A DNA stretch of 64,000 nt from Bacteroidales bacterium. GTDB lineage: Bacteria; Bacteroidota; Bacteroidia; Bacteroidales; UBA932. A program made the position numbers and the translations under genes. Each line of letters begins with the position of its first letter. Position 1 is the stretch's first letter. The notes beneath the pieces are model-generated. The model was not told the DNA's origin and searched no databases. It saw nothing but the letters and a program-made list of their open reading frames with translations. The DNA lies in NCBI GenBank assembly GCA_017550525.1, contig JAFZOU010000014.1:1-64000 (forward strand), written 5' to 3'. Below are positions 1-64,000 of this stretch, piece after piece.

Positions 1-330
1 GCGGACACTTTTCAGTGTCTTGAAAAATGCCGTGATTTTCTGCTGCTTTCCGAGTTTATTGACGACGGCATCTGAGATTGCCTTGATGAACTCTTCGATG
101 GACAATGTGTCACTTATGTCCACATAAATGGTTTCAAAGGGCAGTTTTCTCGCCTTCATCTCGTCAAACACCCGAAAAATAAGACCAGTCTTTCCCAGTC
201 TTCGGGGTGAGATGAGCGTGGTATTCCGCCCATTGGTGATATTGCGGATGATTTCTTCCGTTTCTTTCTCTCTGTCGCAGAAAAATGCCTTTGATCTATA
301 AGGCTCTAGAATGAAGGGGTTCTCAAGCAT
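1..330 (-). CDS. AAA-type ATPase, N-terminal part (cut by window edge)
   Basis: The first 110 residues are visible; the gene runs off the left edge on a codon boundary. The start at 330 is the only ATG before the domain begins (MLENPFILEPYRSKAFFCDR). A P-loop variant PRRLGKTGL (about residues 43-51) follows a conserved N-terminal stretch typical of the STAND/archaeal-ATPase-like proteins that are abundant and often multicopy in Bacteroidales. These proteins bind ATP and frequently carry a C-terminal nuclease-like domain, which cannot be checked here. The true substrate is unknown. No operon partner is visible. The assignment to an AAA/STAND ATPase is confident, any specific role is not. Confidence 0.8.
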   Translation of the reverse strand, partial: MLENPFILEPYRSKAFFCDREKETEEIIRNITNGRNTTLISPRRLGKTGLIFRVFDEMKARKLPFETIYVDISDTLSIEEFIKAISDAVVNKLGKQQKITAFFKTLKSVR

Positions 331-412
331 AGCCGTATTTTTTCGCAAAATTAATTAACAAAATGTTAATAACAAAATGTTTATAGCATTTTTCGAAATT
401 ATCTGTCAATCT

Positions 413-451
413 CTGGATCTCCAGCAGCCCTTCCAGGAAGCGGAGGCTCGA
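413..451. repeat. 39-bp intergenic repeat, copy 1
   Basis: This stretch matches 3348-3386 at 35 of 39 positions in the same orientation. The two copies flank the barrel-receptor/crcB pair. Read on the minus strand both copies encode similar peptides (LRFLEGLLE core), so they may be remnants of the 3' end of a duplicated coding sequence rather than a regulatory repeat. Confidence 0.6.
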
Positions 452-462
452 TAATTTTTCAC

Positions 463-554
463 CGTAGTCTACTACGAGGTCAACTCACTTTTGAGTCAAC
501 CTCCTCGGCGTCAAAAGACGCCGCTCGCCTGCAGGCTCGGTCGGCCTACCGGCC
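463..554. repeat. Cluster of consecutive hairpins (REP-like element)
   Basis: Successive inverted repeats follow one another with almost no spacer: CGTAG/CTACG (463-476), an imperfect stem at about 475-507, a perfect GGCGTC-AAAA-GACGCC hairpin (507-522), the palindrome GCCTGCAGGC (527-536) and GGCC-TACC-GGCC (543-554). This is the look of an interspersed palindromic repeat. It lies just upstream of the promoter of the receptor gene and contains no plausible gene. Confidence 0.55.
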
Positions 555-559
555 TCCAA

Positions 560-592
560 ATTGTCACTATTCTGGCAGAATGATTATCTTTG
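560..592 (+). promoter_or_regulatory. Promoter of the outer-membrane receptor gene
   Basis: A Bacteroidetes -7 box TATCTTTG (585-592) has ATTG 21 nt upstream (560-563) as a weak -33 element. The start codon at 616 follows about 18 nt after the expected transcription start. Confidence 0.6.
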
Positions 593-615
593 TCTTCGTT
601 AAATAGGATATCCGC

Positions 616-2934
616 ATGCGCAGGCTTCTCATATTGATGGCTCTTCTGGCCAACACGCTGTTGTCCTTCGCCCAGAACGGGGTGAAGGGACGGGTGGTGG
701 AGGCCGATGGAACGCCGGTGATGTATGCGGCCGTGATGCTGGAATCGGGCAATAAGATGGTTGCAGGAGCTATGACTGGCGAAGATGGCGCATTCCTTCT
801 TAATGGGCAGTTCACGGGCAACTATCTACTGAAAATCAGTTCTATTGGCTATAAGGACCTGAAGCGTGAAATAGATCTCCCCGGCAAGGGTATGAAGGAT
901 CTGGGCGCTATTATCTTGACTCCTGATCCGACAGTATTGCTGGAGTCGGTGGTCGTTGCCGGAGAGACGCCAAAGAGCGTGAGTGTGGAGAAAACACGCA
1001 TCAATACGTCGTCCAGCGCGGCTGCAGCAACGGGATCTGTTCTGGAGGTAATCCGCGGAGCATCGGCCGTGAATGTTGATGGCAACGGAGGCATTTCCAT
1101 CCGGGGCAACAGAAATGTACTCATCCTTGTTGATGGGATTCCCACTACGCTGGGCGGGCTGGAGAGCATCCCGGCGGCCAATGTGCAAAGCATTGAGATT
1201 GTGACCAGTCCGGATGTGAAGTATGATTCCGAGGGCACCGGCGGTATTGTCAACATCATTTCCAAGAAACAGTCGGCCAATCTGTTCAGCGCAATGGCTG
1301 CGTTCAACTACGGTTTCAACGGTTTCGTAAACGGGAATGTGGCGCTGAACTACAACAAGGGCCGATGGGGCTTGCGCTTCAACTATAACGGCAAGTATGA
1401 GAAGGATCTGATTGAGAGCGAGCTGCATCGGCAGATTTTGGCAACGGGTACCCAAGTGGACCAGCTGATCAACGCTATCAAACGGACCAGCGGCCAAAAT
1501 ATCGGCCTAAATTTCCAGTTTAAGGCCACGCCCAAAGACATCCTCACGGCCGATTTCAAGGTGGCGCTGCCCCGGATGAACAATTTTCAGGACTTCAACG
1601 GCAAGCGCCAGACGGACATCACCTTCAACCGCGAGAACTTTGAAGGAGGCCTGGGCTATAAGCATCTCTTCGATCCCGGCAAGAAGGAATTGAGCGTAAA
1701 CGCTTCCGTCTCCAGCATCACCGGACATCGGCCTTCCTACTACTACGAAGGCGGAAAGATGGTGCAGAAATCCCATTCCGGCGGGCATCCCTTCATTGCC
1801 GCCCTGCAGGCCGATTATCTGACTATGTGGGGCAAGGGGAAGTTCGAAACTGGCGCAAAGATGACATATCGGCAGAACAACATCGACCACAAGATGTATG
1901 AATGGGACGACGCTACGCAGGAATGGGTGCTGTCTATTCCACTCAGCAACGACCTGACACACCGGGAGTACATCCCGGCTGCGTATGCAATGTATTCCGG
2001 AAAGTTTACGGATGTGCTATCCTATAAGGCCGGTGTCCGCTTCGAATACAGTTATGTTACTCTGCACAGCAATGGTTCTGGCCTGGACACGAGTAGCGAC
2101 TGCTGGTTCCTGTCACCCAGCGTGTCACTGAACTGGCGCGTGGCCCCTCGATGGTCGTTGAATGCAGCACTCACAAGGCGTATTTCTAGGCCGACGTATC
2201 CTCAGTTGAACCCGTACATCAACCTGATTGACATGCAGACTTACGAAACGGGCAATATGCAGTTGCAGCCGGAGAAGGCCAATAAACTGGATGCAGGGTA
2301 TTCCTATACCGGCAAGTACCTGACGGTTAACGGCAACGCCTATGTGACCTATATCACGGGCTACATTAACCAGGTGGCCTATCTGGACAACGATATCCTG
2401 GTCACGACTTACATCAATGCCGATTCCGACGTAAAGACCGGCATCGACCATGATATCCGGTATTCGCCCATCCGGTGGCTGACGGTGGATCTGGCCAGCA
2501 ATACCTTCCACACAGCTTCCCGCGGCTCTTTCAAGGGTGCTGACATCCGGAATCAGGGATGGACCAACAACAGCAACATCGGCCTTACTATCCGTCCTTT
2601 CAGCAGCACGGAGATCCAGGCACAGTACTTCGTTACCACGCCGCAGTATTTCCCGCAATTCACAACACGCACCATCCATTACGGCAATATCGGAGTGAAA
2701 CAGTATTTCCTAAAGAACAGCCTTACCGTATCGGCCTTGATCACCGACGTGTTCAACACCCGCCGCTGGGATGTGCATTCCGATAACCCGGTGTTCACGC
2801 TGGTGAACAACAGCAAGAACCGCAGCCGGATGTTCTGGCTGGGCATCACCTGGAACTTCCATTCCTTCAAACCGGCCAAGGGCGGGCAGAAGCAGCAGGA
2901 AGAAGACAGAAGCGTAATCAGAATAGGAGATTAG
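616..2934 (+). CDS. TonB-dependent-receptor-like outer membrane beta-barrel protein
   Basis: The 772-residue protein starts with a Sec signal peptide ending near SFAQ. A carboxypeptidase-regulatory-like domain follows (about residues 22-105, GRVVEADGTPV), then a TonB plug (about 120-215, with IRGNRNVLILVDGIP) and a long barrel (about 230-750) rich in alternating aromatic strands. The short plug and the barrel resemble the OMP_b-brl_3 family of Bacteroidota rather than SusC, and there is no SusD neighbour. The substrate is unknown; small peptides or metal chelates are possible by family. The fluoride channel gene begins directly after the stop codon, so the two are likely co-transcribed. The family call is confident, the substrate is open. 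Confidence 0.88.
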   Translation: MRRLLILMALLANTLLSFAQNGVKGRVVEADGTPVMYAAVMLESGNKMVAGAMTGEDGAFLLNGQFTGNYLLKISSIGYKDLKREIDLPGKGMKDLGAIILTPDPTVLLESVVVAGETPKSVSVEKTRINTSSSAAAATGSVLEVIRGASAVNVDGNGGISIRGNRNVLILVDGIPTTLGGLESIPAANVQSIEIVTSPDVKYDSEGTGGIVNIISKKQSANLFSAMAAFNYGFNGFVNGNVALNYNKGRWGLRFNYNGKYEKDLIESELHRQILATGTQVDQLINAIKRTSGQNIGLNFQFKATPKDILTADFKVALPRMNNFQDFNGKRQTDITFNRENFEGGLGYKHLFDPGKKELSVNASVSSITGHRPSYYYEGGKMVQKSHSGGHPFIAALQADYLTMWGKGKFETGAKMTYRQNNIDHKMYEWDDATQEWVLSIPLSNDLTHREYIPAAYAMYSGKFTDVLSYKAGVRFEYSYVTLHSNGSGLDTSSDCWFLSPSVSLNWRVAPRWSLNAALTRRISRPTYPQLNPYINLIDMQTYETGNMQLQPEKANKLDAGYSYTGKYLTVNGNAYVTYITGYINQVAYLDNDILVTTYINADSDVKTGIDHDIRYSPIRWLTVDLASNTFHTASRGSFKGADIRNQGWTNNSNIGLTIRPFSSTEIQAQYFVTTPQYFPQFTTRTIHYGNIGVKQYFLKNSLTVSALITDVFNTRRWDVHSDNPVFTLVNNSKNRSRMFWLGITWNFHSFKPAKGGQKQQEEDRSVIRIGD

Positions 2935-3312
2935 ATGATGGAACTTATCAAAACCATATTGGCAGTAGGGGCTGGCAGTTTCCTGGGCGGAGCAGGCCGG
3001 TATCTGGTATCGTTGGCAATGAAAGGCATCAGCAAGGGATTCCCGTGGGTGACACTGACGGTAAACCTTGTGGGCTGCTTTCTAATAGGCATCCTATGGG
3101 GCGTATTTAGCAAGAACGGCGCCGAGGGTAGCAACTGGGCGTTATTCCTTACCGTTGGTCTCTGTGGCGGTTTTACAACTTTCTCTACGTTTTCAAAGGA
3201 GGCGCTGGTAATGCTGCAGACCGGCAGTGTTTGGGGATTTGCCGGGTATGTGGCCATCAGCGTGATTGCAGGTATTGCCCTCGTTGCATTGGGGTATTAC
3301 CTGTTGCGTTAA
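2935..3312 (+). CDS. crcB: CrcB fluoride-specific ion channel
   Basis: This 125-residue membrane protein has four hydrophobic segments and the CrcB/Fluc hallmarks: a glycine-rich first helix (GAGSFLGGAGRYL), the NLVGCFLIG segment and the GGFTTFSTF motif that lines the fluoride pore. Fluc channels act as antiparallel dimers in the inner membrane and let toxic fluoride out. Two ATGs sit in tandem (2935 and 2938), immediately after the stop of the receptor gene, whose 3' end supplies AGGAG as the ribosome-binding site. No fluoride riboswitch was recognised upstream, so expression probably depends on the receptor promoter. Confidence 0.93.
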   Translation: MMELIKTILAVGAGSFLGGAGRYLVSLAMKGISKGFPWVTLTVNLVGCFLIGILWGVFSKNGAEGSNWALFLTVGLCGGFTTFSTFSKEALVMLQTGSVWGFAGYVAISVIAGIALVALGYYLLR

Positions 3313-3347
3313 ATACGGATTTACCGGTGTAAAGCATCAATGAACCG

Positions 3348-3386
3348 CTGGACCTCCAGCAGTCCTTCCAGGAAACGGAGGTTCGA
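3348..3386. repeat. 39-bp intergenic repeat, copy 2
   Basis: This is the second copy of the repeat at 413-451 (35 of 39 identical). It lies between the convergent crcB and deacylase genes. A minus-strand reading frame runs through it and ends at a stop just beyond (LRFLEGLLEVQRFIDALHR), which suggests a decayed gene tail. Confidence 0.6.
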
Positions 3387-3419
3387 GATTCGGAGTGTTT
3401 GTCTACTAAATAAAAGCGC

Positions 3420-5018
3420 CTAATTTCTCAGGGCGTGACCGGAGGTTTTGAGGGACTCGGTGTCAAGGACACCGTCTGCCAGGACTTCCTTACCGTTGAT
3501 AAAGACGCGCTTGATACCGAAGGAACGCTCCTGGTCAGGAGTGGCAGAGGCCATTTCGGCTTCGTCAAAGACTGTAAGGTCTGCATAATAGCCGGGCTTT
3601 ACGTAGCCGCGGTCGGGGATACTGAAGCGGTCTGCTACGGCGCCGGTCATCTTGCGGATGGTATTGGGCATGGTATCCCCCTTTCCAAGCAGGGAGAAAT
3701 GGATGAACTTGGGGAAGCAGTCGTAGATGGCGGGGTTCTGGATACCGTTTTCCTCCACCCAGGCATCTGTCATATAAAGGACATTATCCATCTTGGACTG
3801 CCACTCAATGATCTCAGGAGTGGAGTAGGGGCCCATATTTGCACGGCCCTTGAAACCCGACATCTCTGCCAGCTCCAAGTATGTGTAGAAGCAGGACTTG
3901 CCCCATTCCCTGGCTATCTGGGCAATGGTCTTGCCCTCGTACTGCTCCAGTCCGGGGCCCAGATATGCTATCTGGATGTCCTTCCAGCCAAAGCCCAGCA
4001 TCTTGAGGATGATGTTGTTGCATACGGTTGCAAGGCGAATCCTGTTCTTGGGCTTGCGGCGCTCTTCAGGAGACAGCTCCTGGAACCAGCTTGGCAGGAA
4101 CACTGTCATTACGGAAACGCCAAGGGTTTCATTATAGATGTCGAACCACGCATCTACACCTTCCTTGCGGAGATTGTCCAGAATGCCGTGAAGCTCATCC
4201 TTGGTTTTGAATGTGCTTGTGCCCACAAAAATGGCGTGGGAATACTGCAGCTTGAGGTGAGTGCCCTTAGAGATTTCTACCAGCTCATCAAGTGCGCGCA
4301 GGTTGTGCGCCCTGCCAAACATGGGATAATCCATCGTTATGGCCGACAGGGCCCTGGCGTGGACGGTGAGCGGGCGGTTGTACTTTTCTGCCAACATTGC
4401 AACTTCCTTGGTTTCTGCAACGCTGGTGTACCTGCCGGGCTCGTACATCATGCCCAGTGAAAGGCCGCAGGCGCCCTCCTTGAGCCCCTGTTCCATGATG
4501 CCGAGCATACGTTCTTTCTCTTGAGGGTTTAGCTCACGGCTTTCCCAGCCGGCAACGCTTGTGCGGGCCGTGCAATGGCCCACCAGCACTGCAATGTTGC
4601 AGGGATTCTTGCCGTCTATGCCTTCCAGGAATGATTTGACGCTGGGATATACGTCTTTGGTTGTGGAGTCATAATGGAAGAGGCCGCCTCCTATCTTGTC
4701 AATATATGGGGTGTCATTCTCAAAGCCCACGGCCGACAGACCGCAGTTGCCGGTTATAAAGGACGTGATTCCCTGGCGGATAAAGGGCTCAAAGTACTTG
4801 AGGGGCTCTTTTTTGATGCAGAACCAGTCGTTGTGGGAATGGGCGTCAAAGAAGCCCGAGGAGACGCTCAGGCCCCCAAGGTCAATGACCTTATCGGCCT
4901 TTTCTTCAATTAAAGGGGCGACGGCGGCGATACGCTCATCTTCTACCAGGATATCTCCGGTGAAAGGGGCATTTGCTGCCCCGTCATAGATTTTTGCGTT
5001 TTTGAGAAGGATTCGCAT
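3420..5018 (-). CDS. N-acyl-D-amino-acid deacylase (amidohydrolase superfamily)
   Basis: The 532-residue protein has the amidohydrolase beta-sandwich start (ILLKNAKIYDGAANAP), the metal-binding FFDAHSHND motif (about residue 60) and a GNCG motif (about 92) whose cysteine corresponds to the zinc-ligand Cys of D-aminoacylases. The C-terminal signature of the family, GYVKPGYYADLTVFD, is also present. Enzymes of this family remove acyl groups from N-acyl-D-amino acids; D-Glu, D-Asp or neutral specificity cannot be read here. There is no signal peptide, so it is cytosolic. It is monocistronic, read leftward from a divergent promoter shared with the BACON lipoprotein gene. Confidence 0.88.
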   Translation of the reverse strand: MRILLKNAKIYDGAANAPFTGDILVEDERIAAVAPLIEEKADKVIDLGGLSVSSGFFDAHSHNDWFCIKKEPLKYFEPFIRQGITSFITGNCGLSAVGFENDTPYIDKIGGGLFHYDSTTKDVYPSVKSFLEGIDGKNPCNIAVLVGHCTARTSVAGWESRELNPQEKERMLGIMEQGLKEGACGLSLGMMYEPGRYTSVAETKEVAMLAEKYNRPLTVHARALSAITMDYPMFGRAHNLRALDELVEISKGTHLKLQYSHAIFVGTSTFKTKDELHGILDNLRKEGVDAWFDIYNETLGVSVMTVFLPSWFQELSPEERRKPKNRIRLATVCNNIILKMLGFGWKDIQIAYLGPGLEQYEGKTIAQIAREWGKSCFYTYLELAEMSGFKGRANMGPYSTPEIIEWQSKMDNVLYMTDAWVEENGIQNPAIYDCFPKFIHFSLLGKGDTMPNTIRKMTGAVADRFSIPDRGYVKPGYYADLTVFDEAEMASATPDQERSFGIKRVFINGKEVLADGVLDTESLKTSGHALRN

Positions 5019-5040
5019 AGTATAGGTAATAGTGTTTTGA

Positions 5041-5069
5041 CAAAGTTAGCAATTTTTTGTTTATCTTTG
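5041..5069. promoter_or_regulatory. Back-to-back promoters, deacylase / BACON lipoprotein
   Basis: Two -7 boxes face away from each other: TAACTTTG on the minus strand (5048-5041) and TATCTTTG on the plus strand (5062-5069). They are separated by GCAATTTTTTGTT. The same TTAGCAATTTTTT core is found between the boxes at 8275-8302 and 12459-12486. Confidence 0.7.
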
Positions 5070-5111
5070 TCAACATCAGCAAGTTATAATGGGCAAATCG
5101 TTTGCATAGCC

Positions 5112-7718
5112 ATGGATAATAAGCATAACACCGGTAAATGGATAGCCATCCTGGCCACCTGCCTCTGCCTGGGCGGCTGTTTCAAAGGAGGGAACAACTA
5201 TAACGGGAATCAGGATACAGGTTTTATACAAGTACCCGGTTACGGAGAAGACAACTGGGTAACGGACAGTGATATCCAGGATTCAGACCTGGACCTTCTC
5301 CTGGACCTCGGCGTCAAGATGGAGTTCATGCAGTGGCAGTTCGTCAAGATGCTCAGCAACAACTTCGAGGGAGACAGGTTGTTCTGCGGCTCCGGGGACA
5401 GAAGCGACCCTGATCCCACCGTCCATTGCTTTACCCGCCTCATGGCCGATGCAGATGCCTACCAGGGCGCTCTGGAACGCCTGGGAATGTCCAACCTCAT
5501 GACTCCCACCACAAAAGGCAACATGGTGGGCAATCTGAAGTCCATTTTCACCGCCGGCATGACAGAAGGTCAGAAGGTCCGGGAAGAGATTCAAGACAAC
5601 CTTATGCACATGCGGAGCGGTTATGACCAGGCCGCTCAGCAGCAGCTTTACGACTTTTATGTGGAAATGGAACCCACGTATGCCAAAAAGATCGGAGCAT
5701 CTGACGCCCGCGATTTCTTCAAGAAACTCAACAACGGGGAACTTGATGCCTACGCCGTCAACATCGCCCATATCTGGCGGGACGGAGGTATTCGCTATTC
5801 AAGCCAGACGGGCAACCGGGTAGGAGACTATGCAGTAACGGCTTTTACGGGCAATGCCCAGTACCTGGAGTCGGCGTACCGGGTGAGCGGCAAGGTGGCC
5901 GTGAGCCTTGGAGAGCTCTATCTTACAGGTATCGACAACCTGGCCGGCGGCTACGGGGCCAAAATCATTGAACTGGGAGAGACAATCCAGACCAAGCTGG
6001 AAGCGCTCCGGCTTGCGGCCAAGGTACTGGAGGGGAAACCTGACTGGCAAGGTATGAACAAGTACCTGGTCAACAGTATTATGGGCGATGTCAAGGAAGC
6101 CGTTAAAGATGCGCTTGGCGGAGACGACATGAACTTTGGAGAAGACATCCTTAACCAGATTGCTGAGAATATGGTCGACAAGTTCTCGGAGATGTGTACG
6201 GAATCCAGCGCCGACGAGGCGGAAAGCGGAGAGGAGCAGGAACAGGTTGGGGCCGATGCAAAAGAGGGGGACCTGGCCATCCTTGACATCTATGCGGACT
6301 TTGGTGAAGAGGCCAAGCTCATCATCATAACGGATGACGCCACCGGCACCGTCTCCATGGGCCGGCCTGATGTCCACGGTCGCCTGACGGTGGCCACCAC
6401 GCCCGGCAGCAAGACGCTCACAGTGACCAAGAGCAACGGCCAGCGGCTCACCAAGAAAGTGGTGGCCAAGATGGGCTTCAACACCATCCTTCTCAAGTTC
6501 CCGCAGAACCCGTACATCAGCGCCAATTACAACCCCATCCTGTTGCGCTTCGATGAGACGGAGGAATACTCCGGCATACTCACCAACTGCCGCTATGTCA
6601 AAATCAACTATATCGGCAAGCCGGCCTGGCTGAACGCCCACATAGATGTATTCGGCGAATCCATCCGGCTCACCGTCCAGGCGGAAATCAACAATACCGG
6701 TTCGGAACGGTCCGCCACGCTGGAACTGCAGGGCTATAATGAACAAGGCTTCTGGGGCAGGCCGCTCGCCACATGCAAGGTGGTGGTCCGGCAGTATGAG
6801 GAGCCGGAGAACTACGGCAGTATTTCCGCCGACCGTCTGGAATATGGTTCGGAGGGTGGAAAGCAGACCGTCAAGCTGACATCCAACACATTTACAAAAT
6901 ACGGTTATTTCGTCAGCAACGAATACAAGAACTGGATCAAGGCCAACCTGGAGGGAGGCGGCAGTATAGGTATCACCGTCCAGCCAAACACTGGGGCACA
7001 ACGAGAAGGAGAGGTCATCTGCTACCTAACCAACGAGGAGAATCCCACCGAGGATCAGAAAGTCAAGTTCCCGGTACGGATAGTCCAGGCCGCAGGGACA
7101 GGCGTCGGAAGTTTTGCAAGAGCATCGGCCAGTTTCTGGTTTCAAGATGCCACCTCTTCATGGTCCGATTCCAATGGCGAATCCGGATCTATCAATAACG
7201 ACTCTTACAGCGGAGGAGTCTCAGTTTCCGGGACTGTAAGTATGAGGCAGGATTCCGGAGTCTACGTCATTACGGCTTATCAAGAATCGGATGATGATTT
7301 CAGTTATGAAGACGGTCCCTGGAAAGGCCATGACGTGTTGCAAATGACCATTACCTTCACGGCTGGCAATCCCGCCAACCCAGAAACTTATATCATCCAC
7401 TCTGCTGAGTGTAAGAAAAACCGCAAGGAAACACCCAATTATGCGGGCAGCGACGGTGATTATTGGGACGTAATCGATCTCATGAATTTCAGCGGCGTGG
7501 ATATTCCATTCACCAAAAGGAGCGATGGAAACAAAACCTATGAATTCTCCCTTAAAGGAGAAGATGTCCCGCTAGGAATGACTATAAATGGCAGTCACTA
7601 TTATAAATGTCATGATGATCTGGGAAGCTCGGTTAGTGATTACTGGCACAAAGATGAATTGCGCAGTTTCAATTCCAACGACAAAAACAGCCTCAAAGTA
7701 ACCTTGACCACAAAGTAA
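5112..7718 (+). CDS. Large lipoprotein with a C-terminal BACON-like domain
   Basis: I start this gene at ATG 5112 because the following residues form a lipoprotein signal (GKWIAILATCLCLGGC); a longer in-frame start at 5037 would overlap the promoter. The mature protein (about 868 residues) has a helical N-terminal half with no recognised fold, a beta-rich middle (about 425-570) and a BACON-like module (about 590-690: ISADRLEYGSEGGKQTV, then a W, ITVQPN and a basic-R-E strand). A final Ser/Gly/Asp-rich domain follows. BACON domains occur in Bacteroidetes surface proteins and often bind glycans or mucin. The protein is probably on the cell surface, function unknown. Its 3' end is more AT-rich than the rest. 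Confidence 0.8.
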   Translation: MDNKHNTGKWIAILATCLCLGGCFKGGNNYNGNQDTGFIQVPGYGEDNWVTDSDIQDSDLDLLLDLGVKMEFMQWQFVKMLSNNFEGDRLFCGSGDRSDPDPTVHCFTRLMADADAYQGALERLGMSNLMTPTTKGNMVGNLKSIFTAGMTEGQKVREEIQDNLMHMRSGYDQAAQQQLYDFYVEMEPTYAKKIGASDARDFFKKLNNGELDAYAVNIAHIWRDGGIRYSSQTGNRVGDYAVTAFTGNAQYLESAYRVSGKVAVSLGELYLTGIDNLAGGYGAKIIELGETIQTKLEALRLAAKVLEGKPDWQGMNKYLVNSIMGDVKEAVKDALGGDDMNFGEDILNQIAENMVDKFSEMCTESSADEAESGEEQEQVGADAKEGDLAILDIYADFGEEAKLIIITDDATGTVSMGRPDVHGRLTVATTPGSKTLTVTKSNGQRLTKKVVAKMGFNTILLKFPQNPYISANYNPILLRFDETEEYSGILTNCRYVKINYIGKPAWLNAHIDVFGESIRLTVQAEINNTGSERSATLELQGYNEQGFWGRPLATCKVVVRQYEEPENYGSISADRLEYGSEGGKQTVKLTSNTFTKYGYFVSNEYKNWIKANLEGGGSIGITVQPNTGAQREGEVICYLTNEENPTEDQKVKFPVRIVQAAGTGVGSFARASASFWFQDATSSWSDSNGESGSINNDSYSGGVSVSGTVSMRQDSGVYVITAYQESDDDFSYEDGPWKGHDVLQMTITFTAGNPANPETYIIHSAECKKNRKETPNYAGSDGDYWDVIDLMNFSGVDIPFTKRSDGNKTYEFSLKGEDVPLGMTINGSHYYKCHDDLGSSVSDYWHKDELRSFNSNDKNSLKVTLTTK

Positions 7719-7733
7719 GGGCAGACGATAAGG

Positions 7734-8249
7734 CTACTTCTTCAGTTTGAAGAGTCCCATGCAGAGCCAGTCCATGGTTTTGCCGAAGCGCTCCGTTTCT
7801 ACGAAGTCCGGGGCGCCGCCCTGGCCGTCCAGTTCCACCTTGAGCTCCACTTTGCCGGTTGCGACATTGATTACCTCAAGGTCTCCATATACTTTGATGT
7901 AGGCGCTGCCCATCATACCACCAAGCTTGCGCTCGAATTCCCTAACTTTCAGAACCACTTTGTAGGGAGCTTTGCCCTTATCTACAAGCTTGAGGCCTTC
8001 GGAATACTTGTTGAACGATGCAAAGAAGGTGTCGTTCATGATTTTGACGCGATCATTGTAATCTGCACCGCACCAGGTTTTGAAATCTCCGTCCTTTTCA
8101 AAGACAGCCTTGGACAGGTCTATCTTCCAAGTGGCTTTGGCATTTTCTTTAAGGACAGCCAGGCTGCCGTCTACAACCTTCATGGGTTTTGCGGCAAAAA
8201 GGGAAACAGAGGTGAGCAGCAATGCTGCTAATGCAAGGATTCTTTTCAT
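7734..8249 (-). CDS. Exported protein of unknown function (about 170 aa)
   Basis: A clear signal peptide (ILALAALLLTSVSLFA) is followed by a compact domain of about 150 residues with alternating beta strands, for example YKVVLKVREFE and IKVYGDLEVINVATGKVELKVELDG. The pattern resembles periplasmic proteins of the DUF4410 type, but I cannot name a family securely. It lies convergent with the BACON lipoprotein gene and divergent from glutamine synthetase, and has its own -7 box TAACTTTG. There is no operon partner. Confidence 0.75.
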   Translation of the reverse strand: MKRILALAALLLTSVSLFAAKPMKVVDGSLAVLKENAKATWKIDLSKAVFEKDGDFKTWCGADYNDRVKIMNDTFFASFNKYSEGLKLVDKGKAPYKVVLKVREFERKLGGMMGSAYIKVYGDLEVINVATGKVELKVELDGQGGAPDFVETERFGKTMDWLCMGLFKLKK

Positions 8250-8274
8250 AATAGAGGAGTTTACATGATGTGAA

Positions 8275-8302
8275 CAAAGTTAGCAATTTTTTGGTATCTT
8301 TG
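8275..8302. promoter_or_regulatory. Back-to-back promoters, exported protein / glutamine synthetase
   Basis: The minus-strand -7 box is TAACTTTG (8282-8275) and the plus-strand -7 box is TATCTTTG (8295-8302). The spacer carries the same TTAGCAATTTTTT core as the divergent promoter at 5041-5069. The plus promoter leaves a leader of only about 13 nt before the glutamine synthetase ATG at 8321. Confidence 0.7.
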
Positions 8303-8320
8303 TATTCCCAAGATCACACA

Positions 8321-9835
8321 ATGGACAAATTAATAGCACTTAACCCTAACGAGGTAGTCTCCTACCTTCAGAAACGGCCCGCAGAGTTCACCAGGGCCGA
8401 CTTACTCAGATTCATCACTGAAAAAGGCATCCGTATGGTTGACTTCATGTATCCCGCCGAGGACGGCAGGGTGAAAACCCTGAATTTCACCGTCAACAGC
8501 CTGGCATACGCAGAGACCATCCTAACGGAAGGAGAGAGGGTGGACGGCTCCAGCCTTTTCCCTTCATTCATAGAGGCCGGGAACAGTGACCTTTACGTAA
8601 TCCCCCGCTACCGCACGGCGTTTGTGGATCCTTTCAACGAGATTCCTACGCTCTGTATGCTCTGCGACTTCTACGACAAAAGCGGAGAGCCCTTCGACTG
8701 CGGCCCCCACGCCACCCTCATGAGGGCCGAAAAAGCCTTCGAGGCATCTACCGGGATGCAGTTCGAGGCCATGGGAGAACTGGAATACTACGTGATTACG
8801 GATGAAGACAAACTTTTCCCCGCAACCGACCAGAAAGGTTACCATGAGTCCGAGCCCTTTGCCAAACTGAACGACTTCCGCCGTGAATGCATGGACCACG
8901 TTGCCAAAACCGGCGGCCAGATAAAATACGGCCACAGTGAGGTTGGAAACTTCACCCTTGAGGGCAAGGTCTACGAGCAGAACGAGATTGAATTCCTCCC
9001 CTGCCCCCTTGACACCGCCGCAGACCAGCTTCTCCTTGCAAAATGGGTTATCCGTAACCTCGCATACCGTTACGGTCTGGATGTGAGCTTCGCCCCCAAG
9101 ATCACCGTTGGCAAGGCCGGAAGCGGAATGCACATCCATATGCGCCTTATGAAGGACGGCAAAAACGTCACCCTTGGCAAAGACGGAAAACTCTCCGAGG
9201 AAGCCCTTCGCGCAATTGCAGGCCTTATGACCATGGCTCCGTCCATCACCGCCTTCGGCAACAAGAATCCCACTTCATACTTCCGTCTGGTTCCCCACCA
9301 GGAGGCCCCCACAAACGTATGCTGGGGAGACTGCAACCGCAGCGCCCTAGTCCGCGTACCCCTTGGCTGGAGCTCCGGAAAGGACATGTGCTCCAAGGCA
9401 AATCCCGTGGAGACTCCCGCCGCGCTGGACACCACCGCAAAGCAGACCTTCGAGATGCGCTCCCCGGACTGCAGCGCCGATATCTACCAGCTTATGGCAG
9501 GTCTCTGCGTAGCCGCCCGTATCGGCCTTGAGATGCCCGCAGAGAAGGCCTTGAAGATTGCCAGGGACACTTATGTGGATATGGATATCCATAAATCTGA
9601 GAACGCGGCAAAGCTTGCAACCCTTGCCCAGCTTCCCACCTGCTGCTGGGAATCTGCGGACAGTCTTGAGAAAGTAAGGGATGTCTATCAGCAGGCCGAT
9701 GTCTTCCGTCCCAGGATGATTGACGGCATCCTGAAGAGCCTAAGAGCCCTCGGAGACTCTTCACTCCACTCCCAGGCGCGTAAGAATCCAGGACTAATGA
9801 AGCAGCTTGTAGAGCAATATTTCTATTGCGGATAG
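8321..9835 (+). CDS. glnA: Glutamine synthetase (type I-like)
   Basis: The enzyme joins ammonia to glutamate using ATP. The 504-residue length fits the GSI-like group and not the 700-residue GSIII type also common in Bacteroidota. The beta-grasp domain (about 20-105) is followed by the catalytic domain with the metal and substrate motifs GELEYY, GHSEVGNFTLEG, SGMHIHM and SYFRLVPHQEAP with GDCNRSALVRVP. I place the start at ATG 8321 because the -7 box ends at 8302; an upstream in-frame ATG at 8270 lies before the promoter. A strong hairpin follows the stop. A FluG-like role cannot be excluded. Confidence 0.87.
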   Translation: MDKLIALNPNEVVSYLQKRPAEFTRADLLRFITEKGIRMVDFMYPAEDGRVKTLNFTVNSLAYAETILTEGERVDGSSLFPSFIEAGNSDLYVIPRYRTAFVDPFNEIPTLCMLCDFYDKSGEPFDCGPHATLMRAEKAFEASTGMQFEAMGELEYYVITDEDKLFPATDQKGYHESEPFAKLNDFRRECMDHVAKTGGQIKYGHSEVGNFTLEGKVYEQNEIEFLPCPLDTAADQLLLAKWVIRNLAYRYGLDVSFAPKITVGKAGSGMHIHMRLMKDGKNVTLGKDGKLSEEALRAIAGLMTMAPSITAFGNKNPTSYFRLVPHQEAPTNVCWGDCNRSALVRVPLGWSSGKDMCSKANPVETPAALDTTAKQTFEMRSPDCSADIYQLMAGLCVAARIGLEMPAEKALKIARDTYVDMDIHKSENAAKLATLAQLPTCCWESADSLEKVRDVYQQADVFRPRMIDGILKSLRALGDSSLHSQARKNPGLMKQLVEQYFYCG

Positions 9836-9866
9836 GACTTTTCAATCCTAAATAGCACAAAAATTC

Positions 9867-9899
9867 ACCGGCCCGTTGCACTCACTGCGACGGGCCGGT
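9867..9899. terminator. Terminator hairpin between glutamine synthetase and uvrD
   Basis: Ten-base arms ACCGGCCCGT / ACGGGCCGGT enclose a short loop. The T-run is better on the minus strand (AATTTTTG), so the hairpin may serve either convergent transcript. The following 150 bases up to the uvrD stop are AT-rich with no gene. Confidence 0.6.
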
Positions 9900-10051
9900 T
9901 ACTTAACCTAAACTTAAACTATGAAAAACTTCGTTGCAAAAATAGCACATTGCAAACACATATGCAATAGTTTTTCGCATATTTTTCAAAAAAAATCTGC
10001 AGATTCCTTGAGGAAAATGCAGATTATCACATAAGGACTTTTTACTCCTAT

Positions 10052-12439
10052 TTAGCAATGTCTCATCTTTGCGAATTTGAGTATCAGCAGTTTATCTCCA
10101 TACTGATCGAAATGGACGCGTGCTTTGAGATCCGGAACCTGGCCCAGAATCTCCAGGATTTTCCCTTTTCCAAAACGGTTGTGCTCTATGCTGTCCCCTG
10201 CCTTGAAGGAGGTCATGGGGTCCGGGACAAAGTTGGCGTCTATGACCGGCGGCTTCACCATGGACGCCCGGTCCTGGCCGGGCGTGACGGTAGGACGGGC
10301 CAAAGGCGTAGCGGAAGGACGGGCCGATGGTGTGGTGGAAGGTCTTGGGGGGGAAATGACGGAAGGCTTTGCGGCAGTACGTGAGCCGTACACGGTAACC
10401 GGACGGCGCTCCCCGAAGGAGCCGCGGCGCCAGGAGAATCCCACGGAGCCGAAGTCATCGTCGTCGTCACGGCGCCCCGCCTCCATGTCTTCACGCGTGA
10501 GCGGATGATCCAGATACTGGGGCGCTATCTCACGAAGGAAACGGCTGGGAGAATTGCTCTCGTGCTTTCCGTTACGCATACGCGTTTGCGCAAAAGACAC
10601 GGTCACAACCCGTTTGGCGCGGGTAATGGCCACATAGAAAAGCCTCCTTTCCTCCTCAAGGTCCTGGGGCGTAAGGAGCCAGCCGCCGGAAGGGAACAGA
10701 TTCTCCTCCATCCCCGTCACGTATACGTAAGGGAACTCCAGACCCTTTGCGGTATGCACCGTCATGAGGGCCACTTTATTGGCCGATTCTTCATCCGACA
10801 CATCCACATTTGAGAGCAGCGACACATTCTCAAGGTAGCTTGCGAGGTCCACGCGAGGCGCCTCATCCACGGCTTCTTCCTCGGCGTCCTCCATAAAGAG
10901 TTTCACGCTGTTGAGAAGTTCCTCCAGATTCGCAAAGCGGGACTGGCCCTCGACGGAAGTATCGGCCTTGTAGAATAGATACAGTCCGCTTTCCTGAGCA
11001 AGTGACATTGCCGCATCATATGCATCCTGGAGCCTTTCCCGGGCCCTCAGGATTATGGCGCAGAATGCCCCGAACTTGGGATTTGACGTGGCCGATGCCG
11101 CCTGGAAAAGAGACACTCCCGCCACACGGGCCTCGTCTATAAGGGCATTCAGGGAAGTATTGCCGATACCCCTTGCGGGCTTATTCACTATCCTCTTGAA
11201 GGACTCATCATCATTAGGATTTACAGCCAACTTGAAATATGCCATCATATCCTTTACCTCCGCCCTTTCAAAGAAAGAGTTGCCGGAGTAGATCATGTAT
11301 GGGATGTTGCGGCGGCGAAGCTGCTCCTCAAGTGCCCTGGACTGGGAATTTGTACGGTAGAGTATGGCAAAGTCCTGGTACTCCGCGCTGTCCATACGGA
11401 TGCGCTGAAGGATGGAAGATGCCGTTTGTGCGGCTTCTTCCTGCTCAGTGAAGGTTCTCACAAGATGGATGGGCTCTCCCTTCTCCCCCATAGAAACGCA
11501 TTCCTTGGGGATTCGGCCCTCATTACGGGCGATGAGGGTGTTGGCGGCATTTACTATATTCTGGGTGGAACGGTAGTTACGCTCCAGACGGAAGAGCTTT
11601 GCCCCCGGGAAATCCCTCTGGAAATTGAGGATGTTCTGGATCTGGGCGCCGCGGAAGCCATAGATGGACTGGGAATCGTCACCCACCACGCAGATGTTCC
11701 GGTGCCGTGCCGCCAACTTGAGAAGGATGAGGTACTGGGCCATATTTGTGTCCTGGTACTCATCCACAAGGATGTGGTCAAAGCGGGACGATATATCGGC
11801 AAGTGCCTCCGGAGACTTCTTGAGGAGGATATTCATGTAGAGGAGGATATCATCGAAGTCCATAACGCCTGACTGCTTGCAAAGCGCGCAGTAGGCGGAA
11901 TAGATGCGGTAGATCTCCGGCTTTTTCTGGTGGTTGTCAGATTCCCTGTAGCCGCCGGCGCCGTTGGAGTACGGAGTGGGCGTGATAAGGTCATTCTTGG
12001 CCTTGGAGATGCGTGAGAGGACCTCCTTGGGCTTGTAGAGTTTGTCATCCAGATTGAGGTTCTTGATGCAGGTTTTCACTGCACTCGCGGAATCTGTCTG
12101 ATCATAGATTGTGAAGGTAGGAGGAAATTCTATCACTGAGGCGTAATCCCTGAGGAAGCGGATGAACACGGAGTGGAAGGTTCCCATCCAGATTCGGCGG
12201 GCTTTCCTTTCACCTACCATAAGGCCTATCCTGTCTTTCATCTCACCGGCGGCCTTCTTGGTAAAAGTAAGGGCCAGGATGCGCTCAGGAGGCACCCCAT
12301 TCTCAATCAGATATGCAATCCGGGAAGTTAAAACCCTGGTTTTTCCAGATCCCGCTCCCGCCACGATGAGCATCGGCCCGCTGACACACTCTACAGCCCT
12401 TTTCTGCTCATCGTTCAAATCCTTCAAAATCTCGCTCAT
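10052..12439 (-). CDS. pcrA: ATP-dependent 3'-5' DNA helicase, UvrD/PcrA
   Basis: This superfamily 1A helicase unwinds DNA in nucleotide excision and mismatch repair and clears replication forks. Motifs run in order: LNDEQKRAV (Q motif), GAGSGKT (Walker A), LALTFTKKAA (Ia), VDEYQDTN (II), VVGDDSQSIYGFRGA (III), RLERNYRST (IV), LMTVHTAKGLEFPYV (V) and FYVAITRAK (VI). A Pro/Thr-rich linker (about residues 695-735) precedes a C-terminal Tudor-like tail (HNRFGKGKILEI) typical of PcrA/UvrD. I use ATG 12439; the TTG nine bases upstream is less likely. It diverges from nqrA. Confidence 0.94.
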   Translation of the reverse strand: MSEILKDLNDEQKRAVECVSGPMLIVAGAGSGKTRVLTSRIAYLIENGVPPERILALTFTKKAAGEMKDRIGLMVGERKARRIWMGTFHSVFIRFLRDYASVIEFPPTFTIYDQTDSASAVKTCIKNLNLDDKLYKPKEVLSRISKAKNDLITPTPYSNGAGGYRESDNHQKKPEIYRIYSAYCALCKQSGVMDFDDILLYMNILLKKSPEALADISSRFDHILVDEYQDTNMAQYLILLKLAARHRNICVVGDDSQSIYGFRGAQIQNILNFQRDFPGAKLFRLERNYRSTQNIVNAANTLIARNEGRIPKECVSMGEKGEPIHLVRTFTEQEEAAQTASSILQRIRMDSAEYQDFAILYRTNSQSRALEEQLRRRNIPYMIYSGNSFFERAEVKDMMAYFKLAVNPNDDESFKRIVNKPARGIGNTSLNALIDEARVAGVSLFQAASATSNPKFGAFCAIILRARERLQDAYDAAMSLAQESGLYLFYKADTSVEGQSRFANLEELLNSVKLFMEDAEEEAVDEAPRVDLASYLENVSLLSNVDVSDEESANKVALMTVHTAKGLEFPYVYVTGMEENLFPSGGWLLTPQDLEEERRLFYVAITRAKRVVTVSFAQTRMRNGKHESNSPSRFLREIAPQYLDHPLTREDMEAGRRDDDDDFGSVGFSWRRGSFGERRPVTVYGSRTAAKPSVISPPRPSTTPSARPSATPLARPTVTPGQDRASMVKPPVIDANFVPDPMTSFKAGDSIEHNRFGKGKILEILGQVPDLKARVHFDQYGDKLLILKFAKMRHC

Positions 12440-12458
12440 ACAGCCCAATTTTATTACG

Positions 12459-12499
12459 CGAAATTAGCAATTTTTTCGTAACTTCGCACAGTATTTTTG
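12459..12499. promoter_or_regulatory. Back-to-back promoters, uvrD / nqrA
   Basis: The minus-strand box is TAATTTCG (12466-12459) and the mirrored plus-strand box is TAACTTCG (12479-12486), around the shared TTAGCAATTTTTT core. Both differ from the consensus TAnnTTTG by one base. A second plus-strand candidate, TATTTTTG, lies at 12492-12499. Confidence 0.6.
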
Positions 12500-12523
12500 T
12501 AAATGCACAAAACCTTAACAATA

Positions 12524-13858
12524 ATGTCAAACAATCTCGCTTTGAAAAAGGGTCTGAACGTACCTCTCAGTGGTACGGCAGCCCCGGAAGTCATAAGGCG
12601 GGTTACCCCTGACGTAGTTGCCGTAAAACCTACCGATTTCAACGGATTCCTCCCAAGGCTTCTTGTGAAGGAAGGTGATGCGGTGCTTGCCGGTTCCCCC
12701 GTTATGGCTCACAAACAAAACCCCGAGATCCTGCTCACTTCGCCCGTAAGCGGCACCGTGCAGCAGATCGTAAGGGGTGAAAAGAGAAAATTGCTTGCAG
12801 TTCTGGTGAAGGCCTCTGAGAAACAGGAAGCCGTGGACTTCGGTGCCAAGGCTCCCGCTACGGACGCAGATGTCCGCGCCCTTCTCCTCAAGAGCGGCCT
12901 GTGGGGATCCCTCATCCAGCGCCCCTACGGCGTGATGGCAGATCCTGCCGTTACACCAAAGGCAATTTTCGTATCATCATTCAGCACAGCTCCCCTTGCC
13001 CCCAATGAGGACTTTGTCCTGGGAGATGCCCTGGCCGATATCCAAGCCGGCGTAGACGCCCTGGGTAAGATTGCTCCCGTGCACGTTTCAATCCGCAGGG
13101 AGAATTCGGCCTCCACGCCTTTCCACAAGCTGGAGAACGTAACCCTCCATGAGGTGAGCGGCCCCCATCCTGCAGGTAACGTAGGTGTCCAGATCAGCCA
13201 CATCTCCCCCATAATGAAGGGTGAGACCGTGTGGACGGTATCCCTCCTGCACCTTGCCGCTATCGGCCGCCTCATTGGCACCGGCAAACTGGACCTCACC
13301 CGCAAGGTGGCGGTTACCGGCCCTGCCGCAACCCGAAATGCATATGTGCAGTGCCTCCCCGGCACTCCCGTGAGTGAAATCACCCACGTCATGCCCGATG
13401 TCCGCGTTATCGGCGGAGACGCCCTTACCGGTGAACTCCTTGGTAAAGACGGTTACCTTGGCTTCTTCCAGAATCAGCTCACCCTCCTTCATGAAGGCTA
13501 TGAACGTGAATGGTTCGGCTGGGCAAAGCCCTTCCGTCCCAAGGTACACTCATCATCCTGGTGCTACTTCTCCTGGCTCACCCCCGGCAAGAAGTACGAC
13601 ATGGACACCAACCTCCACGGCGGTCCCCGCGCCTTTGTGGAAACCAAATGCTTCGAGGATGTCACCCCCATGGACATCTTCCCCATCTACCTCATCAAGG
13701 CCTGCCTTGCAGGAGACATTGAGAAGATGGAGCAGTTTGGCATCTACGAGGTCCTTCCGGAAGACTTAGCGCTGTGCGACTACGTAGACCCTTCCAAGAA
13801 CGAGATCCAGGCCATTATCCAAAAGGGTATTGACCTCATGATCAAAGAAATGGCATAA
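12524..13858 (+). CDS. nqrA: Na+-translocating NADH:quinone reductase subunit A
   Basis: NqrA is the peripheral, quinone-interacting subunit of the sodium-pumping NADH:quinone oxidoreductase. The 444-residue protein shows the family pattern: LKKGLNVPLSGTA at the start, a barrel-sandwich region with VTPDVVAVKPTDFNGFLPRLLVKEGD, and the C-terminal segment YTTNLHGG-like DTNLHGGPRAF with CFEDVTPMDIFPIYLIKA. I choose ATG 12524 since family members begin just before this Leu-Lys-Lys-Gly stretch; an in-frame ATG at 12503 also exists. It is the first gene of a six-gene operon, three bases ahead of nqrB. Confidence 0.95.
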   Translation: MSNNLALKKGLNVPLSGTAAPEVIRRVTPDVVAVKPTDFNGFLPRLLVKEGDAVLAGSPVMAHKQNPEILLTSPVSGTVQQIVRGEKRKLLAVLVKASEKQEAVDFGAKAPATDADVRALLLKSGLWGSLIQRPYGVMADPAVTPKAIFVSSFSTAPLAPNEDFVLGDALADIQAGVDALGKIAPVHVSIRRENSASTPFHKLENVTLHEVSGPHPAGNVGVQISHISPIMKGETVWTVSLLHLAAIGRLIGTGKLDLTRKVAVTGPAATRNAYVQCLPGTPVSEITHVMPDVRVIGGDALTGELLGKDGYLGFFQNQLTLLHEGYEREWFGWAKPFRPKVHSSSWCYFSWLTPGKKYDMDTNLHGGPRAFVETKCFEDVTPMDIFPIYLIKACLAGDIEKMEQFGIYEVLPEDLALCDYVDPSKNEIQAIIQKGIDLMIKEMA

Positions 13859-13861
13859 GCT

Positions 13862-15001
13862 ATGGCAGATCAGAATAAACCTGGCCTTTTTGAAAAAGGC
13901 GGCAAGCTGTACTGGCTTCACTCTTCCATCGACGCTTTTGACACCTTCCTCCGCGTTCCCGGCACCGTAACATTCAAAGGCGCCCACGTGAGGGACGGCA
14001 TAGACCTTAAGCGCGTGATGATCATGGTGGTCATCGCCCTGGTCCCCGCAGCCCTTTTCGGCATGTACAACGTAGGTCTCCAGACCTCCACGCTCTACGG
14101 CCTTGACTGGGGCTGGTTCCACATGTTCTGGTATGGTCTCCTCAGGATGCTCCCTCTGTTTGTGGTGTCCTATGTGGTTGGCCTTGGCATTGAATTCGCT
14201 TCATCCCAGATCAGGGAAGAGGAAGTGAACGAGGGATACTTGGTAACGGGTTTCCTCATTCCGCTCATCGTTCCCGTGGACGTTCCTCTCTGGATGCTGG
14301 CCCTGGCCGTTGCCTTCTCCGTCATCTTTGTGAAGGAGGTATTCGGCGGCACCGGCATGAATATCTGGAATCCGGCCCTTGTAGCCCGCGCATTCCTGTT
14401 CTTCTCCTATCCTTCCAGTATGTCCGGTTCAAGCGTGTGGGTATCCAAGACATGGGTTCCCGCCCTTAAGGACGTGGATGCAATATCGGCCGCAACTCCC
14501 CTTGCAATCGCTCACGACGGCGGCGTAGAGGCTCTGAGTTCCCAGTATTCCTTCATGGATATGTTCTGGGGCTTCATCCCCGGCTCTACCGGTGAGACAT
14601 CCGTGATTGCAATCCTACTCGGTGCCTTCATCCTGGTATGGACCGGAGTCGCTTCCTGGAAGATCATGGTAAGTTCACTGGCTGGTGGCCTCCTTGTGGG
14701 CTGGCTTGGTCAGATTGGCGGAGCAACCACCCTCCCCTGCTACTATCAGCTGGTTATGGGCGGCTTCCTGTTTGGCTCCGTATTCATGGCAACGGATCCC
14801 GTCACCGCAGCCCAGACTGAGGTTGGCAAGTGGATCTACGGTTTCCTGGTAGGTGCCCTTGCCGTTGTGGTCCGTCTGTGGAACCCCGGCTATATGGAGG
14901 GCATGATGCTGGCCATCCTGTTCATGAACACCATGGCTCCCATCATTGACCACTGCGTAGTAAGCGCCCACACAAACCGCAGAATCAAAGCAAAAGCATA
15001 G
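13862..15001 (+). CDS. nqrB: Na+-NQR subunit B (membrane flavoprotein)
   Basis: NqrB is a large integral membrane subunit that carries a covalent FMN and takes part in sodium translocation. About nine hydrophobic segments are visible in 379 residues. The sequence DAISAATPL (about residues 206-214) corresponds to the ApbE flavinylation motif, with Thr212 the expected FMN carrier; the usual Gly of SGAT is Ala here. The VFGGTGMNIWNPALVARAFLFFSYP stretch is characteristic of the NqrB/RnfD family, seen here in two parts around residue 161-183. It lies three bases after nqrA and twelve before nqrC. Confidence 0.95.
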   Translation: MADQNKPGLFEKGGKLYWLHSSIDAFDTFLRVPGTVTFKGAHVRDGIDLKRVMIMVVIALVPAALFGMYNVGLQTSTLYGLDWGWFHMFWYGLLRMLPLFVVSYVVGLGIEFASSQIREEEVNEGYLVTGFLIPLIVPVDVPLWMLALAVAFSVIFVKEVFGGTGMNIWNPALVARAFLFFSYPSSMSGSSVWVSKTWVPALKDVDAISAATPLAIAHDGGVEALSSQYSFMDMFWGFIPGSTGETSVIAILLGAFILVWTGVASWKIMVSSLAGGLLVGWLGQIGGATTLPCYYQLVMGGFLFGSVFMATDPVTAAQTEVGKWIYGFLVGALAVVVRLWNPGYMEGMMLAILFMNTMAPIIDHCVVSAHTNRRIKAKA

Positions 15002-15013
15002 GAGGAGAGTGAT

Positions 15014-15856
15014 ATGAATACAAACAACAACGTATACACCGTAGTCTACACCACAGTAATTGTTGTGGTAGTAGCCGCTATCCTCGCCTTCGTATCCCAG
15101 AGCCTCAAGGCAAAGCAGGACGCCAACGAAAAGGCGGAAACCATTTCCCAGATGCTCACCAGCGCAGGTTACGGCACCAAGGCGGAACTTGACCTCCTTA
15201 ACAATATTGCTAAGCTGGACAAGTACTCAGAGGAAATTGAGGAAGCATTCATCATCAACCTGGACGGTGAAAAAGTCAGTGATCTTGACGGTATTACCGT
15301 TTACGGCCCCAAGGATCTCAAGCGTCAGAACTACAACATCAAGGGCGGCGCCAACAAAACCGGTGAGCCCGAGATTCCCGTTTTCATCTTCAAGAACGGC
15401 CGCACTGTGGTTCCCATTTACGGAGCCGGCCTGTGGGGCCCCATCTGGGGATACATCTCCTTCAACTCAGACCTTACCATCGGCGGTGCATACTTCGACC
15501 ACGAGTCAGAGACCGCCGGCCTTGGTGCAAAAATCAAGGACGACCCTTCCTTCCAGGCAGAGTTCGTTGGTGAGAAGGCAGATTTCTCAGAGATCAACGT
15601 CTTTGATATCGTGAAGGGCGGCGCCCCCAAGGACGCAGATGGAAAGTCCGTAATTGACAACAAGATTGATGCAATTACCGGTGCCACAATGACCTCCCAG
15701 GGTCTTGACGCCGCCATTGACACCTGGCTTGCAGCCTACGCAAAATACTTCATCGGCTCAAAGCCCGCCTGCGACAAACCCTGCTGCGGCGGTCATGAGG
15801 AAGGTGAAGAGCCATGCGAAGGCAACTGTGAACACCATAATGAAGTGGAGGAATAA
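15014..15856 (+). CDS. nqrC: Na+-NQR subunit C with a Cys/His-rich tail
   Basis: NqrC is a single-span membrane protein (helix about residues 8-28) with a periplasmic FMN domain. The flavinylation motif DAITGATMTS places the FMN-bearing threonine at residue 225, the same number as in Vibrio cholerae. After the conserved end (about 248) comes an unusual 32-residue tail containing five Cys (253, 257, 258, 268, 272), three His (261, 274, 275) and many Glu, which could bind a metal. NqrC proteins normally end shortly after this point. The ribosome-binding site GGAGGAG lies just upstream of the ATG. Confidence 0.95.
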   Translation: MNTNNNVYTVVYTTVIVVVVAAILAFVSQSLKAKQDANEKAETISQMLTSAGYGTKAELDLLNNIAKLDKYSEEIEEAFIINLDGEKVSDLDGITVYGPKDLKRQNYNIKGGANKTGEPEIPVFIFKNGRTVVPIYGAGLWGPIWGYISFNSDLTIGGAYFDHESETAGLGAKIKDDPSFQAEFVGEKADFSEINVFDIVKGGAPKDADGKSVIDNKIDAITGATMTSQGLDAAIDTWLAAYAKYFIGSKPACDKPCCGGHEEGEEPCEGNCEHHNEVEE

Positions 15857-15859
15857 GAG

Positions 15860-16474
15860 ATGGACGCAAAACTTAAAGAAACCATTCTGAACCCTATTTT
15901 CAAGGGTAATCCCATTACCGTACTGGTGCTGGGTATCTGCTCTTCCCTGGCGGTCACCGTCACCCTGAAGGGCGCCCTGGTCATGGCCCTTTCCGTAATA
16001 GTTGTCTGCGGCATTTCCAGCCTTATCCTGTCACTGCTCAGAAAGACCATCCCCGGCCGCGTACGTATCATCGTACAGCTTGTGGTGGTTGCCATGATGG
16101 TGATTCTGGTAGACCAGATCCTCAAGAGCTTCGAAGCCACATACGCCATCGACAAGCAGCTGTCCGTCTATATCGGCCTTATCATTACAAACTGTATCGT
16201 GATGGGCCGTATCGAAGCTTTTGCGCTTGGCAACAAGCCCTGGCCCAGCTTCCTTGACGGTATTGCAAACGGCGCCGGTTACGGCCTTATCCTTATTATA
16301 GTAGCCTTCTTCCGCGAGCTTCTGGGTAGCGGCACCCTCTTCGGGTTCGACATCCTTAACCGCTTCGGCTACGTTCCCAACAACCTGGTTATCCTGCCGC
16401 CCTTCGCCCTCATCCTCCTTGGATGCATCGTTTGGGTGCAGCGCTCCATCCAGAAAGGCCTTCAGGAAAAATAA
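15860..16474 (+). CDS. nqrD: Na+-NQR subunit D
   Basis: This 204-residue integral membrane subunit has six hydrophobic segments and pairs with NqrE around the membrane iron-sulfur site of the complex. Family features include the start ending in NPIFKGNPITVLVLGICSSLA (read in two halves around residues 10-30), NCIVMGRIEAFA with its conserved Cys, and GYGLILIIVAFFRELLGSG. The NCIVMGR Cys corresponds to the membrane Fe-S ligand region. It is in the middle of the operon, with three bases to nqrC and twelve to nqrE. Confidence 0.95.
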   Translation: MDAKLKETILNPIFKGNPITVLVLGICSSLAVTVTLKGALVMALSVIVVCGISSLILSLLRKTIPGRVRIIVQLVVVAMMVILVDQILKSFEATYAIDKQLSVYIGLIITNCIVMGRIEAFALGNKPWPSFLDGIANGAGYGLILIIVAFFRELLGSGTLFGFDILNRFGYVPNNLVILPPFALILLGCIVWVQRSIQKGLQEK

Positions 16475-16486
16475 AAGTACAGACCT

Positions 16487-17101
16487 ATGGAATACCTTAG
16501 CTTATTTGTAAAGTCCATCTTTGTGGACAACATGATTTTCGCTTACTTCCTGGGAATGTGCTCTTTCCTGGCAGTATCGAAAAACGTCAAGACAGCAGCA
16601 GGGCTTGGCCTTGCAGTTATCTTCGTGCTTCTGGTCACTCTCCCTATCAACTATCTCCTGAACTCCTATGTCCTCCAGCCCGGCGCCCTTAAGTGGATAA
16701 GCCCGGAAATGGCCGGCGTAGACCTGAGCTTCCTCAGCTTCATAGTGTTCATTGCAGTCATTGCTGCGATAGTACAGATTGTGGAGATGGTAGTGGAGAA
16801 ATTCTCACCGGAGCTCTACTCTTCCCTTGGTATCTTCCTGCCCCTCATTGCAGTGAACTGCGCCATCCTTGGCGGTTCCCTGTTCATGCAGCAGAAAGAC
16901 TTCCTGAACATTGGAGAGGCAACCGTCTACTCACTTGGTTCAGGCCTTGGCTGGTTCCTTGCAATCGTGTCCCTGGCCGCCATCCGTGAGAAGATGAGCT
17001 ACTCCAACGTCCCCGCAGCCCTCAAGGGCCTTGGCATCACATTCATCACCGTGGGTCTTATGGGCATCGCCTTCATGACCTTCATGGGTATATCACTGTA
17101 G
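16487..17101 (+). CDS. nqrE: Na+-NQR subunit E
   Basis: NqrE is the partner of NqrD with inverted topology. The protein has 204 residues and six hydrophobic segments. Recognisable stretches are [30 protein letters not shown], with a conserved Cys, and [16 protein letters not shown], whose Asn-Cys-Ala matches the second Cys of the membrane Fe-S site. The C-terminal [18 protein letters not shown] is also typical. The gene follows nqrD by 12 bases and precedes nqrF by 12, consistent with translation from one transcript. Confidence 0.95.
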
Positions 17102-17113
17102 GAGGACCGCAAT

Positions 17114-18388
17114 ATGACAAGTACTATCATTGCTTCAATAGGAGTCATCGTAGTCGTGACCCTTATCCTGGTTGCGCTCCTTCTCTGGATCAAGACCGCC
17201 CTCACCCCTTCAGGTACCGTCAAGATCAACATCAATAACGGCACCAAGGAGCTTGAGGTCACTCCCGGCGGAGACGTCATGCACACTCTGGCCGATCACG
17301 GAATCTTCCTCCCCTCCGCCTGCGGCGGCAAGGCCAACTGCGGCCAGTGCAAGCTCCAGGTACTGGAAGGCGGCGGCACCATCCTTCCCACTGAAACGGG
17401 ATTCTTCTCCCGCAAGCAGATCAAGGAAGGCTGGCGTCTTGGCTGTCAGGTGAAGGTTAAGGACAACATTGAGATTGCCGTTCCGGAAAGCGCCCTCTCC
17501 GTCAAGAAACTTGAATGCGAGGTCATCTCCAACGACAACGTCGCCACCTTTATCAAGGAATTCACCGTCCGCCTCCCCGAAGGAGAGCACATCGACTTCA
17601 AGTCCGGTGAGTACATCCAGATTGACATCCCTGAATACGAGGCCGATTTCTCAGATATGGGCGTGGCCGATATCTACAAGGGAGACTGGGAGAAGTACGG
17701 CATCACTTCCCTGAAGTTCAAGAACACCGTTCCTACCATCAGGGCATACTCCATGGCCAGCTATCCCGCAGAGAAGGACCTTATCAAACTGAACGTGCGT
17801 ATTGCCACTCCTCCGTTTGACAGGACCCAGCCCAAGGGCGTATTCAAGTTCGTCCCCGGCGTTCCTCCGGGAATAGCCTCCACCTACGTGTTCTCACGTA
17901 AGCCCGGAGACAAGGTTTGGATCAGCGGCCCTTACGGAGAGTTCCTCCTTCCTAAGGACGACCCAGATTCCCAGGAATACGTATTTGTGGGCGGCGGCGC
18001 CGGTATGGCACCTCTCCGCAGCCACATCATGCACCTTTTCAAGACCCTCAAGACCAAGAAGGAAGTTCACTTCTTCTACGGCGCCCGCGCCCTTGTGGAA
18101 GCCTTCTACCTGGAAGATTTCGCAGAAATCGAGAAAGATTTCCCCAACTTCCACTTCCATCTTGCCCTTGACCGTCCGGATCCCGCAGCAGACGCTGCAG
18201 GCGTGAAATACACCGCCGGTTTCGTTCACAACGTGATGAACGAGACCTACCTCAAGGACCACGAGGCCCCGGAGGACATCAAGTACTTCATGTGCGGTCC
18301 GCCCATGATGACAAAGTGCGTATGTGACCTCCTGGACAGCCTTGGAGTTGCCCCTGAGAGCATCCTCTTCGATAACTTCGGAGGTTAG
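17114..18388 (+). CDS. nqrF: Na+-NQR subunit F (NADH dehydrogenase, FAD and 2Fe-2S)
   Basis: NqrF is the NADH-oxidising entry subunit. An N-terminal membrane helix (about 4-28) is followed by a ferredoxin domain with cluster cysteines at residues 70, 76, 79 and 111 (SACGGKANCGQCK, then GCQVKV), identical in numbering to Vibrio. A ferredoxin reductase module follows with the FAD-binding RAYSMASYP motif, the GGGAGMAPLRSHI NADH-binding loop and the terminal FMCGPPMMTKCV. The 424-residue length is normal. It closes the operon and is followed by a strong terminator. Confidence 0.96.
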   Translation: MTSTIIASIGVIVVVTLILVALLLWIKTALTPSGTVKININNGTKELEVTPGGDVMHTLADHGIFLPSACGGKANCGQCKLQVLEGGGTILPTETGFFSRKQIKEGWRLGCQVKVKDNIEIAVPESALSVKKLECEVISNDNVATFIKEFTVRLPEGEHIDFKSGEYIQIDIPEYEADFSDMGVADIYKGDWEKYGITSLKFKNTVPTIRAYSMASYPAEKDLIKLNVRIATPPFDRTQPKGVFKFVPGVPPGIASTYVFSRKPGDKVWISGPYGEFLLPKDDPDSQEYVFVGGGAGMAPLRSHIMHLFKTLKTKKEVHFFYGARALVEAFYLEDFAEIEKDFPNFHFHLALDRPDPAADAAGVKYTAGFVHNVMNETYLKDHEAPEDIKYFMCGPPMMTKCVCDLLDSLGVAPESILFDNFGG

Positions 18389-18410
18389 CAGTCTCCACTC
18401 CTCAATGAAG

Positions 18411-18438
18411 CCGGCCCCCTTGCGGGACCGGTTTTTTT
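18411..18438 (+). terminator. Terminator of the nqr operon
   Basis: An eight-pair stem with one mismatch (CCGGCCCC / GGGACCGG) and a five-base loop is followed by seven T residues. This is a standard intrinsic terminator 22 bases after the nqrF stop. Confidence 0.85.
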
Positions 18439-18616
18439 ATCACAAAAAACAGAAACTTTTTTTGTGTTTTTCCCCTTGAAACGTAAAAACTTTGCGTTTT
18501 ATCACGTGAAACAACACTTTTTTTCAAGGGATGCTTGGTTGACGGCTGATTGAGAGATAGTTTTGCTTCCGGACTTTTGTTGTAAACCGATGACCAGATT
18601 AACACATACAGGCCGG
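18439..18616 (+). promoter_or_regulatory. Intergenic region with inverted repeat and promoter
   Basis: Nine-base arms CCCTTGAAA (about 18474-18482) and TTTCAAGGG (about 18524-18532) enclose an AT-rich 41-base loop. A -7 box TAGTTTTG (18558-18565) directs transcription to the fimbria-related gene pair, with GGTTG about 20 bases upstream as a possible -33 box. No coding capacity is seen before 18590. Confidence 0.5.
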
Positions 18617-19582
18617 ATGTCTTTCCTAATTACCGTCATCAGAAATCTATTTGCACGCCGCCCGTCTGCGGCAATATTGGCTGCACTCTTGCAGTATCCG
18701 GCCTTTTTTTGCTGCACACCCATCCCCGCCCCGGCAAAAAGAATTGCGGCGGGAGAATATATAGATGTATTCTTTTTTGATACGCTGTCCCCCCAGGACC
18801 TGGACTCATACCAGCGTCTGAAGGCCGGCGACGTCCTCTACGCCATGTCATCCGTTGGGCCCAAACGTGTGGTGGCCCTCTCCGTAGGTACAAAGGACGC
18901 AATGACCTGGGCCGATATCCGTACCTACGCAGACCTCTGCAAGTACCGCTTCTCCCTGAAGGAGGATTCCCCGGAAAAACCGCTGATGGCCGGAGAGGCC
19001 GTCCTGGATGACGGAATCTCACGCGTAGCGGACCTCGATATGAAGACCTCTCTTGCAAGGGTTGTCCTTGGGAGTGTTGCATGCGACTTCTCAGACACGC
19101 CGTACACAGGTTACGGCTTTGACAACAAGCTTATATATCTGCAGTACGCGGGCGTGGAAGCAAGACCCTTCGGCCCGGGTCAGGAAGTTCCGCTCTCAAC
19201 GATAAACCAGGGCTGGCTGGACAGTGCTGCCGTTATGTCGTTCCCAAGGCCGCAGATGCTTCTCCAGAAAGGCCTTGGTAATATCTGGAGGCAGAGGGTC
19301 ATGGATGAAAGGGTATTCTGGTGCTATGGGAACGATGTTGATACATCGGCCCTTGGGAGGCCCGTGACAAGGCTAGTTATGGATGGATATGTTGGAGAAC
19401 ATCACTGCTACTACCCTATAGACCTGCCACGGTTAAGGGCCGGTGAAACCATGAGACTGGATGTCACTTTGAGAAGGATGGGAACGCCAGACCCGGACAT
19501 CCCTGCCAGCGGAGAAATGATATCGCTTGAAACCAAAACTATTCCATGGAATATCAGGGATGGTAGAGAGGAGATTTTTTGA
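18617..19582 (+). CDS. Fimbria-related lipoprotein (FimB/Mfa-associated type, tentative)
   Basis: The protein of about 321 residues begins with a basic segment (IRNLFARR), a hydrophobic stretch and a Cys pair (FFCC) that fit a lipoprotein signal. ATG 18617 is chosen for that signal; ATG 18590 in frame is an alternative. The body has the beta-rich rhythm of Mfa/FimB-associated anchor proteins, with a late LDVTLRRMGTPDPD strand typical of the family's C-terminal domain. The next gene begins on the stop codon (TGATG) and is a second fimbrillin-like lipoprotein, so the pair probably forms a small accessory pilus unit separate from the large locus at 44-56 kb. The fold call is moderate. Confidence 0.6.
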   Translation: MSFLITVIRNLFARRPSAAILAALLQYPAFFCCTPIPAPAKRIAAGEYIDVFFFDTLSPQDLDSYQRLKAGDVLYAMSSVGPKRVVALSVGTKDAMTWADIRTYADLCKYRFSLKEDSPEKPLMAGEAVLDDGISRVADLDMKTSLARVVLGSVACDFSDTPYTGYGFDNKLIYLQYAGVEARPFGPGQEVPLSTINQGWLDSAAVMSFPRPQMLLQKGLGNIWRQRVMDERVFWCYGNDVDTSALGRPVTRLVMDGYVGEHHCYYPIDLPRLRAGETMRLDVTLRRMGTPDPDIPASGEMISLETKTIPWNIRDGREEIF

Positions 19583-20502
19583 TGGGAAGAGGGGTTAGAT
19601 GGTTAATAATTTTGCTTGCGGCCGCATGTACGCGTGTGGAGAGGCCTTCCAGTGAGGTTTCCATAACCCTCCTCACTCCTGGCCTCCACACGCGTTCAAG
19701 CGACCCTGATGAGGCCCTCATAACGGACTATAACCTATATATATACAACAGCTTCGGCCTTTTGGAAAAGAAGGCCTATGTGCCAAGGAGAGACTTTTCA
19801 GGTGAGGCGATGTCGGTATCGGCCCGACTACTGAAGGATGCCCCGTACGTAGTACTTGCTGCTGCAAATCTTGGGTATGAGCTGAACTTCGGGACAATTG
19901 AAGAAGCCCTCTCATACCGCTACCACATGGCTTATCCGGATGAATTCTCCCAGGGGATGCCAATGGCCGCATATATGGATGAAGCCGTTGCCGGGAATGA
20001 CGCAAAGATAGAGGTGAGACTGGAGCGGCTCATGTCAAGGGTAGACTTAAGGATTGACCGCCGTAGCCTCAACCAGGATGTATCCATACGTGTAACGTCC
20101 GTGCAGGTGTGTAACCAGGCATCTTCCGTTGTCCTTTTTGGAGAGAGCCGCGTGGAATCCTGGGGCCAGATCTTCACTGAAGGGTACTTAAAGACTGGCC
20201 AGGACGTCTACAATCTCAATCATGAGGCCCTTGACGGCATAAGCGGGACTCTCCCCCTTTACCTTCTTGAAAGCGGCCCCGGCGGCCTGGTGCAGCCATA
20301 TATAGAGATTAAGGCCGATTACCACTCTTCCTCCTGCCACACCCGGCCAGGAGAGTCACTGGTATATCGCTTTTACATAACTGAAGAGGAGGGTACGGAA
20401 CGGAACTGCCTATACCCCATAATATTCAAACCAACCGGCACGGGACTGGAATGCACGGACGGGTGGAGGCTTGATAAGGAGGCGATCTCTACAGCATTTT
20501 AG
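19582..20502 (+). CDS. Fimbrillin-like lipoprotein (Mfa/FimA superfamily)
   Basis: The start ATG overlaps the previous stop codon. A short lipoprotein signal (WLIILLAAAC) precedes TRSSDPDEALITDYNLYIYNS-type sequence, read around residues 35-55, in which a Thr-Arg junction and the strand LYIYNSFGLLEKK match the start of Mfa/FimA-type subunits. The middle contains LERLMSRVDLRID, the conserved basic-Val strand of the family, where arginine-specific protease processing occurs in Porphyromonas pilins. Length (306 residues) is normal. It overlaps the 3' end of rfbD, read from the other side, by 14 bases. Pilus subunit or tip function is inferred from the family. Confidence 0.68.
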   Translation: MGRGVRWLIILLAAACTRVERPSSEVSITLLTPGLHTRSSDPDEALITDYNLYIYNSFGLLEKKAYVPRRDFSGEAMSVSARLLKDAPYVVLAAANLGYELNFGTIEEALSYRYHMAYPDEFSQGMPMAAYMDEAVAGNDAKIEVRLERLMSRVDLRIDRRSLNQDVSIRVTSVQVCNQASSVVLFGESRVESWGQIFTEGYLKTGQDVYNLNHEALDGISGTLPLYLLESGPGGLVQPYIEIKADYHSSSCHTRPGESLVYRFYITEEEGTERNCLYPIIFKPTGTGLECTDGWRLDKEAISTAF

Positions 20503-21328
20503 AAAGGCACTCCCTGAGTGAGTCCGTCCAGTAAGGGATGCTGAGGCCAAATGTTTCCTTGACCAAAGTTTTGTCCAGGACGGAATATGCGGGCCGATGC
20601 ACCTTTGAAGGGAATTCCCAGGAATGGCAGGGCTTGATTTGGCATGAAGTGTGGCCGGACAGCTGTGATATGGCCTTTGCGAAGTCATACCAGGAGCATA
20701 CGCCCTCATTGCTGTAATTGAAGATACCCTCAACAGGGGCCTCAAGGATGCGTATGATGGCAGCGGCAAGGTCACCGGCATACGTTGGGGTCCCAACCTG
20801 GTCAAAGACCACATTGAGCACCGGCCTTTTGGCCGTAAGCTCAAGCATGGTTTTCACAAAGTTCTTACCATATGGGCTGTAAAGCCACGATGTACGGATA
20901 ATAATATGACGCACACCAGAACGCAGTATGGCTTCCTCTCCATGAAGTTTTGTAAGTCCGTAGACTCCTGTTGGTGTGCCTTTGCGATCCTCCTTGCAGG
21001 GAGTATTGTACGGCTCCTTACCAAAAACATAATCAGTGGATATATGCAGAAGAAGCCCCCCAACTTCCTTCATGGCAATTGCCAGATTCTGAGTAGCCGT
21101 AGCATTGAGGAGCTCTGCAAGATTATAATTATCTTCTGCCGCCTCTACATTTGTGAATCCTGCGCAGTTCACAATGGCCTCTACCTTCTCCCTCGCCACA
21201 AGGGTACGAACAGCCTGAAGGTCTGTTATATCCAGTTCCTCAATATCCGTGTAGATGAAATTATCCGGAGACAGATCCTGGATGGAACAACCCAACTGGC
21301 CTTTTGCACCTGTTACTAATACCTTCAT
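20489..21328 (-). CDS. rfbD: dTDP-4-dehydrorhamnose reductase
   Basis: RfbD performs the last step of dTDP-L-rhamnose synthesis. The 279-residue protein has the NAD(P)-binding VTGAKGQLG motif at the start, the VNCAGFTNVEAAE segment, the ISTDYVFG strand with the active-site YGLTKLHGE (YxxxK) and TSWLYSPYGKNFV. It overlaps the 3' end of rfbC by four bases, giving translational coupling. Only rfbD and rfbC are here; rfbA and rfbB must be elsewhere. Adjacent glycosyltransferases suggest that rhamnose feeds a surface polysaccharide. Confidence 0.93.
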   Translation of the reverse strand: MKVLVTGAKGQLGCSIQDLSPDNFIYTDIEELDITDLQAVRTLVAREKVEAIVNCAGFTNVEAAEDNYNLAELLNATATQNLAIAMKEVGGLLLHISTDYVFGKEPYNTPCKEDRKGTPTGVYGLTKLHGEEAILRSGVRHIIIRTSWLYSPYGKNFVKTMLELTAKRPVLNVVFDQVGTPTYAGDLAAAIIRILEAPVEGIFNYSNEGVCSWYDFAKAISQLSGHTSCQIKPCHSWEFPSKVHRPAYSVLDKTLVKETFGLSIPYWTDSLRECLSKML

Positions 21329-21903
21329 CTGCCGTAATAATCTATGGAATAGTCAAAAAGGTCCGTGACCTCTGATAGAAGCGGATGATGCTTATCCTTC
21401 TCCGAGAGGATAATATCCTCAGGGGGTAATCCCCAGTCTATGCCGAGTGCGGGGTCATTCCAGGCAATGGCGCCTTCCTTCGAAGGCTCATAAAAAGCAT
21501 CGCACTTATACTGGAAGACGGCCTCCGGGCTAAGCACGGCAAAACCGTGGGCAAAGCCGCGGGGCACAAAGAACTGACGGTGATTCTCTCCTGAAAGTTC
21601 ACAGGCAACATGCTTCCCAAACCACGGAGAGCCGCGCCTGATATCCACTACAACATCCAGCACACGGCCGCTTACAACCCTCACAAGTTTGCTTTGGGAA
21701 AAGAGCCCTTTCTGATAATGAAGTCCCCTGACAACGCCATAAGTACTCCTGCTTTCATTATCCTGGACAAAGTTGACAGGACCCACAAGGGAGTCAAAAT
21801 CTCTCTTGTTCCAGCTTTCCATGAAATAACCGCGGCTGTCTCCAAAAACCCTGGGTTCAAGGATAAGGACTCCGGGAATCTCTGTTTGAATTACCTCTAT
21901 CAT
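21325..21903 (-). CDS. rfbC: dTDP-4-dehydrorhamnose 3,5-epimerase
   Basis: RfbC is a cupin-type epimerase acting just before RfbD. In 192 residues it shows GVLILEPRVFGDSRGYFMESW, split around residue 12-30, the FVQDNESRSTYGVVRGLHYQ active-site segment (the His of GLHYQ is the catalytic base) and FVPRGFAHGFAVLS. It is the first gene of the leftward rfbCD pair, transcribed from a -7 box TATATTTG at 21930-21923, which leaves only a short leader. Confidence 0.94.
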   Translation of the reverse strand: MIEVIQTEIPGVLILEPRVFGDSRGYFMESWNKRDFDSLVGPVNFVQDNESRSTYGVVRGLHYQKGLFSQSKLVRVVSGRVLDVVVDIRRGSPWFGKHVACELSGENHRQFFVPRGFAHGFAVLSPEAVFQYKCDAFYEPSKEGAIAWNDPALGIDWGLPPEDIILSEKDKHHPLLSEVTDLFDYSIDYYGR

Positions 21904-21922
21904 CTGTGCCTTTTAATTCTTG

Positions 21923-21950
21923 CAAATATACGAAAATATCCGTATCATTG
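21923..21950. promoter_or_regulatory. Back-to-back promoters, rfbC / glycosyltransferase
   Basis: The minus-strand -7 box is TATATTTG (21930-21923) and a plus-strand box TATCATTG (21943-21950) differs from consensus by one base. The plus box ends only eight bases before the glycosyltransferase ATG at 21959, so that transcript would be leaderless or nearly so. Confidence 0.5.
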
Positions 21951-21958
21951 CATCCTGT

Positions 21959-23077
21959 ATGCCTACAATAGCTTTTATAAACAAAGGATTCCCGGAGGGC
22001 GGCGTTGCCCGCGTAACAATAGACATTGCCCGCTATTGTAAAAAACACGCGCCTGAATTCAAGATCGTTATACTTGGGAAACGCATCCTCCCCATCCCGG
22101 AAGACATCCAGGACCTCATAGTAGGAGCCTATCCGGGCCTGAATGTCTACCAGAATGCCCTTAAGGCCGGGGCCGATATAATAGTAGCCTGCTCAACAAC
22201 GCTCAAAGAGGCACCGGAAGCCCGCAAGAGGGGTATCAAGGTCATCTATGCAAACCACGGTGAATCATTCACTGACAAATACGCAATCCTGAGTCACCGA
22301 AAACAGCGGAAACTCCTCTGGCACCTCCTGTACAAAAGGAAGTTCCAGGACGGCACCCTTGCACTCAGGATGGCCCAGGACAGGGTTATCCGCAATTATC
22401 TTAACAGCGACGCCTATGTAGTGCTCTGTGAGGGCTATAAGAATGAAACCCTTGCAGTTCTCCCCCCGGAAGATACTCCCCGTCATATCCTTGCCATCAA
22501 CAACCCGGAATACCCTGTTGAGAATCCCAATCTCAAAAAAGAGAAGATAATCCTTTTCAGCGGCCGCCTCAACGACTACGACAAAGCCCCGGACCGCCTC
22601 ATGAGAATATGGGCCAAGGTCCAGGACCAGTTGCCGGACTACACTCTTGAAATAGTTGGAGACGGCCCCGAGAGGGCTAATCTGGAAAACCAGGCGGCAG
22701 AATTGGGTCTGAAGAACTTCCGTTTTGAAGGTTGGACAAGGGATGTCTCTCCCTGGTATGAGAAGGCCGATATCCTTTGCCTCGTTTCCAGGACTGAAGG
22801 CTGGCCTCTCTGCGTATCTGAGGCCCTTGCCCACGGCGTCATTCCCGTGGCATTCAACTGCTCTGCTGGCGTGAATGAGCTCCTGGAAGGCACCGGATTT
22901 CCAGTTCCGCCCGCAGACGAAGATCTGTTTGCGGAGACTCTTGTCAAGGCAGCCCGCCTTACAGAAGGAGAGAAGCTGGAACTGAGGGAAAAAGGCATAG
23001 CCAAAGCCGCCTCCCTGGACCCTGACACAATCTGTGAAAAATGGGTGAACCTCTTTAGAGAAGTACTTTCAAAATAA
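21959..23077 (+). CDS. Glycosyltransferase family 4 (GT-B fold)
   Basis: The 372-residue enzyme starts with FINKGFPEGGVARVTIDIA, a GT4 N-terminal Gly-Gly-Val motif, and has the C-terminal Rossmann half with IILFSGRLNDYDKAPDRLM, FEGWTRDVSPWYEKADILCLVS and the donor-binding E-x7-E motif in RTEGWPLCVSEALAHG. Such enzymes transfer a sugar from a nucleotide donor to a growing glycan at the cytoplasmic face. ATG 21959 is selected because the upstream in-frame ATG at 21920 lies within the promoter region. Its 3' end overlaps the convergent GT2 gene by 23 bases. Confidence 0.88.
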   Translation: MPTIAFINKGFPEGGVARVTIDIARYCKKHAPEFKIVILGKRILPIPEDIQDLIVGAYPGLNVYQNALKAGADIIVACSTTLKEAPEARKRGIKVIYANHGESFTDKYAILSHRKQRKLLWHLLYKRKFQDGTLALRMAQDRVIRNYLNSDAYVVLCEGYKNETLAVLPPEDTPRHILAINNPEYPVENPNLKKEKIILFSGRLNDYDKAPDRLMRIWAKVQDQLPDYTLEIVGDGPERANLENQAAELGLKNFRFEGWTRDVSPWYEKADILCLVSRTEGWPLCVSEALAHGVIPVAFNCSAGVNELLEGTGFPVPPADEDLFAETLVKAARLTEGEKLELREKGIAKAASLDPDTICEKWVNLFREVLSK

Positions 23078-23951
23078 GCTGCCTGTGCAGTTTCAGGGCG
23101 CAGTCCCATTTTATGGGGAAAGCCTTTGCCGCCTCCTTCAGATAAGGGCGTTCCGTAAAGATAGTCCTGTCCTCCGTGAATGCCACCCAGGTGCTTCTCA
23201 GGATAAAATCGGCCTCAAAATCCTTTACTGGAGAGTCTTCCCTACCCTTCCAATACTCATAGAGGTCCAGAAAGTTTCTGGCGCTCTGGCCTCTTCGTAC
23301 GCTGGTCTTAACCCTTGATGCAGAATCCGGATTGTCCCTCCTGTACATATAGAGTGGCTCCGGAATAAGGACAAGGGTACTGGCGCGGGCAAGAAGCTGA
23401 CCGCTAAGGACCATATCCTCATGCATATTGAAACGAGGCCAGAATAACTCTGAGGCGTAAAGGCTGCGCTTCATAAGCTTGTTGCACATAAAACCGTGTG
23501 AGTGGAAGCGCAGCATCTGGGCCTGATAAAGATGAGGGTCACCGTAATCCTTATCCCTGGAGATATGGAAACTGCCATCGGCCTTTACTTTCTTGACGTA
23601 GTAGTGAATTACGTCGGCATCGGTCTCCATTGCCTTACGGGCAAGTTTTTCAACGGCCCCCGGCACAATCCAGTCATCGGAATCCACGTGCATGATATAG
23701 TCTCCGGAAGCAACCTCTACTCCGCTTTTACGGGCCTGCGGAAGACCGCCGTTAGGCTTATTCACAATCTTCACATTCCGGCCCGGGAACTCTTCCAGGA
23801 CGGATTGAAGCACTTCCATACTACGGTCCGGTGTACCGTCGTTGACAAAGACAAACTCTGTGTCCTTCCAGCTTTGGGACAGAAGTGAACGCGCGCACTG
23901 GCCGATATAAGCCTCGACGCCATATATGGGGACTATTATAGAGATTGTCAT
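23055..23951 (-). CDS. Glycosyltransferase family 2 (GT-A fold)
   Basis: The 298-residue protein begins with ISIIVPIYGVEAYIGQC and contains FVNDGTPDRS, GGLPQARKSGVEVASGDY and the metal-binding DSDDW motif, all standard for family 2. The lack of a C-terminal membrane helix suggests a soluble or peripheral enzyme adding single sugars. The ATG overlaps the stop of the neighbouring glycosyltransferase gene by four bases, so the three leftward genes uvrA, GT and GT2 form one run. Acceptor and donor are unknown. Confidence 0.9.
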   Translation of the reverse strand: MTISIIVPIYGVEAYIGQCARSLLSQSWKDTEFVFVNDGTPDRSMEVLQSVLEEFPGRNVKIVNKPNGGLPQARKSGVEVASGDYIMHVDSDDWIVPGAVEKLARKAMETDADVIHYYVKKVKADGSFHISRDKDYGDPHLYQAQMLRFHSHGFMCNKLMKRSLYASELFWPRFNMHEDMVLSGQLLARASTLVLIPEPLYMYRRDNPDSASRVKTSVRRGQSARNFLDLYEYWKGREDSPVKDFEADFILRSTWVAFTEDRTIFTERPYLKEAAKAFPIKWDCALKLHRQLILKVLL

Positions 23952-24787
23952 ACCACGTCTTCAAAACGGGGAGGTATGGCCACAATTATCTTGAGGCCGA
24001 ACATTGCAGGCTTGTTCCAGGCATACGGCGGGCGAACAAGGGTCTGGCAGAAACGGGCGAACCGTACCCAGGTCTCAAACTTCCTGGCAGGGAGTTCCGT
24101 CACAAGACGGATGGCGCGGGAACGCTTCTTCATATGCTTTCCCCAGCCCTGTTTCAGGCGGTCCTTGTCATTGAAACGGTCTTCCAGACGCTTCTGGTCA
24201 AAGTAGCCGAAATGGAAGAGGTACAGGTCTTTTGCAATGTGGAAATTCTTTCCCTTGATACGGTGGAAACCGCTGCCCCAGGTAAGGGGCTCGGAGAGGA
24301 TTGAAGGCTTGGTGTAACGCGTCCCAAGCTGGGCATAATGCCTCTGCTGCAGGAAAGGAATCTCATCTGTGATATCTCCCTCAACGCCAATCTTCTGGCC
24401 GAAATCAAGGCCAAGGGCAGAGCAAGAGCCCTTTATCTTGAGTTCGCTCAGATACTCTACAAGCGTCTTTCCAAGTTTAGGGTCCACCACTATGAATTCA
24501 TCGGCATCAACCCCTATCACAAGATCGTAACCGCCGGAAAGGAGTTCCGCCGCCTTCCAGGAAAGGAACTGCAGGCGGCCCTTTTCCGCCTCCACAACCT
24601 TCTTGCCGATTTTTGGAACCTTGAAAGCGTTGGTTCCGCGGCAGAAGTCTCCAATTTCCTGATCCACCCCGTCATAGTAGATATACAGATGATCCTTCCC
24701 TCCAAGTTCCCGGGAATAGTACTGGACCCACTTGCGAAGGTAGAAATCGTCGTTACGGACCATGGTTATGGCTGCAATCTTTTTCAT
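23948..24787 (-). CDS. Glycosyltransferase, Glyco_tranf_2_4 / GT92-like
   Basis: The start [23 protein letters not shown], read around residues 2-25, and the metal-binding VIGVDADEFIVV (about residues 93-104) match the Glyco_tranf_2_4 group, which is related to GT92. A conserved late GSGFHRIKG segment supports this. It is 279 residues and soluble by appearance. It begins four bases inside the end of uvrA and runs straight into the GT2 gene, so it is probably co-transcribed with both. A role in surface glycan synthesis is inferred from neighbours. Confidence 0.82.
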   Translation of the reverse strand: MKKIAAITMVRNDDFYLRKWVQYYSRELGGKDHLYIYYDGVDQEIGDFCRGTNAFKVPKIGKKVVEAEKGRLQFLSWKAAELLSGGYDLVIGVDADEFIVVDPKLGKTLVEYLSELKIKGSCSALGLDFGQKIGVEGDITDEIPFLQQRHYAQLGTRYTKPSILSEPLTWGSGFHRIKGKNFHIAKDLYLFHFGYFDQKRLEDRFNDKDRLKQGWGKHMKKRSRAIRLVTELPARKFETWVRFARFCQTLVRPPYAWNKPAMFGLKIIVAIPPRFEDVV

Positions 24788-27700
24788 AGGTATTTTGCTG
24801 TAAATGTTTTTCCCTGTTTCTTAAGGTCTTCGGGAGTGCCCTCAAACACCACTTCTCCTCCCCTGTCGCCGGCGTCCGGACCAAGGTCTATCACCCAGTC
24901 TGCCGCCCTTATCACATCCAGGTTATGCTCCACCACAAGCACTGTGTGACCCTTGCCGATAAGCGCGTCAAAGGCCTTGAGGAGTTTCTGGACATCGTGA
25001 AAATGAAGGCCGGTTGTGGGCTCATCGAAGATAAAGAGAATCTTGTCCCTGGAGCCGTCACTGATGGAGAGGAAGTACGCCAGCTTGATTCGCTGGCTCT
25101 CGCCTCCGGAGAGTGTACTGGACGGCTGTCCGAGTTTTATGTATCCAAGGCCCACGTCAACAAGCGGCTGCAGCTTCTGGGCTATTGCAATGGCCTCAGG
25201 CTCCTTCTGGGCGCCAAAGAAAGCGATTGCTTCATCTACGCTGAGGTCCAGGATATCGCTAACGTTTAGGCCCTTGTAGTTCACTTCCAGGATTTCCGGC
25301 TTGAAGCGCTTGCCGCCGCAGGACTCGCACACCATGGTTACATCGGCCATGAACTGCATGCCTATCTTCACAAAGCCATCTCCCTGGCATTCAGGGCACC
25401 TTCCGCCCTCCTGGTTGAAGGAGAAATATGATGGAGTGAAGCCGTTGATGCGGGCATACTGCTGCTGGGACAGGAGCTTACGTATGTCGTCGTAGACCTT
25501 GAGATAGGTGACGGCGTTTGAGCGGGAACTCTTGCCGATGGGGTTCTGGTCCACGTACTCCACGCGCGTTATGCGGCTGAGGTCCCCTTCCAGGCCCTTG
25601 AACGTGCCCGGGACATCTCCTGTCTCATTGAGACGGCGGTGCATGGCTGGGTAAAGGATGTCCCCAACAAGGGAACTCTTTCCGCTTCCGGAAACCCCGC
25701 TCACCACGGTGAAAACGTTGAGCGGGATCCTTACATCAATATCCTTGAGGTTGTTCTGCATGGCGCCCTTTATGGTGATGGAGTACCTCCAGGGGTTCTT
25801 TTCCCGCTGGTACTGCTGACGTTGGCCAAAAAGGTACTGCAGGGTAAGAGATGGCCGGTCGGGGCCGGCCATGACGGCCTTGGCGTCATGCCTGACGGTT
25901 TTACCGTCATTCCCGACGTGATCGGGAATCTTACCTTCAAAGACCACCTCTCCGCCATTGATACCGGCCCTTGGACCAAGGTCAATGAGGTAATCGGCCG
26001 CCTTAATGATTTCAGGGTCATGCTCCACAACCACAACGGTGTTTCCAATGTCTCTCAGACGCCTAAGAACCGCAATGAGCCTGTCCGTATCCCTTGGATG
26101 AAGGCCGATGGAAGGCTCATCCAGGATATACATGGACCCCACCAGGGAGCTTCCAAGGGCCGTCACAAGGTTCACCCTCTGGCTTTCACCGCCGGAAAGC
26201 GTATTCATGGTGCGGCTGAGGGTGAGATACCCAAGGCCCACGTCCTCTATGCACTGAAGGCGGTAGCGGATTTCCTCTATGGTTTTGCCGGCTATTGCCT
26301 GCTCCGTTTCAGTAAGGGATTGCCGGTCTGGGCCGGCAATGACGTCAAACCACTTGAGGAGTTCCTCCACGGTCATGGAGAGCAGGTCATGGATGGTCTT
26401 TCCCGCTATTTTCACGTACAGGGCCTCCTTTCGGAGACGGCTGCCGCCGCACGCAGAGCAGGTGGTCCTGCCGCTGTATCGGCTTAACATATACTTGTAC
26501 TGGATCTTGTAGCGGTTACTCTCCACCCACTCGAAGAACTGGTCTATGCCGCAGTATGCGTCAGGGTCCTCGTAGTCACCGCGATATGTCCAGATAATGC
26601 GTTTCTGCTCCTCCGTGAGCTTGCAGTACGGTTCAAATATGGAAATGCCAAGTCTCTCGGCATTCTTTATGAGCTGATCCTTGAACCAACTCATCTTCTC
26701 CCCTCTCCAGCAGGCTATGGCTCCGTCGTAGATGCTCTTTGTCTTGTCCGGCACCACAAGGTCCTCGCTTATGCCGATTATCTTCCCAAGGCCTCCGCAC
26801 ACGGGGCACGCCCCCAGCGGGCTGTTGAAGCTGAAAAGGTATTCATCCGGCCGCCTGAACGTGATCCCGTCCAGTTCAAACCTGGCGCAGAACCTGACAA
26901 GGCCGGAGGAGATAGGGGTGTCAGAATCCCTGGCCACCCTCGGCCGAACCACCCCAAAAATCGACCGATTTTCGGGGGCCCCGGATTCTAACCCTTCGAG
27001 GGGCCCGCTGGCGCAGCCAGTGGGAGGGGTCGGCGCAGCCGACGATTCGGACACCCCTGTCTCCTCCGGCCTCACCCACAGCGCCATATCACCGTTGCCT
27101 TTATCGAAGGCTGTTTGGACGGAGGCATGAAGGCGGGCGCGTAGGTCATCGTCAAGGGTGCCGGTAGTTTTGACACGGTCTACAAGGAGCATCAGGCCGG
27201 CAGGGTATGCGCCGTCCATACGGAGGACGTCCTCAATCTGGAGAATAGAGGAATCGGCAGGATTGAAAAGGCGGCCGAAACCCTCTTCCTTGAGGGCAAG
27301 GAGATACTCAACTTTGTCCTGACGGGAGTTCCAGCCTATATCGGAGAGAATATATACCGCCCTGGGAGTGCCGTCACTTAGAAAATCCAGCACATCCTTC
27401 ACGGAGTGGGCCTTCACTTCACCGCCGCTGACGGGCGAATATGTGCGGCCGATACGGGCAAACAGGAGCCTCAGGAAATCATATATTTCCGTTGTGGTGG
27501 CAACGGTGGAGCGGGGGTTCTTGATGTTCACCTTCTGCTCTATGGCTATTGCCGGAGGGATGCCCTCGATTATGTCTACGTCCGGTTTTGACATACGCCC
27601 AAGGAACTGGCGGGCGTAGGAGGAAAGGCTTTCGGCAAAGCGGCGCTGTCCCTCGGCGAAGAGGGTGTCGAAGGCCAGGGAACTCTTTCCGCTGCCGGAA

Positions 27701-27804
27701 ACGCCGGTGATGACCACAAGTTTACCGCGGGGTATTTCCACGGTAATCCCCTTGAGGTTGTTCTCACGGGCGTTCTTGATTATTATGCTGCTTTCCTTTG
27801 TCAA
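24784..27804 (-). CDS. uvrA: Excinuclease ABC subunit A with in-frame palindromic insertions
   Basis: UvrA recognises bulky DNA damage and loads UvrB. Both ATPase modules are complete: Walker [11 protein letters not shown] twice, signatures [12 protein letters not shown] and [12 protein letters not shown], Walker [12 protein letters not shown] and [11 protein letters not shown], and the zinc sites CPVCGG/CSACGG and CPECQG/CESCGG. At 1006 residues it is longer than the 940 of Escherichia coli. The excess lies in three loops encoded by palindromic DNA: about residues 246-301, 488-498 and 625-653. The frame has no ATG near its start; the codon at 27804 is TTG, preceded in frame two codons earlier by a stop, and lies seven bases after the -7 box. 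Since all catalytic motifs are intact, the protein is probably active. Confidence 0.95.
25851..25929. repeat. Palindromic block A inside uvrA (four hairpins)
   Basis: Four perfect stems follow in series: ATGGCCGG/CCGGCCAT (25851-25872), ATGACG/CGTCAT (25871-25889), TGACGGT/ACCGTCA (25893-25909) and ATTCCCGA/TCGGGAAT (25909-25929). The block encodes, in frame, the stretch around [15 protein letters not shown] of UvrA, in a surface loop before the second ATPase module. Confidence 0.85.
26311..26344. repeat. Palindromic block B inside uvrA
   Basis: The stem ATTGCCGG/CCGGCAAT (26319-26340) and its flanks match the first unit of block A at about 28 of 34 positions in the same orientation. Both encode an AGPDR-x-SLT peptide. 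The block sits in a loop of the first signature domain. Confidence 0.8.
26901..27071. repeat. Palindromic block C inside uvrA (171 bp, 28-bp terminal inverted repeats)
   Basis: Outer arms 26901-26928 and 27044-27071 are complementary at 26 of 28 positions. Inside lie further stems: CCCC-A-AAAATCG paired with its complement (26953-26978), CTGGC-GCA-GCCAG (27008-27020) and GTCGGC-GCA-GCCGAC (27029-27043). The element is open in the uvrA frame and adds about 56 residues. It has the form of a small palindromic insertion element. Confidence 0.85.
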
Positions 27805-27810
27805 AGTTTA

Positions 27811-27860
27811 CAAAGATACTAAATTATTCTTTGTCTTTTGAGGTATTATTGTTAGTTTTG
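27811..27860. promoter_or_regulatory. Divergent promoters, uvrA / HPr-kinase-like operon
   Basis: The minus-strand -7 box TATCTTTG (27818-27811) serves uvrA. On the plus strand TTTG (27830-27833), a 19-base spacer and TAGTTTTG (27853-27860) form a consensus promoter. Its expected start near 27867 makes the ATG at 27870 almost leaderless. Confidence 0.75.
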
Positions 27861-27869
27861 TAGATGATT

Positions 27870-28760
27870 ATGGATACCACAAGGATTTACAGAGTAGCAG
27901 ATCTCCCTTTCAAAGTGAGTTGCAGCGGAGAAGATTTCCTCCCAGACCATTTAGTTAACATGAAGCCCTTCGTTTCCGCGCTGCTGCCCGGAGAAGAAGC
28001 CCTTTTTTCCGTCGATATAGTAAGGAAAGCCCTTGACAAACCTTCCGGAGAACTCCTTTACAAGACTGATGACGGTCCGCTTTTCCCGGAAATAAGTCTT
28101 TACAGGAATGCCGATGCTTCCATCGCTTCCCGCACCTGCCCCCTTCCGGGCCGTCCTGAGGCCATGGAACTCACCATGAGCCCGGATTTCAAAAAGGCCA
28201 GCCTCATACTTACCGGCAATGACGATGCCTTTGCATTCAACAATGCCCTCATGCTTCTTTTCACCTTTGCATCGGCCAAAATGGGAGCGCTTGAGATGCA
28301 CTCTTCCGTAGTGGTAAACGGCGGCAAGGGATATCTTTTCCTTGGGAAGAGCGGCACCGGAAAAAGCACTCACAGCAGCCTTTGGCTAAAGCATATCCCC
28401 GGCTCCTGGCTCCTCAACGACGACAACCCCGTCCTGAGGCTCATGCCCGGCGGAGATGTCCGTGTGTTCGGCTCCCCCTGGAGCGGCAAAACGCCCTGCT
28501 ACAAGGCCCTGAGCGTCCCCGCCGGCGCGGTTGTGCGCCTTAGCCAGGCCCCCTATAACAAGATTGAGCGCCTGACCGGAGTTAAGGCATATGCATCCCT
28601 GATGGCATCGGCCTCTTCCTTCAGACCTTTCTCTGAACTGGCAAACCACTGGCACAACACCCTTGAGGCAATGACAGGTATAGTCCCCTGCTTCCACCTT
28701 GAGTGCCTGCCGGATGAAGCCGCCGCCCAGCTTTGTTACAATACGGTAGTAAATGGATAA
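27870..28760 (+). CDS. HPr kinase-like (HprK-related) protein
   Basis: The 296-residue protein has an N-terminal domain of about 140 residues and a C-terminal kinase-like domain with the P-loop FLGKSGTGKSTHSSLW (about residue 152), LLNDDNPVL and GSPWSGKTPCYK. This combination marks the HprK-related group seen near PqqD-type proteins in peptide-modification loci; the relatives phosphorylate serine residues. ATG 27870 is preferred over ATG 27864 because of the promoter position. Its end overlaps the next gene by eight bases. A kinase role on a peptide or lipid-linked substrate is inference. Confidence 0.72.
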   Translation: MDTTRIYRVADLPFKVSCSGEDFLPDHLVNMKPFVSALLPGEEALFSVDIVRKALDKPSGELLYKTDDGPLFPEISLYRNADASIASRTCPLPGRPEAMELTMSPDFKKASLILTGNDDAFAFNNALMLLFTFASAKMGALEMHSSVVVNGGKGYLFLGKSGTGKSTHSSLWLKHIPGSWLLNDDNPVLRLMPGGDVRVFGSPWSGKTPCYKALSVPAGAVVRLSQAPYNKIERLTGVKAYASLMASASSFRPFSELANHWHNTLEAMTGIVPCFHLECLPDEAAAQLCYNTVVNG

Positions 28761-29172
28761 GAAGATAGTCCCAAATACCCTTATCCTGGAGGAGGCCGGA
28801 CAGCTTCTCAATGAAGGCCGCACCGTGCGGTTCACCCCGCTTGGAAGCAGCATGCTCCCCTTTATCCGCGGAGGCCGTGACAGCGTGGTTCTTGCAAAGA
28901 AAGACACCGTGGAGGTTGGAGACATAGTGCTGGTGAGGCTGCCGGGAAGGTATGTGCTACACCGCGTCATAGCCCTTGACGGAGAGAAAGTCACCCTGAT
29001 GGGAGACGGAAACATTGTCGGCACGGAGGAATGCACTCTGGCCGATGTAATGGGTACAGCAGTTGAAATAGGCCGCGGGAAGCGCTCTGTCAAACCCGGC
29101 AAAGGACGCATTTGGAAGGCACTGAAGCCATTTAGAAGATATATTTTGGCAATTTATAGAAGGATAATATGA
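28753..29172 (+). CDS. S24/S26-family peptidase-like protein
   Basis: The 139-residue protein carries a signal-peptidase-like core: RFTPLGSSMLPFI with the nucleophile Ser in GSSM, GDIVLVRLPGRYVLHRVI, and a late LMGDGN motif. The position of the general base is occupied by His (LHRV) instead of Lys, as in the archaeal/SipW-type signal peptidases. There is no N-terminal membrane helix. In this operon it may process a small exported substrate. It overlaps both neighbours (8 and 4 bases), so it is translated together with them. Confidence 0.72.
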   Translation: MDKKIVPNTLILEEAGQLLNEGRTVRFTPLGSSMLPFIRGGRDSVVLAKKDTVEVGDIVLVRLPGRYVLHRVIALDGEKVTLMGDGNIVGTEECTLADVMGTAVEIGRGKRSVKPGKGRIWKALKPFRRYILAIYRRII

Positions 29173-29438
29173 AAATCAAGGAAGGATTCATTCTTAGGAA
29201 AATCTGCGGAGAGTACGTAGTGGTTGGAGAAGGCCTTGCACAGGTGAACTTCAACAAGATGCTCTCCCTCAATGCATCGGCAGCATACCTCTGGGAGCAG
29301 TTCCAGGGGAAGGAATTCACCGTTGAAGATATGACCGCAGCCCTCATGGAGCGCTATGAGGTGGAAAAGGAGCGCGCGTATCAGGACGCAGCCGCCCTCG
29401 CAGGCAAATGGGTTGAAGAAGGAGTAGTGGAGGCATAA
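29169..29438 (+). CDS. PqqD family protein (RiPP recognition-element-like)
   Basis: This 89-residue protein has the PqqD winged-helix pattern: a start KEGFILRKICGEYVVVGEG, the strand NKMLSLNASAAYLWEQFQG, then VEDMTAALMERYEVEKERAYQDA and a final hydrophobic strand. PqqD-like proteins bind leader peptides and present them to modifying enzymes. No precursor peptide or radical SAM enzyme is adjacent. It overlaps the peptidase gene by four bases and the ABC exporter by one. Confidence 0.82.
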   Translation: MKIKEGFILRKICGEYVVVGEGLAQVNFNKMLSLNASAAYLWEQFQGKEFTVEDMTAALMERYEVEKERAYQDAAALAGKWVEEGVVEA

Positions 29439-31048
29439 TGAAGGTCCTGCGCACCCTGATAGGCATGGCGCGTCCCGTAGCCGGGCGCGTAGCCGTCACC
29501 GTGGTTGTGGGAGTGGTAAGAATTGCCGCTTCCCTGGCTTTCGTGGCATCCAGCAAGCAGCTGGTAGACATAGCCACCGGAGACTCTGCAATGCCCCTCA
29601 GAACTGGTATCGGCATATTCCTTGGCATCCTGGCGCTTCAGCTGGGCGTAATCCTGTTTAGTAACTGGTGGGAAAGCTACACCCAGGTGAAGTCCCAGAA
29701 CATCATGCGCCGCAGTATCTTTGAGACCGTGATGAAAAGCCGCTGGGACGGCCGTGAGCGTTTCCTATCCGGAGACGCCGTAAACCGCCTGGAAGAAGAT
29801 ACAAGGGTGGTTTCGGAACTTGTTGTGGCGCGTATCCCGTCCATTATCCTCACCCTTGTCCAGCTTCTTGCCGCGTCCATATACCTTATGTATCTGGCGC
29901 CAAACCTGCTGTGGGTGATTCTTATACTCACCTTCGCAATGGTTTTTGGGTCCAAGCTCTTCTTCAGGAAACTCCGTGAGCTTATGGCCGCCATCCGTAA
30001 GCGTGAAAGCGAGATCCAGCAGCTCATGCAGGAGAGCCTCCAGAACAGGGTTCTCATGCTCACCCTCACAAGCGTTGAGAGAGTTGTGGATAAAATGGGA
30101 TGGCTGCAGGGAGACGTAGAGGACATAACCCGTAAACGCCTCAACTACAACGCCGTAGCCCGCGGGCTCATGTTCTTTGGTTTCCAGGCCGGCCACGCCG
30201 CAACACTCCTCTGGGGTGTTGTGGGCATAATGCACGGAACCATCACCTACGGTATGATGACTGCATTCATGCAGCTGGTTGGTCAGGTACAGCGCCCCGT
30301 GGCGGAGCTTGGACACCAGGTCCCCGCCATCATCCAGGCCATCACTTCCGTAGACCGCGTGATGGAACTGCTGGAGTTGGAGCAGGAACCGGCTTCTGAG
30401 CCTATTGTTTTGGCCGATGCCCCATCCATTGAGGTTTCCGGCGTCGCCTACACTTATCCCGGCACTCCGGAGCCCGTGCTGTCAGATTTCTCCTGCAGTT
30501 TCCCTGCCGGGCAGCTCTCCGTTATAGCGGGCCCCACGGGAATAGGCAAGAGTACCCTCATAAGGCTTATCCTGGGGCTCCTGAGGCCTTCTTCAGGCTC
30601 AGTCTTGATTGGCGGGCATCCGGCATCGGCAGCCCTGAGGGGCAATTTCCAGTACATTCCGCAGGGAAATTCCCTCCTTAGCGGCACCATACGCTCAAAC
30701 CTTCTTCTGGCGGCCCCGGATGCCACGGAGGAAGAGATGAAAACCGCACTTGAAGATGCCCAGGCCCAGTTTGTCCTGGATCTTCCGGACGGCCTTGACA
30801 CCCCTTGCGGGGAGGATGGCAGCGGCCTCTCTGAAGGCCAGTGCCAGAGGATAGCCATAGCACGTGCTCTATTAAGGCCCGGCGGCATCCTCCTTCTGGA
30901 CGAGTCAACATCGGCCCTGGATTCCGGTACGGAAGCCCGCCTGATGGAATGCCTGGAGGCAAAGTATAAGGGCCGCAAGACCGTCATCTTTGTTTCTCAC
31001 CGTGAGCGCGTCCTCAGCCACGCCGACAACGTGGTCACCATAAGCTAA
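29438..31048 (+). CDS. ABC exporter, fused membrane and ATPase domains
   Basis: In 536 residues an N-terminal membrane domain (about five or six hydrophobic segments to residue 310) is followed by an ATPase domain with Walker A GPTGIGKSTLI, the variant signature GLSEGQCQRIAIARALL, Walker B GGILLLDESTSALD and a final SHRERVLSHAD switch. The signature Gly-Gly of LSGGQ is Glu-Gly here, which is not rare. Such half-size exporters act as homodimers. Coupled to the PqqD-like and S26-like genes, it probably exports their product. A separate cysteine-peptidase domain, as in bacteriocin exporters, is absent. Confidence 0.87.
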   Translation: MKVLRTLIGMARPVAGRVAVTVVVGVVRIAASLAFVASSKQLVDIATGDSAMPLRTGIGIFLGILALQLGVILFSNWWESYTQVKSQNIMRRSIFETVMKSRWDGRERFLSGDAVNRLEEDTRVVSELVVARIPSIILTLVQLLAASIYLMYLAPNLLWVILILTFAMVFGSKLFFRKLRELMAAIRKRESEIQQLMQESLQNRVLMLTLTSVERVVDKMGWLQGDVEDITRKRLNYNAVARGLMFFGFQAGHAATLLWGVVGIMHGTITYGMMTAFMQLVGQVQRPVAELGHQVPAIIQAITSVDRVMELLELEQEPASEPIVLADAPSIEVSGVAYTYPGTPEPVLSDFSCSFPAGQLSVIAGPTGIGKSTLIRLILGLLRPSSGSVLIGGHPASAALRGNFQYIPQGNSLLSGTIRSNLLLAAPDATEEEMKTALEDAQAQFVLDLPDGLDTPCGEDGSGLSEGQCQRIAIARALLRPGGILLLDESTSALDSGTEARLMECLEAKYKGRKTVIFVSHRERVLSHADNVVTIS

Positions 31049-31063
31049 AACTTACCTAAACAT

Positions 31064-32392
31064 ATGAAAACTAAGAAAGTATTAGGCATTGCCGGCAGCA
31101 TCCTTGCCGTAGCTGTCCTTGGAGGTTGTATATACCTCAACACCCTCATGCCCATTATCACGGGCTATGCTGCAAAGAATCTTGCATCGGCCGTGTTTGT
31201 ATCAGGCCGTAATCAGGCCGATGTAGAACCACTGGACCTTCATTTCTCCTTCATAAAGTTCAACAGGAACAAGGTGGACATGGAGAAAAAGACCGTCACC
31301 AGCCGCTTCCTCTGGTACAAGTCTACAGCCGCCTACAGGGAAGGCTACGGCGTTACCCTCCTTAGGGGAAAAGGCAAGAAGGAATTCCTAAGAGGCACCT
31401 ATCCCCTTCCGGCAGATTCATACCAGGATTATCTTGAGAAGGCCGATGACAACCTCACCGCGCGTCTGGAGCCAATTGCAAGGGCTCTCGTGGATGAGCG
31501 TTCATACAACGGCCATCCCTTTGCCTTCGTTGCCCTGTATGATGGAAAGATCATTGCAGAGCGCTACGACAAAGGAATTGACGCAGGCACCCAACTTCTC
31601 AGCTGGAGCATGGGAAAAAGCTTCACAAACGCCCTTGTGGGCATAATGGCAGGAGACGGGCTGGTGGACATCAACGCCCCCATGGACATTCCTGAGTGGC
31701 AAAATGATGCCAGGAAGGCCATCACCCTCAACAACCTTCTCCAGATGCAGAGCGGCCTTGGGTGGAACGAGAATTACGGCAACAGGTCTGACGTTAACCT
31801 CATGCTTCACCGTGAGGCCGATATGGGCCTCTATGCCCTCTCAAAGCCCCTTGAGTACGAGCCCGGCACCCACTGGTATTATTCCAGCGGCAGCACCAAC
31901 ATTGTGATGCGTTATCTTCGCGGCAAGTTTGATTCCGACCAGGCCTTCCTTAATTATATGCGTGAGCGCCTGTTTTCTCCCCTTGCCATTGCAAATCCTC
32001 ACTTTGAGCCGGACATGAGCGGTACTCCGGTGGGCTCTTCCTACCTTTATGTCACCGCCAGGGACTATGCCCGCTTTGGCCAGATGTTCTTGGACGACGG
32101 CTGCGTTGGAGAGGAGCGTATCCTTCCCGAAGGTTGGGTTGAGTATACCACCACTCCTGCCCAGGCAAGTGAAGGCAGGTACGGAGCCTTCTTCTGGCTC
32201 AACCGCTGCGGGGTCTGCCCCGATGTCCCTGAGGACATGTTCTCATGCAACGGCCATGACGGCCAGCAGATCTACATCGTCCCCTCCAAGGACCTTGTGG
32301 TGGTGATTCTTGGCTACTCTCCCAAGCCGGACAGGGTGATTGATTTCAACGGACTTCTCCGCGACATCATCTCCTGCCTCCCAGAAAAATAA
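31064..32392 (+). CDS. Serine hydrolase, beta-lactamase class C family (lipoprotein)
   Basis: The 442-residue protein begins with a lipoprotein signal (IAGSILAVAVLGGC). The catalytic SxxK motif is SMGK within LLSWSMGKSFTNALVG, the second motif is YYSSGSTN, and the third is HDGQQIYIVPSKDLVVV, where HxG replaces KTG as in esterase/DD-peptidase relatives. The substrate is unknown; a penicillin-binding or esterase-like activity in the periplasm is likely. It follows the ABC exporter by 15 bases and may be the last gene of that operon. Confidence 0.87.
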   Translation: MKTKKVLGIAGSILAVAVLGGCIYLNTLMPIITGYAAKNLASAVFVSGRNQADVEPLDLHFSFIKFNRNKVDMEKKTVTSRFLWYKSTAAYREGYGVTLLRGKGKKEFLRGTYPLPADSYQDYLEKADDNLTARLEPIARALVDERSYNGHPFAFVALYDGKIIAERYDKGIDAGTQLLSWSMGKSFTNALVGIMAGDGLVDINAPMDIPEWQNDARKAITLNNLLQMQSGLGWNENYGNRSDVNLMLHREADMGLYALSKPLEYEPGTHWYYSSGSTNIVMRYLRGKFDSDQAFLNYMRERLFSPLAIANPHFEPDMSGTPVGSSYLYVTARDYARFGQMFLDDGCVGEERILPEGWVEYTTTPAQASEGRYGAFFWLNRCGVCPDVPEDMFSCNGHDGQQIYIVPSKDLVVVILGYSPKPDRVIDFNGLLRDIISCLPEK

Positions 32393-32414
32393 TTGCAAAA
32401 ATTTTAATTAATTG

Positions 32415-32445
32415 TTTGCAGATTCAAAAAAAGGTGTTACCTTTG
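32415..32445 (+). promoter_or_regulatory. Consensus promoter of tRNA-Asp
   Basis: TTTG (32415-32418), a 19-base spacer and TACCTTTG (32438-32445) match the Bacteroidetes consensus at every fixed position. The mature tRNA starts 31 bases later. Confidence 0.85.
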
Positions 32446-32476
32446 CAATCCCGAAAGGGAAGTTCACTGAAAACTT

Positions 32477-32551
32477 GGTGCGGTAGTTCAGTCGGTTTAG
32501 AATACCGGCCTGTCACGCCGGGGGTCGCGAGTTCGAGCCTCGTCCGCACCG
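32477..32551 (+). tRNA. tRNA-Asp (anticodon GTC)
   Basis: The acceptor arms GGTGCGG and CCGCACC pair fully and G is the discriminator base. The anticodon stem CCGGC/GCCGG holds the loop CTGTCAC with anticodon GTC, and the T arm reads GCGAGTTCGAGCCTCGT. CCA is not encoded. The gene borders the integrase of the accessory island, which makes its 3' end the probable attachment site. Confidence 0.95.
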
Positions 32552-32553
32552 CT

Positions 32554-32598
32554 GAAAGGGTAAGATGCTGATAATCAGCGGATTACCCTTTCTTTTTT
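32554..32598 (+). terminator. Terminator after tRNA-Asp
   Basis: Ten-base arms GAAAGGGTAA/TTACCCTTTC contain a second nested stem GCTGA/TCAGC and are followed by TTTTTT. It closes the tRNA transcript just before the recombinase region. Confidence 0.85.
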
Positions 32599-32628
32599 GT
32601 CTAAAAAAGGGTTAAAATTGATGATTTT

Positions 32629-32744
32629 CGGCGAAAAACAATGCCGAAAAATGCCGAAAAACACCGAAAAACATGGAAAAAACCGTGTGATAATCGTGTG
32701 ATAGTGCTAAAAAAACTGTGCAACCGTGTGATAACCGTGTGACA
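32629..32744. promoter_or_regulatory. attP-like region: phased A-tracts and paired direct repeats
   Basis: Four units of exactly 10 bp (32641-32680; ATGCCGAAAA twice, then ACACCGAAAA and ACATGGAAAA) place A-tracts in helical phase, which predicts bent DNA. They are followed by four copies of CGTGTGATA (one with C at position 8) at 32684, 32695, 32725 and 32736, arranged as two pairs each 11 bp apart. These are likely arm-type binding sites of the adjacent recombinase. Confidence 0.6.
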
Positions 32745-32824
32745 AAGCATCGCTCGTAACCCACTGTAAAACAGGTAGTTTAGACGGGTAAACGCCATAA
32801 AAAACATTAAAAAACCAAGAAGTT

Positions 32825-34051
32825 ATGGCTACCCTACAACTCATCCACGACAGACGTGGCATCAAGAAGGCTTCTACGCCTTCTACCCTCCGGATGATGA
32901 TCCGGCACAAAAACACTACCGCCTCTATTCCCCTAGAAGTGCAACTTGCTGCAAATCAATGGAATGGTAAGGAGGTCGTGAAGCATCCCAACGAGAAGCA
33001 ATTGAATGCAGTAGTAAAAAAGAAGAGTTCCGACATTGAGACTGCGTTCATGATGATTGCACTTGGAGGTGAGGAGCATTTCATTAATGCAACTGAAATA
33101 AAAGAGTCAATTCTGGATAAATTGGATCCAGACAGAATCAAGCTGAAGGAAAAAGAACATTGCGGGCATCGTTTCGTTCCTTATTATTTACAGTTCATGG
33201 AACGACGGAATGCCAAAGGAACGAATGAGATATATGAAAGGGCGCTCAAGTGGATTCGCAAATATGACCTTGAGATAGAATCCAAAGACATAGAGCAGCT
33301 GGACCGGAAATGGCTGGAAGGACTGGATAAGGCGATGTCGGTCACTAACAAGAAAAACTCCCGCAGCATTATGCTCCGGAGTGTCCGTGCCGTGTTTTCC
33401 CATGCTAATGAGGAGGGAATAGTTAAGACAGACCCTTTTATCGGGTTTGACCTCAGAGAGGAAACCACGGTAAAACGTTCAATGAGCCTAGAAACGCTCC
33501 GAACCATCCGGGATTGGAAAGTATCTCCCTGGCAGGAGGAATATCGCGACATGTTTATGCTGATGTTCTATCTTGTAGGCATTAATGCGGCTGACCTCTT
33601 CCTTGCGAAGAAGGAACAAATGGTGGACGGGCGACTAAACTACAAGCGAAAAAAAACAGGCAAATTGTATTCAGTTAAAATACAGCCTGAGGCAATGGCT
33701 ATCATTGAGAAGTATCAAGGCAAGGATTTTCTCCTTTCACCAATGGATCGCTACAATAATTACAAGAATTATCTGCAGCACATGAACAAAGCGCTATCCA
33801 CACTGGGTATCAATTATACCACCAGTTCTGAGAAAAAGGGAAAAGCCATATTCCCACAGTTGTCTACTTACTGGTCCAGGCACACTTGGGCAACGCTTGC
33901 CTATGAGATTGGCATCCCTGTTGATGTCATTGGACAGGCACTTGGCCATTCTGACCGACAGCATACTATTACCATGATTTACATCAGAATGGATGATAAG
34001 AAAGTGGATGAAGCAAATCGGAAGGTGTTAGACTACTTGGCCAAAGCATAA
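32825..34051 (+). CDS. Tyrosine recombinase / integrase of the island
   Basis: The 408-residue protein has an arm-binding N-terminus, a SAM-like core-binding domain (about 105-200) and a catalytic domain with SRHTWATLAYE (Arg II region, Tyr in place of the usual His), LGHSDRQHTITMIYIRM (His and the nucleophile Tyr) . The first catalytic Arg is not evident: the region reads YLVGINAADLF, a pattern common in Bacteroidetes integrases. It catalyses integration and excision of the element. Its position next to tRNA-Asp, behind a repeat-rich attP-like stretch, points to tRNA-targeted integration. Confidence 0.88.
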   Translation: MATLQLIHDRRGIKKASTPSTLRMMIRHKNTTASIPLEVQLAANQWNGKEVVKHPNEKQLNAVVKKKSSDIETAFMMIALGGEEHFINATEIKESILDKLDPDRIKLKEKEHCGHRFVPYYLQFMERRNAKGTNEIYERALKWIRKYDLEIESKDIEQLDRKWLEGLDKAMSVTNKKNSRSIMLRSVRAVFSHANEEGIVKTDPFIGFDLREETTVKRSMSLETLRTIRDWKVSPWQEEYRDMFMLMFYLVGINAADLFLAKKEQMVDGRLNYKRKKTGKLYSVKIQPEAMAIIEKYQGKDFLLSPMDRYNNYKNYLQHMNKALSTLGINYTTSSEKKGKAIFPQLSTYWSRHTWATLAYEIGIPVDVIGQALGHSDRQHTITMIYIRMDDKKVDEANRKVLDYLAKA

Positions 34052-34055
34052 AAAA

Positions 34056-34088
34056 GTGCGCCTTGATGACCTCACGGCCTCGGCGCAC
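34056..34088. terminator. Hairpin between integrase and HTH gene
   Basis: Arms GTGCGCC and GGCGCAC enclose a 19-base loop. An A-run lies on its left, so it acts best as a terminator for the leftward HTH/primase transcript and may also stop integrase transcription. Confidence 0.55.
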
Positions 34089-34138
34089 ACACTTATAGAA
34101 AGGGTCAAAATAGTGTTTAGACGCGTAACGCGTTATTC

Positions 34139-34339
34139 TCAGTATCGGGCGTTGAAGAACCGGATTATCTCACGACCTTTTATTATGGGATAACCGGTTC
34201 TTTTGCTATATTCTGCTTTGAGTCCGCCAGGCTGGTTTATCCAGTTATGTACAGAGTCATAGCTCACCCCAAGAAGTCGAGCTACTTGGGTCTGGCTGTA
34301 CCATCCGTTAAGGGCTATTTCGGGTAATTCTGGGACCAT
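34139..34339 (-). CDS. Small HTH protein, excisionase-like
   Basis: This 66-residue protein contains a MerR/HTH_17-type helix-turn-helix: WYSQTQVARLLGVSYDSVHNWINQ, read in two parts from residue 13, followed by a wing GYPIIKGREIIRFF. Such proteins serve as recombination directionality factors or as regulators on Bacteroides mobilisable elements. It lies seven bases after the primase-like gene on the same strand and faces the integrase. A directionality role is inferred from location. Confidence 0.72.
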   Translation of the reverse strand: MVPELPEIALNGWYSQTQVARLLGVSYDSVHNWINQPGGLKAEYSKRTGYPIIKGREIIRFFNARY

Positions 34340-34345
34340 GGCTGC

Positions 34346-35248
34346 TTACATGTGCGGTGTTAATAACATATTCGCCGTATAGCCCCGGGAGGCCTGCAGC
34401 ATTTCATTCAGGTCTTTGTGGGCTCCGTAGAGGTCGGACATGTCCAGAACTTCCTTCCCCTTCAGCATGTCACGGATTCCCTGATAGCAGCGCTCTCCGG
34501 CGGGGTCGTTGTCCAGGAAACAGGTGGCGCTGTCATGCTGCCGGATGTAATCGGCCGCCCGCTGGAGGTTGTTGGTGGAGTTCAGGATAACCACGTCGCA
34601 AGTCGGGAGCTCGCTGGACTGCATCACCCGCCAGCTGAGGAAGTCGAACATCCCTTCAAAGACGGCGACCTTGCCGGTGGACGGCTTGGTGGTGAATTTC
34701 CCTTCCTTATTGATAGTGGTAACGTCGGCCTTGTTAGTGCCCTTGAATCCGTTGGGCCCGCGCAAGGCGTATGCTCCGGAGTTGTTGGGAATTCCCAACA
34801 GGGTGTAATGGAGATTCCTTGCAGGGTCGAAGATGATAATTTCCTTGAGATAGCGCCGGGCCAGCTCCATGGGAATCTTCCGGGTCTCCAGGTACTGCAG
34901 GAGATATTTGCTGCGGATGTCCCTGACGGTCTGGATGACGTTGGGGCTCTTCTTCTCCTCTACCAGCGGCTTTACAGTCGCCCTCACGCTGTCAGGCATC
35001 AGCTTCCCGAGGAAACGGTACGCCTCCTGCTGGGAGCAGCGCTTGGCCATCATTACCAGCTCCACGACGGTGCCGCCCCGGGTAATGCCGAAGTCGTACC
35101 AGACGTTCTTGGCGGGATTCACGTGCAGCGAAGCCTTGTATTCATCGCGCATGGGAGAAGTCCACATATCCTTCTCCTTTCCCCGCCGGGAGCCGAGAGC
35201 CTCCAGTACCGTCTCTATGGGAATGTTGTACAGCGTATTGTTGAACAT
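34346..35248 (-). CDS. Toprim/CHC2-like primase protein without zinc cysteines
   Basis: The 300-residue protein has an N-terminal CHC2-like segment (SPMRDEYKASLHVNPAKNVWYDFG then GGTVVELVM, in two pieces from about residue 31), but the zinc-binding Cys/His are missing. A Toprim domain follows (about 190-270) with VAVFEGMFDFLSW (the catalytic Glu) and CFLDNDPAGERCYQGI (the DxD pair reduced to DND). Such proteins prime the transferred strand of mobilisable elements. It is transcribed leftward with the HTH gene and diverges from the small regulator at 35393. Confidence 0.8.
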   Translation of the reverse strand: MFNNTLYNIPIETVLEALGSRRGKEKDMWTSPMRDEYKASLHVNPAKNVWYDFGITRGGTVVELVMMAKRCSQQEAYRFLGKLMPDSVRATVKPLVEEKKSPNVIQTVRDIRSKYLLQYLETRKIPMELARRYLKEIIIFDPARNLHYTLLGIPNNSGAYALRGPNGFKGTNKADVTTINKEGKFTTKPSTGKVAVFEGMFDFLSWRVMQSSELPTCDVVILNSTNNLQRAADYIRQHDSATCFLDNDPAGERCYQGIRDMLKGKEVLDMSDLYGAHKDLNEMLQASRGYTANMLLTPHM

Positions 35249-35268
35249 GCCTGTAATTTTTTCACTTT

Positions 35269-35303
35269 TTTGCTTGCAGAATCAAAGATTCTCCTTACAT
35301 TTG
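35269..35303 (+). promoter_or_regulatory. Promoter for the small HTH regulator
   Basis: A -7 box TACATTTG lies at 35296-35303, with CTTG 19 bases upstream. The following 90-base leader holds several TGTCA/TGACA motifs (TTTGTCAAGTCAAATC and CTGACAACTTTGTC), possible operator sites. Confidence 0.5.
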
Positions 35304-35392
35304 TCAAGTCAAATCTGACAACTTTGTCCTTTGACTGACATTGCAAAGGAAAAGGATACGTGTCGGATTTGCAAATTTGAAAAAGAAAAGTG

Positions 35393-35698
35393 ATGGAAAA
35401 CGAAGTCAAGAATGCAGCAGTAAAATCTGCCGCAGAAGGCATCCAGCCGCAGAATACGAGGGCCCGTATGCCCTTTTCTCCCGGGACGAAGAAGGGAGCC
35501 CGCCTGCGTCCCGTGTTTGACTACCTGATGGACGAAAACGTCTCCCTCTCCGAGCTCGGCCGCCGCGTGGGCATCTCCCGCCAGAGCATGAGCACCCGCT
35601 TCGCTGTGGACGACTGCAAGGTCTCCGACATGGAGAAGATGGCCGAGGCCCTGGGCTACGAGTTCGTCTGGTCCTTTAAGAAGAAGGCTCAGGTGTAG
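35393..35698 (+). CDS. Small HTH transcriptional regulator
   Basis: The 101-residue protein has a basic, disordered N-terminus and a Cro/CI-type helix-turn-helix (about residues 45-90: VSLSELGRRVGISRQSMSTRF). It starts at ATG 35393; the GTG directly before could also be used. It is the only plus-strand gene in the mobilisation block and its 3' end overlaps the end of the coupling-protein gene by 23 bases. It probably controls its own divergent region. Confidence 0.75.
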   Translation: MENEVKNAAVKSAAEGIQPQNTRARMPFSPGTKKGARLRPVFDYLMDENVSLSELGRRVGISRQSMSTRFAVDDCKVSDMEKMAEALGYEFVWSFKKKAQV

Positions 35699-37598
35699 CC
35701 CCCTCCTTCGGAGTGTTCAGCTCCGTGTACAGCAGGTTGTAGACTTCCGTGCGGATGCGCTCGTAGTTCTGCCGGACCTGCTCCTGTATCATTTCCTTCG
35801 TAGTATCAACGACCTGCGGGACTTCCTCCTTGTGGGTCGTTTCTTTTCCTGCCTTTATCTCCCCGCAGAATATCTTCGGGTTAATCTTCTGCCGGAACTC
35901 ATCGGCCACATACCCGCAGAAGGAGCCCTGCGATAGCGCCTCGATACGGCTTGCAGGCAGGACATCCCTTAATTGATAGGAGTACGTGACGTGTTCGGAT
36001 GTGTCGCTCTCCTGGTAGGAGCGCGTCTCCCGTTCCGTCTTGCCGAAGGATTTGGAGAGGCTCTCGGCCGTGTCCCCCTTGACGGCGCCGGCAAAGACGT
36101 TCCCCACTGTGTTGAAGATAACGTCGGACTCCTTCTTGTCGTAGTCCTTCACCAGCTGGCTCTTGTCCTGGGCGCCGAGGACCACGGCCACATGATTGCT
36201 TCGGGCCGTGTTAATGAGGTGGTCCAGCCCTTTCAGGTAGATGGTGGGGAGTTCGTCGATGAGGATACCGCAGCGGCGCATCTTCGGGCGGTTGATAATC
36301 TTGAAGAGCTGGGACATAAGCATTGCCAGCGTGGTGCCATAGACCTGCTGCCGTGCAGGATTGTTCCCCACGCAGACAATCTTGGGGTGGTCCGGGTCAT
36401 TAATCTGCAGGTCGAAGTCGTCCCCGGATAGTGCCCAGTACAGCGTCTCCGAAGCGAAGCGGTTCAACGGGACGCGGGCCGATGCAATCTGGCCCTGCAG
36501 CTGCTCAAAGGCCTTGTCGGTGATGGCATCCTGGAAGGTGTTCCGCTTGATGTCCAGCTCCTGATATCGTTCCATAAGGAGCAGTACGTGCTTGTAGTTC
36601 TGCCCCATCAGCTCAATCAGATGCGGGAAGGTACAGTAGCGACCGCCCTCGTAGATACGCAGGAACCAGATGAGCATATCCACGTAGCAGCGGGCCGACA
36701 GGGAGAAGAAGTCTTCCCCCCTGGCATTCTCGCGGTTGGCGTTCTTCATGATGACCTCTGCGATTTCCGTAGCGTCGATGGGATCCTGCAGGTAGCGCGG
36801 GTGGATGGGATTGAAGCGGTGCGAGTACAGCGGGTCATCGAAGTTCACAACATACATCTGCGGCAGATTGTCACCGTAGCATTTGTAGTTATCCAGCAAC
36901 TCGTTCATTACCAGCTGCGTGAGGTCCGGATACTTGTAGTCATACACGAAGAGCGAGTACCTCTTCTGGATCATCTGCCGGATATAGGGCCCGTAGACGG
37001 AGACCGTCTTGCCGGAGCCGGGCGTGCCGATGACCATCGTTCCCCGGAAGGGGTTCACTACGTTGATGTAGCCCCGGCGCAGACGTCCCTGGTTCTGATA
37101 GGTTGTGGGGATATTGATGCTGAAACGGTTCTGGATGAGCCGCTCGCACTGCGGGAAAGTATCGTTCTCCTTTGCGACGGTGGCAAGCTTCATCGCGTTG
37201 ATGGCCCGGCCAAGGGCGATGTTCCCCAGCAGATACAGCCCATATCCTACAGTTGTCATCACCACGTAGAGCAGTCCGTTCCCGGCCGATTTCCCGCCAA
37301 AGAAGAGCGCCAGCCCCAGGGCGATGGGCAAGGCAATCTCCTGCCACTGCGCTTCCTTGGAGCTGCCGCTTCGAACGATGACGGAATACGTGCAGAAAAA
37401 CAGGATGACCGCCCGTACATACCACCAGTTGCGCATCAGGCCCGATTTGTAGATGCTCAGCATCAGTGCATCTGTCATCTTTGCGCTTAGATGCAGGCCC
37501 GCCCAGAAGGGATAGGCCTCATAGTAAATCATAAACATGGCCAGGGCTCCTGACAGAATCAGGAACGCCGTAAACATGGGTTTTGTCTTTGAATCCAT
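35676..37598 (-). CDS. Type IV coupling protein, VirD4/TraG family
   Basis: The 640-residue ATPase links the relaxosome to a conjugation pore. Two or three N-terminal membrane helices (to about residue 145) precede Walker A VIGTPGSGKTVSVYG (about 208) and Walker B CGILIDELPTIYL (about 445), then ARSNHVAVVLGAQDKSQL, typical of TraG/VirD4. Its C-terminus is acidic and Pro-rich. ATG 37598 is chosen over TTG 37607. It lies 12 bases after the relaxase gene in the same operon. No transfer pore genes are present, so a helper element must supply them. Confidence 0.9.
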   Translation of the reverse strand: MDSKTKPMFTAFLILSGALAMFMIYYEAYPFWAGLHLSAKMTDALMLSIYKSGLMRNWWYVRAVILFFCTYSVIVRSGSSKEAQWQEIALPIALGLALFFGGKSAGNGLLYVVMTTVGYGLYLLGNIALGRAINAMKLATVAKENDTFPQCERLIQNRFSINIPTTYQNQGRLRRGYINVVNPFRGTMVIGTPGSGKTVSVYGPYIRQMIQKRYSLFVYDYKYPDLTQLVMNELLDNYKCYGDNLPQMYVVNFDDPLYSHRFNPIHPRYLQDPIDATEIAEVIMKNANRENARGEDFFSLSARCYVDMLIWFLRIYEGGRYCTFPHLIELMGQNYKHVLLLMERYQELDIKRNTFQDAITDKAFEQLQGQIASARVPLNRFASETLYWALSGDDFDLQINDPDHPKIVCVGNNPARQQVYGTTLAMLMSQLFKIINRPKMRRCGILIDELPTIYLKGLDHLINTARSNHVAVVLGAQDKSQLVKDYDKKESDVIFNTVGNVFAGAVKGDTAESLSKSFGKTERETRSYQESDTSEHVTYSYQLRDVLPASRIEALSQGSFCGYVADEFRQKINPKIFCGEIKAGKETTHKEEVPQVVDTTKEMIQEQVRQNYERIRTEVYNLLYTELNTPKEGATPEPSS

Positions 37599-37610
37599 AC
37601 GCCTCAATCT

Positions 37611-38792
37611 TTATCTGTGTCTTCCTCTTCTCATGATTTCCTCATCCTCGCCCCGGCGGCTGCGCTCGGCCGCCATCGCCGCGATAAGGGTGTCAGCTGC
37701 ATCTTCCGCAGCCGTTTTCTCCTTCGGTTCCTCATATACCTTCCACTCTCTGTCTTCCGCAGGCCATTTGGTCATCCGGGCATCTTCGAACTGACCGGCC
37801 GTGATGCCCTTCAACTCGCTGGCCTTGAAGACGCATCGGGTCTGGTGGTCGATGAAAGTGACACCGAAAATCTTCCCCTCCTTGGTGCGCGAGAACACCA
37901 CGGCGATGTTCTGCTTTCGCAGGATACGGCGGGAGTGCAATTCTGATTTGCCGTTTTTCAGGGCAATCCGCGCCAGGTTGGCCACCCGCTCCTTCTCCCG
38001 GTCTCGCTTCTCCTTCTTCGCCTCTTCTGTATGCTTCTGAATCTCCTCGACCGAAGGGACTTTCAAGTCCTTGGCAGGAATGGGCGCTGTGCATCTGCGG
38101 CCGGTCTTGGGGTCGATACCGGCAAAGGTCATCATCCTTTGCCGGCGCACCTGCTGATAATCCACGTCCACCCCAAACTGGCGCATCAGCATCTTGAACT
38201 GCTCCTCGCTGGTGAAGTGATACTTCATTGCCTGCTCCACCAGCTCTTCAATCTGCTTCATGGCATCGCCTTTCTCCGGGTCGAATCGCTGATAATTCAG
38301 CTTCTCGGACTTCTTTTTCGTCTTGTCTTCTTCCTGCTTTTCACCTTTGCCGATGGTGAAACCGTACTTCGGGGCCAGTTGTTTCATCAGCTTCTGGCAC
38401 TTTGCCTGTTCTTGATGGTCATTAATCTTCCGGCCTTCCTTATCCACGCGCACGGATACAATATGGTAGTGCTCCCGGTCGATGTCGTTGTGCCGATAGA
38501 TGATGAAGGGCTGATCTCCATAGTCCAGACCCTTCATCAACTCCTTGGCGAATTCTACCACCTGCTCCTCTGTCATCCCATCCGTTTTGGACGGATTGAT
38601 GGACATATGGAAGGAAACCTTTTCACACCTGCGGCTGCCCCGTTCATATCGTTCGAAGGTCTCCAGCGGATTGTTCGGATCATCCAGCCCCTGCGAATAG
38701 ACCACGGCAGCCTTGCCCTCCTCCACCTTCCTCTCATTATACTGGAGGCTGGTAGAGCAGTGCGGCGTGGGTGCGTTGATTTTCACTACCAT
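37611..38792 (-). CDS. Relaxase/mobilisation nuclease (MobB, MOBP type)
   Basis: The 393-residue protein nicks oriT and pilots the DNA strand. The three-histidine metal motif is HNDIDREHYHIV (about residues 112-123), preceded by KVSFHMSINPSKTD and GLDYGDQPFIIYR. The catalytic tyrosine is probably one of the N-terminal Tyr (residue 18 or 32). The C-terminal half is Lys/Arg/Glu-rich and likely coiled. It belongs to the Bacteroides BfmB/MobB group. It precedes the coupling gene and is downstream of SSB and MobC, the usual order in NBU-like elements. Confidence 0.88.
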   Translation of the reverse strand: MVVKINAPTPHCSTSLQYNERKVEEGKAAVVYSQGLDDPNNPLETFERYERGSRRCEKVSFHMSINPSKTDGMTEEQVVEFAKELMKGLDYGDQPFIIYRHNDIDREHYHIVSVRVDKEGRKINDHQEQAKCQKLMKQLAPKYGFTIGKGEKQEEDKTKKKSEKLNYQRFDPEKGDAMKQIEELVEQAMKYHFTSEEQFKMLMRQFGVDVDYQQVRRQRMMTFAGIDPKTGRRCTAPIPAKDLKVPSVEEIQKHTEEAKKEKRDREKERVANLARIALKNGKSELHSRRILRKQNIAVVFSRTKEGKIFGVTFIDHQTRCVFKASELKGITAGQFEDARMTKWPAEDREWKVYEEPKEKTAAEDAADTLIAAMAAERSRRGEDEEIMRRGRHR

Positions 38793-38832
38793 ATCAGAAT
38801 GCGTTCAGGTCGATGGAGTAGATTTTGACCAG

Positions 38833-39138
38833 TCAGCTCTCCTTCGGGAGCGGCGCCAGGTCCAGGCTGTTCACCCAGACGTCCAGGTTCACATAGATCC
38901 TGTCGTCCTTCTCCACCACGTTCACCTTCAGGTTCCCGATGATGGAGACGAAGCGTCCCTTCTTGAGGTACTCGGCAATGCCGGTCTTTTTCATCCGACA
39001 GGTGTAGTAGGTGGGTTTTTCTTCCTTGTCCCTGCCGTCCTTGACAGCCACATCGAAGCGGAGCAGCTCGGCTCCATCCTTACCTTGGATTACCTCGCAA
39101 TCCTTGGCGAGGTTCCCCGAAATCAAAATGATTTGCAT
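38833..39138 (-). CDS. ssb: Single-stranded DNA-binding protein
   Basis: The 101-residue OB-fold protein has the SSB outline: IILISGNLAKDCEV, a middle YYTCRMKKTGIAEYLKKGRFVSIIG, split around residue 44-68, and a final strand IYVNLDVWVNSLDL. It lacks the long acidic tail of housekeeping SSB and ends soon after the OB fold, as in plasmid-borne homologues. It sits between the MobC-like and relaxase genes and probably coats the transferred strand. Confidence 0.83.
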   Translation of the reverse strand: MQIILISGNLAKDCEVIQGKDGAELLRFDVAVKDGRDKEEKPTYYTCRMKKTGIAEYLKKGRFVSIIGNLKVNVVEKDDRIYVNLDVWVNSLDLAPLPKES

Positions 39139-39192
39139 AATGCGATTGGGTTAAAATGTTGAACTTAGGTATACAGAAGGCCGATGCCCGTC

Positions 39193-39639
39193 TCACGGGC
39201 CATCGGCATCATCTTTTTCCTTCTCATCTTCTTCCTCCTCTCCCTCCGAATCCAGCACTGCCGCCCGAATCTCCGAGAATGTCTTCACCATCCCGTCCAT
39301 CATGCGCTTCATCTCCGACATATCATGCTCGATGTCCCGCGCATTGACGATGGCTTTCCCTTGCCGGTCTTTCAAATTGGCCAGGCGGTTGAGTGCCTTT
39401 ACGCGCTGGTTATAGTTTACGCCGATGCGTTTGAGATCCAGGCGCAGCAGCTCAATCTGTTTCGACACATTCGCATCATTCCTGCTGAGAAAACGCCTCC
39501 TGTCCCTTCTTTGAAGGATGGAATAGCGGATAAATTTTGAACGGTTATTGTACCCTGAAAGATGCATCAGGGTGTTCAGTTTCTCGAACTCCTTGTCCGA
39601 AAAACGTACATTGACATAGTGTTTTCTTGTCTCTCTCAC
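39193..39639 (-). CDS. MobC/MobA-like relaxosome protein (ribbon-helix-helix)
   Basis: The 148-residue protein begins with a ribbon-helix-helix motif (HYVNVRFSDKEFEKLNTLM, then NNRSKFIRYSIL) and continues with the MobC signature RLDLKRIGVNYNQRVKALN, which is typical of relaxosome accessory proteins. The acidic C-terminus is poorly structured. The start codon is GTG at 39639, supported by GAGGAGG eight bases upstream. It lies immediately next to the candidate oriT, which it would bind. Confidence 0.85.
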   Translation of the reverse strand: MRETRKHYVNVRFSDKEFEKLNTLMHLSGYNNRSKFIRYSILQRRDRRRFLSRNDANVSKQIELLRLDLKRIGVNYNQRVKALNRLANLKDRQGKAIVNARDIEHDMSEMKRMMDGMVKTFSEIRAAVLDSEGEEEEDEKEKDDADGP

Positions 39640-39677
39640 AGTTCTACCTCCTCTATAAACACTGTTTCATCCTCTCA

Positions 39678-39805
39678 CGGGCCGCAAGGCCCGAAGAAGG
39701 CGACTTCGGAGCCTTCTATGCCCGCCGTCAGGCGCACGAGATGGCCCGCAGGGGCAGCGTTTGTGCCACAAACGCCCATCTCGCAATTTGGACTAACGCC
39801 CAAAT
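39678..39805. other. Candidate origin of transfer (oriT)
   Basis: Four inverted repeats lie just upstream of the MobC-like gene: CGGGCC-GCAA-GGCCCG (39678-39693), AGAAGGC/GCCTTCT (39695-39717), the near-palindrome GCGTTTGTG-C-CACAAACGC (39757-39775) and ATTTGG/CCAAAT (39786-39805). A relaxosome gene beside dense inverted repeats is the usual oriT setting. No nic site was identified. Confidence 0.6.
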
Positions 39806-39868
39806 CTGGCACTCCTCTCCAAGTCGTGCTGCAAACATAGGGATTTTGCAGCAAATTGACAAATCCAA

Positions 39869-39900
39869 TTTGACAAAGTAAGGCAAAACTTATACATTTG
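39869..39900 (+). promoter_or_regulatory. Consensus promoter upstream of the repeat array
   Basis: TTTG (39869-39872), a 20-base spacer and TACATTTG (39893-39900) form a good promoter directed to the gene at 40130. The transcript would have a leader of about 220 bases made mostly of degenerate repeats. Confidence 0.75.
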
Positions 39901-39925
39901 TGCCGGAGTTTTCTCTCGTAATCAA

Positions 39926-40128
39926 CAGAACTACAGATTACGAGAATACGAGAACTAGTAAACTAGAGATTACCAGAACTGGTGATTACAAGAACAACAG
40001 AACACCAAATTACCAGAATTACAAATCTCCAGAACTTGTGATTACGAGATTACCAGATTACCAGAACTAGTAATCACCAGATTGCGAGAAAACCAGAATA
40101 CGAGAACTATAAATCTAGAGATTACGAG
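39926..40128. repeat. Degenerate tandem repeat array (ATTACCAGAAC-like)
   Basis: About 200 bp is built almost entirely from variants of ATTACCAGA and ACGAGAACTAGTA, with AGA recurring every 8-12 bases and virtually no T-rich or C-rich interruptions. The array ends at the ATG of the next gene. It has no open frame. Centromere-like, operator or leader functions are all possible. Confidence 0.75.
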
Positions 40129-40129
40129 T

Positions 40130-40441
40130 ATGAGCCAGTTGGATGATTTCAGGGAGCAGCTGAGAAACGCGAGACCTGCAGAAGAAGAGAAAGAACAACC
40201 GAAGGAGGAGGTCCGGACATCCCCTGTCCCGAGGAAGGTGAGAAGAAAAAAGGATGCCAATGCCGGGCATGCTTCCGTCTGGCTGCCCAAGGATGCCCAG
40301 CGAAGGGCCAAACTGCTGATGCTATGGCTGGACGCCGAAGGGCTGGAATGCCCCGGTTCCATCGGCGACTTGGTGGCCGAGGCCTTGGACGTCCTGATAG
40401 ATACCAAGTATCCCAAGGCCAAGAAACATGTCGATTTGTAG
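40130..40441 (+). CDS. Small basic protein of the mobile element, possibly DNA-binding
   Basis: The 103-residue protein has a charged N-terminal half (Glu/Lys-rich, RKVRRKKD) and a C-terminal domain SVWLPKDAQRRAKLLMLWLD followed by a second helix GSIGDLVAEALDVLI. The strand-helix-helix pattern could be ribbon-helix-helix, similar to ParR/MobC or DUF3408-type proteins. ATG 40130 is chosen since a TTG 48 bases upstream lies inside the repeat array. The array immediately upstream could be its binding site, giving a partition or autoregulation unit. Function is not established. Confidence 0.6.
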   Translation: MSQLDDFREQLRNARPAEEEKEQPKEEVRTSPVPRKVRRKKDANAGHASVWLPKDAQRRAKLLMLWLDAEGLECPGSIGDLVAEALDVLIDTKYPKAKKHVDL

Positions 40442-40498
40442 CCGATTCTTGTCGGAGGATGTCGATTCCGTAACGAAAGATGCCGGGAAATGTCGATT
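40428..40498. repeat. Three ATGTCGATT repeats at exact 31-bp spacing
   Basis: ATGTCGATT occurs at 40428, 40459 and 40490. The spacing of 31 bp is about three helical turns, which places the copies on one face. The first lies within the end of the small protein gene. The sequences between copies differ. Confidence 0.55.
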
Positions 40499-40521
40499 GA
40501 TACCGGCAGTATAGCCTTCCT

Positions 40522-40717
40522 GCCCGGCTTGTCCGGGCTGGAGGGCGGTGTGAGGCGCGGCGTCGGAACAGTCTCCGGGAGCTGGACAGAACGGCCGACG
40601 GTCGGGCGGGCCAACTCCCGGAGTCTATGGAGACGTGAGACTTCGGCGACGGTTTACCGGCGTCGAGGTCTCAAGCGCCGAGAAGCGGAAGTGGTGTTGT
40701 CGGCTCGCCGGCAACAC
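40522..40717 (+). other. Candidate structured RNA or hairpin element
   Basis: There is no credible gene from 40442 to 40787. Four strong stems are present: GCCCGG/CCGGGC (40522-40538), outer CTCCGGGAG/CTCCCGGAG (40573-40623) around CCGAC/GTCGG, a 16-pair hairpin with UUUA loop (40637-40672) and a ten-pair hairpin with CUCG loop (40694-40717). Three wobble pairs are G-U only when the plus strand is transcribed. The nitroreductase promoter follows. Confidence 0.5.
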
Positions 40718-40757
40718 GACTGGAGCGACCTCGGTTGATGTTGTGTAACAAAATGAC

Positions 40758-40765
40758 TATATTTG
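40758..40765 (+). promoter_or_regulatory. -7 box of the nitroreductase gene
   Basis: TATATTTG lies 22 bases before the nitroreductase ATG. No good TTTG is found 19-20 bases upstream; TTGTG is closer than usual. Confidence 0.55.
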
Positions 40766-40787
40766 CATATTAGCGATAAGACCCAAT

Positions 40788-41462
40788 ATGACAGAACTGG
40801 AAGCCATAAAAGCACGACATTCCGTGCGGAAATATACCGACAGGCCCATTGAAGTGGCGAAGATTGCCACACTCAAAGCCGAAATCGAGCGAGTCAACGC
40901 TACCGCCGGTCTGAATATCCAACTGGTCCTGGATGAGCCGAAGGCCTTCTCCACCGGTATGTGGAAATATGGCCAGTTTTCCGGAGTGAAGAACTACTTT
41001 GTGATGGCCGGACCCAAAGGGCAGGACGCCGAAGAGCAGATTGGCTACTACGGAGAAAAGCTGGTCCTGCATGCACAGACACTAGGCCTGAATACCTGCT
41101 GGGTGGGGCTTACTTACAAGAAGATTCCCGGTACGTTCACCCTGCGCGATGGTGACGTTGTCCACTGCGTGATTTCCCTGGGCTATGGCACCATCCCCGG
41201 CGTGCAGCATCCCCAGAAACCGGTTGAAAATTTCTATGAATCCAACGGCGTTCCTCCCGAGTGGTTCAAGGCCGGGATGGAAGCGGCCTTGCTGGCTCCT
41301 ACGGCAGTCAATCAGCAGAAGTTCAAGTTCATCCTGCACGACGGCAACAAGGTAGAGGCCAAAACCTTGTTCTCAATGGCCGGCTACACCAATATCGACC
41401 TGGGAATCGTCAAATACCACTTCGAGGTTGGTGCAGGAAGGGAGAGCTTTGAATGGGTATAA
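40788..41462 (+). CDS. Nitroreductase family protein
   Basis: The 224-residue protein belongs to the FMN-binding nitroreductase-like family with a repeated two-half layout. It shows IKARHSVRKYTDRPIE at the start (the phosphate-binding Arg-His-Ser-x-Arg), GEKLVLHAQTLGLNTCWVG in the middle and LLAPTAVNQQKFKF near the end. Such enzymes reduce quinones or nitro compounds with NAD(P)H. It appears to be cargo on the mobile element, alone under its own promoter and followed by a terminator. Its substrate is not predictable; metronidazole-type nitro drugs are a family possibility only. Confidence 0.87.
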   Translation: MTELEAIKARHSVRKYTDRPIEVAKIATLKAEIERVNATAGLNIQLVLDEPKAFSTGMWKYGQFSGVKNYFVMAGPKGQDAEEQIGYYGEKLVLHAQTLGLNTCWVGLTYKKIPGTFTLRDGDVVHCVISLGYGTIPGVQHPQKPVENFYESNGVPPEWFKAGMEAALLAPTAVNQQKFKFILHDGNKVEAKTLFSMAGYTNIDLGIVKYHFEVGAGRESFEWV

Positions 41463-41544
41463 GCGAACAATCGACGCTCCGGGATTTCTTTTGCTAATAT
41501 GGCCAGTTTGGCACGATCCCGGGTGTGACACCGTTCAGGTGTGG

Positions 41545-41582
41545 CCGGAGTCCTCTTTCACGCGGGGCTCCGGTTTCGTTTT
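41545..41582 (+). terminator. Terminator of the nitroreductase gene
   Basis: CCGGAG (41545-41550) pairs with CTCCGG (41568-41573), followed by TTTCGTTTT. Confidence 0.6.
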
Positions 41583-41646
41583 AAACGTTACCAGTAACAT
41601 CCGACATGGTTTTTGCATCTATAGTGTGAAACAAAACTCATTCACA

Positions 41647-41871
41647 ATGAAACCGAATAGGAAACAGAAGAAGCTGCGGATTACGGAGGCGGACTTTATG
41701 CTTGCGAACCGCAGGGCGGCAAGGCTCGAAGAGATTGCCGAGCACGGGAGGCCGGTTTCAATGAGGTCGGCGCTCCACAAATCCAAGAAGGTCTATGACC
41801 GAAAGCGCTTGAAGAAGGCAGGCATCACAAACGATGACCTGTCTTTTTTCGTATTTAAAAGCCCCCACTAG
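41647..41871 (+). CDS. Small basic protein of unknown function (74 aa)
   Basis: I do not recognise this protein. It starts at ATG 41647 (MKPNRKQKKLRITEAD) and is highly basic and helical with a conserved-looking RRAARLEEIAEHGRPVSMR stretch, but no known domain. A longer in-frame extension upstream runs through the nitroreductase terminator and is unlikely. It meets the radC-like gene tail to tail with a four-base overlap. Similar small Lys/Arg-rich proteins are common next to radC-like genes on Bacteroides elements. Confidence 0.6.
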   Translation: MKPNRKQKKLRITEADFMLANRRAARLEEIAEHGRPVSMRSALHKSKKVYDRKRLKKAGITNDDLSFFVFKSPH

Positions 41872-42464
41872 GCGGCAGCGAGGGCATTAAGGACGGCTTT
41901 GTTGTACTTGCTCACCTTCTCTTCCTGGAAGGAATAGTACGAGGAATTGGCAATAATGATGTGGTCAAGGAGCGTCAGTTCCAAGGCTGCACAACTCCTT
42001 TCCAAAGACTTGGTTGATAAAACGTCGGAGTTACTGGGTCTGGGGTCATCGGTGGGATGGTTGTGGGCGATGATGATACCCTGTGCTCCAAGGAGGATTG
42101 CATTACGAAGGATCTGCTTGTTGTCGATGGTAGTCTGCGTAAAGCCGCCTACAGACAGTCTCATTCTTTTGATGATAGTGTTCTTGCGGGAAAGGTACAG
42201 GATGTAACTCTCTTCATGATCCAGGTTCTTCATCAGCGGATAGAGATAGAAAGTCGCCAAATCGGCATTGGTGATAGCCACGTTCTGATTCACAGGGATT
42301 GATACCAGGTACTCTGTAATCGCTTCATTGAGGACACCCAGTTTGTCCAGCTGTTCTTCTGAGAAACCTTCCAGATAACCGTTGCGGCTGGCAAGGATAA
42401 GGTCGGATACATTCCAGTCTTCGGAGAGTCCAAGACCAAGTTTGTTGAGTTGTTCGCATCTCAT
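41868..42464 (-). CDS. RadC-like JAB/JAMM domain protein
   Basis: The 198-residue protein has the RadC/JAB signature HNHPTDDPRPSNSD (the JAMM zinc motif HxH-x7-SxxD) and LELTLLDHIIIANSSYYSFQEE. The N-terminal helix-hairpin region of chromosomal RadC is replaced by a different 70-residue segment. RadC-like JAMM proteins are widespread on mobile elements with an unsettled role; the name does not imply radiation repair. Its ATG overlaps the stop of a 54-residue gene (ATGA), so the two are coupled. Confidence 0.88.
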   Translation of the reverse strand: MRCEQLNKLGLGLSEDWNVSDLILASRNGYLEGFSEEQLDKLGVLNEAITEYLVSIPVNQNVAITNADLATFYLYPLMKNLDHEESYILYLSRKNTIIKRMRLSVGGFTQTTIDNKQILRNAILLGAQGIIIAHNHPTDDPRPSNSDVLSTKSLERSCAALELTLLDHIIIANSSYYSFQEEKVSKYNKAVLNALAAA

Positions 42465-42625
42465 AAGGCAGCGGTGTTAATGGTTGAACGGGATACATTG
42501 ACAAGGGATAACCCCAACTCATCAATGAAGTTTCTGATCTCTGCCCTGGCGGAAGCGCTCATCTGAGATGCCATCTCCTGAAGCATCTGCTTCTTGGAAG
42601 GAATGTTCTTTTCTGAATGTTTCAT
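42461..42625 (-). CDS. 54-residue protein coupled to the radC-like gene
   Basis: An ATG at 42625 opens a frame MKHSEKNIPSKKQMLQEMAS that runs to a TGA overlapping the radC-like ATG. The product is helical, Ser/Lys/Gln-rich and has a late DELGLSLVNVSRST segment. The four-base ATGA overlap is strong evidence that it is translated. It does not match a family known to me; a small DNA-binding or antitoxin-like protein is possible. Confidence 0.6.
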   Translation of the reverse strand: MKHSEKNIPSKKQMLQEMASQMSASARAEIRNFIDELGLSLVNVSRSTINTAAL

Positions 42626-42631
42626 AATTCA

Positions 42632-42830
42632 ATCAATTAGAGGGTTTTACGAATTTTGAGCGTTGGCAATCAATGCGGTTTGAGATGCAAGGTTTTTGTC
42701 GAAAATACTACCCTGGAGGGGTGGAGATTTTCGGCAAAAGGCCGCAGGCCCTTGACCTTTCAGCTCAAAGACGGCCCCCGCCGTCAGCATTGATTATTTT
42801 TGCGGGGAATTCGTAAACCCTCTGATTGAT
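42632..42830 (+). other. Nested palindromic element, candidate structured RNA
   Basis: No gene is seen from 42626 to 43109. Nested complementary arms occur in order: P1 42632-42655 with 42808-42830 (one bulge), P2 AATCAATGC 42668-42676 with 42787-42795, and P3 42694-42713 with 42719-42739. P2 also encloses hairpins near 42740-42750 and GACGGC-CCCC-GCCGTC at 42770-42785. Wobbles in P1 and P3 (42638, 42699, 42709) are T-G on the plus strand. It may be an RNA or a small palindromic insertion. Confidence 0.55.
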
Positions 42831-42843
42831 GGAGAAAAGAATT

Positions 42844-42965
42844 TACTCAAAACTTAGGAAACGGATAGAAAAGTACTCAATCCTTAGGAGGAATCTACTC
42901 AAAACTTAGGAAGAAGTTACTCAATTCTTAGGAAAACGGCCTGGAAATCTACTCAAAACTTAGGA
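42844..42965. repeat. Iteron array (five 16-bp repeats), candidate replication origin
   Basis: TACTCAAAACTTAGGA occurs at 42844, 42896 and 42950, with variants TACTCAATCCTTAGGA at 42874 and TACTCAATTCTTAGGA at 42918. All five are in the same orientation. Spacings are 30, 22, 22 and 32 bp, roughly two or three helical turns. They lie just beyond the 3' end of the Rep_3-like gene, next to an AT-rich stretch near 43048-43065. The layout is typical of an iteron-type plasmid origin. Confidence 0.85.
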
Positions 42966-43109
42966 GATTCAGGTGGAATCAACTCCGCAAACCCTTAATA
43001 ATCAGGCACTCGCAAACGCCTGATACGGCCGTACAAATTGAATCAATACAAGAATAAATAAATATCTCAACAACGCGTGCGCGAGAGAGGATGAGAAAAA
43101 AAAGATGTT

Positions 43110-44141
43110 TTATTCGGTGTCGCCGTACCGAAGCAGCCAGTCGGACTGCCAGACGGCCATTGCGGCGTGGACGTAGGCATCCACGTTGGTGATGTTCCGG
43201 CGTATGCGTACTTCGGCGGTGACGCTGGAGAGTTTGTCCATGAAGGAACGGAGATCCTCGAAGTCAATCCCGGCCCAGATGTCGGCAAGCGACTGTACGT
43301 TGCCACCGGCCGCACTCATCAGGCCCCGGCAAAACTCCCACGCCTCCTGAATGAACCGGACACGCTGCTCTTCATCAACCTGATAGCCTATCTTGAAACA
43401 GATATACCTTCGGTCGACCCGCTCCACCAGGCGGAATATGAACCAGATGGGATAATGGGCCTTCAATTCGGCCGATGACGGCTTCAGTATGTGTGTGACG
43501 ATGTTGTCCGGACGCTCATAGGCCTTCCCCAGACACATCATACGGCGGAATTCTTCCACGTTCAGAACGAACCCGCCCCGGTTGCGCCAGGAACAGACAA
43601 GCCAATAGAGGCGCACGGTGTATTTGTTCGTGATGGACAGCGCCGAATGGTATGAGTATCCTGTATAGCCCTCTTCCACCAGCAGCAGACGAGCCACCAT
43701 CTGTTCTCGCAGCAGCACATCCACCGTTCGTCCGTATGCCGTAAAGCCGTAACCGGCAATCAGACCTCGGAATTCATTGACGTAGCCATTGTCCGGGAAA
43801 CGGACACCTATGCGCGAAAGTTCATCCAGGCACTCGCGAAGCCGCTGGCCGTTGCTCTTCCCCAGATGAAAGGCGCTGACCGGAATGGTCAGCACCCGTA
43901 GTCCCTGTTCATTTTTCGGTGGCAATAAGACTTCGGGCACTCCCTTACGTTCATTCCCGCGCGTGATACGTAGGCGTAGCGGCCGCTGGAGCTCTGAAAT
44001 CAGCGCCATCAATATGCGAAGATGGTTCAGCTTCAAATCCGCTTCTATGTATGTGATTCCATTGACATGCACAAGCCCATCCCCACGCTGGAGTGTGCCA
44101 TAATGTCGTTTTTTGTCTGTATATGTCAGTTTTTTACTCAC
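43110..44141 (-). CDS. Replication initiator protein (Rep_3-like)
   Basis: This initiator would bind the iterons and open the origin. The start is taken as GTG 44141 (343 residues), because a TTTG-N20-TATTTTTG promoter ends 22 bases upstream; the longer open frame would run into the opposite gene. Two winged-helix modules are indicated: the first around LKLNHLRILMALISELQ and GQRLRECLDELSRIGVRF, the second around TNKYTVRLYWLVCSWRN and LNVEEFRRMMCLGKAYER, a Rep_3-like pattern. The iteron array downstream supports the call. With it, the island looks like an integrated plasmid. Confidence 0.75.
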   Translation of the reverse strand: MSKKLTYTDKKRHYGTLQRGDGLVHVNGITYIEADLKLNHLRILMALISELQRPLRLRITRGNERKGVPEVLLPPKNEQGLRVLTIPVSAFHLGKSNGQRLRECLDELSRIGVRFPDNGYVNEFRGLIAGYGFTAYGRTVDVLLREQMVARLLLVEEGYTGYSYHSALSITNKYTVRLYWLVCSWRNRGGFVLNVEEFRRMMCLGKAYERPDNIVTHILKPSSAELKAHYPIWFIFRLVERVDRRYICFKIGYQVDEEQRVRFIQEAWEFCRGLMSAAGGNVQSLADIWAGIDFEDLRSFMDKLSSVTAEVRIRRNITNVDAYVHAAMAVWQSDWLLRYGDTE

Positions 44142-44162
44142 AAAGTAAGCCGGATTTTGCGG

Positions 44163-44194
44163 CAAAAATATCTGAAATATTTTGAAAGTACAAA
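44163..44194 (-). promoter_or_regulatory. Promoter of the rep gene
   Basis: On the minus strand TTTG (44194-44191), a 20-base spacer and TATTTTTG (44170-44163) form a near-consensus promoter. It supports the GTG start at 44141. Confidence 0.7.
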
Positions 44195-44265
44195 ATTTTG
44201 CCTTTCCTTTGTTGTCAGATTGCGTATGACAATGCAAGACTAACAATGTCAAACGAAAAAGCAAA

Positions 44266-44841
44266 ATGACAAAACGAGCAATAATAGGCAAAGCAGTCGG
44301 AGCCATCCTCACCGGGACTCTCCTTCTCTTCGCATCTATACCGGCCTCGGCACAGCGGACCATCTCTGGCCAATCTGCACTTGCGCTTTCTGCATACTAC
44401 AATGGTACGTCCGTAAGTGCCGAGGCTTTCTATCAGCAATATACTCTAGGCGGCTTCTGGGAGACTGGGGCCATCTTCTCCGACAACAGCCTTCCACTGT
44501 CTATCGGAGGCCGCCTTTATTATGAGCATATCGCTGCTGCCGGAGGGTATCTCTGGAGACTTGCCGCCACTCGCAGCCGAAGCTGCAACTGGTACGCAGG
44601 CGCAGGCGCGTTCGCGGGAATAGAATGGTTGGACCCGATGGGAAAGCTGCCGGAGTACATCGACCTGGGTGTTGCGGACATCCGCTTCCTCTATGGGGTC
44701 TATGCCCGGACGATGCTGGAAATATTCCTCTCCCCCCGCTTCGCTCTTCTGGTGCAAGGGGCCGCCCCCGTCAACTTTTCTTCGGTCACCGGCTTTTTCC
44801 ACTGGCAGGCAGGACTGGGAATCAAATTCATGCTAAACTAA
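44266..44841 (+). CDS. TraO-like outer membrane protein
   Basis: The 191-residue protein has a signal peptide ending at ASAQ and eight or so amphipathic strands. The second half, with RFLYGVYARTMLEIFLSPRF, LLVQGAAPVNF and the final HWQAGLGIKFMLN, resembles TraO of Bacteroides conjugative transposons, a small beta-barrel. The other tra genes are absent. It is the first gene of the long rightward operon leading to the pilus subunits, so it may have been recruited to pilus assembly. The similarity is clear in the second half only. Confidence 0.65.
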   Translation: MTKRAIIGKAVGAILTGTLLLFASIPASAQRTISGQSALALSAYYNGTSVSAEAFYQQYTLGGFWETGAIFSDNSLPLSIGGRLYYEHIAAAGGYLWRLAATRSRSCNWYAGAGAFAGIEWLDPMGKLPEYIDLGVADIRFLYGVYARTMLEIFLSPRFALLVQGAAPVNFSSVTGFFHWQAGLGIKFMLN

Positions 44842-44852
44842 CTCACACAGAT

Positions 44853-45884
44853 ATGACACCATTTATCAACTGGGCGGGAAGCCGCGTAAAAGACTTGAGG
44901 GTGATTCACCCGCTAATTCCGAAGGATATCGAGACATTCATTGATCCGTTCGTCGGCGACGGAGCCTGTTTCCTTGAAGTGGAAGCAAAAAAATATGTGC
45001 TTGCCGACAAGAACCAAGACCTGATGGACTGCTGGCGTACTGTCCAGACCAGCGGACCCCGCTTCCGGGCGCTGCTGGCCGAACTGGGCCACGTATGGCA
45101 GAGGTGTGATGCTGCTTTCGAGCTTATCCGTGACGGTGTCATAGAAATCAAGAACAGCGTGGACAGCGGCCTGTTCTCCGATTATCCCGCCAAAGTGAAT
45201 GCAGTGATACGCGTCGTGGACAAGATTGGATATGACGATGTATTCGGCATGTCTTTCTCCGAGCCGATGGAGTTCCAGATTGAGCTGCGTCACCAGATGG
45301 TTTGCACATTGGAGCGCATGGATCCGTTCACCGATAAAGATTTGGCCGAATCGGCCTTCTATACGGCTTTCAAAGCTGCGGTTTTCAAGTACCTTGTGGA
45401 AGTATACAACAAGCCGGAGTCCAAGAACGCTCTACGTTCTGCTCTTCTGATTTTCCTGATGGAATACGCCTGGAACGGCCGTTTCGTGGCCGAGGGAAAT
45501 GAATTCCGCCCCGAATATGGCGGCAAGCACGTCAACAACCGGACTATCAGCTTACGTGAAAACCAAGCGATCTGTGAGGAATTGGTTGCCAAGCTGGAAA
45601 AGACACGCTTCTTCTGCCAGAACATCTTCCGCTCGCTGGGTTTCCCTTTTGCCAAGGATTCCGGCAGCTTCTTGTTCCTGGACATCCCCTCCAAGTCCTC
45701 AAAGGACCTCAGCCAGACAGGCCGCAAGCGCCTGGCCTCCTTCCTAAGAAGCGGAACCAAGGCACGCTGGATGGCAATCTGTGACCCTAACGATATCATT
45801 GTGGATAGTCTTCTGTTTGAGGAGCCCAAGATGATTAGTCATGCGATTCCTCTCGGCAAGGAGATTATCATCATGAACTATTGA
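44853..45884 (+). CDS. D12-class adenine methylase homologue without DPPY
   Basis: The 343-residue protein has the start MTPFINWAGSRVKDL and the SAM-binding DPFVGDGACFLEV (motif I) seen in Dam-type enzymes, and the FxxYxWNGR-like MEYAWNGRFVAEGNEF region. The catalytic DPPY (motif IV) expected in D12 methylases is not present; the corresponding strand reads LFLDIPSKSS. It may therefore bind but not methylate DNA, or use a changed site. It begins 11 bases after the TraO-like gene and appears co-transcribed with it. A regulatory role in pilus phase variation is speculation. Confidence 0.72.
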   Translation: MTPFINWAGSRVKDLRVIHPLIPKDIETFIDPFVGDGACFLEVEAKKYVLADKNQDLMDCWRTVQTSGPRFRALLAELGHVWQRCDAAFELIRDGVIEIKNSVDSGLFSDYPAKVNAVIRVVDKIGYDDVFGMSFSEPMEFQIELRHQMVCTLERMDPFTDKDLAESAFYTAFKAAVFKYLVEVYNKPESKNALRSALLIFLMEYAWNGRFVAEGNEFRPEYGGKHVNNRTISLRENQAICEELVAKLEKTRFFCQNIFRSLGFPFAKDSGSFLFLDIPSKSSKDLSQTGRKRLASFLRSGTKARWMAICDPNDIIVDSLLFEEPKMISHAIPLGKEIIIMNY

Positions 45885-45898
45885 CCCTTCGGATGAAA

Positions 45899-45949
45899 CT
45901 CCCCGGTGGCGACGTGAGCTGGATTTCGTGTGTGAGAGGCCACGGGGAG
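45899..45949 (+). terminator. Stem-loop between methylase and DUF3575 genes
   Basis: CTCCCCG-TGGC pairs with GCCA-CGGGGAG (one bulged base). T-rich sequence follows about 20 bases on. A second hairpin, GGACGTT/AACGTCC, lies near 45991-46008. They may limit read-through into the pilus genes. Confidence 0.4.
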
Positions 45950-46042
45950 CGGATTCCGTTTTCACATCATTTTTCTTTTTCACCACGGGAGGGACGTTGG
46001 GAAACGTCCTTCCCCATCATAAACCAAGTAAAACCATTAAAT

Positions 46043-46627
46043 ATGAGGAAGTTAGTTATTCTTATTTCATCTTTATTCTTGTTCGCGGCAGCCGCCTCGG
46101 CCCAGACCTGGGCTGTGGCGGTGAACGCTGCTGATGCGATTGACCTCGGTACCATCGGACTGGAAGGTTCGGTGGCCGTCGGCCAGCACTGGAGCATCCA
46201 TGCCGGGGCTAAGGTGAACCCTTGGACCTTCAGTAAACACGACACCTGGAACGGGCTGTTCAGTGAACCGGATCCGGACCAGAAGCAGGACCGCAAGCAG
46301 GTCTACGCTATCGGCGCCCGCTGGTGGCCGTGGAATGTGTATTCCGGATGGTGGGTCGGAGCCAAGGCCCAGTACCAGGAGTACAACCACGGCGGCATCA
46401 TCACCAAGACCGCCGAAGAGGGCGATGCCTTTGGGGCAGCCCTTGCCGGCGGGTATTCCCTGATGCTCAAAGAGCACTGGAACCTGGACTTCGGCCTGGG
46501 TGTCTGGGGAGGCTGTACCAAGTACCGGAAATTCGCTTACCCTGAGAACGGAAAGATCACTGAGGAGGGCCACAAGTGGTTCTTTCTGCCCAATGAAGTG
46601 ATACTTTCACTCGTGTACATCTTCTAA
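46043..46627 (+). CDS. DUF3575-like outer membrane protein of the pilus locus
   Basis: The 194-residue protein starts with a signal peptide (LISSLFLFAAAASAQ). ATG 46043 is selected by it. The sequence NAADAIDLGTIGLEGSVAVGQHWSIHAGA, around residues 28-56, with WWPWNVYSGWWVGAKAQYQEYN and the C-terminal strand VILSLVYIF match DUF3575, which occurs at the head of many Bacteroidales Mfa/FimA loci. The family is a small beta-barrel, role unknown. It is followed 13 bases later by a lipoprotein gene. Confidence 0.78.
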   Translation: MRKLVILISSLFLFAAAASAQTWAVAVNAADAIDLGTIGLEGSVAVGQHWSIHAGAKVNPWTFSKHDTWNGLFSEPDPDQKQDRKQVYAIGARWWPWNVYSGWWVGAKAQYQEYNHGGIITKTAEEGDAFGAALAGGYSLMLKEHWNLDFGLGVWGGCTKYRKFAYPENGKITEEGHKWFFLPNEVILSLVYIF

Positions 46628-46640
46628 AACGTAAAATCAT

Positions 46641-47888
46641 ATGAGACAGTTATTTATAGCTGCGGCAACGGCCGCAGCGGCGCTAGCCCTGGCTTCGTGC
46701 GACCCGAAAGAGCTCGTCGTGACGGACAATAGCGCCATTGAAAGAATCACCATCGAGGTGAGTAACGATAACCCCAAATGGGACTACGGCGAGGAGCGCA
46801 TCTTCACTATTGTCCCGACCCCGAACACCGCCATAGTGAGCGAATATGGGCTGAGCTTTTCCAACCCTAACCTTGTGGAATTGCGCCAGGGTGAACTTCC
46901 GAACCAGTTCAGGCTTACGGCCATCGGTGAGGGGAAATTGACCATTACTGCCCGGGCCGTCGGCCACGGAGAGGTTCCGGGGCAAAGCGGATCAGACTGG
47001 AAGGTAGAAAAGACCGAGCAGGTCGGCTTTACCCTGCAGGACAACCGCGTGAAGCCTACACGTCCCGTGCTTACGGTGAACATCGCGCCGGGGACTGACC
47101 TTAATACGAAGAAAGTGCTTGCCGAGGACACGGCGTATGTGACGGCCGACGGACAGGATCTGGTGCTGACCGTTTCCAGCGACGAAAGCAGAGCCACCTA
47201 CTCCCTTAAGTCCGATGATGTCAAAATCATCAGTGTTGAGCGCACCGGCACGGAAAGCTGGATGCTGAAAACAGTGGCGCCAGGAAGGACGTGGCTCCGT
47301 ATGACCGTCACGGACGGACTAGGCAATCCCTTTGAATACGCCTTTCTGGCCTATGTCTTCGGCCATATCACAATGGAAACGCAGTATTGCCCGCTGGATG
47401 GGAGCGCCGGATTCTCGGTGAACGAGCACGCCTATCCAAATCTCACCGCGCAGGTATACATGGCTGGAGAACTCTTTGGCTGGCCTTGGAATGATGAGAA
47501 TAACATTGAATCCATCGCCCTCCCCATCTATTCCGGGACACTTGATATCTCCAGTGAATTCGTCCATGACGCGCTGCTGGACTGCCGTGAGCAGCAGGAC
47601 TATCTCTATAGCCTGTCAACAGGGCCCAGCTACAATCCTGCGCCCTTCACGCCTCACAAGGCGAAACTCAACTACATCGTCACCTTGAGCAACCCCTATA
47701 TCATCATCGACACACTGCTGGATGACACCAATCTGGAGGAGCCCCGATGGTTCAACTTCTGGACGGAAGGTGCCCTGCAGCAGAATGGTGTTGCCAAAGT
47801 AGAGCAGCCGGATGAATTGAACCCCATCACTTTCAACCCAGGCGTAGAGGATTGGCAGGAAGGATCTGAATACACGATACCATTATGA
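46641..47888 (+). CDS. Lipoprotein of the pilus locus, unknown function
   Basis: A lipoprotein signal (AAAALALASC) precedes a 395-residue beta-rich body. Two segments look like bacterial Ig-like repeats (IERITIEVSNDNPKWDYGE and the TPNTAIVSEYGLSFSNP region), followed by a distinct C-terminal domain (about 250-415) with many aromatic residues. No family was recognised. Its stop overlaps the next ATG (ATGA), and the order DUF3575-lipoprotein-small protein-OmpA suggests a periplasmic or surface assembly factor for the pilus. Confidence 0.7.
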   Translation: MRQLFIAAATAAAALALASCDPKELVVTDNSAIERITIEVSNDNPKWDYGEERIFTIVPTPNTAIVSEYGLSFSNPNLVELRQGELPNQFRLTAIGEGKLTITARAVGHGEVPGQSGSDWKVEKTEQVGFTLQDNRVKPTRPVLTVNIAPGTDLNTKKVLAEDTAYVTADGQDLVLTVSSDESRATYSLKSDDVKIISVERTGTESWMLKTVAPGRTWLRMTVTDGLGNPFEYAFLAYVFGHITMETQYCPLDGSAGFSVNEHAYPNLTAQVYMAGELFGWPWNDENNIESIALPIYSGTLDISSEFVHDALLDCREQQDYLYSLSTGPSYNPAPFTPHKAKLNYIVTLSNPYIIIDTLLDDTNLEEPRWFNFWTEGALQQNGVAKVEQPDELNPITFNPGVEDWQEGSEYTIPL

Positions 47889-48334
47889 GTTCAATCAGTG
47901 AATACATGCGAGACCCGGAGGTCAGCAAGGTGGATTTGCTCTGCGATAAGCCGATGCGCTACGCCATTCGGTTTGATGACGGATCGGCCATGCTGGTTGA
48001 CGGCGATGGCAAGCGGATAGAGAGTCCGCTGAGCCGATATGATGTCATCACGGACGTTCAGTTCATCGGCCGGGCAAACGGAGTTCCGCATTTCGCCTTT
48101 GAGGGCCGGGACTGGGCAACACGCCATACTTCCGAAACTGGCATGTTTGATTCGGAGGGACATCAGAAGCTCTTCCGTGACCCGCGAAATGCAGGGCTCG
48201 ATGGCGTAGACTACATCAAATGGGAATTCGAGCGGATGGAGAAACTCTCCAATGACAAGAGTAACCCCCGCCGTAATGACCCGTTTCTGGTTGATATCGA
48301 TACCCCGCAACAATATATGAGAATGGGAAGATGA
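47885..48334 (+). CDS. Hypothetical protein of the pilus locus (149 aa)
   Basis: This cytosolic-looking protein has no signal peptide. It contains a short beta region (MRYAIRFDDGSAMLVDGDGKRI) and a charged C-terminus (FERMEKLSNDKSNPRRNDPF). I do not recognise it. It is translationally coupled on both sides through ATGA overlaps with the lipoprotein and OmpA/TPR genes, so it is certainly part of the operon. Confidence 0.65.
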   Translation: MSSISEYMRDPEVSKVDLLCDKPMRYAIRFDDGSAMLVDGDGKRIESPLSRYDVITDVQFIGRANGVPHFAFEGRDWATRHTSETGMFDSEGHQKLFRDPRNAGLDGVDYIKWEFERMEKLSNDKSNPRRNDPFLVDIDTPQQYMRMGR

Positions 48335-50466
48335 AAAAGCTGTTCAAAAAGATAAAGGCCTGGCACAAAAAGTATTGCCAGCGCCCCGATGATTGGGAAA
48401 AAATGAGCGAGCATGACAGGAAACTGTTCCTCGTCAGCGCCTGTGCAGCCTTCTGCATGGTCATGTGCCCCATCCTGTTAATACTTGTAATCCTGCTGCT
48501 CTGTGCCCAGAGCTGTTCCACCCCGTCGAAATTGGAAACGGTCCAGCGCGAAAAGCTACACGCAGAGATAGGACTGGTTCAAGAGCCCGTGCTCCACAAG
48601 GAAGAAGTCCACGAGATTGCCCGCCCGGATACGCTGATTATTCACGATGATGACGGCCGGGAACTGATATTGATGAAGGCCGTCAAGGACGAAAACGGAG
48701 AGATGGTGGCCACTGATGTCATCAATGCAGCCGTTGTGGAAGCCCGCTTCCGGAATGTGGCCGAGCGACACGGGAAAGTGGACATCGAGTTCCAGATCCG
48801 CGTGCCAAAGGACATGCAGGACGAAGCCTGGCAGCTCAGGTTCTATCCCAGGATGCACATCCTGGGTGATACGCTCAATCTGGAACAGGTCATTATCACC
48901 GGCGCCAAATACCGTAAAGCGCAGCTACGAGGGTACCAGCAGTATGAGAAGTATCTGGCCAGCATCGTGACGGATAGCACCCGGTTTATAAATATGCGGC
49001 TGCTGGAACTGTTCATCCAGCGGAATATCCCCGACTTGTATGCTTTCAAGGCCGATTCCACCGAGGTGGCCGATGAAAGTTTCAACGCCATCCTGGACAC
49101 GAAGGTGGCCAGCAGCTTCGCTTCACAGTACGGAGTGACCGGCCGTGATGCCATCGAACACTACACCAATACGATATCCAAACGCCTCAATGCCCGTCGG
49201 TGGGAGCAGAGAGAGAAGATGTACCGCCGGTACGTCAAGGCTCCCATCGTTCACGAGGGCTTGAGGCTGGATACCGTGATTACGGCCGCCAACGGCGACT
49301 TCATCTACAACTACGTGCAGACCATCCATACCCGGCCGAAACTCCGGAAGGTGGATGTGGTGCTGTCCGGTGACATTTATGAGCAGGATAAACGTCTGTA
49401 CGAGATTCCTGAGACGGAGCCATTGACATACTACATCAGCAGTCTCTCGGCCTTCGTGGATGGAACGACGCGCTACAAGAAACAGATTATCAGCCGTCGG
49501 GTGGAGGCCAATACGGCCTGCTACATTGACTTCGAGCAGGGTTCGGCCGAGATTATCGAGGATATGAGCAATAACCGGAGTGAGATGGGCCGAATCAAGG
49601 GAAACCTTGGCAGTCTAATCGAGAACCGTGAATTCGACCTTGACAGCATTGTGGTAACGGCTTCCTGTTCCCCCGAAGGTAGCGTCCCGTTTAACACCAG
49701 ACTGTCGCAGAGGCGTTCCGAATCGGTCAGCCGCTATTTCAGCCAGTTCATTCAGGCGTACAGGGATTCCCTTCGCGAAGAGAATATGATTCACGTCTAT
49801 TTCGACGGGATGAAGGAGGAAGACATTCCCGGCCAGTCGGAAACCGATGTCCGGTTCATTTCAAGGAGTAATCCGGAGAACTGGCAGATGCTGGACGTGC
49901 TGGTGGAACAGAGTGAGGTCCTGACCGAAAATGAGAAGCTGATTTACAAGGACATCCGTGAAGTGGAAGATCCTGACCTGCGGGAGCAATCGCTTTCCTG
50001 GCAGGATTTCTATCCGCACCTGCGGGAAGTCCTCTATCCGAGACTTCGCACCGTCAAGTTTGACTTTCATCTTCACCGGAAAGGAATGGTTAAAGATACA
50101 GTCCAGACCACCGTTATCGACGAGGAGTACATGGCCGGTGTCCAGGCCATCCGCGACCGGGATTATGAGACAGCCATACAGATTCTAAGGCCCTATCAGG
50201 ACTACAATGCTGCCGTGGCGTTCTGTGCGATGGATTACAATGCTTCGGCCCTCCAGATTCTGGAGGAACTGCCGGAGACAGATCAGGTGAACTACCTTTT
50301 GGCGGTTATCTACAGCCGTCAGGGAAAAGACAAAGAGGCCGTGGAGCGCTATCTCAAGGCCTGCCGCCAGACGCCATCCTACTGGCACCGGGGTAATCTG
50401 GACCCGGAAATATCCGCACTGATTAAAAGGTATAACCTTAATAACAATTCATTTCAAACCCATTAA
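48331..50466 (+). CDS. OmpA-like/TPR protein of the pilus locus
   Basis: The 711-residue protein has a cytoplasmic basic start, one strong membrane helix (about residues 38-59, ending LLLCAQSC), a middle region without recognised fold, an OmpA-like peptidoglycan-binding segment (about 390-490, with CYIDFEQGSAEI, VVTASCSPEGSVPFN and LSQRRSESV) and C-terminal TPR-like helices (about 610-700). The Cys at 59 could be lipidated if the long start is processed. OmpA-like proteins precede fimbrillins in many type V pilus loci and may anchor the assembly machine to the cell wall. Confidence 0.72.
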   Translation: MKKLFKKIKAWHKKYCQRPDDWEKMSEHDRKLFLVSACAAFCMVMCPILLILVILLLCAQSCSTPSKLETVQREKLHAEIGLVQEPVLHKEEVHEIARPDTLIIHDDDGRELILMKAVKDENGEMVATDVINAAVVEARFRNVAERHGKVDIEFQIRVPKDMQDEAWQLRFYPRMHILGDTLNLEQVIITGAKYRKAQLRGYQQYEKYLASIVTDSTRFINMRLLELFIQRNIPDLYAFKADSTEVADESFNAILDTKVASSFASQYGVTGRDAIEHYTNTISKRLNARRWEQREKMYRRYVKAPIVHEGLRLDTVITAANGDFIYNYVQTIHTRPKLRKVDVVLSGDIYEQDKRLYEIPETEPLTYYISSLSAFVDGTTRYKKQIISRRVEANTACYIDFEQGSAEIIEDMSNNRSEMGRIKGNLGSLIENREFDLDSIVVTASCSPEGSVPFNTRLSQRRSESVSRYFSQFIQAYRDSLREENMIHVYFDGMKEEDIPGQSETDVRFISRSNPENWQMLDVLVEQSEVLTENEKLIYKDIREVEDPDLREQSLSWQDFYPHLREVLYPRLRTVKFDFHLHRKGMVKDTVQTTVIDEEYMAGVQAIRDRDYETAIQILRPYQDYNAAVAFCAMDYNASALQILEELPETDQVNYLLAVIYSRQGKDKEAVERYLKACRQTPSYWHRGNLDPEISALIKRYNLNNNSFQTH

Positions 50467-50478
50467 ACCTAAAAAGTT

Positions 50479-51480
50479 ATGCGAAAGATTGCATCTCTCG
50501 CGGCCGTAGCCGCAACCCTCTGCACCGTAGCGTGCAACAAAGAACTTCCCACAGCTAAAGTGGAGAACCCTTCCGAATCGGTCCAGATGGCCGAGTTGAA
50601 CCTTTCCATCGTCGGCAATGCACCGGTCACCAAATCCGCTGATGCCGACTTCGACGGAGACCACAGCGAAGTGGTGAACATCCAGTTCTTCGTTTTCGAC
50701 GGCGAGGTACTCGACGCCTACAAGAAGATTACAAGCGGGCTCTCCACCTCCATGACCGTCAAGAGCGGTGAAAAGACCGTCTGGGCAGTGGCCAATGCTC
50801 CTGACATCAGCAACGTGACCACCCTCACGCAGCTCAAAGCCGTCAGCAGCACGCTGCTCAACAACGCCAGCAACTTCGTGATGGTGGGCTCCAACACCGG
50901 CACTGTGCCCAGTGAAGACCCTATTGAGATCGAGGTCAAGCGCATCGCTTCCCGCGTGGTGGTGAAGAAAGTCACTGCCGCCTTCACCAACCCCGCCTAT
51001 GCTTCCATGAGTTGCAAACTGGTTAAGATGTTCCTCATCAACGCGCCGGGCGACATCAATCTGGAGCTTACCAGCGCACCTACCACATGGTATGCCCAAC
51101 GTACCTATGAAGCTGTCAGCGGCCTGACCGATTTCCTCTCCACCAGTGGCGGCAACCACGAACTGAATACCGCAGCATTCGATACCGACTGTTATCACTA
51201 CTGCTATCCGAATCCGACCACTGCTGATTCTCAGTCCAGTACCTGGAGCGCCCGTCACACCAGAATGGTCGTTGAGGTGCTGCTTGGCAGCGAGACTTTC
51301 TATTATCCTGTCACCCTTCCCGTACTGGAGCCCGGCAAGTCTTATGAGATTGAGAACCTGACTATCACCAGGAAGGGCTCCAACAATCCTGACCAACCCA
51401 TCTCCCTCTCCGACGCCACTTTCGAGATCAGCGTCAAGGAGTGGACCGTAGTTCCAATTACCGAAGGAATCACCATCTAA
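50479..51480 (+). CDS. Fimbrillin family lipoprotein, probable major pilin
   Basis: The 333-residue precursor has a lipoprotein signal (ASLAAVAATLCTVAC). The N-terminal domain carries FFVFDGEVLDAYKKIT, IEIEVKRIASRVVVKKVTA (the Arg-rich strand where Porphyromonas pilins are cut) and the C-terminal domain YEIENLTITRKGSNNPD, ending FEISVKEWTVVPITEGITI, a donor-strand-like end. This is the FimA/Mfa1 plan of type V pili. It is the only subunit ahead of a terminator-like attenuator, which would make it the most abundant product. Confidence 0.85.
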   Translation: MRKIASLAAVAATLCTVACNKELPTAKVENPSESVQMAELNLSIVGNAPVTKSADADFDGDHSEVVNIQFFVFDGEVLDAYKKITSGLSTSMTVKSGEKTVWAVANAPDISNVTTLTQLKAVSSTLLNNASNFVMVGSNTGTVPSEDPIEIEVKRIASRVVVKKVTAAFTNPAYASMSCKLVKMFLINAPGDINLELTSAPTTWYAQRTYEAVSGLTDFLSTSGGNHELNTAAFDTDCYHYCYPNPTTADSQSSTWSARHTRMVVEVLLGSETFYYPVTLPVLEPGKSYEIENLTITRKGSNNPDQPISLSDATFEISVKEWTVVPITEGITI

Positions 51481-51520
51481 ACGTCGCGAGGACGTGATTT
51501 GATACTTGTTCATAATGTTT

Positions 51521-51559
51521 GGGGCCGGTGGACCATCTGTGAGAATCCGGCCCCTTTTT
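51521..51559 (+). terminator. Attenuator/terminator after the first fimbrillin
   Basis: Perfect eight-base arms GGGGCCGG/CCGGCCCC with an 18-base loop are followed by TTTTT. The hairpin is 41 bases after the major fimbrillin stop and 16 bases before the next ATG. No promoter is visible between, so partial read-through is expected. Confidence 0.82.
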
Positions 51560-51574
51560 ATAATCCATTTTAGT

Positions 51575-52894
51575 ATGCGAAAAAAACTGTTATTTCTGCT
51601 GCCTCTGGCCATGCTGCTGGCGGCATCCTGTAACAAGGAGACTCCCGGAGAAGCCAGGAAGGACTTATCTCTTGCGGAAGAGGAGGTTACAACCTCTTTG
51701 CGTATCATTACGGGAAAAACCGGGACCAAGGCTTACAACGCTACGGATTACCCACTGAATGACGGTATTGAACGTCTGGATATCTACACCTTCCGCCAGA
51801 GTGGAGAGAACTCGGGCGAAAAGATTCACTACACGGTTACTCCGGACCCGAGCGGAGTTACGGTATACAATCTTAAGGATAAAAAGAATTCCGATATCGG
51901 AGTCCTTGTATTCGCTAATCTGGACGAAGATACGGCCACCCTGTTTGAAGGGTTTACCCTGTTCAATTTTTATGACAATGGTAAAATCTTCATCAATGCA
52001 GGAAATTTTGCCCCGGACGCCATGCCGATGGCCGCAGCCATCAAACTGGATTACTCGGAGGACAAGACCATTGATCTGCCCCTAATGCGACTGTTGTGCC
52101 GCATCGACCTTGACAAACTGAAAATCGACTTTGACGATGAATCCCTCCGGGGAAAAGAGGTTTGGGTGCGCAACATCATTATCGGCAATGCGGTCAACGT
52201 GATGACAACGGTCAAATCCTACAACTTTTCTGCAACGGATTTGTACGCTATGCAGTTCGGCTCGAAGACTACTCTGGCGGCCAATTCCTTTGGCGGGTTA
52301 GCTTACGGGTACAAGTTCACAACTACGGCATACAGCCCTAGCGTAACATCCACCTATTACAGCCCTGGAGCAGGAAAGCTGGCGACCACGATTAAAGCTG
52401 CGTACAATGTCGTCTATCAGAAGGCCAAGGGGGTACTCACCATAGATGCCCCGGGGAATCTGTATGAGGCCACCGTGCAGTCTTACGACAAATCGGCCGG
52501 GCAAGGCCGCATTGTAACTGCGGGCGACATGACTTATCCGCATACCTTTACGGTCAACAAGAGCTTCTATGCTTACTATGCATCCCTTGCTAACCCTTCG
52601 GACATCATCTGCGACTACAACAAGCAGGTGGCAACACAGAAACTTATCGTAGAACTGGAGATTGACGGAGAGACCTGGTTCTATCCCATCGAGCTCACAG
52701 ACACCCAGCCCAACACGGTCTATCAGATTGAAAACCTGACTATCAAGAATTTGGGCTCGGCATACGCCAACTTCTACGAGAAGAAATACGCAGCCGAATT
52801 CACCATCTCCGTGGCCGAATGGACGGAATGCCCCATTGCCAACTGGAACGTGGGAGTGGACCCGAATACCGGAGAGCCCGCCGCACAGGATTAA
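51575..52894 (+). CDS. Fimbrillin-like lipoprotein, minor subunit 1
   Basis: The start ATG 51575 gives a lipoprotein signal (FLLPLAMLLAASC). The 439-residue protein has IERLDIYTFRQSGENSG, the LMRLLCRIDLDKLKIDF strand and the late VYQIENLTIKNLGS with a C-terminal FTISVAEWTECPI, the same plan as the next two proteins. It is longer than the major pilin by insertions in the middle. The three following subunits are probably accessory or tip proteins of one pilus. It lies behind the attenuator and is 12 bases before the next gene. Confidence 0.78.
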   Translation: MRKKLLFLLPLAMLLAASCNKETPGEARKDLSLAEEEVTTSLRIITGKTGTKAYNATDYPLNDGIERLDIYTFRQSGENSGEKIHYTVTPDPSGVTVYNLKDKKNSDIGVLVFANLDEDTATLFEGFTLFNFYDNGKIFINAGNFAPDAMPMAAAIKLDYSEDKTIDLPLMRLLCRIDLDKLKIDFDDESLRGKEVWVRNIIIGNAVNVMTTVKSYNFSATDLYAMQFGSKTTLAANSFGGLAYGYKFTTTAYSPSVTSTYYSPGAGKLATTIKAAYNVVYQKAKGVLTIDAPGNLYEATVQSYDKSAGQGRIVTAGDMTYPHTFTVNKSFYAYYASLANPSDIICDYNKQVATQKLIVELEIDGETWFYPIELTDTQPNTVYQIENLTIKNLGSAYANFYEKKYAAEFTISVAEWTECPIANWNVGVDPNTGEPAAQD

Positions 52895-52906
52895 TAGGAG
52901 GAAAGT

Positions 52907-54244
52907 ATGAAACGATTATCAATCATTCTGGGAGTGCTGGCCGCCGTGGCGGCCACCTCCTGCAATAAAGAATCGCCCGAAGGGCCTGCCGGAAAGGACG
53001 GGCTGTGCTCGGTCACCATCAGCATCGGGATGGAGCGCCCCGTCGTTCTCACGACCAAAGCCGATGCCTACAGCGCCAGTGAGGAAGATGACTTCATTGA
53101 CCGCCTGGATATGTTCGAATATGACAACACCGGCGTATTGGTTAACCGTAAGACTTGGGAAAACCCGTCCGGCCTGGACCTTTCATCCATCAGTTACACC
53201 GGTTACAGCGAATACAACAAACGGAGGTACTGGCTATTCATGGCAAATTTCGATGAGGAGTCTGTGGAATTCCTGGCCAGTCTGGACGGGACGCAGATAG
53301 GCAGCGCCCCCTACAGCGTCATCCCGCTGGAGGCCGGCAACTTCCGGCTTCACAAGCCGCTGATGGGCGGCGGGGCGTCTTATCAATTCAGTAAAGACGG
53401 GACAACCACCGCCACGCTGTACAGGTATATGACCAAGTTTGAACTGGGGACCATCACGGCCGATTTTGACGACAGCGGCTATCTGGAGAGCGACGTAAAG
53501 CTCAAGAAGATTGCCATTATGCATGTGCCGAATTTCCTGAGGCCCTTCTATCGCTCAGTCACCAATGTCTTTGATCACAGCCAGATACCTCTTGGGCTGG
53601 GTTATTCCTATTCCAATGGCGGGAAAGGGAGCAGCATCGGCAATCTGGGTACTTATAACACGGGCGTAAACAGTGATGTCCGGGGCTATACGGCAACAGG
53701 GACATTCAATCCCGGGGACTACGGCGCGACCGGGGCCCTCGACGCGGACTTCACCTATGCGTATAATTACAACAAGGGTGCGGCCAAAGGCGTCCTTACA
53801 ACTGATGCACCGGGAGATATGCTGACGGCCACCACCCATACGTTTGGTGCCAGTGAAGGCATCCTCTGCAAGAGTGATGACGAAGACTGGCCGCACACCT
53901 ACTCCATCAACAAGGTGCTTTATACCATTCCCTGGTATCGCTACCAATATGGATACCTTTGGGGAACGGAAAGCAGTCAGGATGATACCCAGAAAATGGT
54001 CTTCCAGATTGAGATTGACGGCAAGGACTACTTCTACATCATTCCCATGCGTGAGTTGGAGGCCAATATGATATACAAGCTGAACAACATCAGCATCAAG
54101 GGACTCGGGAGTGAATACTGCAACTTCTATCCACGGAAATATGCCGGTGAAATCAACCCCATCAGCGTTGCCGGATGGACAGACTGCGAGATTGACAATA
54201 TAGACATGGGGTACAAGGATTACCTCGGAACCGAAATCTACTAG
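52907..54244 (+). CDS. Fimbrillin-like lipoprotein, minor subunit 2
   Basis: A strong Shine-Dalgarno (AGGAGGAAAG) precedes the ATG. The signal LGVLAAVAATSC is followed by a 425-residue body sharing the plan of its neighbours: IDRLDMFEYDNTGVLVN, YRYMTKFELGTITADF and KLNNISIKGLGSEYCNFY. Compared with minor subunit 1, both have a YANFY/YCNFY block after the GLGS-like strand and a GVLT(T/I)DAPG block in the middle, so the genes arose by duplication. It is five bases before minor subunit 3. Confidence 0.78.
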   Translation: MKRLSIILGVLAAVAATSCNKESPEGPAGKDGLCSVTISIGMERPVVLTTKADAYSASEEDDFIDRLDMFEYDNTGVLVNRKTWENPSGLDLSSISYTGYSEYNKRRYWLFMANFDEESVEFLASLDGTQIGSAPYSVIPLEAGNFRLHKPLMGGGASYQFSKDGTTTATLYRYMTKFELGTITADFDDSGYLESDVKLKKIAIMHVPNFLRPFYRSVTNVFDHSQIPLGLGYSYSNGGKGSSIGNLGTYNTGVNSDVRGYTATGTFNPGDYGATGALDADFTYAYNYNKGAAKGVLTTDAPGDMLTATTHTFGASEGILCKSDDEDWPHTYSINKVLYTIPWYRYQYGYLWGTESSQDDTQKMVFQIEIDGKDYFYIIPMRELEANMIYKLNNISIKGLGSEYCNFYPRKYAGEINPISVAGWTDCEIDNIDMGYKDYLGTEIY

Positions 54245-54248
54245 GCCT

Positions 54249-55610
54249 ATGAGAAAGACAATCAGATTCTTAATCCCGGCAGTGCTGGTGGCGCTTGCCG
54301 GATGCGAGTCGGAGCCGCTGGATATGGCTTTCGGGGTTGAAAGTGGCGGACAGGAGGTGGTGAGCATCTCTTTCAGCGTGATGCCCTTTGACACGCCGGG
54401 CACCAAGAGCATCGCGGCCGACAACGTAGATGACGAAGTGGACAGGATAGACATCTATGCTTTTGAGAGCAACGGCGATGTACACGGACACACCGTTATC
54501 GGCGAATATGGCGGCGACCCGCTGGACCTGACACAGGTAACGTTCAAGGATTCCGGTCCGGCCGGAACTACCAGGAAATACCTCATTATCGCCAATCTTG
54601 ATCCAGATAGCGCAGCCTATATCGCCACGCTGGACAAAACCGGCATCTGCACTTATCCCAAGGCCTTCATTCCCTGGAGCGCCGGAAACTGCAGGCCGAA
54701 CCGTCCACTGATGGGCACTACTGTAAGTCTCGGTTTTTCCGCGAGCACTGTCAATACTGCGCAGGTTTCACTGATGCGCTATATGTCCAAGTTTAAGATT
54801 GAGACCATCACGGCCCAATTCTGGGGTGACCCGGACTTGTACCGGAACGTGTACGTAAAGCACCTGGCCTTTATCAACGGCTGGGATATTGTGCGTATCT
54901 GCCAAACGGCCCCGCAGGACTTCTATAACGCTGACTGGGACATTTTCGGCCCGAAGGGATGGTCCAGCTATACATTTGGCGGAGCCGAATATCATTATTA
55001 CATGGCTAATTGTTTCCTTGGTCAGAATGAGTGGAGCACGTACAATATGACCTATGCCGATATGCACGGGACCTACAATCAGGGCACCTACGGCGGTACG
55101 GGTAAATTGAACCAGAACTTCCACTATATCTACAACGACAATTGGATGCAGGAAAAGAATACCATCAATCTTGATGCTCCTGCTTCGTTGGCCGCAGTCT
55201 CGCAACAGACCTGGGACACTAACGCCTACCTGCCCCAGTTGGCCGGGAAACTGTGCAGCGATATCGATGGTTATCTGGGCCCACTGCAGGTGAACAAAGT
55301 GTTCTACACCCTTCCAACCAAGTTCAACGCCTGGTTCTCGGAGCCAACTTATGGTGACGAATCTCAGAACAGCGAACTACGGCTGTGCCTTGCCGTGAAG
55401 ATCAATGGCACGCTGTACTTCTACACGAAGATGATTACTGGCTTGAATCCCAACATGTACTATATCATCCACAACATCACTCTTGCCGGTGAGCCGTCAG
55501 AGTATGCCAACATATGGGTAAGGGGCGGCCAGGTTACCAAGGCTGGTGAGACTGAAGAACAATGGCGCGTTCACGGCAATGTGGCCGAAATAGACAACCT
55601 TGTGTTATGA
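54249..55610 (+). CDS. Fimbrillin-like lipoprotein, minor subunit 3
   Basis: The lipoprotein signal (RFLIPAVLVALAGC) is followed by a 435-residue body. It has VDRIDIYAFESNGDVHG, the strand LMRYMSKFKIETITAQFWGD and a late YIIHNITLAGEPSEYANIW. The order of blocks (LDAPASLAAVSQQTW in the middle, then a long C-terminal domain) mirrors minor subunits 1 and 2. The last residues lack the VKEW-type C-terminal strand, ending WRVHGNVAEIDNLVL, which may mark a tip or terminal subunit. Its stop overlaps the ATG of the anchor gene (ATGA). Confidence 0.76.
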   Translation: MRKTIRFLIPAVLVALAGCESEPLDMAFGVESGGQEVVSISFSVMPFDTPGTKSIAADNVDDEVDRIDIYAFESNGDVHGHTVIGEYGGDPLDLTQVTFKDSGPAGTTRKYLIIANLDPDSAAYIATLDKTGICTYPKAFIPWSAGNCRPNRPLMGTTVSLGFSASTVNTAQVSLMRYMSKFKIETITAQFWGDPDLYRNVYVKHLAFINGWDIVRICQTAPQDFYNADWDIFGPKGWSSYTFGGAEYHYYMANCFLGQNEWSTYNMTYADMHGTYNQGTYGGTGKLNQNFHYIYNDNWMQEKNTINLDAPASLAAVSQQTWDTNAYLPQLAGKLCSDIDGYLGPLQVNKVFYTLPTKFNAWFSEPTYGDESQNSELRLCLAVKINGTLYFYTKMITGLNPNMYYIIHNITLAGEPSEYANIWVRGGQVTKAGETEEQWRVHGNVAEIDNLVL

Positions 55611-56332
55611 GACAGTTTAGATGCTTCGCGATGCTCAGCATGACAATTCTGCTGGCATCCTGCTCGGTCAAGGAAGACCGCAGCGACTGCCCCTGCTGGC
55701 TCACGGTGGATGCAGAAAACACAATCTCCGTAAGTGCATGGTTCGGCAGCCACCAGTTACTGGACAATCATTCCGGAGGTTTTGTAGACCACACTGTTCC
55801 CAGGGGCATGGTGGAACTCACCGCACACAAGGGAGCCTTTACCGTTGAAGTAGGTCACCAGATGGACAGTCTCTTCGCCCAGCGGTCGGTGTTGAACACC
55901 AACGCAGAGACGGCCGGACACACCGTCCACCTGAACAAGAACTTCGCCACGGTGGAATTGGACTTCAAACAGGAGGATGACGGTCGCACAAGCTACGACC
56001 TTCTGGTAACCGGAACAGTGAACGGCGCGGATACACGCACGCTTGAACCGGCAGAAGGCCCATTCAGCTGCGTTCCGGAGCTGAATTCCAAAGGCAGAGG
56101 CTATGCCTTCCGTGTACCTCGCCAGAAGGATGAGAGCCTGAAAGTCATCCTTTCCTCAGAAGGCAATCCGGTGGAGACTATTGACCTGGGCCACCTGATA
56201 GCTAAGAGCGGATTTGACTGGACCAAGGAATCCCTTGGCGATGTCCATATCCTGGCCGACATTCCCGCTAACACCTTCACCATCACCGTCAAGGAATGGG
56301 AAGGCCCGGTGACTTTTGAGATAACCATCTGA
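55607..56332 (+). CDS. Mfa2/FimB-type pilus anchor lipoprotein
   Basis: ATG 55607 overlaps the previous stop. The signal MRQFRCFAMLSMTILLASC is followed by SVKEDRSDCPCWLTVD; the EDRxxCPC motif right after the lipid Cys is the hallmark of Mfa2/FimB anchors, which limit and tether pili. The 241-residue protein is slightly short for the family. The DNA of the signal peptide resembles the interspersed ATGCTTCGC...AGCATGACA repeats of Bacteroidales. The gene ends the operon, whereas mfa2 in Porphyromonas follows the major pilin directly. Confidence 0.82.
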   Translation: MRQFRCFAMLSMTILLASCSVKEDRSDCPCWLTVDAENTISVSAWFGSHQLLDNHSGGFVDHTVPRGMVELTAHKGAFTVEVGHQMDSLFAQRSVLNTNAETAGHTVHLNKNFATVELDFKQEDDGRTSYDLLVTGTVNGADTRTLEPAEGPFSCVPELNSKGRGYAFRVPRQKDESLKVILSSEGNPVETIDLGHLIAKSGFDWTKESLGDVHILADIPANTFTITVKEWEGPVTFEITI

Positions 56333-56337
56333 TAACG

Positions 56338-56366
56338 AAGCGAGGACTTGGGGTCTTCGCTTTTTT
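56338..56366 (+). terminator. Terminator of the pilus operon
   Basis: The stem AAGCGAGGAC paired with GTCTTCGCTT (one wobble) has a short TTGGG loop and runs into TTTTTT. It lies five bases after the anchor gene stop. Confidence 0.82.
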
Positions 56367-56367
56367 G

Positions 56368-56398
56368 TTTGATAATTCGTGTAAAAAAGCTAAATTTG
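56368..56398 (+). promoter_or_regulatory. Consensus promoter of the GH97-GH65 gene
   Basis: TTTG (56368-56371), a 19-base spacer and TAAATTTG (56391-56398) fit the Bacteroidetes consensus exactly. The ATG is 24 bases downstream. Confidence 0.85.
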
Positions 56399-56422
56399 AC
56401 AATAATCAAATAGCAGTTCTGT

Positions 56423-59400
56423 ATGAAGCGGTTATTGACTGTGTTGATTGTCGCAATAAGCTTGCAGGCATGTGAAAAGAATACGTTGTGCGTGAGTTCT
56501 CCTGATGGAAGAATTGATGTATCTTTTATTCTGTCAAAGGATGGAGACCTGGCTTACAAAGTGGATGTGGATGGACGTCCATTTGTGAGCGAATCGAGTC
56601 TCGGAATGGAATGCAGAGATAGCGCAGTTATGCTTTCTAGTGCTTTACGTTTGATGTCTTCAAGAGAATCATCACACAAGGAGCATTGGATGCAGCCATG
56701 GGGAGAGAATAAGGAGATGCTTGATGAACACCGGGAGTTGGAGGTGAAACTTGTCAATGACGATTGCACTCTGACGCTTCGTTTCCGTGTGTTTAATGAC
56801 GGGGTGGGGTTTAGGTATGAGTATGAGATTCCAAGCGAAGCGAAGGAATCTATTATCATCACCGATGAACTGACTCAGTTCAACATCGCTCAGGATGGCG
56901 ACTCCTGGTCCATTTCGGCGCACTTTGATTCATACGAGCAGGAGTACCGTAAAATGAGGCTCTCTGAGCTGGAGGATGCGAATACGCCCATGACTTTCCG
57001 CACCGATGACGGTCTCTACGGGAGCATCCACGAGGCTGCGCTGGTCGATTTCCCGGAAATGACGCTCCGAAGGAAGGATGGTATCCTCACCGCCGCTCTT
57101 GCCCCGGACGGCCCCGGGAACCTGAAGCAGAAAGCCATCGTCCCTGGAACCTTCCATAGCCCGTGGCGCACCATTCAAATCGGCCGGAAGGCCGTTGACC
57201 TTATCAATTCCAGCCTTATCCTTAACCTGAACGAGCCTTGCGCCATTGAGGATGTCTCGTGGATTAAACCGGCCAAGTACGTGGGCGTATGGTGGGGGAT
57301 GCATCTTGGCCTGTATTCCTGGGGCAAGGATGCAAGGCACGGGGCAACAACCGAAAGGGCTAAGCAGTACATCGACTTTGCTGCGGCCAATAACGTTGAC
57401 GCAGTGCTCTTTGAAGGCTGGAACGACGGCTGGACTGTGGCTAATGCCCACCACGACTTCGACTTTACTAAGCCCGCTCCGGACTTTGACCTTGACACCG
57501 TTCTTGCATACGCCCGGGAAAAGGGTGTTGACTATATCATCCATCACGAGACCGCCGGCGAAGTGGCGTGGTACGAGAAGCAGTTGGAAAAGGACCTGGA
57601 CTATGCCGCCCAAAGGGGCATCCACGCACTCAAGACCGGCTATGCCGGATGGCTTCTGGACGGGCACTACCACCACAGTCAGTACGGGGTGAGGCACTAT
57701 GCCAAAGTGGCCCGGGAGGCTGCTGATAGGCATATCATGGTGGATGCCCACGAGCCCATCAAGGAGACGGGCCTGAGGCGCACCTACCCCAACTTCATGA
57801 CACGGGAAGGCGCCCGCGGAATGGAGTGGAACGCCTGGAGCAGCGGCAACAAGCCCTCGCATCACGAGATACTGCCGTTTACACGCCTTCTTTCCGGGCC
57901 GATGGATTATACCCCTGGAATCTTCGATATTCAGTACCGGAGCATCGCCGGAAACCCTGACGTGAAGGTATGGAACAATGTCCATTCGTCTCAGTGCCGG
58001 GTTAACACAACCCTCGCCAAGCAGATTGCCCTCTGGGTGGTACTGTATTCCCCGATGCAGATGGCAGCAGACCTTATCGAAAACTATCAGGGTCACCCGG
58101 CTTTCCAGTTCTTCAGGGACTTCAATCCGGACTGCGACTGGTCCGAGGCCCTGCAGGGGGAAATCGGTGAGTGGGTTTCCATCTCCAGGCGCGCCGGGGA
58201 CGAGTTCTTCTATGGTGCCGTGACAAACGAGGAAGGCCGGACGCTCAAGCAGCCGCTGTCCTTCTTGAAGCCCGGAATAATCTATACCGCCACCATCTAT
58301 GCCGATGCCCCTGACTCGGACTGGGAGACCAACCCTTATGCATATTCCATCGGCACAAAGATGGTCACCTCGGATGACTCTCTGGATGTTATCCTTGCCC
58401 CCGGTGGTGGCCAGGCAATTAGTTTTAAGCCCACGGCCTGTTATGATTCCTGGAGCATCACGGCCATAGACCATAATTCCACCGAATACTACGGCATAGC
58501 CATGGCAAACGGGCATCTGGGAATTCTCCCCGGAAGGGAACCTTTCAGCATACAAGAAGTGGTTCAGAACACGGTCTATGCCTATAGCGAAGAAACCGGT
58601 GTAAATGCCGTAGTCCCTGCGCCTGTTCCGTTTAATGTAACAATGTCTTTGGACGACATTGCCATCCAAGCGGTGTCGGACTGGAACCAGACAGTGGATA
58701 TGCGAAAAGCCGAACACCGGACAAGTTTTGTTGCCGATGAGAAAGTAAAGGTAGATTACCGGGTCGTGGCCCTAAGGGATAACCCCAACTGTTTGCTCAT
58801 GGATATCCGGGTTAAGGCCATGATGCCTTGCCGGGTAGCGTTTTCCAACTCTCCCGACAACTGCCCGGAAGGGATGAGAATAGCGGTAAAAAGCATCGGC
58901 AGGAAGGAGAGAACCCTACGGCGGGGTGAGACGATGAGTTATGTGCTGGTAGCGTCAATCCAGACTTCCCCCCAGCCGTTTGGCCCGGAGGAAGAGCTGG
59001 CGTCACTTGACTGGGAGGATGCCGTGAAAAGGCATCACAAGGCATGGGCACGCCTATGGGAAAGCGACATAGTGATCGAGGGTGATGCCAAGGCTCAGGC
59101 TGTGGTGAGAATGGCACTTTTCAATCTGTATGGTTCATGCCGGGAAGGCTCTCCACAGAGCATCCCGCCGATGGGCCTTTCTGCCAGAGGGTACAATGGT
59201 CATATCTTCTGGGACTCTGAGATGTGGATGTATCCGATACTGCTGGTGATGAACCCGGAGATGGCGAGCTCAATGCTACAATATCGTCTGGACCGTCTGA
59301 AAGGGGCGGCAGAAAGGGCCCAGTCGTTGGGATACCAGGGCCTCCTATTCCCATGGGAGTCAGACGCTGACGGTAATGACTCCACTCCATCCTGGGCCCT

Positions 59401-60205
59401 GACTGGGGAGTTGGAACAGCATATATCGGCCGATGTCGCTATAGCCGCATGGAATCGGTATTTGGTTACGCGAGATACTGTAAGGCTTCGCGAGTGTTGG
59501 CCACTTCTGAGCGGCGTGGCGGAGTTTCTGGAGAGCCGTGTGACTGAGAATCTGGACGGCAGTTACTCAATTCTGGATGTTGTTGGGGCCGATGAATATG
59601 CGGAGCACGTGAATGACAATGCCTATACAAATGGTTCGGCCAAGATAGCTCTCCGCGCCGCTGTTGAAGCTGCCGGAATTCTTGGAGAGAACACACCTTC
59701 TAGCTGGACCGATATAGCCGACGGGCTCCGGATTCCGGAGAGAGGCGGCGTGACAATGGATTACGAAGGTTACGATGGCCGCCTTACAAAACAGGCCGAT
59801 CCCAATCTTTTAGCCTATCCTCTGGGGCTGATTACAGACCCGGAACGTATCCGGAACGACCTTGAGTATTATTCCTCAAGGATTGATATGAAAGATGGTC
59901 CAGCCATGACCTGGGGCATCTTTGCGGTGCAATATGCCCGCCTTGGAGATACAGAAAAGGCATATGAGTATTTTCGCCGGAGCTATGAGAGCAATCTCCG
60001 TCCTCCGTTTGGCGCACTTGCAGAAACCCCTGTTTCAGGAAATCCCTACTTCGTTACCGGTGCCGGAGCGCTGCTGCAGGCGATCATTTATGGCTTTGGT
60101 GGGATTGCGATTGGGCCGGCAGGTGTTGAAAGGAAAGAATCGCAACTCCCAAAAGAGTGGCGAAGTATGACATTATCTTTCACTCATAATGAGGTGATGA
60201 AGTGA
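56423..60205 (+). CDS. Fused GH97 alpha-glucosidase and GH65 glycosidase lipoprotein
   Basis: A single 1260-residue frame with a lipoprotein signal (VLIVAISLQAC) holds two enzymes. Residues about 22-670 are GH97 (SusB-like): VGVWWGMHLGLYSW, HHETAG, KTGYAGW (Gly in place of the retaining nucleophile, so an inverting enzyme), DAHEPIKETG with Glu444, and REGARGMEWNAW. From about 676 a complete GH65 follows: N domain with MANGHLGILPGREPF, then GHIFWDSEMWMYP, LLFPWESD and GADEYAEHVNDNAYTN (acid Glu1058), and GPAMTWGIFA near the end. GH65 members act on alpha-1,1/1,2/1,3-glucobioses; the C-terminus resembles hydrolases such as kojibiose hydrolase more than phosphorylases. I see no frameshift and no second start. 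Fusion of these two families is not known to me. Confidence 0.88.
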   Translation: MKRLLTVLIVAISLQACEKNTLCVSSPDGRIDVSFILSKDGDLAYKVDVDGRPFVSESSLGMECRDSAVMLSSALRLMSSRESSHKEHWMQPWGENKEMLDEHRELEVKLVNDDCTLTLRFRVFNDGVGFRYEYEIPSEAKESIIITDELTQFNIAQDGDSWSISAHFDSYEQEYRKMRLSELEDANTPMTFRTDDGLYGSIHEAALVDFPEMTLRRKDGILTAALAPDGPGNLKQKAIVPGTFHSPWRTIQIGRKAVDLINSSLILNLNEPCAIEDVSWIKPAKYVGVWWGMHLGLYSWGKDARHGATTERAKQYIDFAAANNVDAVLFEGWNDGWTVANAHHDFDFTKPAPDFDLDTVLAYAREKGVDYIIHHETAGEVAWYEKQLEKDLDYAAQRGIHALKTGYAGWLLDGHYHHSQYGVRHYAKVAREAADRHIMVDAHEPIKETGLRRTYPNFMTREGARGMEWNAWSSGNKPSHHEILPFTRLLSGPMDYTPGIFDIQYRSIAGNPDVKVWNNVHSSQCRVNTTLAKQIALWVVLYSPMQMAADLIENYQGHPAFQFFRDFNPDCDWSEALQGEIGEWVSISRRAGDEFFYGAVTNEEGRTLKQPLSFLKPGIIYTATIYADAPDSDWETNPYAYSIGTKMVTSDDSLDVILAPGGGQAISFKPTACYDSWSITAIDHNSTEYYGIAMANGHLGILPGREPFSIQEVVQNTVYAYSEETGVNAVVPAPVPFNVTMSLDDIAIQAVSDWNQTVDMRKAEHRTSFVADEKVKVDYRVVALRDNPNCLLMDIRVKAMMPCRVAFSNSPDNCPEGMRIAVKSIGRKERTLRRGETMSYVLVASIQTSPQPFGPEEELASLDWEDAVKRHHKAWARLWESDIVIEGDAKAQAVVRMALFNLYGSCREGSPQSIPPMGLSARGYNGHIFWDSEMWMYPILLVMNPEMASSMLQYRLDRLKGAAERAQSLGYQGLLFPWESDADGNDSTPSWALTGELEQHISADVAIAAWNRYLVTRDTVRLRECWPLLSGVAEFLESRVTENLDGSYSILDVVGADEYAEHVNDNAYTNGSAKIALRAAVEAAGILGENTPSSWTDIADGLRIPERGGVTMDYEGYDGRLTKQADPNLLAYPLGLITDPERIRNDLEYYSSRIDMKDGPAMTWGIFAVQYARLGDTEKAYEYFRRSYESNLRPPFGALAETPVSGNPYFVTGAGALLQAIIYGFGGIAIGPAGVERKESQLPKEWRSMTLSFTHNEVMK

Positions 60206-60344
60206 CTTTTAGATAAATAACTCATCCAGTGTAATGACACGATATTGTGCAGTTGATAAAAATATTTATTATTAAGTGTTTATTCCTAAAGGTTGGATTA
60301 TTAATTTATTCTTTGTTAATTTGCAGAATGAAAAGTAAAGCCAT
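60206..60344. other. AT-rich intergenic region before the toxin-antitoxin pair
   Basis: The 139 bases are strongly AT-rich with no gene and no clear hairpin. A region TTCTTTGTTAATTTG near 60310-60324 resembles a degenerate promoter for the following gene. Confidence 0.35.
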
Positions 60345-60932
60345 ATGATAAATCCAATGATAACACCTGTTTTCGACAAAGATAAGGCTATAAATGTAGT
60401 CTTATATGTTGCCAATAGACTGGAAAAACGGGATTTTCATAAGATATTCAAGATTATTTATTTCGCCGACAAAGCACATCTCTCAGATTGGGGACGGACT
60501 ATTTCGGGTGACTCATTCGTCGCTATGAATGATGGGCCTGTCCCTACACGCATTTATGATATGTTCAAGGTCGTGCGTGGAGACAGTCTTTATTCCTCTG
60601 ATGAGAGCATAGTTGAGTTCTATTCTCAATTCTTTAGTGTGGAGGGTAATTATTTTCTTAATCCGTTGAAAGATGCGGATATGAGTTATCTTTCACAAAG
60701 CGATATAGATTATCTTAATCAATCCTTGTCGGAAAACAAGGATTTGTCTTTCGGTGATGTCAGAGAAAAATCTCATGATTTTGCTTGGAGGAATGTAGCA
60801 AAAGATACGATCATGAATTTTTCTGATATGATGAGAGAGGAGGGTAATACTGAAGATTTCGTTTCTTTTGTTAACGAGAAGATGCTCATTGACAAGTTCT
60901 ATGCAGCAAGACGCGAGAAGGTATGCCAATAG
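60345..60932 (+). CDS. Panacea (SocA-like, DUF4065) antitoxin
   Basis: The 195-residue protein matches the Panacea domain: DKAINVVLYVANRLEKRDFHKIFKIIYFADKAHL, seen in two halves from residue 13, then SGDSFVAMNDGPVPTRIYD, the conserved glycine-proline region, and LSQSDIDYLNQSL. Panacea proteins neutralise many unrelated toxins encoded next to them. It is AT-rich compared with both neighbouring glycosidase genes and overlaps the next gene by ten bases, the usual toxin-antitoxin layout. The codon use suggests horizontal acquisition. Confidence 0.83.
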   Translation: MINPMITPVFDKDKAINVVLYVANRLEKRDFHKIFKIIYFADKAHLSDWGRTISGDSFVAMNDGPVPTRIYDMFKVVRGDSLYSSDESIVEFYSQFFSVEGNYFLNPLKDADMSYLSQSDIDYLNQSLSENKDLSFGDVREKSHDFAWRNVAKDTIMNFSDMMREEGNTEDFVSFVNEKMLIDKFYAARREKVCQ

Positions 60933-61312
60933 AAAGAGGAGACATTTACCATTCTGAAAACTTCCCTTTTATTGACCATGGGAAGTTTTTTGTGGTTATT
61001 GGAGAGAATGCTGATGAGGTTATAGGCTCATTCTTTATTAATTCCAACATCCGTAATTTCTTGATGACTAAGCCAAAACTGCTTGCACTACAAGTTGGAC
61101 TTGGATGTGAGGAATACCCTTTTTTGACGCATAACTCTTTCCTTGATTGTTCTCATATTGTCCGTATTTCTAAACATGATTTGTCCTCAGATTTAGAATC
61201 TGGTGTCGCTTCTTATCGTGGCAAATTGAGTGTCGTGGATATGGATACAGTTTTAGATTTGATTCGTGCTTCTGAGGTCTTTTCACCAGCAGAAAAAGAG
61301 TTTTTCAAATAA
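60923..61312 (+). CDS. Probable toxin partner of Panacea, PemK/MazF-like barrel (tentative)
   Basis: The 129-residue protein begins PIERGDIYHSENF, followed by KFFVVIGENADEVIGSFFINSN. The RGDIY start and a strand-rich first half suggest an SH3-like barrel such as MazF/PemK endoribonucleases, but the later PFLTHNSFLDCSHIVRI part is not diagnostic of that family. It overlaps the antitoxin gene by ten bases. By position it is the toxin of a Panacea system. The activity, ribonuclease or other, is not established. Confidence 0.6.
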   Translation: MPIERGDIYHSENFPFIDHGKFFVVIGENADEVIGSFFINSNIRNFLMTKPKLLALQVGLGCEEYPFLTHNSFLDCSHIVRISKHDLSSDLESGVASYRGKLSVVDMDTVLDLIRASEVFSPAEKEFFK

Positions 61313-61328
61313 ACGCTTCGTCATTACG

Positions 61329-61357
61329 ACACATTTTAAGAGGAGATGTGTTTTTTG
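61329..61357 (+). terminator. Terminator of the toxin-antitoxin operon
   Basis: ACACAT (61329-61334) pairs with ATGTGT (61346-61351) across an 11-base loop and is followed by TTTTT. The following 100 bases to 61454 contain no gene I can support. Confidence 0.65.
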
Positions 61358-61454
61358 GGGTTAGCGGAGGAACAAATAGGCTTATTGTTGGAATTGCTGA
61401 TTATCGTGTCAGGATAAGACAACAGGTCTTCACCATGCATATATGATAAAGTGC

Positions 61455-63563
61455 TTAATTGGTGTTTTGATGTGATACTCTAAAGGTCAAGTGAGCACCA
61501 TTCCTGATAGGGGCTATGTCAACGTAGTTGTTATTAATAGGTTTACCATTAAGGCGGATATCGTTGTAAACTGGGTTGGAGCCTTTGGATGTGATGGTGA
61601 GTGTTTTGCCACCGGGGAGGGAGACCGCGGCTTTTGGGAAAAGGGGTGATCCGAGTGCGTATTGGCCGCTTGCGGGGCAGACGGGGTAGAAGCCAAGGGC
61701 GGAGAAGACGTACCAGGCCGATGTCTGGCCGTTGTCTTCGTCACCGCAGTAGCCGTCAGGGGCGGCGCTGTAGAGGCGGTCCATTACCTCACGGATGTAT
61801 ACGCTACCCTTTTCCGGATGAGCAGTCCAGTTATAGAGGTACAGCATATGCTGCGAGGGCTGGTTGCCGTGGGCGTAGTTACCCATATCGGCAACCTGCA
61901 TTTCCGTGATTTCGTGGATGCGGTAGCCGTAGTAGCTGTCGTCGTAAATGGGAGGGACTTTGAATACGGAGTCCAGCATCTGCTCGAAAGACTCCTGTCC
62001 GCCCATTGCATCCACAAGGCCGGGGATGTCGTGGAAAACGCTCCAGGTGTAGTGCCATGCATTGCCCTCGGTGAAGTCTCCGCCCCATTTGTAGGGGCTG
62101 AAGGGCTCCTGGAAGCTGCCGTCGGCCCTTCGGCCACGCATCAGACGGGCCGATGGATCAAAGACGTTCCGCCAGTTTCTGGAGCGCTTCAGGTACAGGT
62201 CGATTTCCTCCTGCGGGCGATCCAGCAGCTTCGCTACCTGGGCGATGCACCAGTCGTCATAGGCATACTCCAGAGTGCGGGCAACGCTTTCATTCACGCC
62301 AACATCGCAGGGGATGTAGCCAAGGGTGTTGTAGTACTCGTGTCCCTTGCGTCCGGTAGAACTCACCGTGGGATGCACGTGTTCAGTTCCATATACAAGG
62401 GCATTGTAGAGGACCTCCAGGTCTTCGCGGGAGACAAGGCCTTGTACTGCGGCATCGGCCACCACGGCGGCTGAGTTGTTCCCAATCATGCAGTCCCGGT
62501 GGCCGGGAGAGGCCCATTCCGGAAGGAAGTCATTTTCGCGGGCAACGTTCGCAAGGCCTTGGAGAATCTCCCTGCTTACGTCGGGATAGACAAGGTTCAG
62601 CAGCGGGAATAGTGCCCTGAAGGTGTCCCAGAAGCCGGTGTCAGTGTAGAGGTAGCCGTCGTGGACTTTGCCATCGTAGGGGCTGTAGTGGACGGGCTCT
62701 CCATCGGGGCCCATTTCGTAGAACTTCCGGGGGAAGAGAGAGCTTCGGTAAAGGCAAGAGTAGAAAGTGCGGTATTGTTCCTCGGTGACGCCGGAAACGC
62801 GGATTCGGCCAAGAATCTTGTCCCAGCGCTCCTGTGCGGCAGTTTTTACTTCGTCAAATGAACGATCAAGGACTTCGTTCAAATTGCGCACAGCCTGCTC
62901 CTCCGAAATAAAGGAGGATGCGATATATAGTGTTACAATCTGGCCTCGTGAGGTGGCAAAGGCCTCTCCAAGCGGAACATCGGCCTTTATCACAAAAAAG
63001 TTGCGGAAGCCTTCCGGCACCCCGCCGTGGTTCTGGACGCTGTAGCCCGTGGCTCCGGCATCGTCAAATGCGACCTTGCCGCCTTGGAAAGGGTTCACCC
63101 CGATGATGGAACTGTCGCTTTCCGGGAAGGTGAGGCGCATCACGGCAGCACGTTCGGTGGGGGTGATTTCCACGGTGATGTCGTGGTCGGCCAGATACAC
63201 CTTATAATAATAGGGCCTTGCCTCCTCGCTTTCGTGGGAAAACCAGCTGGGCCCGCCGCCGGGAATGATGGAAAAGGCACCGTAGTCGTTTATCCATGGC
63301 GATGGCTGATGCGTCTGCTTGAAGCCTGTAATCTTATGTTTATCATATTGATACGCCCAGCCGTCTTCCTCCCGTTCAGCCGTTACCGGCGTCCAGAAGT
63401 TCATGCCCCAGGGCAGGGCTATCGCCGGATAGGTGTTGCCCGTGGAAAAAGTCCAGTCGCTCTGCGTGCCGACGAGGGTTGACACGTATTCTGATAGGTG
63501 AACGTCTTCTGTCGGGTGGCAACAAGCTGATAGCAATATTATAATGGGAATCAGACGCTTCAT
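61455..63563 (-). CDS. GH92 alpha-mannosidase (lipoprotein)
   Basis: GH92 enzymes are calcium-dependent, inverting exo-alpha-mannosidases. The 702-residue protein begins with a lipoprotein signal (IPIIILLSACC) and shows STGNTYPAIALPWGMNFWTP, GFKQTHQPSPWINDYG, DTGFWDTFRALFPLLN, the catalytic-region EGNAWHYTWSVFHD and GDEDNGQTSAWYVFSALGFYPV, all diagnostic. The linkage preference (1,2, 1,3 or 1,4) cannot be read. Its ATG overlaps the end of the GH125 gene by four bases, so the two are translated together, as in N-glycan or mannan degradation loci. Confidence 0.93.
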   Translation of the reverse strand: MKRLIPIIILLSACCHPTEDVHLSEYVSTLVGTQSDWTFSTGNTYPAIALPWGMNFWTPVTAEREEDGWAYQYDKHKITGFKQTHQPSPWINDYGAFSIIPGGGPSWFSHESEEARPYYYKVYLADHDITVEITPTERAAVMRLTFPESDSSIIGVNPFQGGKVAFDDAGATGYSVQNHGGVPEGFRNFFVIKADVPLGEAFATSRGQIVTLYIASSFISEEQAVRNLNEVLDRSFDEVKTAAQERWDKILGRIRVSGVTEEQYRTFYSCLYRSSLFPRKFYEMGPDGEPVHYSPYDGKVHDGYLYTDTGFWDTFRALFPLLNLVYPDVSREILQGLANVARENDFLPEWASPGHRDCMIGNNSAAVVADAAVQGLVSREDLEVLYNALVYGTEHVHPTVSSTGRKGHEYYNTLGYIPCDVGVNESVARTLEYAYDDWCIAQVAKLLDRPQEEIDLYLKRSRNWRNVFDPSARLMRGRRADGSFQEPFSPYKWGGDFTEGNAWHYTWSVFHDIPGLVDAMGGQESFEQMLDSVFKVPPIYDDSYYGYRIHEITEMQVADMGNYAHGNQPSQHMLYLYNWTAHPEKGSVYIREVMDRLYSAAPDGYCGDEDNGQTSAWYVFSALGFYPVCPASGQYALGSPLFPKAAVSLPGGKTLTITSKGSNPVYNDIRLNGKPINNNYVDIAPIRNGAHLTFRVSHQNTN

Positions 63564-64000
63564 CGTATACTATTCAAAAGATCCAGTTTGCCGTCATTAA
63601 CAAGTTTCAGGATAAGTTCTCCGAAGAGGCTGTTCTGCCAGGCGAACCATTCGCGGGTGAAGTGGGAGGCATCGTCCTTGTGGAAACTCTCGTGTATGAA
63701 GCCGGTGCCGGCGTCGGTAGCAAGGAGCGTGGCGATGCAGTTGCGGATCTCATCGTCGCTGGTAGAAGTGAAAGCCCGCATCATTATGGACATGGGCCAG
63801 ACCATGTCGTAGCCGATATGGGGGCCGCCGACTCCATCACCGGCGGCGCCGCTGAAGAAGCAGGGGTTGTCTTTGGAGAGGACAAAGCGGCGGGTGTTCT
63901 GATATACGGGGTCGGAGGCCATTTCAGGGATAAGGTACGCGAGGGATAGCAGCGACGGCACGTTGGAATCGTCCTGAAGGAGGGCGTTCCCGAAGCCGTC
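63560..64000 (-). CDS. GH125 exo-alpha-1,6-mannosidase, C-terminal part (cut by window edge)
   Basis: The last 146 residues of the gene are visible. They include DDSNVPSLLSLAYL, the catalytic-region Asp pair typical of GH125, then GPHIGYDMVWPMSIMMRAF and GFIHESFHKDDASHFTREWFAWQNSLFGELIL, split around residue 118, which match the C-terminal half of GH125 (Mug157-like). GH125 removes terminal alpha-1,6-mannose. The upstream part is outside the window. It is the upstream gene of the GH92 pair. Confidence 0.9.
   Translation of the reverse strand, partial: DGFGNALLQDDSNVPSLLSLAYLIPEMASDPVYQNTRRFVLSKDNPCFFSGAAGDGVGGPHIGYDMVWPMSIMMRAFTSTSDDEIRNCIATLLATDAGTGFIHESFHKDDASHFTREWFAWQNSLFGELILKLVNDGKLDLLNSIR

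Follow-up and report, generated by a model that had tools for sequence, protein, structure and literature searches.

Palindromic repeats that lie in frame inside bacterial genes are best known from Rickettsia, and the Rickettsia palindromic elements (RPEs) are reviewed in PMC10969869. According to that review and PMC3733652, RPEs are palindromes of about 150 bp that occur in many copies, in frame, in genes for proteins that are likely to work, tRNA pseudouridine synthase B among them. In lineages other than the present one, PMC3733652 also reports palindromic repeats that interrupt uvrA (O. terrae and Thioalkalivibrio), a DNA ligase and tRNA pseudouridine synthase genes; it lists CGTC repeats in Bacteroidetes and states that no dedicated transposase goes with CGTC repeats. 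For Bacteroidetes, TnpA-REP genes of subclass 2.6 have been associated with atypical secondary structures (PMC6006769), and miniature elements of the MITE type are defined as sequences of 70-300 bp with terminal inverted repeats of 15-30 bp and no transposase coding capacity (PMC3733652).

Here we analysed a stretch of 64,000 nucleotides (the window) in which uvrA (24784..27804, minus strand; NCBIfam TIGR00630 uvra, E 2.1e-297) carries an insert of this kind. The insert is one copy of a genus-wide palindromic family that is present in frame in 19 genes of the same genome. It is likely a mobile element of the non-autonomous type, which would move in trans in the form of a folded single strand and which likely survives in genes through being translated. 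A previous sequence-only reading of the window had described 28-bp terminal inverted repeats (26/28 complementary) and internal stems in an open frame at UvrA residues 246-301. Arm complementarity, a covariance-model match and protein comparison placed the element at 26900..27072 (minus strand; residues 245-301), and uvrA remained open across it for 1006 aa. The outer stem, P1, is formed by two arms of 29 nt (26900..26928 and 27044..27072, both given on the plus strand) that are 93% complementary, and the core between them contains the three hairpins of the family plus one extra nested hairpin, all of which bears out that description with a first residue of 245 instead of 246.

On the minus strand, family covariation combined with reading of this copy's sequence placed hairpin P4, with its conserved GGCC-6-GGCC, at 26929..26947, hairpin P3, which is variable across the family, at 27004..27024, and hairpin P2 at 27029..27043. 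Family covariation also predicted a pseudoknot between the P4 loop (26937-26941, minus strand) and 26998-27002. The extra module of the uvrA copy (26948..26999, minus strand; hairpin at 26952-26977) was recognised by comparison with uvrA of the close relative G204, which has the same element without it; the module has therefore been gained, lost or exchanged since. A DNA search of the source genome returned a stretch resembling this module at G000:C135:6144-6176. When the folding of the insert was compared with that of shuffled sequence, z values of -8.7 and -6.3 were obtained for the two strands, and none of 200 shuffles equalled it.

On the solved UvrA structure 3PIH, residues 241 and 256 bracket the position of the insert. 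None of the 28 other UvrA proteins of the genus that formed the comparison set (L057 was dropped for a split match) had this insert sequence, and 26 of them had no insert of comparable length, so the segment is not a conserved part of UvrA. Genomes G027 (L045) and G019 (L047) presented palindromic inserts at the same junction; these had different arms and shared portions of the core. Among the closest relatives, besides G204, the site held a shortened copy with a flipped core in G208 and was unfilled in G288; the G245 contig begins just past the insert, and no state was assigned for G312 and G149.

The family was not confined to uvrA. The covariance model gave 35 matches in the source genome, including a fragment of 33 nt where a contig begins, and, with stricter filters and at most 27 candidates scored per genome, matches in 133 out of 151 genomes of the genus, so that the other copies expected of a repeat were found both at home and in relatives. 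Partial copies of the uvrA insert were also detected in the source genome by DNA search. Five of the 35 matches gave no locus and one at a contig end (L102) was left out, leaving 29 copies for examination, the cores of which had a mean identity of 0.73. In an order-wide sample, matches occurred in 4 out of 198 genomes, the source genome included; one genome scan left 92 of 400 genomes unscored. Genome G576, from another family of the order, had 17 matches. An exact-pattern search gave at least 114 stretches, of which the 80 listed were carried forward (81 of the 86 resulting hits were used for arm profiles); among the matches listed, the 80 named records were all titled Bacteroidales or Bacteroidia bacterium, and many named ruminant digestive tracts.

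Could the uvrA segment be a fast-evolving native loop that is palindromic by chance? The length of the junction does vary across UvrA proteins of the genus, but the source genome has the same core in 18 further genes and at 10 non-coding sites, most of the genus genomes searched have it too, and we give this explanation virtually no credence. As for the family itself, the uvrA copy had no Rfam match at E values up to 1, six other loci of the source genome had none at the gathering score, viral contigs contained no exact match to the family pattern, and one copy (L074) had no match in phages or plasmids. A literature search with most subscription journals outside its coverage found no description of the family. 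The sequence-only reading had considered an in-frame palindromic element in a Bacteroidales repair gene to be new; in-gene palindromes, including some in uvrA, were already known elsewhere from PMC3733652, and what is new, by the searches made, is this family. As a separate observation, L103, L385, L386, L390, L393, L413, L415 and L432 represent a subfamily of greater length, in which P3 is large and the core resembles GGGCTTGTGCACCCCCGCACAAGGGTAGGGGGAGGGGCCC; it occupies several of the same sites.

The structure common to the family combines the outer stem P1 with three hairpins (P2, P3 and P4); in addition, the P4 loop (GAGGG) pairs in a pseudoknot with a CCCTC that lies upstream. We aligned 22 copies (alignment A1, from which the nested uvrA copy was left out), chosen for at least 8 of 10 complementary bases beside the core and for the P4 pattern with 3 substitutions allowed; P1 pairing and P4 conservation are therefore partly selected, while this choice did not act on P2, P3 or the pseudoknot partner. 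Pairing was found in 93.6% of 780 cells compared to 76.6 in shuffled alignments, and two-sided changes in 150 cells compared to 47.9, a level reached by none of 500 shuffles. Both sides had changed in 24 out of 36 pairs. When the partners were slid by one to three columns, pairing dropped to 35-48%. The pseudoknot was 100% paired, with two-sided changes at two of its five pairs (CCCCC with GGGGG, for example). In P2, GTC is paired with GAC, and the first pairs are G-C (21/22) and U-A (16/22). CGTC-REPs, as PMC3733652 defines them, have an unpaired CGTC, a stem of 8-9 bp starting with A-T pairs and a tail that is mostly CCA; with its GTC paired inside P2, this family departs from that description. 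It also differs in size, since CGTC- and GTAG-tagged REPs are hairpins of 20-40 bp with an unpaired tag and the present elements measure about 130 bp.

Nineteen of the 29 copies lay in frame within open reading frames whose proteins were identified by family search, namely UvrA, LigA, two family-2 glycosyltransferases, MurE, DapF, RsmH, a PdxR/MocR-like aminotransferase protein, RibF, TilS, two MFS transporters, TrmB, an M20 peptidase, a CYTH protein, RsmA, a YggS-family protein, TruA and TruB. The other 10 were intergenic or at gene edges. Relative to the gene, the core ran in the same orientation in 9 cases and in the opposite one in 10. We then compared insert lengths at orthologous sites in five close relatives (18 coding and 10 non-coding sites, L094 being taken as coding in the CYTH reading frame). 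Length differences were divisible by three in 44 out of 45 coding comparisons versus 9 out of 28 non-coding ones (Fisher 7e-10, with related rows not independent), where coding copies of the source genome were recognised by their open frame, so that a gene-breaking copy would count as non-coding. The single frame-breaking coding comparison corresponded to the end of ligA in G208.

This arithmetic bears on the possibility that the insert is spliced out after transcription or skipped by the ribosome through programmed bypassing, leaving a normal protein. The strong, conserved structure with its pseudoknot, and the presence of copies in genes expected to be important, would suit such a process. 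Removal or skipping, however, needs no length divisible by three, and yet nearly all coding differences have one; moreover, with the core both ways round in genes, a signal at the mRNA level would have to work from either strand. We rejected RNA excision and ribosome bypassing on the frame arithmetic and regard them as very improbable indeed. Rather than being removed from the RNA, the insert is very likely translated with its host protein, as judged from frame conservation. The earlier idea of a mobile repeat that tolerates translation thus gained support from the copies in both orientations in unrelated genes, from presence and absence between close relatives, and from a frame kept only at coding sites. 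These presences and absences were compared between different species, and it is from them that we infer movement. According to the mechanism we propose, copies would reach many sites, those breaking genes would be lost, and those in frame in tolerant loops would remain.

The arms behaved differently from the core. In the 29 copies they measured 18-33 bp (mean 27) and enclosed cores of 63-122 nt, and the most common arm length among 110 copies was 28 bp. Size, terminal inverted repeats and the lack of transposase coding agree with the MITE definition, from which the family departs in that its arms differ between copies. Apart from the few bases closest to the core, the arms of the 110 copies had little sequence in common and were yet 80-99% paired out to position 26, in a profile that allowed arm ends to move by at most 2 bases so as to give the best pairing. 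Similarly, the arms of the 29 copies had a mean identity of only 0.44 over 24 nt, with pairing at positions 6-26 of 0.915 compared to 0.392 when partners were shuffled. With the core conserved and pairing the only demand on the arms, the mover would likely read the folded strand and not the arm sequence. Arm mismatches were asymmetric between strands, with A.C on one strand (G.T/G.U on the other) prevailing by 37 to 7 in 66 non-redundant arms and by 30 to 5, with 31 ties, when counted by copy. This asymmetry suggests a single-stranded folded stage, although the few informative core-stem cells run counter to it (T.G/G.T 10 vs C.A 1); because the two directions conflict, we do not name the strand that folds.

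Unfilled sites indicated where the arms come from. At 9 out of 17 loci (L077, L085, L086, L087, L090, L092, L093, L098 and uvrA), unfilled sites lacked both arms in every comparison, L086 being the clearest, as it is empty in G208, G204 and G312 and filled in the source genome, G245 and G288. Arms therefore most likely arrive with the element, judging by these orthologous sites. At the other 8 loci (L075, L079, L080, L083, L084, L089, L094 and L095), one or more of the unfilled relatives were better matched by a version with a single arm than by an armless one, in a test that is not length-neutral. Two of these, L079 in G288 and L080, turned out to be shortened copies retaining a piece of the core, and the unfilled site of L094 retains a small palindrome. 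The small palindromes at the unfilled sites of L094 and L085 could be targets or the remains of a deletion. No consistent direct repeat indicative of a target site duplication was seen by eye in pairs of empty and filled sites. We also considered whether each insertion copied its flank in reverse, so that one arm would be pre-existing host sequence, duplicated in inverted form as the other arm. Arms are locus-specific, one arm resembled the gene of distant relatives in tilS, ribF and murE, and the one-arm fits at 8 of the 17 loci in at least one row (L095 and L084, for instance) point the same way. Against this stand the nine loci whose close unfilled sites have neither arm, the shortened copies and small palindrome among the remaining eight, and the finding that copies at three different loci of G576 (L450, L453 and L456) share one arm, GAAGGAATATGCTTT. 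Target-derived inverted duplication was consequently rejected as a general rule, not for every locus, and flank copying is in our judgement very unlikely. The shared arm of G576 looks like a recent, young burst and could reveal the mover.

Returning to arms that come with the element, we found that the core between them is not fixed in orientation. Among 32 orthologous copies with arms at least 75% identical, the core was flipped in five. At L086 the cores of the source genome and G288 are exact inversions of each other, while L101 (in G245) and L096 (in G312) have a flipped core between kept arms and also a different P3. In some relatives the whole insert had been replaced by another (L078, L080, L082, L088, L091 and L103). 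Recombination between the two arms, or template switching from one to the other, is the likely origin of the core flips. An alternative is that the core is an invertible switch, flipped between the arms by a dedicated recombinase and varying the peptide of each protein. The five flips with little change in the arms, the flipped remnant in uvrA of G208 and the copies open in frames of both strands are all compatible with a switch, but a sequence-specific recombinase would need arms with common sequence, of which there is little between loci, the flips were seen between species and not within a population, and non-coding copies flip too (L086 and L096). We therefore regard a dedicated switch as unlikely. 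A broader reading, which we put forward tentatively and hold to be possible though not probable, is that the family represents a new, fold-recognised class of mobile element, in which a pseudoknotted core moves as one strand between arms that are free in sequence provided that they pair; the core would be an invertible, exchangeable cassette translated from either strand, so that, throughout the genus, the same loops of housekeeping enzymes would bear replaceable tags some 30-60 residues long.

As to what moves the element, a Y1 (HUH) transposase of the RAYT/IS200 kind is the predicted candidate. Y1_Tnp genes were present in 110 out of 151 genomes of the genus, and in 57 out of 60 genomes with at least 10 elements compared to 22 out of 54 with three or fewer (Spearman 0.48), in a raw trend that ignores phylogeny and genome completeness and in which element counts are limited to the candidates scored. 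As a control, DDE_Tnp_1 showed 19 out of 60 element-rich versus 22 out of 54 element-poor genomes (rho -0.10). Exceptions were found in both directions, 6 of 18 element-free genomes having Y1 and 3 of 60 element-rich genomes showing none. The family thus resembles the CGTC- and GTAG-tagged REPs with RAYTs in that Y1 transposase counts track element counts in this genus and in being palindromic repeats; the repeats described in PMC3733652 include some inside uvrA, DNA ligase and tRNA pseudouridine synthase genes. Unlike RAYT-associated REPs, whose copies flank the transposase gene, the elements did not flank the Y1 genes: among eight Y1 loci (four of the source genome and four of other genomes), a copy was found at one, separated from the Y1 gene by about 1.2 kb and an intervening ORF. 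Conversely, a Y1 homologue was found at 4 of 114 element-bearing named loci, among the matches listed, two of them within about 0.6 kb of a copy, and none of those four had copies on both sides of the Y1 gene. Given that the trend is blind to kinship and that the Y1 genes seen lack flanking copies, we put forward a RAYT-like HUH transposase only as a prediction. Two Y1 genes of the source genome had other palindromes on both sides, L447 (589-696 and 2331-2390) and L448 (232-337 and 2345-2392), with the sequences TTTGGGATTACC/GGTAATCCCAAA and ACCCGCAAT/ATTGCGGGT; from their arrangement, these genes and their palindromes are likely a separate REP-transposase pair. A further one, L446, had no palindromes alongside.

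Set beside RPEs, which were compared by description only, the family belongs to another lineage and shows a core that is branched, pseudoknotted and covarying in its stems, arms that are maintained for pairing with little common sequence, and core flips in place. It shares with them the insertion of a palindromic repeat in frame in open reading frames, seen in 19 of 29 copies and in the length differences at coding sites, and by this behaviour, and not by sequence comparison, it acts as an RPE does. The habit known from Rickettsia is thus also seen in a genus of many species whose listed genomes span 1.1 to 3.7 Mb. The occupied, empty, flipped and exchanged states of one site can be read across related species, so that both the movement of the element and the tolerance of the protein are directly testable. 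The results are also a warning that, where conserved enzymes of these genomes contain inserts of 30-60 residues, the inserts are not necessarily domains.

Other repeats were observed in the same genes. A second, shorter palindromic repeat lies in frame in the same uvrA, at 25853-25876 and 26321-26344 of the window (residues ~624-651 and 487-495), with a further match at 10266-10289. The pattern generalised from 25853-25876 had three matches in the window, the first by construction, and none in shuffles. Among 13 other UvrA proteins compared, a similar repeat was present only in L046 and L047, at the first of its two places. In related species, the same protein loops hold other kinds of in-frame repeat, such as TGTCATTCTGAGCGAAGCGAAGAATC (read as CHSERSEES) and CCCGGCCCCGACCGGGAATC, at L358, L367, L180, L181, L186 and L191, and these loops look like shared landing sites for several repeat families.
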